Virus record (IMG/VR): IMGVR_UViG_3300002483_000062
Coordinates: 4,323 to 26,317 of that record
DNA: 21,995 bases
Source of the DNA: a virus
Direction: 5' to 3' (one strand)
Under the pieces are notes generated by a model. The model saw nothing but the letters and a program-made list of their open reading frames with translations, made no database searches and was not told the DNA's origin. A program made the position numbers and the translations under genes. Of the stretch, positions 1 to 21,995 are shown in pieces; the first letter of the stretch is position 1; each line of letters opens with the position of its first letter.

Positions 1-141
1 TTGTTCTTCTTTAGTAAAACTGTGCCAAATTTTTCTGCATACGGGGGAGTCATAAAATATTTTTTGTCTTCCTTTATATCTTGAAGGTAACTCTCTATTA
101 CATGGACATTTACAACGTAAAACTTTGTCACGCTTTTTCAT
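1..141 (-). CDS. Small zinc-binding protein, 3' end cut by window edge
   Basis: I read an ATG at 141 with an open frame of 47 codons running off base 1. The N-terminus is basic and carries Cys-x-Cys-Pro-Cys (residues 10-14), followed about 22 residues later by SPVCRKIWH. This resembles the common small zinc-finger layout with a Cys pair, a basic linker and a C-terminal CRxxxH segment; the usual first Cys of the second knuckle appears to be Tyr here. The start lies one base after the TAG of the upstream gene (143-811), so translation is probably coupled to it. Function is unknown. A nucleic-acid-binding role would fit the fold but is inference. Confidence 0.6.
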   Translation of the reverse strand, partial: MKKRDKVLRCKCPCNRELPSRYKGRQKIFYDSPVCRKIWHSFTKEEQ

Positions 142-142
142 T

Positions 143-811
143 CTAATCTACAGATTCTTTTTTCTTAGATTTTCCATCTTCATAATCTTCATGGTTAGGA
201 CTATTTTCTTGTCTTTTAATTTCGTCATCTATTGTATTTGAAACTGATTTTTCTTCATTGACAGGATTATATATTGGATTATGAATACCAGCATCACTTG
301 TGGTTGTTCCAGCTGGACTTGCATTTTTTAATAGTGCTTCTCGTATTTCCATAGAAAGGTTTCCCCAATTTTGCTTGTTGTAAAATGTTGGTAAGTTAAA
401 AGATTTTAAAATTTGTACTCTGTCTACATTGGTCATTGTATCCCAATGTCTATCGCCTAAAAGTTCTGATTTTTTAAAGACATTATTTTTGTGAACTGGA
501 TACATTCTGCCTTCTGACATTATATTCAATTTTTCTCCATTTAGTCCTGCTACAATTCCGGACTTGTTATATTCTGCAAAAACTACCTCATCTCTTGGTT
601 TAAATATTGATTTAATTAAATTAAGCCTCTTTTTATATACTTTTTGTGCTTCTTTTGTATTAGCCTGTTTTTCTCCCCTTGCACTAGGCATAGGTTCTCT
701 CGTTATATCTTCTTTATCTTCCCCTGCATCTATACGCATTTTCTTACCGCCTATAGTAATCCATTCCTCAGCATCTTTATCACTATCAGCTTTATCAGGT
801 TTAGATGGCAT
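143..811 (-). CDS. Hypothetical charged protein downstream of terminase
   Basis: 222 residues, not recognised. Both ends are highly charged and look disordered: a Lys/Asp/Glu-rich N-terminus to about residue 60, and a Ser/Glu/Lys-rich C-terminus from about 180. The middle (about 65-165) looks folded, with a beta-like part (DEVVFAEYNKSGIVAGLNG) and a helical part around residues 125-165. It has its own TATA-like element (833-840, centre 25.5 bases before the ATG), so it can be transcribed separately from the terminase gene ending at 851. The truncated zinc protein at 1-141 follows one base after its stop. No membrane segment or catalytic motif is visible. Confidence 0.75.
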   Translation of the reverse strand: MPSKPDKADSDKDAEEWITIGGKKMRIDAGEDKEDITREPMPSARGEKQANTKEAQKVYKKRLNLIKSIFKPRDEVVFAEYNKSGIVAGLNGEKLNIMSEGRMYPVHKNNVFKKSELLGDRHWDTMTNVDRVQILKSFNLPTFYNKQNWGNLSMEIREALLKNASPAGTTTSDAGIHNPIYNPVNEEKSVSNTIDDEIKRQENSPNHEDYEDGKSKKKESVD

Positions 812-832
812 ATTTAAATTATATATAGTAGG

Positions 833-840
833 TATTTAAA
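833..840 (-). promoter_or_regulatory. TATA-like promoter for the gene starting at 811
   Basis: The minus strand reads TTTAAATA, centred 25.5 bases upstream of the ATG at 811. This is archaeal TATA-to-start spacing if the transcript begins at the start codon. Confidence 0.65.
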
Positions 841-850
841 GTTTTAGATT

Positions 851-2338
851 CTACCACCCAATATACTCACCTGTGCTTTCTGGACTCCAAAGATCAGGTA
901 TATCTTGAATAAAATCAACCTTTTGTTGACCAAATACTACTAATGCAAGACTATCACTATAGTCGTCAGCGTGTTCACTACGAACTTTGGGTTGTTGATC
1001 CTTAAACTTACCATGATCCCAATACATATATGACAACTGTTCTACTAGTTTATCTCTACTATAGTCTTCTAATAATGAAAGATTAATTAATCTTCCCGAG
1101 CCTTTTGGGTTTATTTCCTCAAACAAACGTTCTAAATTGATATATAAGTTGGTTTTATCTGATTTAAAATTGATTCCATACAAGTTCATGTCAGGATCTA
1201 CCTCTTTACACAAGTCCATTAATGTGTCGCCCATTCCTGTTTCATCGATATATATTCTTCTTAGTCCATATATACGATTATATTCTGAAATCTTTTTGGC
1301 AAGTTTTGGTTGTTCTGTAGTCAGTTCAGTATATATTTCTACAGGGTATATAACACCATCTCTTATACCCGCAATCGTGATTACAGTTTCATCTGCACCT
1401 TTTCCACTTGTATCCACCCCCGCATCATAATACTCAAACTTTGGTCTTTCAATAGGAGTAAGTGCTTCTTGTAACAGGTTATAAGGTATAAGACTATTTC
1501 CACCATCAAGAAATTCCCCATATATTTCCTGTCGTTCAGCAGCTTTAGTAGTACCTCTAATCAGTTTAAGAACCTGTGGATCACTAGCCGCAAGGGGGTT
1601 GTCAAAGGTAGTTACATGGAATTGTGTCCACGGATATTTTTCTTTGTCTTCATGTCCTTCTATTGGATTTGGTTTTCCATGTTCATATAATATATGAGAG
1701 TCCATACATGATTTGAAAAACTGACCTGACTTTCCCTTTGGTGTGCTTGTTAATAATATATGTGGTTTAGTTGTAACCGTACTTGGTAAAAATGCATCAA
1801 ATACCACTTGAGGAATATAAGCTGCCTCATCCAGTATTGCATAGTGTACTGTAAATCCTCTAAGTGAATCACCTGTATCACCTATTGGTCTTACAATAAA
1901 ATTAGTCTTTCCTGTTCCGTCATACCATTCAATAGTAATTTCTGTCTTGATTTCTTTTGATACTTTCTTACTAAGTGTAGGACTCATGTGTATAAATTCA
2001 CTAATCTTGGATAAAATCAAATGTGCCTGATCTTTAGATAGTGAAGCAATTACAACGTTAGCAACACCCGTGTCTATGTTACTTGCAAACAACGGTGCAA
2101 AGAAAGCAAAGTGTATTGCCTTTAAAGCGGCATTAGTAGACTTGCCGACCTGTCTTCCTGTTCTATATACAACGAACCTGTCATAGCAATCAAGGAAAGC
2201 CTTGTTATAATCAAACACATCAAATCCTAAAAATTTTTCTACAAAGTATGAACAGTTCTTAAATGACTTTACAAGAGTCTTTGCATACTCTACGGGATCA
2301 TTTATGTATTCTACAGGGGGTAACTTTCTAAGACTCAT
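851..2338 (-). CDS. terL: Terminase large subunit (packaging ATPase-nuclease)
   Basis: 495 residues, a normal TerL length. The ATPase domain shows Walker A GRQVGKST (61-68), Walker B AILDEA (167-172) and the coupling motif LLTSTPKG (195-202). The C-terminal RNase H-like nuclease shows three acidic clusters: AGVDTSGKG (Asp309), IYIDETGMG (Asp365) and HADDYSDSLAL (Asp458/459/462). It would cut concatemeric viral DNA and pump it through the portal. The ATG at 2338 lies inside the end of the preceding gene (11-base overlap), suggesting coupled translation with that Cys4 protein, which occupies the small-subunit position. In transcription order it comes after the tail genes, not before the portal. 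Confidence 0.95.
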   Translation of the reverse strand: MSLRKLPPVEYINDPVEYAKTLVKSFKNCSYFVEKFLGFDVFDYNKAFLDCYDRFVVYRTGRQVGKSTNAALKAIHFAFFAPLFASNIDTGVANVVIASLSKDQAHLILSKISEFIHMSPTLSKKVSKEIKTEITIEWYDGTGKTNFIVRPIGDTGDSLRGFTVHYAILDEAAYIPQVVFDAFLPSTVTTKPHILLTSTPKGKSGQFFKSCMDSHILYEHGKPNPIEGHEDKEKYPWTQFHVTTFDNPLAASDPQVLKLIRGTTKAAERQEIYGEFLDGGNSLIPYNLLQEALTPIERPKFEYYDAGVDTSGKGADETVITIAGIRDGVIYPVEIYTELTTEQPKLAKKISEYNRIYGLRRIYIDETGMGDTLMDLCKEVDPDMNLYGINFKSDKTNLYINLERLFEEINPKGSGRLINLSLLEDYSRDKLVEQLSYMYWDHGKFKDQQPKVRSEHADDYSDSLALVVFGQQKVDFIQDIPDLWSPESTGEYIGW

Positions 2339-2849
2339 CTAGTAGTTCCCTACTTAGTTTAACTGTCTTGGCTATCTCATGTTTTTGGTTATCACTTAAT
2401 GATTCTGTTTGTGTAATTTCAACAGTTTCTCTTTTTGTTTTAATCTCATTAATTACCTTACCCAAATTTGTAAGTGAGTTTATACGCTTGGTAACTTCAG
2501 GATTAAGTTCACTTGTTTGGTCTTCCATACTTTCAAAGAATACAAGTTTTTCAAAATTATTATGAAACTCTGCTTCCATCAAATCAAGTGTTCTACCCCC
2601 TGTGTCATCAATTAACTTTGCAATATCTTTTCTAATTACACATAAAGAATCTGCTTGAAATTTAGTACATATACCATTACCGCCTAACTCTTGTGGTCTA
2701 TAAGGGCAACCGTTACACTCTGGTGGTAGGTTTCTAGCATAATTTAAATTCTTGACATTAGCAGGTACTTTTTTTGGTAATGTTCTTTTATCAATAACTA
2801 ACTCTTTTTCCCCTGTCTTCTCGTCTTTTTTCTCGATTAGTTTGACCAT
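2328..2849 (-). CDS. Cys4 protein, candidate terminase small subunit
   Basis: 173 residues. A Cys cluster CNGCPY (Cys45, Cys48), Cys61 and Cys70 could hold one zinc ion in the N-terminal third. The rest is predicted helical and charged, with helices around 70-110 and 120-170. It overlaps the start of terL by 11 bases, and the gene immediately upstream of TerL is usually the small subunit, which binds DNA and regulates the motor. That assignment is by position; I see no clear helix-turn-helix. Its TATA-like element lies within the last codons of the upstream nuclease gene. The ATG at 2849 is supported by that spacing. Confidence 0.7.
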   Translation of the reverse strand: MVKLIEKKDEKTGEKELVIDKRTLPKKVPANVKNLNYARNLPPECNGCPYRPQELGGNGICTKFQADSLCVIRKDIAKLIDDTGGRTLDLMEAEFHNNFEKLVFFESMEDQTSELNPEVTKRINSLTNLGKVINEIKTKRETVEITQTESLSDNQKHEIAKTVKLSRELLDES

Positions 2850-2861
2850 ATATATACTTTT

Positions 2862-3587
2862 TTAAATACTATTTAAGGCTTGTTTTTGTTCCACTAACAC
2901 AAGTTTAGTATAAAGATCTGCTTCATATTCAGATAGGTTTACTTTAAACGGTTTGACTTTTCCATCCCATGATATAACCAATATAACACCCTGTTCTATC
3001 TTTTGACCTGTGCAGAACTCCCACATCTTACTGTATGCACATAGTTGTATAAAGTAATCCTTGCTTTTGCATTGTGATTTTGTCTTTGGTTTTCTACTAT
3101 TCTTAAAATCAATTATGCTTAATACTCCATCATATTCTCCTACACAATCCGCTGTTCCTGCAAGTTGTAGATCATCACTATATATTGGAACTTCTAACCC
3201 ATGAACATTATCAACGTGTTCCATTAAATGTAATGACAATGGTACAAACAAATCCATTGGATCTATTTCTTCTATCTTAAAACTTGGCTCATTTACAGTT
3301 GCATTACTTAGATATTCTTCTGCAAGTTTGTGAACTATGTTTCCCATTTCCATACTGTTTCCCCCAATTTCCTTGCACCTGATTTCTGCTTGTGCCTCTG
3401 TTATTTCCTCATCTCTTGCAACTTTAGCCACCCAAAACGGATACCATTCTTTAGTGTCTAATACTTTTAATACCGTAGTTATGCTTGGATAAGTTTTACC
3501 TGATTCTGTTTTATAAAAATGACCTTCTTCTGTGTGTGCTGTTTCTACAAATGGTCTATTAATTTTATGTTTCACATGGCTAAACAT
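2862..3587 (-). CDS. PD-(D/E)XK nuclease (Cas4/RecB/MGME1-like)
   Basis: 241 residues with the full RecB-type nuclease signature: MGNIVHKLAE (His86), a beta strand with Glu132, GTADCVG (Asp147), IIDFKNS (Asp160, Lys162) and YFIQLCAYSKMW (Gln181, Tyr185). The N-terminal YPSITTVLKVL segment is also typical of this family in viruses. Family members are metal-dependent DNA exonucleases in replication, recombination or end processing. Cys72, Cys148, Cys173, Cys183 and Cys192 are scattered rather than arranged as the Cas4 iron-sulfur quartet, so I would not call it Cas4. It precedes the terminase pair. The ATG at 3587 is 30 bases from a divergent plus-strand gene with an interlocked promoter. Confidence 0.85.
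   Translation of the reverse strand: MFSHVKHKINRPFVETAHTEEGHFYKTESGKTYPSITTVLKVLDTKEWYPFWVAKVARDEEITEAQAEIRCKEIGGNSMEMGNIVHKLAEEYLSNATVNEPSFKIEEIDPMDLFVPLSLHLMEHVDNVHGLEVPIYSDDLQLAGTADCVGEYDGVLSIIDFKNSRKPKTKSQCKSKDYFIQLCAYSKMWEFCTGQKIEQGVILVISWDGKVKPFKVNLSEYEADLYTKLVLVEQKQALNSI
2870..2877 (-). promoter_or_regulatory. TATA-like promoter for the gene starting at 2849
   Basis: Minus strand CTTAAATA, centred 24.5 bases before the ATG and embedded in the final codons of the nuclease gene. Confidence 0.55.
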
Positions 3588-3594
3588 TTATTTA
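3587..3594 (+). promoter_or_regulatory. TATA-like promoter for the plus-strand gene (3618)
   Basis: Plus strand TTTATTTA centred 27.5 bases before the ATG at 3618. It overlaps the first base of the nuclease gene. Weaker match than the other boxes. Confidence 0.45.
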
Positions 3595-3610
3595 TTAGTA
3601 GAGGATCAAC

Positions 3611-3618
3611 TATTTATA
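3611..3618 (-). promoter_or_regulatory. TATA-like promoter for the nuclease gene (3587)
   Basis: Minus strand TATAAATA centred 27.5 bases before the ATG at 3587. It overlaps the first base of the divergent gene at 3618. Confidence 0.6.
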
Positions 3619-3770
3619 TGTTTCAAGATATATTAAAAGAACTTCGTGTAATAACTGATGAATTAAAAGTAACTAATAATTATCTTAGACAAATAGAGGA
3701 AAACCTTAGAGTTCCAAACATGATTGAATGGGCTAAATTTAGAAAAAGTTTGATAAAAAAACCTAGTTAA
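3618..3770 (+). CDS. Small coiled-coil protein
   Basis: 50 residues. I chose the internal ATG at 3618 rather than upstream codons because it lies at promoter distance from a TATA-like sequence and gives a clean protein. The frame upstream would run back through the nuclease start. The sequence begins MFQDILKELRVITDELKV and forms one amphipathic, charged helix with heptad-like Leu/Ile spacing, ending in a basic tail. It probably dimerises; function is unknown. It is one of three plus-strand genes inside the leftward array. Its last 8 bases overlap the 3' end of the tail hub gene. Confidence 0.6.
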   Translation: MFQDILKELRVITDELKVTNNYLRQIEENLRVPNMIEWAKFRKSLIKKPS

Positions 3771-5982
3771 ACTTATCTTTTGTAGTGGTTGATCCTACGC
3801 TGTCCAAAGTATTTTCTGATTGTTTGAGTAGTTCATAATAGTCAAATTCCCATTGTCCTACTTTCATTATTGTTACTGCTTCAGGGTATCTCCACTCTAT
3901 TGCCTTTATTGGTAATTTTGCAGTTGTTCCTGATACTGCATCTCCCTTTTCATCATATAATGTTCTAGTAGTAAAATTATATCTTTTTAATGGGTTTGCG
4001 ATATATATGCCAATTCCTTCTCTTATTCCGTTTAATAAAGTTGGAACTCTAACTGTATAACTTTTTTCTACATCTTTATTTTTTGATATTATTCTTTCAC
4101 CTAACCAATCCAATCCTTTTGAACTTCCTGATAAACTAGTAGTTCTGATTTGTGGCACGTTTAATATTTTTGCAAATACACCATATTGAGATTTAGAAGC
4201 ATTATCTTTCTTTCTTGAAATCATGTTGGCAGGTTCACGATCATATTCAATAATAATTTGATCACTAGATACTAATGCAGTTCCAAAAGTTATTGTTTTG
4301 TTTTCTACATCCATTTTATAATAGTATGTATTGGTAGTAGTGTTATCAGCTGGTATAGGTGTATTTGCATCTGAATCAACCTCAATCATTTGAATATTAT
4401 TTTTAGTAACTCTAGTAGCACCTACAGGTCTATGAGTAAGTGACTTTGTTGTTCCAGTTATATTTGTCCAACTAGTAAGTGGTAGTTCAACAAAATGAGC
4501 AGGTAGGTTAGCACCTATTATTGTAATGTCATTAATCATGCTTACATTGTCTTTTTTATCTGCATCTATGGTAATTCCTTTTTCGCCATGAACAAATTCT
4601 TGACCTGTAAGTATTTTTGCCGGATCTTCTATAATTAGAACCTTGTGTGGATATGTAAAGAAATCAGCATTATTTTGCTCCATTAAATTTAATAATTGAA
4701 TTAATTGTACTAATCTACCTGAAGCAACAAATTTGGCTATAGTTTCACTTGATATACTTAAATCAGTATGAACTCTAAAATCATTATCTGCACTTCTTAC
4801 CATGTCATGTATAATGTTTTCTACTACTTGATTTTGAAAGAAATTTCCCGTTCTTGTGGATAGTTCCCAAGATGCCTGAGAAGAACTCCATATACCACCT
4901 TCAGATGTAGTTCTAGAATCAACATCTGTTTCAAGAAAGAATTTACCTGTTCCTCTAAGATGTAACATTTTATTTTTTAATTTGTCTTCTACTTTCCAAA
5001 CCCTACCCCTTATTTTAGTTGTAAAGAATTGTGGTATTGCATCGAATACTGTATTTGCATCAGTATCACTCAAACAACCGCCTGTATATATTCTAGTTTG
5101 TGCAATTCTACATTTGGCAAACTTGGCAGATGAAGTATAGTCAACACCAAATTTCATTGGTTGTGTGTTGTCAAATGAAGTTGAATTATTACTTGTTGCA
5201 AACTGAGTTAATGGAATTTTTGTTCCTGTTCCAGCAACTTGTAATGATATTACACCTGCGTTTCTTTTAACTCTAACTAATGTCCAAGTTGTAAAACCAC
5301 CATGAACAGCTCCTATAGTTGGATTTGAATATGTTATATCACTAGCAGTTGTTCCATTATTTCTAACTCTTACTATAATATTTCCATCTTGTGAAACCCC
5401 ACTAATAAAACCGCCTATTTTATAAAATATTTCTAATCCATTACCAGATCCACCATTATCCCACTTGCTAAACAAACAACGTTCACTACCAGCAGATTGA
5501 CCAGAAATTTGTTTAAACCAAATAAATATATCAAAATCTCCTGACAAATCTATTACATTAGGTGTTGAACCAGATACAGGTAATGGTGCAGTTACAGGGT
5601 TTGTATATTCTATATAATTACTTGTTCCATTAAAATCTGCTACAAATCTATTTCTAAATTTTATATTATTACCACTACCTTCTTTCTGATAATTTACACT
5701 ACCATTTGTAGCGTGTTCCCATATATCATAACCTGCTTCATCTCTAGCAGTTTGTTGATAATTTGCTATAAAATTTAAATGATCTGCATCTACAATGTCC
5801 TGAATATATTTTAAATCATAATTTTGTTCACTTTGAAAATTACCCGATACAACTATTTCTGCTGTATCTACTGCCCTTCTTCCTTCTCGTTTTACCTTTG
5901 AACTAATAACTGGAACTTTTTGTTGTCTAGTTACCACTCCCGAATTATTTAGTGTATCAATAAATGCCATTACTTTTCCCAT
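3763..5982 (-). CDS. Tail hub/baseplate protein with inserted LamG-like domain
   Basis: 739 residues. The N-terminus (1-110) and the portion after about 320 resemble the large hub proteins at the tail tip (gpD/gp27-type: beta-rich, with the segment NNADFFTYPHKVLIIEDPAK near residue 435). Between them, about 112-315, is a concanavalin/LamG-type jelly roll. It starts VADFNGTSNYIEY, has the FDIFIWFKQ strand typical of such lectin folds, and ends with CRIAQTRIYTGGCLSD. LamG domains bind carbohydrate or protein, so this may be the receptor-binding part. No separate fibre gene follows. A Shine-Dalgarno match 5 bases before the ATG supports this start over Met5. Confidence 0.75.
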   Translation of the reverse strand: MGKVMAFIDTLNNSGVVTRQQKVPVISSKVKREGRRAVDTAEIVVSGNFQSEQNYDLKYIQDIVDADHLNFIANYQQTARDEAGYDIWEHATNGSVNYQKEGSGNNIKFRNRFVADFNGTSNYIEYTNPVTAPLPVSGSTPNVIDLSGDFDIFIWFKQISGQSAGSERCLFSKWDNGGSGNGLEIFYKIGGFISGVSQDGNIIVRVRNNGTTASDITYSNPTIGAVHGGFTTWTLVRVKRNAGVISLQVAGTGTKIPLTQFATSNNSTSFDNTQPMKFGVDYTSSAKFAKCRIAQTRIYTGGCLSDTDANTVFDAIPQFFTTKIRGRVWKVEDKLKNKMLHLRGTGKFFLETDVDSRTTSEGGIWSSSQASWELSTRTGNFFQNQVVENIIHDMVRSADNDFRVHTDLSISSETIAKFVASGRLVQLIQLLNLMEQNNADFFTYPHKVLIIEDPAKILTGQEFVHGEKGITIDADKKDNVSMINDITIIGANLPAHFVELPLTSWTNITGTTKSLTHRPVGATRVTKNNIQMIEVDSDANTPIPADNTTTNTYYYKMDVENKTITFGTALVSSDQIIIEYDREPANMISRKKDNASKSQYGVFAKILNVPQIRTTSLSGSSKGLDWLGERIISKNKDVEKSYTVRVPTLLNGIREGIGIYIANPLKRYNFTTRTLYDEKGDAVSGTTAKLPIKAIEWRYPEAVTIMKVGQWEFDYYELLKQSENTLDSVGSTTTKDKFN

Positions 5983-5987
5983 AATAT

Positions 5988-5994
5988 ATCACCT
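5988..5994 (-). promoter_or_regulatory. Shine-Dalgarno site for the tail hub gene
   Basis: Minus strand AGGTGAT, complementary to the usual archaeal 16S rRNA 3' end, 5 bases before the ATG at 5982. It overlaps the TAG stop of the upstream gene. This gene has no TATA at leaderless distance, so it is an internal operon cistron. Confidence 0.75.
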
Positions 5995-6838
5995 AAGTAG
6001 CTGTGGAAAGAACTCCAACAGGTGTATTAGAATCAGGATCTCTTATTGGATAAAACTTTGACCATGCACCATTACCTTCATTACTATTTGACCTTATTCT
6101 AACTTGAAATTTTGTATTAGAAGTTACAGATCCAGTTGGAGTTGTAAACGGAGATGAAGATTGACTAAATTTCTTATATTCAATTTGACCGCTGGTTGAA
6201 TTTACAAATTCTAAATCATAATTAGTTATTGCATTAGATCCACCTTTATAAACTGGATCTGACCAACTTACAGTAAGTCTTCCTGATCCACCCCCACCTG
6301 AAGGTGTTGTTAAATTAATATTTATAGGCTCATCTGGTACATCAGTATCTAAAGTAGTTATAACATTACCTACAAGAAAACTAAGTTGTGCTGTAAAAGT
6401 AACGGGTGCGGTGCTTGTTTGACTAAATGACATATCAGTAACAAATCCATAAAATATAAGATCTTTACCACCAGAAACTTCACTATAATTTATTTGTAAC
6501 TTAAATTTTTCTTGTAATGAACTACCTTCCAAAGCATCAGATAAATAAACTAATTGTTGTGGTACAGTTTTTATTAAAGTATTAGCATCAGATTGATTAC
6601 CAAAACTCAAATCAGTAGTAGATTCTACAAGTGTCCATGCTAAATTAATTACTTGTGTATTACCTTCCATTTTTACAAGTACGTTTTCACCAGATTTTTC
6701 TTCTGGTAATGGCATTGGACTAATTGGTGTTCTTAAACTAATATTAAATGATTCAAAATTCTTTATTGTATATCCTAGTTGTTCTGAACCTGAATCATCA
6801 GAAGTATCCTTTACTTTGACTAATTTGACAGTAACCAT
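5993..6838 (-). CDS. Distal tail protein with C-terminal FN3 domain
   Basis: 281 residues in two parts. Residues 1-165 are beta-rich (FNISLRTPISPMPLP, then VINLAWTLVES and LIFYGFVTDMSFSQ) and fit a distal tail/baseplate component between tape measure and hub. Residues about 168-265 form a fibronectin type III domain: PININLTTPSG, a Gly-rich turn, RLTVSWSDP, ITNYDLEF and FQVRIRSNSNEG. FN3 domains often decorate virion tails and help surface binding. The ATG shares one base with the tape measure stop (TAATG), so translation is coupled. The exact role is inferred from position and fold pattern. Confidence 0.75.
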   Translation of the reverse strand: MVTVKLVKVKDTSDDSGSEQLGYTIKNFESFNISLRTPISPMPLPEEKSGENVLVKMEGNTQVINLAWTLVESTTDLSFGNQSDANTLIKTVPQQLVYLSDALEGSSLQEKFKLQINYSEVSGGKDLIFYGFVTDMSFSQTSTAPVTFTAQLSFLVGNVITTLDTDVPDEPININLTTPSGGGGSGRLTVSWSDPVYKGGSNAITNYDLEFVNSTSGQIEYKKFSQSSSPFTTPTGSVTSNTKFQVRIRSNSNEGNGAWSKFYPIRDPDSNTPVGVLSTAT

Positions 6839-8049
6839 TATTTGAACGTACTCGCCTGTAGTTGGTTTAAGAAATAATCAGCTGTTGATTTATCAGGAAT
6901 ACTGCCTATATTTACATTTACAGTTGTATTTTTATTATTGTTACCCATGCTTTTAATCCATTCATCTAATCCTCTACCATCTATTCCCCCTGTACTACGC
7001 ATGGCATCACCGACCATATTTTTAAATTCAGGCATACCGGGAACAAGATCTAATAATGGTGCTAATGCAAATGCTAATCCACCGCTACCGCCTCTAGGCT
7101 GTTGAGCAAAATTTCTAAGCAAATTTCCGGGTTGCATTTTTAATGATCCACTTATATTTCTACCTTGTAGTGGTTTAGCACCTGCTGAAGTTCCTGTCCT
7201 AGCTTGAATATTTTGAATCCATTTAGGTGTTGTACTACCGTGACCGCCTAATTTACCTACATTACCCATAGCACCTGTTTTTTTAAATCCTGCTGGGGTT
7301 CCTTGTGTTACTTTTGCAGTTGAACCACCTGTCCAACCGGATCCCGGAAATGGTGCTTTACTAGGAGATGGTTTTGGGTTAAATATATTAACAAAACGAC
7401 TTATAGCAGATTGAAATGAAGTTATCCATGCAGGTTTTGGAAATTTAAATGCTGATCTTATTTGAGTTGATGCCATTTTGCCACCAGCACTAACAAAGTT
7501 AGCCAAAACTGCACCTGCTACTTTTGCACTAGCTACAGTTATTCCAATACCACCAGCTACTGCGGTTGCGATAACTCCAAGAGAAGTTGCCATTCCTACA
7601 ATGCCATCTTCTCCCATTAATTTTGATACGAAATCTCCTATAAATGTTCCAACTTTTGTCATTACTGGCATGGCTGTTGAGTACCACGGTACAATAAACT
7701 TTCTAAGGAACATTACCATTATTGGTCTTAATAGGAAACCTATGAAATCCCCAATAGGTCTAAATATAAGCATAATACTGAAATTAAATAATTTTAACAT
7801 TTGTCTTAGCATTGGTGAAGAATCAACAAGCATACCTGTAAGTTTTTTAGTTAATGCTAATATTCCAACTACACCTGTAGCAATTATTCCCAATTTTGCC
7901 AAATTTTTGCCTAATTCACCGTTACTGCCTGAACCTGAACCACCTGATCCAGTAATTCCCTTACCTGTCAATATACCTGCTAGGCGTTTTTCCAGCTTTC
8001 TTATATCAGTATCGTCAACCTTTACTTTAAGAATATACTGTTCTGCCAT
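6838..8049 (-). CDS. Tail tape measure protein
   Basis: 403 residues, short for a tape measure. It lies directly after the overlapping tail chaperone frames, the canonical position. It has a charged N-terminal helix (5-30), a Gly/Ser linker (31-45), hydrophobic stretches at about 52-66, 86-121 and 151-188, and a low-complexity Gly/Pro/Ser/Thr C-terminal half. The hydrophobic core contains RPIGDFIGFLLRPIMVMFLR, the kind of segment that recurs in tape measures. At roughly 1.5 angstrom per residue (general rule) the tail would be about 60 nm. The start at 8049 has a TATA-like element 28.5 bases upstream. Confidence 0.85.
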   Translation of the reverse strand: MAEQYILKVKVDDTDIRKLEKRLAGILTGKGITGSGGSGSGSNGELGKNLAKLGIIATGVVGILALTKKLTGMLVDSSPMLRQMLKLFNFSIMLIFRPIGDFIGFLLRPIMVMFLRKFIVPWYSTAMPVMTKVGTFIGDFVSKLMGEDGIVGMATSLGVIATAVAGGIGITVASAKVAGAVLANFVSAGGKMASTQIRSAFKFPKPAWITSFQSAISRFVNIFNPKPSPSKAPFPGSGWTGGSTAKVTQGTPAGFKKTGAMGNVGKLGGHGSTTPKWIQNIQARTGTSAGAKPLQGRNISGSLKMQPGNLLRNFAQQPRGGSGGLAFALAPLLDLVPGMPEFKNMVGDAMRSTGGIDGRGLDEWIKSMGNNNKNTTVNVNIGSIPDKSTADYFLNQLQASTFK

Positions 8050-8073
8050 AATAATTTATATATTAGCGGTTGT

Positions 8074-8081
8074 TATTTAAG
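8074..8081 (-). promoter_or_regulatory. TATA-like promoter for the tape measure gene
   Basis: Minus strand CTTAAATA centred 28.5 bases before the ATG at 8049. It includes the TAA stop of the chaperone second frame. Confidence 0.5.
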
Positions 8082-8298
8082 TTTTCCTTGTAGGTATATA
8101 TTGATCTCCCATAGGTATTCCCTGTGGTTTACCAGAGTTTTTCATGTCTTCACTTACAGCTACTAGTAATTTCTTCATATATTCTATTTCTTGGGAGTCG
8201 ACTTTTTCTTTATCCCATCCGAAGTTTGAGGCACAGAATCCGTAGATGCTATATTTATTTCGTTCAATGCTTCCTGACCAAGATACGTTTCCATCCAA
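8077..8298 (-). CDS. Tail assembly chaperone second frame (T-like), reached by -1 frameshift
   Basis: This open frame overlaps the preceding chaperone frame by 115 bases and is offset by -1. It has no ATG near its beginning (the first possible start is TTG at 8298) and no promoter or Shine-Dalgarno of its own, so translation by -1 slippage from the G-like frame is the likely route. The unique part after 8184 reads as a helix (EYMKKLLVAVSEDMKN) and a short tail ending TRKT. The tape measure gene follows 27 bases later. The overall organisation matches the G/GT scheme of lambda-like tails, including known archaeal tailed viruses. Confidence 0.65.
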   Translation of the reverse strand: MDGNVSWSGSIERNKYSIYGFCASNFGWDKEKVDSQEIEYMKKLLVAVSEDMKNSGKPQGIPMGDQYIPTRKT

Positions 8299-8600
8299 TC
8301 CGTCAAATAATCTTGAAAAGGGAATTTTCTTGATACTACCTGAATCAATGGTTTTATGTTATCATAACTCAAACTATTAATGACAGGTTCATTAATATTA
8401 AATGGTGCTTTTACCAATGCTTTTGTAAGCAAACCCATTCTGAATTTTGATAAACTTAATTTTGGTTGCCCTGTTTCTTCATCAACAGTTGCACATTTAT
8501 CCATAAGTGACTCAACATCTCCAAATGATAAATGTTCTTTTATTTCAAATTCAGCATCTTTGCCATCAAATTTTAATTTTATAGTTTCTGTATCTACCAT
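8184..8600 (-). CDS. Tail assembly chaperone, G-like product
   Basis: 138 residues, mostly helical after an N-terminal beta segment (TIKLKFDGKDAEFEI). It sits between tail tube and tape measure, where siphoviruses encode the G/GT chaperone pair that coats the tape measure during tail assembly. A second open frame overlaps its 3' end in the -1 frame, so I expect a minority fusion product of about 174 residues. The C-terminus of the short form is a Lys-rich tail (KKKSTPKK). The ATG at 8600 has a TATA-like sequence 25.5 bases upstream. Sequence similarity to lambda G is not visible; the call rests on position and frame architecture. Confidence 0.75.
   Translation of the reverse strand: MVDTETIKLKFDGKDAEFEIKEHLSFGDVESLMDKCATVDEETGQPKLSLSKFRMGLLTKALVKAPFNINEPVINSLSYDNIKPLIQVVSRKFPFQDYLTDWMETYLGQEALNEINIASTDSVPQTSDGIKKKSTPKK
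8202..8211 (-). other. Candidate -1 ribosomal frameshift site
   Basis: Minus strand AAAGAAAAAG. The zero frame reads AAG AAA AAG (three Lys, residues 131-133 of the G-like product) and the -1 frame reads on as GAA AAA GTC. It lies 18 bases before the zero-frame stop. It is the best A-rich slip site in the overlap but is not a perfect X-XXY-YYZ heptamer, so the exact position is uncertain. Confidence 0.4.
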
Positions 8601-8621
8601 GATACATAGATATTTCTAGGT

Positions 8622-8629
8622 CTATATAT
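8622..8629 (-). promoter_or_regulatory. TATA-like promoter for the tail chaperone gene
   Basis: Minus strand ATATATAG centred 25.5 bases before the ATG at 8600. Confidence 0.55.
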
Positions 8630-8633
8630 GTGT

Positions 8634-9659
8634 TTAGGAACCTTTTGGCTCAGCGTTTGTAGTTGCAGTTTGAGCAACTATTGTTGCATTTTTAATTTGC
8701 CATGATATATCCTCAAATACTGGCTCATTTGGTTCAAGACCTGTTGTAGAATGTGAATCAATACCAATACCATCACAGGTAACTTTAATTGTTTTTAATC
8801 CATTACCTGTTCCTTTATTTGTAAAGAATAATTCTAATTGTGCATGAGATCTAGTATCATTTGTAGTACCTGAATCTGCTTTAATCTGTTCCATTATATT
8901 AACTATAAATGATCTATCTTTTAGTGATACTTGGAATTTACCTGTTATATCAAATAATTGCCTGTAAGCATCAACTGCGAAATGACTATTCATTCCAAAC
9001 AATAGTTCACTATTTTGAGTAAATGTTATATCCATATTTTGAATTTCTGTTTGTGTTGTTAATGAATCACCTGTATTTCCTTTCCATTTAAACAATCCAT
9101 GTGCAAAAGTATATGGGAAATTCATTAAATCAGTTGCACTAGAAGCTGAAAATGTTGCTGTTGGTTGTTGTTCTTTAGCGTATGAAAAATCGGCACTTGC
9201 GTTTACCATGTCGTCAACTGCGGCAGTAATTGATAATGAGTTTAATGCACAACCACTTAATGTTCTAGTTAAGTTAGCAGTTTGACCTTGAAATCCCATT
9301 TGAAGTGTAGCAGTTCTAACTGTACTATCATTTGCAGTTGTAGTATATGTATGGGTAGCGGCAGCTGAACCTGTACTACTTACTGAAGCAGGAGCTCCAA
9401 ATAAAAGCCCTAAAACCCACGGAGAACTTAACACAAAATCTACTGATATTGAACCATTTTGTTTACCATAAGCATAATCAGTTGGTTTTACACTAGCTAA
9501 TTCAGAAAGAGTTTTTTTAGTATTATTTACAGTAAAACTTGTTATTTTTTGTTGTAAGCCAAATTTCTTATAAGATGGACTACTATAGGGAGTTCCAAAT
9601 GCGGAAGCAGGATTATCAAAATCCCATTGTAAAAACGAATTAGCACCTGTTCGAACCAT
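8634..9659 (-). CDS. Major tail tube protein
   Basis: 341 residues from the ATG at 9659. A TTG two codons upstream also opens the frame, but the ATG is the more usual codon. The protein is beta-rich with Ser/Thr-rich loops: GSISVDFVLSSPWVLGLLFG near 70-90, then LSGCALNSLSITAAVDDMVN and ASADFSYAKEQ near 135-165, with a second half of similar strand pattern. That doubled pattern is usual in larger tail tube proteins of archaeal and bacterial siphoviruses. It lies between the tail terminator and the chaperones, the standard place for the tube gene. Polymerised, it would form the tail lumen around the tape measure. Confidence 0.75.
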   Translation of the reverse strand: MVRTGANSFLQWDFDNPASAFGTPYSSPSYKKFGLQQKITSFTVNNTKKTLSELASVKPTDYAYGKQNGSISVDFVLSSPWVLGLLFGAPASVSSTGSAAATHTYTTTANDSTVRTATLQMGFQGQTANLTRTLSGCALNSLSITAAVDDMVNASADFSYAKEQQPTATFSASSATDLMNFPYTFAHGLFKWKGNTGDSLTTQTEIQNMDITFTQNSELLFGMNSHFAVDAYRQLFDITGKFQVSLKDRSFIVNIMEQIKADSGTTNDTRSHAQLELFFTNKGTGNGLKTIKVTCDGIGIDSHSTTGLEPNEPVFEDISWQIKNATIVAQTATTNAEPKGS

Positions 9660-9685
9660 GATCAATCCTTTTTAAAGGCTCTTTG

Positions 9686-9693
9686 TATTTAAA
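9686..9693 (-). promoter_or_regulatory. TATA-like promoter for the tail tube gene
   Basis: Minus strand TTTAAATA centred 30.5 bases before the ATG at 9659. This predicts a leader of about four to five bases rather than a strictly leaderless message. Confidence 0.6.
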
Positions 9694-9699
9694 TATTAT

Positions 9700-10158
9700 C
9701 TAAGGATTTAAATACATGGCATCACAGCTTATTGTATATCTATATAAATTACGATATTCTTCATTAACTGATGTTATACCATTAGGCAATATACGCACAT
9801 ATTCTCTATTATTTACATTTAACAACACGTTTTCTTTTATTATTCTCATGGTTTCATCAACTAATTGTAATACCCGAGCCTCACTTACACTTGTGCGTAT
9901 ATCCAATGTTAATGATACATCATGGAGCCAATCCCAAGTAGGATTACCTGCACTATCAGTATATTGCAAACTGAATATATCAGCACTTTCAGAATCTAAA
10001 CTAACTATGATCTGATCATATACTCTACTACCTACACCTACTGCCTTAATTTCCCATTGTTTGTCTATTTTAGGTTTTACTCCACCGCTTGATTTCCATT
10101 TGTTTCCAAGTAATGAAACAATATCTGTTACAAAATCAAGTCCTGCTATTCCTGCCAT
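9700..10158 (-). CDS. Tail terminator/completion protein
   Basis: 152 residues. After a basic region (WKSSGGVKPKIDKQW) comes an alpha/beta fold: IIVSLDSESADIFSLQ, then VSLTLDIRTSVSEARVLQLVDETMRIIKEN, and a closing strand with NLYRYTISCDAMYLNP. A strand carrying L-I-R-T followed by a helix, with a C-terminal strand, is the usual pattern of tail terminators that cap the tube at the neck. Position between the gp10-like protein and the tube agrees. Its ATG overlaps the upstream stop by one base (TAATG). The specific call is inference from pattern and order. Confidence 0.65.
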   Translation of the reverse strand: MAGIAGLDFVTDIVSLLGNKWKSSGGVKPKIDKQWEIKAVGVGSRVYDQIIVSLDSESADIFSLQYTDSAGNPTWDWLHDVSLTLDIRTSVSEARVLQLVDETMRIIKENVLLNVNNREYVRILPNGITSVNEEYRNLYRYTISCDAMYLNP

Positions 10159-10748
10159 TACTTGTATTTCCTCACTTTTTTATGTATTTTGTTAATTTTC
10201 TTTATTATTCTTCTTTGCATTTTATTTAATTTTTTTAGTTTCTTTATTACTCTATTAAATGCTCTACCTAAAGCTGATTTTTTTACTACAGGTTTTCTTT
10301 TTACAGGGGGGTTATTTGCTGTCATTCTTTTTATTGCTCTTTTAATAAATCTTCTTGGTTTTATTCCTTCTTTCATAATTTTTTTTGCTATTTTAAATGT
10401 AACATTTAGATTTTCATCGTCATCTGTTATTCCTAATTTATGAAATACCCATGCTCTTAAATCATCTATATTTAAATTAATATTATTTCCCGCAGGTGTT
10501 CCATATTCTACAAAACCAGAATAAGGATTATTAGTTACAACGCATTTAAAACCTTCTATTTCTTCAACAGAAAAAGAATCAGATAGTTCACCTGTAAAAT
10601 TTATTTTACCATGAGGATTACCAGATACTTGTCCATCTGCACTTTCTAAACCCCATTGTATTTGTGATAATAAATCATTTGCAATATCATCTGTTAGTCT
10701 ATCCATTTCTGCTTCGTTTACATTGTAAAATGCTCCTAAATTTGCCAT
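10158..10748 (-). CDS. HK97 gp10-like neck/tail-completion protein with basic tail
   Basis: 196 residues. Residues 1-145 have the gp10 family layout: an N-terminal helix, TGELSDSFSVEE, the hallmark NNPYSGFVEYGTP (about 73-85), a helix with LRAWVFHKLG, and IKPRRFIKRAIKRM. Family members join head and tail. Residues 149-196 are an unusual extension: 22 of 48 residues are Lys or Arg with no acidic residue, in an amphipathic pattern (RVIKKLKKLNKMQRRIIKK). It may contact packaged DNA or the portal channel. The ATG is one base after the upstream TGA; a GGTGAT directly abuts it, too close for a normal Shine-Dalgarno, so reinitiation is likely. Confidence 0.8.
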   Translation of the reverse strand: MANLGAFYNVNEAEMDRLTDDIANDLLSQIQWGLESADGQVSGNPHGKINFTGELSDSFSVEEIEGFKCVVTNNPYSGFVEYGTPAGNNINLNIDDLRAWVFHKLGITDDDENLNVTFKIAKKIMKEGIKPRRFIKRAIKRMTANNPPVKRKPVVKKSALGRAFNRVIKKLKKLNKMQRRIIKKINKIHKKVRKYK

Positions 10749-10749
10749 A

Positions 10750-11418
10750 TCACCATGTAGAAATTATTTCGCTTCTACTCCATATTATTTCATCAATTTC
10801 TTTTTGCCATCTGTCCATTACTTTCTGCTTATCAATATTACCTTCCCCACCATAAGCAATTTGTGACATTTGGAAATCAGTTGACAATATATCAAGACAA
10901 GTCATTAATTTACAGGCTTTTTGAATATCTCTTGGTATTGGTTCTGCAACGTCTTTAATACCCTCATTATCTCCCCCATATCTGTAAGTTACTCTAAATC
11001 TATTAGTTCTAAGTATTGTGAACAGGTATCCTCTCAAATATATTATACCTTTAATTTCTTGAAAATATATAATTTGATCTTCATTTTCACCATTACTTAC
11101 AGGTGTTTGATCTGACCATTGACCGCCATCCCAAATCTCAAACTTATCCCCTTTTGTGGAATCAAATGTTTTAAGATTTCTTTTTCTTGGAAACAAAGGC
11201 ATACCTCTACCCCAATCATATAATTTGTTTACACTAAATTCCTCTGTTACTTGTTTTTCTGAAAGCCATGTATGACCTGTTAATCTGTCAATTCTATCCT
11301 CATTATCCATTATATATTCTTCTACCATTGAAGTATTTGGATCAGTATTAGGGTTAATAGGTATTCTAATCCAATCAGATATATTAGTAACTGTGCAATA
11401 AGTAGGTGTTCTAACCAT
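10750..11418 (-). CDS. Head-tail adaptor (gp6-like connector)
   Basis: 222 residues. The N-terminal segment VEEYIMDNEDRIDRLTGHTW (33-52) matches the helix-plus-TGHTW pattern of head-tail connectors of the HK97 gp6 type in archaeal viruses. The middle is beta-rich with IIYLRGYLF and FRVTYRYGG, and the end has the helices IPRDIQKACKLMTCLDIL and QKVMDRWQKEIDEII. It would form the ring beneath the portal. It lies between the small capsid-associated genes and gp10-like gene, the standard order. A strong TATA-like element sits 25.5 bases before the ATG. Confidence 0.75.
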   Translation of the reverse strand: MVRTPTYCTVTNISDWIRIPINPNTDPNTSMVEEYIMDNEDRIDRLTGHTWLSEKQVTEEFSVNKLYDWGRGMPLFPRKRNLKTFDSTKGDKFEIWDGGQWSDQTPVSNGENEDQIIYFQEIKGIIYLRGYLFTILRTNRFRVTYRYGGDNEGIKDVAEPIPRDIQKACKLMTCLDILSTDFQMSQIAYGGEGNIDKQKVMDRWQKEIDEIIWSRSEIISTW

Positions 11419-11439
11419 ATATAAGCCTTGAGTTAATGT

Positions 11440-11447
11440 TATTTAAA
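11440..11447 (-). promoter_or_regulatory. TATA-like promoter for the adaptor gene
   Basis: Minus strand TTTAAATA centred 25.5 bases before the ATG at 11418. It begins immediately after the stop codon of the upstream gene. Confidence 0.65.
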
Positions 11448-11699
11448 TTATTCGTAAAGCACATTAAGACTTAGAGTGCCTGTAACGTCAGCATAAAGTT
11501 TTGTAAAATTTAGGTCTAAATTAACATGAACTCCTGTTCCTGCTACAAGTCTATATATTTCTGGTGCAGAATTATTTGCACCATTATAAAATATAACGCT
11601 ACCTGTTCCTGTTGTTGCTGGTATTATAGATTTTAATTTACCTGCTCTATTTACTATTACACCATCAGCAGTAACTAATTTACGAGCATTTCGTGCCAT
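11448..11699 (-). CDS. Small beta-rich virion-associated protein
   Basis: 83 residues, almost all strand and turn: a short basic N-terminus, IIPATTGTGSVIFYNGANNSAPEI, a Gly turn, and a C-terminal strand pair ending LSLNVLYE. The pattern of a Gly/Thr hairpin, then VIFYNGA, then a final strand resembles small proteins often found beside the capsid genes of tailed viruses. A decoration or head-fibre role is possible but unproven. It is separately promoted (11721-11728). Confidence 0.6.
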   Translation of the reverse strand: MARNARKLVTADGVIVNRAGKLKSIIPATTGTGSVIFYNGANNSAPEIYRLVAGTGVHVNLDLNFTKLYADVTGTLSLNVLYE

Positions 11700-11720
11700 T
11701 GATTAGATATAAAAAAGGTG

Positions 11721-11728
11721 TTATATAA
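11721..11728 (-). promoter_or_regulatory. TATA-like promoter for the gene starting at 11699
   Basis: TTATATAA, a palindrome, centred 25.5 bases before the ATG at 11699. Confidence 0.65.
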
Positions 11729-11736
11729 GGTTTCCC

Positions 11737-12096
11737 TTATACACCACGAATAATGACGGTCATAGTACAAGTAGTATTATTAGCTACATTTGCACTTGTA
11801 GTTCTTACTCTACCATTGATTTTTGCAGTAGCGGCATCTGATCCAGTTGCCTCTACGAACTGATAAGTATTCAATGCAAAGTCACTAGTTTGTTCAATAA
11901 TACATGAATAAACTTGTCTAAAGCCTACTTGTGTAAAATCACAAGTAACTAAACCACTTGCAAAGCTTCCTGATCCAGTAATTGCAATATCACAAACCAT
12001 CTCTTTTTCTACACCAACTCCACCCGGTTTAATGGTGTGGGATCTATCTGCATTTAAATGCTGATATTTGGCGTTTGTTGTAATATTTACTGCCAT
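11737..12096 (-). CDS. Small beta-rich capsid-associated protein
   Basis: 119 residues. It is a beta-sandwich-like sequence with Gly/Ser/Thr turns: MVCDIAITGSGSFASGLVTCDF, VYSCIIEQTSDFALNTYQF, AAATAK-like Ala/Thr linker and TCTMTVIIRGV at the end. Three of its four Cys (35, 47 and 65) lie in the first two thirds and the fourth (109) is near the end. It lies directly downstream of the capsid gene, after that gene's terminator. A decoration or head-stabilising protein is the most likely role, by position only. A TATA-like sequence lies 29.5 bases before the ATG. Confidence 0.6.
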   Translation of the reverse strand: MAVNITTNAKYQHLNADRSHTIKPGGVGVEKEMVCDIAITGSGSFASGLVTCDFTQVGFRQVYSCIIEQTSDFALNTYQFVEATGSDAATAKINGRVRTTSANVANNTTCTMTVIIRGV

Positions 12097-12121
12097 AATG
12101 ATTTTTTTTCATTTTACTAAC

Positions 12122-12129
12122 ATATAAAT
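12122..12129 (-). promoter_or_regulatory. TATA-like promoter for the gene starting at 12096
   Basis: Minus strand ATTTATAT centred 29.5 bases before the ATG, predicting a leader of a few bases. Confidence 0.5.
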
Positions 12130-12180
12130 ATTGTTATATATTGATATATAATTCTTATTCCATATAGAAAATTTTTTGAA

Positions 12181-12202
12181 ATTAAATAAAAAATAAAAAA
12201 AG
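12181..12202 (-). terminator. Oligo-T terminator after the major capsid gene
   Basis: On the minus strand, runs of seven (12195-12201) and six (12188-12193) T residues begin about 15 bases after the capsid stop codon, without a stable hairpin. Archaeal RNA polymerase terminates at such T tracts. It is the clearest terminator in the window and closes the scaffold-capsid unit. Confidence 0.65.
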
Positions 12203-12216
12203 GTTTGTTGTTTTAT

Positions 12217-13464
12217 CTAGATTCCTGAAGCAATATCTCTAATCTTGGCTTGTGCTTTGAAGTTTCTACAAGTTGTTTCACCAAGCATATTATACAAAGC
12301 TCTATCTGTGAAAGCTTCGTTAATGAATGGATAACCTTGTTGTCGTTTTCCTGCTTCGTAATAAACGATTGGTTTGAGTATTTGCATACCTAACAATGGT
12401 TTGTTTGGAGCATTTTTATCTGCACTAGTGTTTAAGATGAATAAGTCATCTACTGATCCCTCTGCTGATTGGGTGGTATCCTTTGAAGGAATGAATGGAA
12501 GTCCATATATTGTGGATATATGTAATCCTGCACCTGTTCCAGTAAAGGTATCAACACCGTTGACACCAACACTAAATTCTGTTCTTAAGTCGGCTGTGTT
12601 TTGGATACGGTAAGCGTTCATGTAGATTGATTGAACTTCGGAGTATGTGTCCTGTCCACCAATCATTACAGTTGGCTCTTTTCCAGCGGCAATTCTAATA
12701 TCTGCAAGTGTATCTCTTAATACTGCATCTGTCAAGACATCTGCTGTACCGATTGTACCTGAAGGTGATTTTACCGTGGAATCCCAAGTAGCGGCAGCTG
12801 CATTTCTATCTACACCTGCACCGTTAGCACCCTTCCAAGGGTTATAAAGGTCGGTAAGATTTGCGTGTGCTTCGAATTGTTGTTCAGCGTGTGAAGCAAC
12901 AATGACATCTAAAGATTCAAGGTTTAGTCTTTCAAGTGCGTTGGTTGCAACTACATCAGTAGGAATTGCAGTAAGCATTTGATTGACTCTTTCTTTGAAT
13001 TGATCACTAGCATATACTCTTTGTTGTGCAAGAGAACCGTAGTTATCATCTCTAGAATTGTCTACTAATTGTTCCAATAACTCAGAGGCTTCGAATACAT
13101 ATTGTAGAGTCTTTGGTTTTACAGTAATCTCTTGAACTGCTGGTTTAATTGCACCAGCGATGGCTCCACCTTCAATAGTTCCACCTAATCCATCTCTTGC
13201 ACCTGCAACAGTTGCGAGATTTGGAGCTTTGGATTTGAAGATACGCCAACCAGAGAAATCCCAAACGTACTTTGGTAGAGCTGCGAATATGTTTGCTTCC
13301 ATATTGAAGTTTGCCCATGCCATAGCACCGAATAGTGGGTTATAGTTGCCACCTGCACCGGGATCGGTTGTACTGAAACCTGCTTTTAAAATCTCGTCAG
13401 GAGTTCTGTTATAGGTATAATTGACAAGTTCATCAATAGAACGTAGTCCTAGATAGGTAGACAT
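12217..13464 (-). CDS. HK97-fold major capsid protein
   Basis: 415 residues. It follows protease and scaffold genes, and its sequence is that of an HK97-type capsid protein. The N-terminal helical arm is followed by an E-loop-like region (about 85-115, Gly-rich GLGGTIEGGAIAGAIKP then EITVKPKTLQYVFEASELLEQ), a long P-domain helix with FKERVNQMLTAIP, the A-domain region IRIAAGKEPTVMIGGQDTYSEVQ, and a C-terminal strand YYEAGKRQQGYPFINEAFTD. It builds the icosahedral shell. Its base composition is visibly less AT-rich than the neighbours, as expected for codon selection in a very highly expressed gene. It is bicistronic with the upstream scaffold-like gene and has a G-rich ribosome-binding sequence. 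Confidence 0.85.
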   Translation of the reverse strand: MSTYLGLRSIDELVNYTYNRTPDEILKAGFSTTDPGAGGNYNPLFGAMAWANFNMEANIFAALPKYVWDFSGWRIFKSKAPNLATVAGARDGLGGTIEGGAIAGAIKPAVQEITVKPKTLQYVFEASELLEQLVDNSRDDNYGSLAQQRVYASDQFKERVNQMLTAIPTDVVATNALERLNLESLDVIVASHAEQQFEAHANLTDLYNPWKGANGAGVDRNAAAATWDSTVKSPSGTIGTADVLTDAVLRDTLADIRIAAGKEPTVMIGGQDTYSEVQSIYMNAYRIQNTADLRTEFSVGVNGVDTFTGTGAGLHISTIYGLPFIPSKDTTQSAEGSVDDLFILNTSADKNAPNKPLLGMQILKPIVYYEAGKRQQGYPFINEAFTDRALYNMLGETTCRNFKAQAKIRDIASGI

Positions 13465-13465
13465 T

Positions 13466-14131
13466 TTAGTATCCCCCCGGAAGTCCGTTACCGAACTCTC
13501 CTGATTCTAGTTTGTTATATGCTATAACTAATGCATCTTCTGCACTTGAAGTTTTTCCATTCCAGCCGCTAGAGATAGCTTTAAGGATTTGGTATCCTGT
13601 TGGTATGGTTGCTTCTTCTTCCCCTCTTGATTTCAAAAGTGGTCTAACTGTCTTTACAATTTCGTATTCAGAACTTTCAGATTTTTTAACATCTTCTTTT
13701 TTGTCTTCATCGTGATCTTCTGTTTTCTCAACTTCCTCTTTATCTTCTTCTTTTTTGTCTTCACCATCGGCTTTACCCATAGTTAAACTAGGAGCATCGC
13801 TTTTTGGTTCTTCGCCTTTTTGTGGCTGGACAATAGAAGCTTGATCTTTTGGAGATGGTGCATAGGTATTTCCTAATTTGTCAGGATCACCGACATCGTT
13901 AGGACTTGATACAGCCGGAGCTTGAGTATCATCCTCTACACCTTGATCAACAGGATTCTTGTTGTGTTCTTTAATCAATGTTTCAAGACCATCGAATCTT
14001 TTCTCAAAGGAATCGATTCTTGATTCTTGTGCTTTGACTAATTGTGCAAGAATAGATGTGACAGAAGTGTCTTCATCTGCTTTTTGAACTTCAGAAACTT
14101 GTGTTTCTGTGGTTTGTTCTTCTGTAGTCAT
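13466..14131 (-). CDS. Acidic scaffold-like protein preceding the capsid gene
   Basis: 221 residues. An N-terminal Glu/Thr-rich segment is followed by a coiled coil (about 24-60, VTSILAQLVKAQESRIDSFE). Next come a disordered Pro/Asp region and a strongly charged Lys/Glu/Asp tract (about 118-150). The C-terminal domain is compact and helical (IVKTVRPLLKSRG ... AEDALVIAYNKLESGEFG). Coiled coil plus acidic disorder, located between protease and capsid genes, is the usual appearance of scaffolding proteins, which fill the prohead and are cleaved. The C-terminal domain may instead stay in the virion. The capsid ATG follows one base after its stop. Confidence 0.6.
   Translation of the reverse strand: MTTEEQTTETQVSEVQKADEDTSVTSILAQLVKAQESRIDSFEKRFDGLETLIKEHNKNPVDQGVEDDTQAPAVSSPNDVGDPDKLGNTYAPSPKDQASIVQPQKGEEPKSDAPSLTMGKADGEDKKEEDKEEVEKTEDHDEDKKEDVKKSESSEYEIVKTVRPLLKSRGEEEATIPTGYQILKAISSGWNGKTSSAEDALVIAYNKLESGEFGNGLPGGY
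13471..13478 (-). promoter_or_regulatory. G-rich ribosome-binding sequence for the major capsid gene
   Basis: Minus strand GGGGGGAT, 6 bases before the ATG at 13464. It encodes the last residues (Gly-Gly-Tyr) of the upstream protein, whose TAA ends one base before the capsid ATG. Confidence 0.55.
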
Positions 14132-14158
14132 GTTGTAATTATTACAAATTTTTCATAG

Positions 14159-14166
14159 TATATAAA
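14159..14166 (-). promoter_or_regulatory. TATA-like promoter for the scaffold-capsid unit
   Basis: Minus strand TTTATATA centred 31.5 bases before the ATG at 14131, predicting a leader of about 5-6 bases. With the terminator at 12181-12202 it frames a two-gene transcript. Confidence 0.6.
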
Positions 14167-14198
14167 TATAATTGTTAAAATTGAAAGGAATTATAAAC

Positions 14199-15479
14199 CT
14201 ATTTTTGATATTTTTTATGTAATGATTTTAAATATTCTATAGTTTCTGCTTCTTCTAATGCTTCTTTTACATTTTTTACCCCAAATTTCAATATTAATTC
14301 AACAGGTGTGTCTATTTTAGTAACGTCTTTTACTCGTCTTTCACTTACTTCATGAACCATATTGCCTTCTACTTTTGATTGTTTTTTAGCACCTGCTAAT
14401 GAACTTGGAGATTCAAATTTATTTACATTGTCGTTTGAATCTGTCATTGTATTTGGTTTTTGTCTTGGTTGCATTGGGAACTCTCCTTTAGCGTTTATAT
14501 CACCTATTGGTTGATCTTTTTCTATTTTCTTGTTTTTCTCTCTTGCTTCTTCTTCTACACTTTCAGGTGTGCTTGGTATATGGTCTTTTTTAACATGAGC
14601 AGGTATTTTTGGAATACTGTTAATTAAATCATTTGTTTCTTTTGGACTTCCTGTGGCTTCCCCTACATTATCTGCTCTTGTTTCAGCAGCTCTATTAACT
14701 AAACTTTGGTTGTTTAATTTTTCCACTTCTTTTGGTTTGTCAAATTGTTCTATTCCATGTTCTTCTTTAGATTTACCACATGATTTACATATATTTGAAT
14801 CATCATCACAACTATACTGATGATTATCAATATCAACATCTGTGTTAATATTTGATCCATCTGATTTATCCATAAACTGATCTACGTCAAATTTCTCAAA
14901 TTTACAACCTAAACTAGTACATCTTATCTGTTCTCTGCCATTAAATTCTTTTACCATTTTTTCTATTCCATTTGCTTTAGCAAATTTGTTTACAGATTCT
15001 ACTACTGCAAATGGGTTTGCTGGTGTATCACATAATGCGATTTCATATAACTCTAATTTTCTTAATTCTAGTGCCATTTTGCCATCTTTTTGAATTGGTT
15101 CTCTTTCTTTACTTGCACCGCCCATAGATAGTCCTGAATATTCTCCTTTTACAACCTTATCCCAAACTTTGTCATATAATGTAATACCGTCTTTTTTATA
15201 CACTTCGCCTGTAATTAATACAGTTGCTACACCTTTGTATTCTGATTGTTCATAACTTAATACCTTACCTACCATTCTATTACTGTGATAATCTGATATA
15301 ACTGGATTTACTTCCATAAATGCTTCCATAATTTTCATAACTTCTTTGACAAAAATGAACTCTTGTTGTCTATCTATGATTTCAGCAGTTATATGACCTT
15401 TGAATATTCTACGTTCATCTGCTGTATCAACTGTAATTCCCTTTGTAATGAAATCAGGAAATTCTACATATTCTGTCAT
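14199..15479 (-). CDS. Prohead protease with zinc-knuckle-like and scaffold-like extension
   Basis: 426 residues. Residues 1-160 are a prohead serine protease of the HK97/XkdF kind: IFKGHITAEIIDRQQE, a catalytic His in VISDYHSNRM (His65), the Ser motif YSGLSMGG (Ser118 likely nucleophile, Ser115 alternative) and ELYEIALCDTPANPFAV. The remaining 260 residues are an extension. It has Cys187, Cys192, Cys224, Cys231 and Cys234 with His241 (CKSCGKSKEEH), possibly a zinc knuckle, then a long charged disordered stretch. A short C-terminal helical domain ends it (VELILKFGVKNVKEALEEA). Such an extension could act as internal scaffold and be removed by self-cleavage; that is inference. It has its own promoter. 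Confidence 0.8.
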   Translation of the reverse strand: MTEYVEFPDFITKGITVDTADERRIFKGHITAEIIDRQQEFIFVKEVMKIMEAFMEVNPVISDYHSNRMVGKVLSYEQSEYKGVATVLITGEVYKKDGITLYDKVWDKVVKGEYSGLSMGGASKEREPIQKDGKMALELRKLELYEIALCDTPANPFAVVESVNKFAKANGIEKMVKEFNGREQIRCTSLGCKFEKFDVDQFMDKSDGSNINTDVDIDNHQYSCDDDSNICKSCGKSKEEHGIEQFDKPKEVEKLNNQSLVNRAAETRADNVGEATGSPKETNDLINSIPKIPAHVKKDHIPSTPESVEEEAREKNKKIEKDQPIGDINAKGEFPMQPRQKPNTMTDSNDNVNKFESPSSLAGAKKQSKVEGNMVHEVSERRVKDVTKIDTPVELILKFGVKNVKEALEEAETIEYLKSLHKKYQK

Positions 15480-15501
15480 GTATATAAAAAAAGTGTTATA
15501 G

Positions 15502-15509
15502 TATATAAA
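15502..15509 (-). promoter_or_regulatory. TATA-like promoter for the prohead protease gene
   Basis: Minus strand TTTATATA centred 26.5 bases before the ATG at 15479. Confidence 0.6.
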
Positions 15510-15521
15510 AATTGGGTTGGT

Positions 15522-15764
15522 CTACGCTTGTGGTGTGGTCGTAGAACCGTTTTGTCCTGCTCGAATACCCAAATATGTTAATGCTGAACCAATCAAAATA
15601 CCAAATACAAAGGTAAAGATTGTTCCATATTGGTCGGCTGACATTTGAACTGATGTATCATATACTAGTCCTTTTACTGCTCCCCACCCAACAAATACGA
15701 TTGCTGATAATAGGGATAGTGCAACTACTAATATTGCAACATCTTGTTTTGCTAACGCTGTCAT
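15522..15764 (-). CDS. Two-helix membrane protein, possible holin
   Basis: 80 residues with two clear transmembrane helices, about 9-30 (VAILVVALSLLSAIVFVGWG) and 47-66 (YGTIFTFVFGILIGSALTYLG). They are joined by a short polar loop and followed by a polar C-terminal tail. Size and topology fit small holins, but no lytic enzyme is nearby and holins cannot be named from topology alone. A virion or host-membrane protein is equally possible. Its TATA element is shared with the divergent gene at 15815, centred 26 bases before this ATG. Confidence 0.7.
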   Translation of the reverse strand: MTALAKQDVAILVVALSLLSAIVFVGWGAVKGLVYDTSVQMSADQYGTIFTFVFGILIGSALTYLGIRAGQNGSTTTPQA

Positions 15765-15785
15765 ATTAAAAGGGCAAAGAAACGA

Positions 15786-15794
15786 TTATATAAA
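15786..15794. promoter_or_regulatory. Shared bidirectional TATA element
   Basis: The sequence TTATATAAA is near-palindromic. Its centre (15790) is 26 bases from the minus-strand ATG at 15764 and 25 bases from the plus-strand ATG at 15815, so one element could direct leaderless transcripts both ways. Confidence 0.6.
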
Positions 15795-15814
15795 GGTGTT
15801 GTTGTATATAAATA

Positions 15815-16381
15815 ATGGACTTTTATGTTTATGATAATGTCTATACATTTAATAAAAGAAATCCATTTTCAGGCTCAATTAATAGTAGATTAGAGGTAAA
15901 ATCAATAGATATACCCGAAAATCGTTCATTTTGGTTCTATACTGATATGCAATATATGCAAGATAATGTTAATTTACAGAAGCGATATGTGCATATACAT
16001 CCGGGAGTAGGCACTACAAACACTACTAGATTTAAAAAAGAACCAACTCATGTAACAAGAACTAACTTCTTTTACAACCCTAAAGATAAAAGAGTTGAGG
16101 TAAGAAAGTCAATATTACCGTGGAGTAAACCTGTATTTGCTAAAAAATGCATATATTATGGAACAGAATTACCTGCAAAAAGAATGTCATTAATGGGTGA
16201 ATGGTATTATGATTTTGGTAATAATACAATGCATTTAATCATAGATTATAACACACAAAAGATTAAATTTCATTGGGAAGACGGATATGATGAGCCATCA
16301 ACTGCTGAACAATTAAGCAAAATTGCAGAATTAGAGTTACAAATAGAGCAAAAAGAAAAAGAATTAGCCCAATCTGAATGA
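15815..16381 (+). CDS. Hypothetical protein, plus-strand insert in the structural block
   Basis: 188 residues, not recognised. Residues 1-150 are rich in aromatic and beta-forming residues (RSFWFYTDMQYMQDN, HLIIDYNTQKIKFHWEDGY) and look like one beta-rich domain. Residues about 157-187 form a charged helix likely to coil (AEQLSKIAELELQIEQKEKE). It runs opposite to the structural genes, shares a TATA element with the membrane-protein gene, and its last 18 bases overlap the 3' end of the Cys-rich gene. That is the layout of an accessory (moron-like) gene. No signal peptide or membrane segment is seen. Confidence 0.75.
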   Translation: MDFYVYDNVYTFNKRNPFSGSINSRLEVKSIDIPENRSFWFYTDMQYMQDNVNLQKRYVHIHPGVGTTNTTRFKKEPTHVTRTNFFYNPKDKRVEVRKSILPWSKPVFAKKCIYYGTELPAKRMSLMGEWYYDFGNNTMHLIIDYNTQKIKFHWEDGYDEPSTAEQLSKIAELELQIEQKEKELAQSE

Positions 16382-16903
16382 TTGATCTCTAGTTTGATCT
16401 CTAGTTATTCCATTACCAATTTCTTCTCCGGGATTTCTTGCATAGTATTTTCTTTTCATAATCTCATCAGGTGCATTTTTTCTACCCCCTTTTTTACGAT
16501 AAGCTTGATGTACTTTATGTAATCTTCTCATACAAGAGTCACACATTGAACAGTTGATCTGCCATACATCATCAAGTTCCCATCCTGCGTGTATGTCACA
16601 TAATTCATAATTATGTTTCTTTGTAAGCAAACACATTAATCCCTCTGTTCCACGTTTTTCCATACATTCCCCGCACATATATATCAGAGTTGATATAACT
16701 TTGTCTACTTTACTACAACCATAACAATATCCCTCACTATAATTATTAATTTTAGTATGTTCATCTTCTTGAACTCTTTCTCTTAGATTTTTTGTATGTT
16801 GATTTTCTTTACCTGCACGTTCTTTTAAATCATTTTTTTGTATTCTGTCTTTAGCATCTAAGCCATCTTTTACCCACCCAAATCGTTTATCTGAATCTCC
16901 CAT
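16364..16903 (-). CDS. Cys-rich zinc-binding protein
   Basis: 179 residues. A charged helical N-terminus (1-55) is followed by a Cys/His cluster: CYGC (60, 63), CGEC (77, 80), Cys91 with His97, CDIH (102, 105), then CSMCDSC (118, 121, 124) and HKVH (129, 132). Nine Cys and several His could hold two or three zinc ions in RING-like or treble-clef arrangements. The C-terminus is basic (KKGGRKN, MKRKYY). I do not recognise the family. DNA or RNA binding, or a host-interacting adaptor, are possible. It starts one base after the 49-residue gene's stop and has a TATA-like sequence 27.5 bases upstream. Confidence 0.7.
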   Translation of the reverse strand: MGDSDKRFGWVKDGLDAKDRIQKNDLKERAGKENQHTKNLRERVQEDEHTKINNYSEGYCYGCSKVDKVISTLIYMCGECMEKRGTEGLMCLLTKKHNYELCDIHAGWELDDVWQINCSMCDSCMRRLHKVHQAYRKKGGRKNAPDEIMKRKYYARNPGEEIGNGITRDQTRDQSFRLG

Positions 16904-16904
16904 T

Positions 16905-17054
16905 TTAATTATTCAATTCTCTTAATATATATAAGACTTTCTCAGGCGATACACCAAGAGATTCAAAATGTTTTACAATATCATAAGCGGTTAAATGAGG
17001 CATATTAGACATATACGATATAACATTTTTTGCTAATTCACTATCTTCGTTCAT
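16905..17054 (-). CDS. 49-residue helical (wHTH-like) protein
   Basis: I read this small gene directly. It starts at an ATGA overlap with the portal stop (ATG 17054, TGA 17051-17053) and ends TAA one base before the next ATG, a tight fit on both sides. The sequence begins MNEDSELAKNVISYMSN, continues with TAYDIVKHFESLGVSPEKV and ends YILRELNN. Three helices with a TAYDIVKHF/VSPEKVLYIL arrangement resemble a small winged-helix or helix-turn-helix core. A regulatory or assembly role is possible but unsupported beyond fold impression. Confidence 0.6.
   Translation of the reverse strand: MNEDSELAKNVISYMSNMPHLTAYDIVKHFESLGVSPEKVLYILRELNN
16927..16934 (-). promoter_or_regulatory. TATA-like sequence before the Cys-rich gene
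   Basis: Minus strand TTATATAT centred 27.5 bases before the ATG at 16903, but inside coding sequence for LYIL of the upstream 49-residue gene. It may be fortuitous. Confidence 0.4.
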
Positions 17055-18925
17055 TCTTCTAAAGTTTTTAGAAACTTATCCCATTGTTTTTTAGTCATAC
17101 CTTTGTTACTTAATGTTGTTCCCGTTCCACTTGCAGGGCTTCCATCACCCGTTCCACCTTCATCACTTGGTCTTGCAATCTTTGGCTCTCCGTCAAATTT
17201 CTGTGCTTCTCCTTCTGCTTTTGGTGCAGATGATTTAGTTTTATCATTATTTCCTTCTCCCTCATTTTGACCTACTCCGCCACCCATCATGGCTTGTTGT
17301 TTTTCAGGATTTGGGAATTGAGATATTACAATATTGTTCTCACCGTCAAATGCTACATCAAAGCCCATTCCATATAATTTAACGGTGTTGTCAATCTTCT
17401 GTCCTCTAACTTGTTCTTCTCTTAGTTCATCAATTTCTTCACTTGTTACTAATTCAATCTTCCAATCATATATTTCCATTATATCAGTAATCTCATTAAA
17501 GAAATTTTCATTCAAGAATCTTTGGAACCATTTGATAGTTCTGTTTGTAAGTGTTACTTGAAGTGCTTCGTTTCCTAAACCTGCTTTAGCCTGTTCACCA
17601 TAGAACAAAGGTTGAACACCATATACAGTTGAGATAATCTGTCTTAATTCTTTTCTAAGATCGCTTAATTCTAACTCTTTAAAGTTTGGTGTAAGGTCAA
17701 TATATTCAAGTGATTGACCTACGTTTTCCGTATTAAGAAGAATTGGTCTTGGCATATATGGATCTTGTCTTGCACCTTGACGTTGTTTTTCCATGAATGA
17801 TTGTACTGATTCAGCATTTCTACTTCCCATTACAAGTAATGATTTTGGTGGTCTATCTTTGTCAAAGTATTTCCACATATATTCATCTTGGAACATAAGT
17901 GATAGAACTTTTTTCCATACTGATTGAATTGGAGAGTTTCCATATAATACATCTGGATAATATTTTCCCGGAATCCAAACTATTTCCTTTTGTGTATAAT
18001 ACATCTTTTTAGGACTACTAAGTGGAATACCGTAAGGAACACTATTGGTTTCTAAGAAAGCATTAAAGCATTTACAACCACATTTAGGACAAACAGGTGT
18101 TTCTAATATTTTATCTCTATGATCATATTGTGGGCATATATATCGTGGTTTACCATCTGCACCGACTCCCAAAGTTGCTTCATCACTTGCAATTATACTG
18201 CATTGAATAGGGTGTATTCTGATAATTTCATCTATCTTACTTTCATTTATACTAGTAATTGCTTCTTTTGTTGCACCTGTTTCTGGATCAGGTGTTTGTA
18301 ATGTCTTTATAGCCCATTGTCTTGACACTAAGATATAACAACCATCTATAATATCTAAATCTCTTTCTGCCTGTCTTGCAACAATTTTAAGAGATTGCTG
18401 GTTGTTATTTACTCGTTTATCTAAAAGTGTTTGTAATACCTGTCTATTTTTTGGATCTGGTTTTGACCATTTACGAGGATTATCATTACCACAAGCACTA
18501 CATTGTAACTTCTCTTTTTTACCTTTATTGGATAATTCATTAATTGGAACATAGTCTTTTAATGGTTTTTGTTCATATTCTTTTAAACAAACAAGACATT
18601 TGTGTTCAAATCTTGGTAATACTTGTAAACCGTTTCTAAACATTTCTCTCTGTATAGTTTCAATAACTGCTCTTAAATCGCCTACATAATCTGCTAATTC
18701 ATACATTCTATTTGGAGCCATACGCCACATTGGAATTTTACTTCCATCAGGTGTATCTAGAAATGGATATGGTGTACTAGATCTAGAATTTGAGTGTAAA
18801 TACTCATCATTTATGGCTTTTCTCATGTCATAATGGTCTTGTGTAACACGATTATAGTCGTCTTTTTCTACCACACGGTAGTTTCTTGGATCTATATTAT
18901 CCCTAATTCTGCCAAAAAAGCCCAT
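17051..18925 (-). CDS. Portal protein with two Cys-cluster insertions
   Basis: 624 residues. Core portal features: the N-terminal region to about 100 (VGDLRAVIETIQREMFRNGL), IVARQAERDLDIIDGCYILV, YYPDVLYGNSPIQSVWKKVL, a stem-type stretch FKELELSDLRKELRQIISTVYGVQPLFYG, and helices rich in Gln/Glu before a low-complexity Gly/Ser/Glu tail (545-600). Two Cys clusters interrupt the usual fold: CLVC (110, 113) with CSAC (142, 145), a zinc ribbon, and Cys264 with CPKCGCKC (279, 282, 284, 286). The portal forms the dodecameric DNA gate at one capsid vertex. The ATG at 18925 has a TATA-like element 26.5 bases upstream. Confidence 0.85.
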   Translation of the reverse strand: MGFFGRIRDNIDPRNYRVVEKDDYNRVTQDHYDMRKAINDEYLHSNSRSSTPYPFLDTPDGSKIPMWRMAPNRMYELADYVGDLRAVIETIQREMFRNGLQVLPRFEHKCLVCLKEYEQKPLKDYVPINELSNKGKKEKLQCSACGNDNPRKWSKPDPKNRQVLQTLLDKRVNNNQQSLKIVARQAERDLDIIDGCYILVSRQWAIKTLQTPDPETGATKEAITSINESKIDEIIRIHPIQCSIIASDEATLGVGADGKPRYICPQYDHRDKILETPVCPKCGCKCFNAFLETNSVPYGIPLSSPKKMYYTQKEIVWIPGKYYPDVLYGNSPIQSVWKKVLSLMFQDEYMWKYFDKDRPPKSLLVMGSRNAESVQSFMEKQRQGARQDPYMPRPILLNTENVGQSLEYIDLTPNFKELELSDLRKELRQIISTVYGVQPLFYGEQAKAGLGNEALQVTLTNRTIKWFQRFLNENFFNEITDIMEIYDWKIELVTSEEIDELREEQVRGQKIDNTVKLYGMGFDVAFDGENNIVISQFPNPEKQQAMMGGGVGQNEGEGNNDKTKSSAPKAEGEAQKFDGEPKIARPSDEGGTGDGSPASGTGTTLSNKGMTKKQWDKFLKTLEE

Positions 18926-18947
18926 ATTGTACCAAAGTGTGTCAAAC

Positions 18948-18955
18948 TATTTAAA
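18948..18955 (-). promoter_or_regulatory. TATA-like promoter for the portal gene
   Basis: Minus strand TTTAAATA centred 26.5 bases before the ATG at 18925. Confidence 0.65.
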
Positions 18956-18959
18956 GATT

Positions 18960-19070
18960 TTAAACATATTCTTCCTGACAATCTTCGTTACTACACACTA
19001 ACAAATCTTTGCCTTCGTAGACATAATCAGTATGTATTAGGTCACCTTTTTTACAAACTTCACATTTCAT
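18960..19070 (-). CDS. 36-residue zinc-ribbon microprotein
   Basis: Read directly: ATG at 19070, TAA at 18960-18962. The protein begins MKCEVCKKGDLI and has a second knuckle LLVCSNEDCQEEYV, giving Cys3-x2-Cys6 and Cys26-x4-Cys31, a compact zinc ribbon. It has a TATA-like element 26.5 bases upstream that includes the RadA stop codon. It lies between RadA and portal. Its function is unknown; small viral zinc ribbons often act as nucleic-acid-binding or transcription regulators. Confidence 0.65.
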   Translation of the reverse strand: MKCEVCKKGDLIHTDYVYEGKDLLVCSNEDCQEEYV

Positions 19071-19092
19071 TGTATATAATCTTTAGCATACC

Positions 19093-19100
19093 TTATATAA
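19093..19100 (-). promoter_or_regulatory. TATA-like promoter for the 36-residue zinc ribbon gene
   Basis: TTATATAA, a palindrome, centred 26.5 bases before the ATG at 19070. It contains the TAA stop of the RadA gene. Confidence 0.6.
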
Positions 19101-20124
19101 CAGTTGCTTCTTTTTCTGATTCTTTTTCTGCTTTCTTTGCTTTTGCCTTATCTGCCTTACGTTTCTTTTCTAATTCCTCTGCAACTTCCTGATCAACTAC
19201 ACCTGCTTCACTTAGACCAAACATTACTTCAATTTGACCATGTTTAGGACTATCTACCATTTTACCCATTCTGTATGCACCTGACTTTTTGAAATATACC
19301 CTGTATGTAGACTTGTGTGCAAGAACTGTTCCCCCGATTGCTGTTACAGGATCTCCATAGAAAACTCCGGGATTAATCATTACTTGATTAGTCCATATAA
19401 TTGCTATATTATGAAAGTTAGCCATGTTGGAAGCCATAGTCAAAAACTCATCCATATACTTTTGTCTTTCAGATAGCATACCTCTGCCACTAAAGTCCTG
19501 TCTAAACAAACCTGTTGCACTATCAATTACAATTAATTTTATATCTTTATCTTCAACTAATAGTTTCTCAAGTTCTTGTAAAATTAAATATTGATCTGCT
19601 GAATTATATGCTTTTGCTCTTATTATATTTTCAAGTGTTTCAGTAGCATCTAATTCTAAAGACTCTGCAATAGTTTCTATTCTTGTTGGCTCAAATGTTC
19701 CCTCTGAATCTATCCAAACACATTTTCCATCAAGTCCGCCTTTGTCTTTTGGTAACTGAACTCTTACTGCCATAGTGTGACAGAATTGTGTTTTGCCACA
19801 ACCAAACTCTCCATAGATTTCAGTTGTAGCACCACACTCTATTCCACCTGTAAATAATTTGTCCAATGCTTTTGTGCCAGTTGAAATTTTTTCCAAAACA
19901 TCATCTTCTTTTTTAGCATCTAGACCTGATTGAAATACGGGTGAATCGTCATACTTATCTCTTGCTTTCTTAAATAATTCCATAGCAGAAGTATTATCTA
20001 TACCTAACATTTCTGCAACTTTGGGTGGGGGAATAACAAATAATTGTTCTACTGTAGTAATACCATGCTTTTCAAATTTTTTTGCTGTACCTTCTCCTAT
20101 TCCTTTTAATTTTGTAATGTCCAC
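19093..20124 (-). CDS. radA: RadA-like recombinase
   Basis: 343 residues, close to cellular RadA length. An N-terminal helix-hairpin-helix domain (LKGIGEGTAKKFEKHGITTVEQL, about 6-28) is followed by the RecA core: Walker A GEFGCGKT (105-112), IDSEGTF (138-144), Walker B LIVIDSATG (197-205), and the L2 region with NQVMINPGVFYGDPVTAIGG. RadA forms filaments on single-stranded DNA for strand exchange; in a virus it would serve replication and repair. The linker that normally carries an F-x-x-A polymerisation motif reads VFQSGLDA, with Gly at the Ala position. The C-terminus is a Lys/Glu/Ala-rich tail (KADKAKAKKAEKE). The start is GTG, supported by a TATA-like element 26.5 bases upstream and an in-frame TAA just before. 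Confidence 0.9.
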   Translation of the reverse strand: MDITKLKGIGEGTAKKFEKHGITTVEQLFVIPPPKVAEMLGIDNTSAMELFKKARDKYDDSPVFQSGLDAKKEDDVLEKISTGTKALDKLFTGGIECGATTEIYGEFGCGKTQFCHTMAVRVQLPKDKGGLDGKCVWIDSEGTFEPTRIETIAESLELDATETLENIIRAKAYNSADQYLILQELEKLLVEDKDIKLIVIDSATGLFRQDFSGRGMLSERQKYMDEFLTMASNMANFHNIAIIWTNQVMINPGVFYGDPVTAIGGTVLAHKSTYRVYFKKSGAYRMGKMVDSPKHGQIEVMFGLSEAGVVDQEVAEELEKKRKADKAKAKKAEKESEKEATVI

Positions 20125-20129
20125 AATTC

Positions 20130-20137
20130 TTTAATAT
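20130..20137 (+). promoter_or_regulatory. TATA-like promoter for the plus-strand gene at 20158
   Basis: Plus strand TTTAATAT centred 24.5 bases before the ATG at 20158. It lies 6 bases from the RadA start codon. Confidence 0.5.
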
Positions 20138-20146
20138 CACAAACCC

Positions 20147-20154
20147 TATTTAAC
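20147..20154 (-). promoter_or_regulatory. TATA-like promoter for the RadA gene
   Basis: Minus strand GTTAAATA centred 26.5 bases before the GTG at 20124. It ends just before the divergent plus-strand gene. Confidence 0.6.
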
Positions 20155-20157
20155 TCT

Positions 20158-20370
20158 ATGGCAACTGCTACTGTATATACAATTTCTGATGGAGTAATAG
20201 TTGAACAATTTGATTGTGATTATAATTATGCCATTGGTGCATATCATGGAAAACGAAATATGAAAGGAACTTATTATATTGCAAGGAAAGGTGTTGCTAT
20301 TCCTTTTCCTGAGAAGAATCGACCTCTGAAGAATGTGTTTCATCAGCCGGATCGAGAACAATCTTCCTAA
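20158..20370 (+). CDS. Hypothetical 70-residue protein divergent from RadA
   Basis: 70 residues, not recognised. The N-terminal 45 residues look like a small beta domain (TATVYTISDGVIVEQFDCDYNYAIGAY), followed by a basic segment and a polar tail. The ATG at 20158 is 33 bases from the RadA GTG with interlocked promoters. Its last 74 bases overlap, in antisense, the 3' part of the gene at 20297-20647, so its C-terminal 24 residues are constrained by two genes. Confidence 0.6.
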   Translation: MATATVYTISDGVIVEQFDCDYNYAIGAYHGKRNMKGTYYIARKGVAIPFPEKNRPLKNVFHQPDREQSS

Positions 20371-20647
20371 TCTCAGAAATTAATTCTTCTTTTGTTAATG
20401 ACTCATTTTCAATAATATCCTTAATATCTTCTTGAGATTGTTTAATCACTTTAACTATAACCTGTTGTTTGTGTGTAAGTTCAGTAAACGCATTTGTTGT
20501 TACATATAATGCTCTAGCCAAGTCATGTGATTTCATCTGACCTATTGGCATATCTACAATTACTGCTGATGCACTTTTGATTGAGTTGTAAGGTATTTTT
20601 TTTAAATCTTTTAACTGTTTTTTAATATGCGGGTTGATTATTACCAT
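20297..20647 (-). CDS. Hypothetical helical acidic-tailed protein
   Basis: 116 residues from the ATG at 20647. I reject an in-frame start at 20713 because the added residues are read from the TGATCA repeat and no promoter serves it. A TATA-like element sits 25.5 bases before 20647. The protein is mainly helical (NPHIKKQLKDLKKIPYN, ARALYVTTNAFTELTHKQQVIVKVIKQ, KEELISEIRKIVLD) and ends in an acidic Ser/Glu tail. The function is unknown. It borders the repeat-rich intergenic region, so a DNA-binding role is worth considering, without motif support. Confidence 0.65.
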   Translation of the reverse strand: MVIINPHIKKQLKDLKKIPYNSIKSASAVIVDMPIGQMKSHDLARALYVTTNAFTELTHKQQVIVKVIKQSQEDIKDIIENESLTKEELISEIRKIVLDPADETHSSEVDSSQEKE

Positions 20648-20668
20648 GAAAATATTAAGATAGACTTT

Positions 20669-20676
20669 GTTATAAA
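20669..20676 (-). promoter_or_regulatory. TATA-like promoter for the gene starting at 20647
   Basis: Minus strand TTTATAAC centred 25.5 bases before the ATG. The triple TGATCA block begins 8 bases further upstream. Confidence 0.6.
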
Positions 20677-20683
20677 GACTCCT

Positions 20684-20703
20684 ATGATCATGATCATGAT
20701 CAT
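20684..20703. repeat. Triple tandem TGATCA palindrome
   Basis: Three contiguous TGATCA hexamers (20685-20702), each self-complementary, making a perfect 20-base palindrome with flanking A and T. Located just upstream of the leftward promoter at 20669-20676. Confidence 0.85.
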
Positions 20704-20783
20704 ATTTTATCACAAAAAGAGAAAAGTATCTACATAAGACTTATATTAGACGAATCGCTTAAAAAATTAATTTAATGAGCTAA

Positions 20784-20806
20784 ATATTTTAAATTTTTTA
20801 AAATAT
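20784..20806. repeat. AT-only inverted repeat
   Basis: ATATTTTAAA (20784-20793) and its exact complement TTTAAAATAT (20797-20806), separated by three T residues. This is the most AT-rich part of the intergenic region and could be an easily melted element. Confidence 0.7.
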
Positions 20807-20813
20807 GACTATA

Positions 20814-20887
20814 TGATCATACTTTATATGAGTATATGATCATAGTTTTTAGGCTCATATTATATAAGTATAGTATGATCATGATCA
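20814..20887. repeat. Further TGATCA copies and a nested inverted repeat
   Basis: TGATCA occurs at 20814-20819, 20837-20842, 20876-20881 and 20882-20887. An inverted pair ATATGAG (20826-20832) and CTCATAT (20854-20860) brackets the second copy. The tandem pair at the right ends 18 bases before the rightward TATA element. Confidence 0.75.
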
Positions 20888-20905
20888 TAGTCGTGATCTA
20901 CAATC

Positions 20906-20913
20906 TTTAAATT
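20906..20913 (+). promoter_or_regulatory. TATA-like promoter for the gene starting at 20935
   Basis: Plus strand TTTAAATT centred 25.5 bases before the ATG. Confidence 0.6.
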
Positions 20914-20934
20914 ATTGTAAATCCTTTATTTTTT

Positions 20935-21204
20935 ATGAAAAAATGGAAGCCGCAGAATTTCAGATTCATAAATCGGGAAGATTCTGACGAAAAGGGAGTA
21001 TGCTATGAAGAATCTAGACAAACATGGGTAACATTACATCATCATATTAGTGAAGATGATTTGATTAATACCTCTGTTGAAGAAAGTCTTCATCAAGCAC
21101 TATCAATGTGTGGATTGAGTACAATATCAAATTTTGAACAGGAAGAATGGTTTGTTGAACAGGTGTTTTGGGTTTTAAATGATTGGGTTATTAACGATTC
21201 ATAA
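20935..21204 (+). CDS. Hypothetical protein with EExxH motif
   Basis: 89 residues. The segment LHHHISEDDLINTSVEESLHQAL is followed by NFEQEEWFVEQVFWVLNDWV. The arrangement (strand, helix with E49-E50-x-x-H53, then a helix with Glu70/71) resembles small zincin-like metallopeptidases of viruses and mobile elements, where HExxH is usual; the first His is Glu here. It may be an inactive relative, or the resemblance may be chance. It is the first rightward gene after the repeat region. Its last 14 bases overlap the 3' end of the next gene on the opposite strand. Confidence 0.65.
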   Translation: MKKWKPQNFRFINREDSDEKGVCYEESRQTWVTLHHHISEDDLINTSVEESLHQALSMCGLSTISNFEQEEWFVEQVFWVLNDWVINDS

Positions 21205-21469
21205 ATAATGTATATATTGTTAAAATTATTGGAACTACACCGAAGACTATAGCAATTTTTTGCTTTTGTGACATTTTGGCTTTGGTCTTTATGTCCTTTA
21301 TTGCATCTGAAACTGCCACATGACTATTGTATGAGGATTTCAAATCATTGACTTCTTTCTTTAATTCTTCTATTTCTTCTGAAGTTTCAGTATGAAGTTT
21401 ATTCATAACTCTAAATATATTGTTAATTTGTTCAGTTATTGAACGGTGAAATTCGTCATTTGAAATCAT
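21191..21469 (-). CDS. Coiled-coil protein with C-terminal membrane anchor
   Basis: 92 residues. The N-terminal 65 are helical with heptad spacing and many charges (INNIFRVMNKLHTETSEEIEELKKEVNDL). After a basic segment (KMSQKQK) a single transmembrane helix spans about 72-90 (IAIVFGVVPIILTIYTLFM). This layout, coiled coil then C-terminal anchor at about 90 residues, is that of XhlA-type lysis accessory proteins, but also of many unrelated viral membrane proteins. A TATA-like element is centred 28.5 bases before the ATG at 21469. Confidence 0.65.
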   Translation of the reverse strand: MISNDEFHRSITEQINNIFRVMNKLHTETSEEIEELKKEVNDLKSSYNSHVAVSDAIKDIKTKAKMSQKQKIAIVFGVVPIILTIYTLFMNR

Positions 21470-21493
21470 GGTATCTTTATAAGTGTATCGGTG

Positions 21494-21501
21494 TATTTAA
21501 A
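21494..21501 (-). promoter_or_regulatory. TATA-like promoter for the gene starting at 21469
   Basis: Minus strand TTTAAATA centred 28.5 bases before the ATG, directly after the stop of the next upstream gene. Confidence 0.55.
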
Positions 21502-21502
21502 T

Positions 21503-21637
21503 TTAGCAATATCTGTCTAATAATGCCCTACACGATTCTGCTCGTCTATCATATATATCCCCTTTTGAAGTAGATTTTTGGGTATATAATTCAAACAGTT
21601 TTCTCCATTGATCTTCATGTGGATCTTTTAAAGCCAT
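21503..21637 (-). CDS. 44-residue hypothetical protein
   Basis: Read directly: ATG at 21637, TAA at 21503-21505. The protein begins MALKDPHEDQWRKLFELYT and ends with AESCRALLDRYC. It is basic and helical with two Cys near the end, otherwise featureless. An in-frame ATG at 21643 would add two residues, but 21637 lies at the better distance from the TATA element (25.5 bases). Not recognised. Confidence 0.55.
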   Translation of the reverse strand: MALKDPHEDQWRKLFELYTQKSTSKGDIYDRRAESCRALLDRYC

Positions 21638-21658
21638 AAACATTAATATGTAGGCAGA

Positions 21659-21666
21659 TATTTAAA
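21659..21666 (-). promoter_or_regulatory. TATA-like promoter for the gene starting at 21637
   Basis: Minus strand TTTAAATA centred 25.5 bases before the ATG at 21637. It lies only 15 bases before the divergent ATG at 21678, too close to serve that gene. Confidence 0.6.
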
Positions 21667-21677
21667 CTTATCATAAT

Positions 21678-21764
21678 ATGACTAAACGACTAACCTGCCC
21701 AAAATGTAATGCAGATAATCATTTTGGAAATTTAAAGTGCAAAGAATGTCAGATTGAATTATGA
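21678..21764 (+). CDS. 28-residue zinc-ribbon microprotein
   Basis: Read directly: ATG at 21678, TGA at 21762-21764. The protein begins MTKRLTCPKCNADNHFGN and ends LKCKECQIEL, two Cys-x2-Cys knuckles (7/10 and 21/24) and little else. The next gene starts within its stop (ATGA). I see no convincing TATA at leaderless distance; the nearest is ATTAATAT around 21642-21649. Function unknown. Confidence 0.5.
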   Translation: MTKRLTCPKCNADNHFGNLKCKECQIEL

Positions 21765-21916
21765 ATTATTGTCCTTCATGCGGTTCATCAACTGAAAAAT
21801 CAGAATCTTCTGAAAGAGAAGATGAGGGATACCCTGATGTATATTTCTTAGATATTGTTTTATTATGCACTAATTGTAATTTAGGCTGGAATTGTATAGG
21901 AACTAAAAAGAAATGA
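21761..21916 (+). CDS. 51-residue zinc-ribbon microprotein
   Basis: Read directly: the ATG at 21761 overlaps the previous stop by four bases (ATGA) and the TGA at 21914-21916 overlaps the next ATG. Knuckles are CPSC (Cys4, Cys7) and CTNC (Cys36, Cys39), with a further Cys45. An acidic Ser/Glu loop lies between them (EKSESSEREDEG). It looks like a complete zinc ribbon. Coupled translation with both neighbours is likely. Confidence 0.6.
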   Translation: MNYCPSCGSSTEKSESSEREDEGYPDVYFLDIVLLCTNCNLGWNCIGTKKK

Positions 21917-21995
21917 TAACTAGAGGCTGTATAAGTTGTAAGAAATTATTTGAGTATGAGGGGGAAATGGGTGTAGGTAGAGGAACAATGAGTAG
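21913..21995 (+). CDS. Third zinc-ribbon microprotein, cut by window edge
   Basis: ATG at 21913 within an ATGA overlap. 27 codons are visible, beginning MITRGCISCKKLFEYEGE with one Cys-x2-Cys knuckle (6/9). The second knuckle, if any, lies beyond the window. Confidence 0.5.
   Translation, partial: MITRGCISCKKLFEYEGEMGVGRGTMS

Follow-up and report, generated by a model that had tools for sequence, protein, structure and literature searches.

Seven copies of the hexamer TGATCA are packed into a divergent intergenic region of the virus record IMGVR_UViG_3300002483_000062; the tailed virus quite probably has its master divergent operator-promoter array there, bound by a predicted sequence-specific regulator. 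This reading draws on a clustering of the hexamers beyond chance, a conserved layout and spacing, the proximity of the sites to promoters, their position between two oppositely transcribed arms, and the rewriting of the sites in one close relative (G004, see below). The record comprises 26,317 bases, of which positions 4323-26317 (21,995 nucleotides, referred to as the window in the rest of the text) were analysed. Besides RadA, a portal protein and a large terminase, the window codes for numerous small proteins.

The TGATCA copies start at 20685, 20691 and 20697 (a perfect triple tandem), at 20814, at 20837, and at 20876 and 20882 (a tandem pair), and all lie within 20685-20887. When the window was shuffled 1,000 times with its dinucleotides preserved, no more than 4 copies ever fell within 204 bp; the intergenic region, shuffled 2,000 times, gave 3 copies at most. 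The count over the whole window, 14 compared to 9.05 expected (standard deviation 3.08), is unremarkable; the signal is the clustering of TGATCA and not its overall number. The original prediction, made from the letters alone, had described seven TGATCA in a divergent intergenic region, only scattered single copies elsewhere and an AT-only hairpin between the repeats. All of this was borne out: the seven positions stand as listed, the other seven copies of the window are scattered singles, and the hairpin lies at 20784-20806. A search of IMG/VR for the triple TGATCA returned 28 stretches, 12 of which belong to relatives of this virus, while the remaining 16 gave no match to RadA or to the flanking proteins.

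The hexamers are the cores of longer TATG...CATA palindromes, absent from the original prediction, which we named S1 to S4. S1 (20683..20704) is a 22-bp palindrome, TATGATCATGATCATGATCATA, that contains the triple TGATCA, S2 (20804..20821; TATGACTATATGATCATA) and S3 (20827..20844; TATGAGTATATGATCATA) are 18-bp composite palindromes, and S4 (20874..20889) is a 16-bp palindrome, TATGATCATGATCATA, built around the tandem pair. The sites read TATGATCA...TGATCATA, that is, as inverted half-sites of TATGATCA, with the variants TATGACTA and TATGAGTA in S2 and S3. Their lengths vary from 16 to 22 bp, which is unusual for one fixed dimer and counts against the operator reading.

S1 lies beside a leftward TATA-like box, CTTTATAAC (20669..20677, minus strand), at a distance of 5 bp. 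The centre of this putative promoter element stands approximately 26 bp upstream of the probable start codon (20647), and the resulting transcript would have a short leader or none. To the right, the candidate box TTATATAAG (20860..20868, plus strand), which contains a conserved TATATAA and is present in the aligned relatives, ends 5 bp before S4, so that S4 would separate the TATATAA box from its likely start site. A second rightward TATA-like box, TTTAAATTATTG (20906..20917, plus strand), whose function is likewise predicted, follows S4 by 16 bp and precedes the start codon of the right gene by about 25 bp. The earlier statement that the repeats stand just upstream of TATA elements is therefore exact on the left, at S1, and holds only in part on the right, where two candidate boxes flank S4.

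The first gene of the leftward arm (20297..20647, minus strand) codes for a 116-aa protein of unknown function that is conserved in relatives. Its product matched no family of Pfam or PHROG above threshold, and its mostly helical model gave no fold match at E<=0.001. The first gene of the rightward arm (20935..21204, plus strand) codes for an 89-aa protein, also of unknown function, conserved in close relatives; a different protein occupies its position in G016, L127 and L134. Separately, a 70-aa ORF at window 20158-20370 (plus strand) runs opposite to the strand of the left arm and overlaps the left gene at its 3′ end. Homologues occupy the same place in L127, L130, L131, L132, L134 and the contig L114 from a metagenome-assembled genome (MAG), which makes a genuine gene probable.

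Comparison with relatives had been set beforehand as a possible refutation of the prediction. Relatives were collected as contigs with the flanking genes and RadA, and their intergenic regions were aligned; the repeats proved to be conserved, and the reading was not refuted. The four-site layout was found in 11 relatives besides the window's own record, a count that includes the near-duplicates G001/G002 and G012/G013, and it persists even where the left gene has fallen to 54-58% identity. S2 and S3 are 23 bp apart in all 11 four-site relatives, the start of S1 keeps the same distance (39) in most, S1 is retained and S4 is exact. In close relatives other than G004, none of the 42 hexamer positions is changed, compared to up to 46 differences at the 260 positions outside. 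The variants that we encountered were four tandem copies within S1 of G008, a degenerate S3 hexamer in G012-G014, and three differently arranged TGATCA in G015 and G016; the G009 contig covers S1 only.

G004 (IMGVR_UViG_3300044676_005518), a single metagenomic contig, codes for a portal protein 95-99% identical to those of close relatives and for a RadA 97-99% identical to most of theirs. Its four sites read TATGATTATACTTATACTCATA, TATGAGTATATCCACATA, TATGTTATATGCACATA and TATGAGTATACACATA, and TGATCA has been lost from all of them. Differences from the window affect 16 of the 42 hexamer positions, 20 of the 260 positions outside (part of these adjoin the sites) and 1 of the 105 positions of the S1-S2 spacer; Fisher tests on these differences assume independent positions. 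The new sites still form near-palindromes with TATG...CATA ends and are roughly as long as before, and both spacing and layout are kept. Since the DNA between S1 and S2-S4 is nearly identical, the exchange of a single block explains G004 poorly.

The loss of seven hexamers together in one contig might instead stem from restriction-site avoidance or mutation noise, with no bearing on operators. We hold this to be extremely improbable: the remainder of G004 retains 6 TGATCA and 54 GATC in 20 kb, near the background of its relatives, which largely refutes the idea, and the near-palindromic form and similar length of the new sites also speak against it. Restriction avoidance was rejected because TGATCA and GATC persist outside the array, and G004 is, as judged from these alignments, a concerted rewriting of the predicted operators in one contig. 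The same contig bears on a methylation-sensitive switch, in which a Dam-like enzyme of the virus would methylate GATC in the sites and thereby control protein binding. GATC is present in every TGATCA, and G006 and G016 encode proteins that match the Dam family below threshold (E 2.6e-8 and 8.6e-6), besides other adenine methyltransferases. However, these matches fall below NCBI's cutoff and G004 does without GATC at all four of its sites, leaving such a switch very unlikely.

Portal-based scans brought in more distant relatives. L127 and L131 carry TGATCA clusters and L130 two copies. In L134 (portal identity 59%) the intergenic region repeats ATGTACTG/CAGTAC, a repetition equalled or exceeded in 0 to 1 of 200 shuffles, and in L114 there is a weak repeat of TACACATA, equalled or exceeded in 4 to 9 of 200. 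As the motifs of L134 and L114 stand at the same location, it appears that the array can occupy the same place with other site sequences, L134 being the clear case. Operators that differ in concert between close relatives, a mark of temperate-phage immunity regions with switchable specificity, are seen in G004 (one contig). We put forward, tentatively and as something short of an even chance, that the array corresponds, in an archaeal virus, to the immunity region of a phage, with a regulator-operator pair that diversifies among near-identical viruses (TGATCA, G004 and ATGTACTG types). If so, the sites would be rewritten in place with layout and spacing kept, and related viruses would not share control.

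When ORFs of 70 aa or more were counted, 96-98% of the coding residues of G006 (55.9 kb) and G016 (59.9 kb) pointed away from the array, and G416 (63.2 kb) has the same two oppositely transcribed arms. In these three long records, none of which is certified complete, clustered sites occur at one place per genome. The original prediction had also offered an iteron-type origin, in which the repeats would bind a virus initiator, the AT-rich stretch would unwind and replication would proceed outward from the divergence point, and had named GC skew as a check. In G006 the skew minimum (2469) does lie inside the array, in G016 (46253) it falls within the corresponding intergenic region and in G416 about 1 kb off, and the virus encodes PrimPol-MCM and PolB. 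Yet the minimum, at or near the array, is confounded with gene direction, which switches there: GC skew tracks gene direction, and the few reversed genes show no arm-specific signal. GC skew was consequently rejected as proof of an origin. Moreover, the AT-rich spacer and hairpin are missing in G008 and G011-G014, PrimPol-MCM sits at the far end of its arm, the sites hug promoter boxes, and no replication initiator gene was recognised beside the array. The origin thus found no specific support, and we regard it as unlikely. A single regulator could also govern transcription and initiation together, an arrangement known from some control regions of phages and plasmids. Such a dual role shares the support of the operator and origin readings, including the position at the divergence point, but nothing direct speaks for initiation at the array, and we give it a slim probability.

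Among named phages, only haloarchaeal tailed viruses had portal proteins that matched, with 21-26% identity. Genome contigs, when scanned, yielded one relative, the 8.5-kb contig L114 of a Thaumarchaeota MAG (portal identity 46%), and the viral RadA is 48-51% identical to its best matches among Thaumarchaeota genomes. Together, the match to the MAG contig and the RadA matches in the phylum make a thaumarchaeal host of this tailed virus likely. In 398 genomes of the phylum, a portal search gave one strong match only, on that short MAG contig, and no provirus was found apart from it. No integrase was recognised among the virus genes checked, and a temperate lifestyle, which a true immunity region would call for, gained no support from these searches; a 416-aa protein of G001 was considered and rejected, being without Pfam support. 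That protein, encoded in the rightward arm (G001 24223-26595, L069), has weak ATPase-type PHROG matches and is adjoined by a VWA-domain protein.

Several further features of these genomes were noted. RadA is encoded directly upstream of the portal gene (the pair occupies window 17051-18925 and 19093-20124), a placement retained in all relatives and unusual for a recombinase. Tail-type genes (window ~3763-10748, compared with G006, G004 and G001) exist in two divergent versions, ~30-56% identical, whereas the adjoining capsid and portal genes are >90% identical, a disparity that points to modular exchange. Several DNA methyltransferases are encoded in L066, L067 (G006) and L083 (G016), together with PrimPol-MCM and PolB. 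A GATTCT hexamer repeat ends the G006 contig (55828-55887).

Under the operator reading, a predicted regulator, probably virus-encoded, would bind the four composite palindromes of inverted half-sites, and S1-S4 would touch the promoters of both oppositely transcribed arms. Two cooperating units at S2 and S3 are suggested because the spacing between these sites is fixed. Of the cooperative operator originally proposed, the operator array gained support from the layout, the constant S2-S3 distance, the promoter contact and G004; the cooperativity is suggested by spacing only. Occupied sites would make it harder for the host transcription machinery to be recruited or to escape, and occupancy would thereby set which arm is expressed and when. 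The effects predicted for S1 and S4 follow from archaeal promoter anatomy: a protein on S4, between the TATATAA box and the start, would hinder initiation, and a protein on S1, upstream of the left box, could block or assist. Repression is probably likelier than activation.

As binders, the original prediction had proposed the products of 20297-20647 and 16905-17054 and the zinc microproteins, a suggestion that gained no support, as the flanking gene products and the 49-aa protein are nearly unchanged in G004 despite the switched sites. The flanking proteins are for this reason poor candidates for a change of specificity, and the 20297-20647 product, which also lacks a family and a fold match at E<=0.001, was rejected as the switched regulator. 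Other candidates are a winged-helix-like protein (G006 24769-24996; PHROG 1324, E 8.9e-7) with homologues in G000 and G416, an Arc-like protein (G006 39613-39882; weak match, E 0.007) and a 69-aa protein encoded just outside the window (G000 4064-4273, plus strand), against the direction of its arm. The latter is strongly conserved (MARPxNxNRVxTPISILKSQK...; L088-L113) and looks ribbon-helix-helix-like by eye; this assignment was unconfirmed by a weak model (pLDDT 69.5) that contained helices only and gave no fold match. All three candidates fall outside the coverage of the G004 contig. A contig that comes from the sample of G004, and may or may not belong with it, codes for an ordinary 69-aa protein (L092). 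The regulator is probably encoded by the virus, and a host factor may be the alternative. G004 amounts to a natural swap experiment: a protein co-varying with site type would reveal the regulator, and would also show whether such viruses form immunity-like groups.

A search of a limited open-access literature found no description of such an array for these viruses, and a search for TGATCA in archaeal virus promoters returned nothing relevant. The words 'repressor' and 'promoter' are both absent from the main text of a review of archaeal tailed viruses. In lambda-type divergent operator regions, several similar operators lie between divergent promoters with a spacing suited to cooperation. The present array differs in having no recognised repressor gene beside it, archaeal promoter boxes and variable site lengths. 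A review of archaeal virus transcription factors has Sulfolobus and Acidianus viruses as its scope (PMC5569661). There, F55 of the Sulfolobus spindle-shaped virus SSV1, a small archaeal-virus regulator, occupies repeats arranged in pairs inside or next to early promoters, where they overlap BRE and start sites (PMC5569661). The array resembles these operators in its paired repeat sites within or beside promoters. However, the F55 consensus consists of ATAGATAG-type tandem repeats (PMC5569661), which the sites of the array do not match when tested, whereas the array is made of inverted TATGATCA half-sites and belongs to a tailed virus. AvtR of Acidianus filamentous virus 6 protects ~100 bp between two promoters and was proposed to spread from strong to weaker sites (PMC5569661); its consensus is different, and no AvtR homologue was recognised in this virus. 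In Cluster A mycobacteriophages, the site consensus varies between related viruses together with repressor specificity (PMC6550527). Their operators and stoperators are 13-bp, asymmetric and scattered over the genome, in contrast to the present four sites, which are symmetric and share one locus, and neither a provirus nor an integrase was found here. Compared with these systems, the array is, as far as sequence comparison can tell, known in kind, real and conserved, with one natural concerted site rewriting, and it provides, for tailed viruses whose hosts are probably Thaumarchaeota, a control point that is clearly placed and open to testing.
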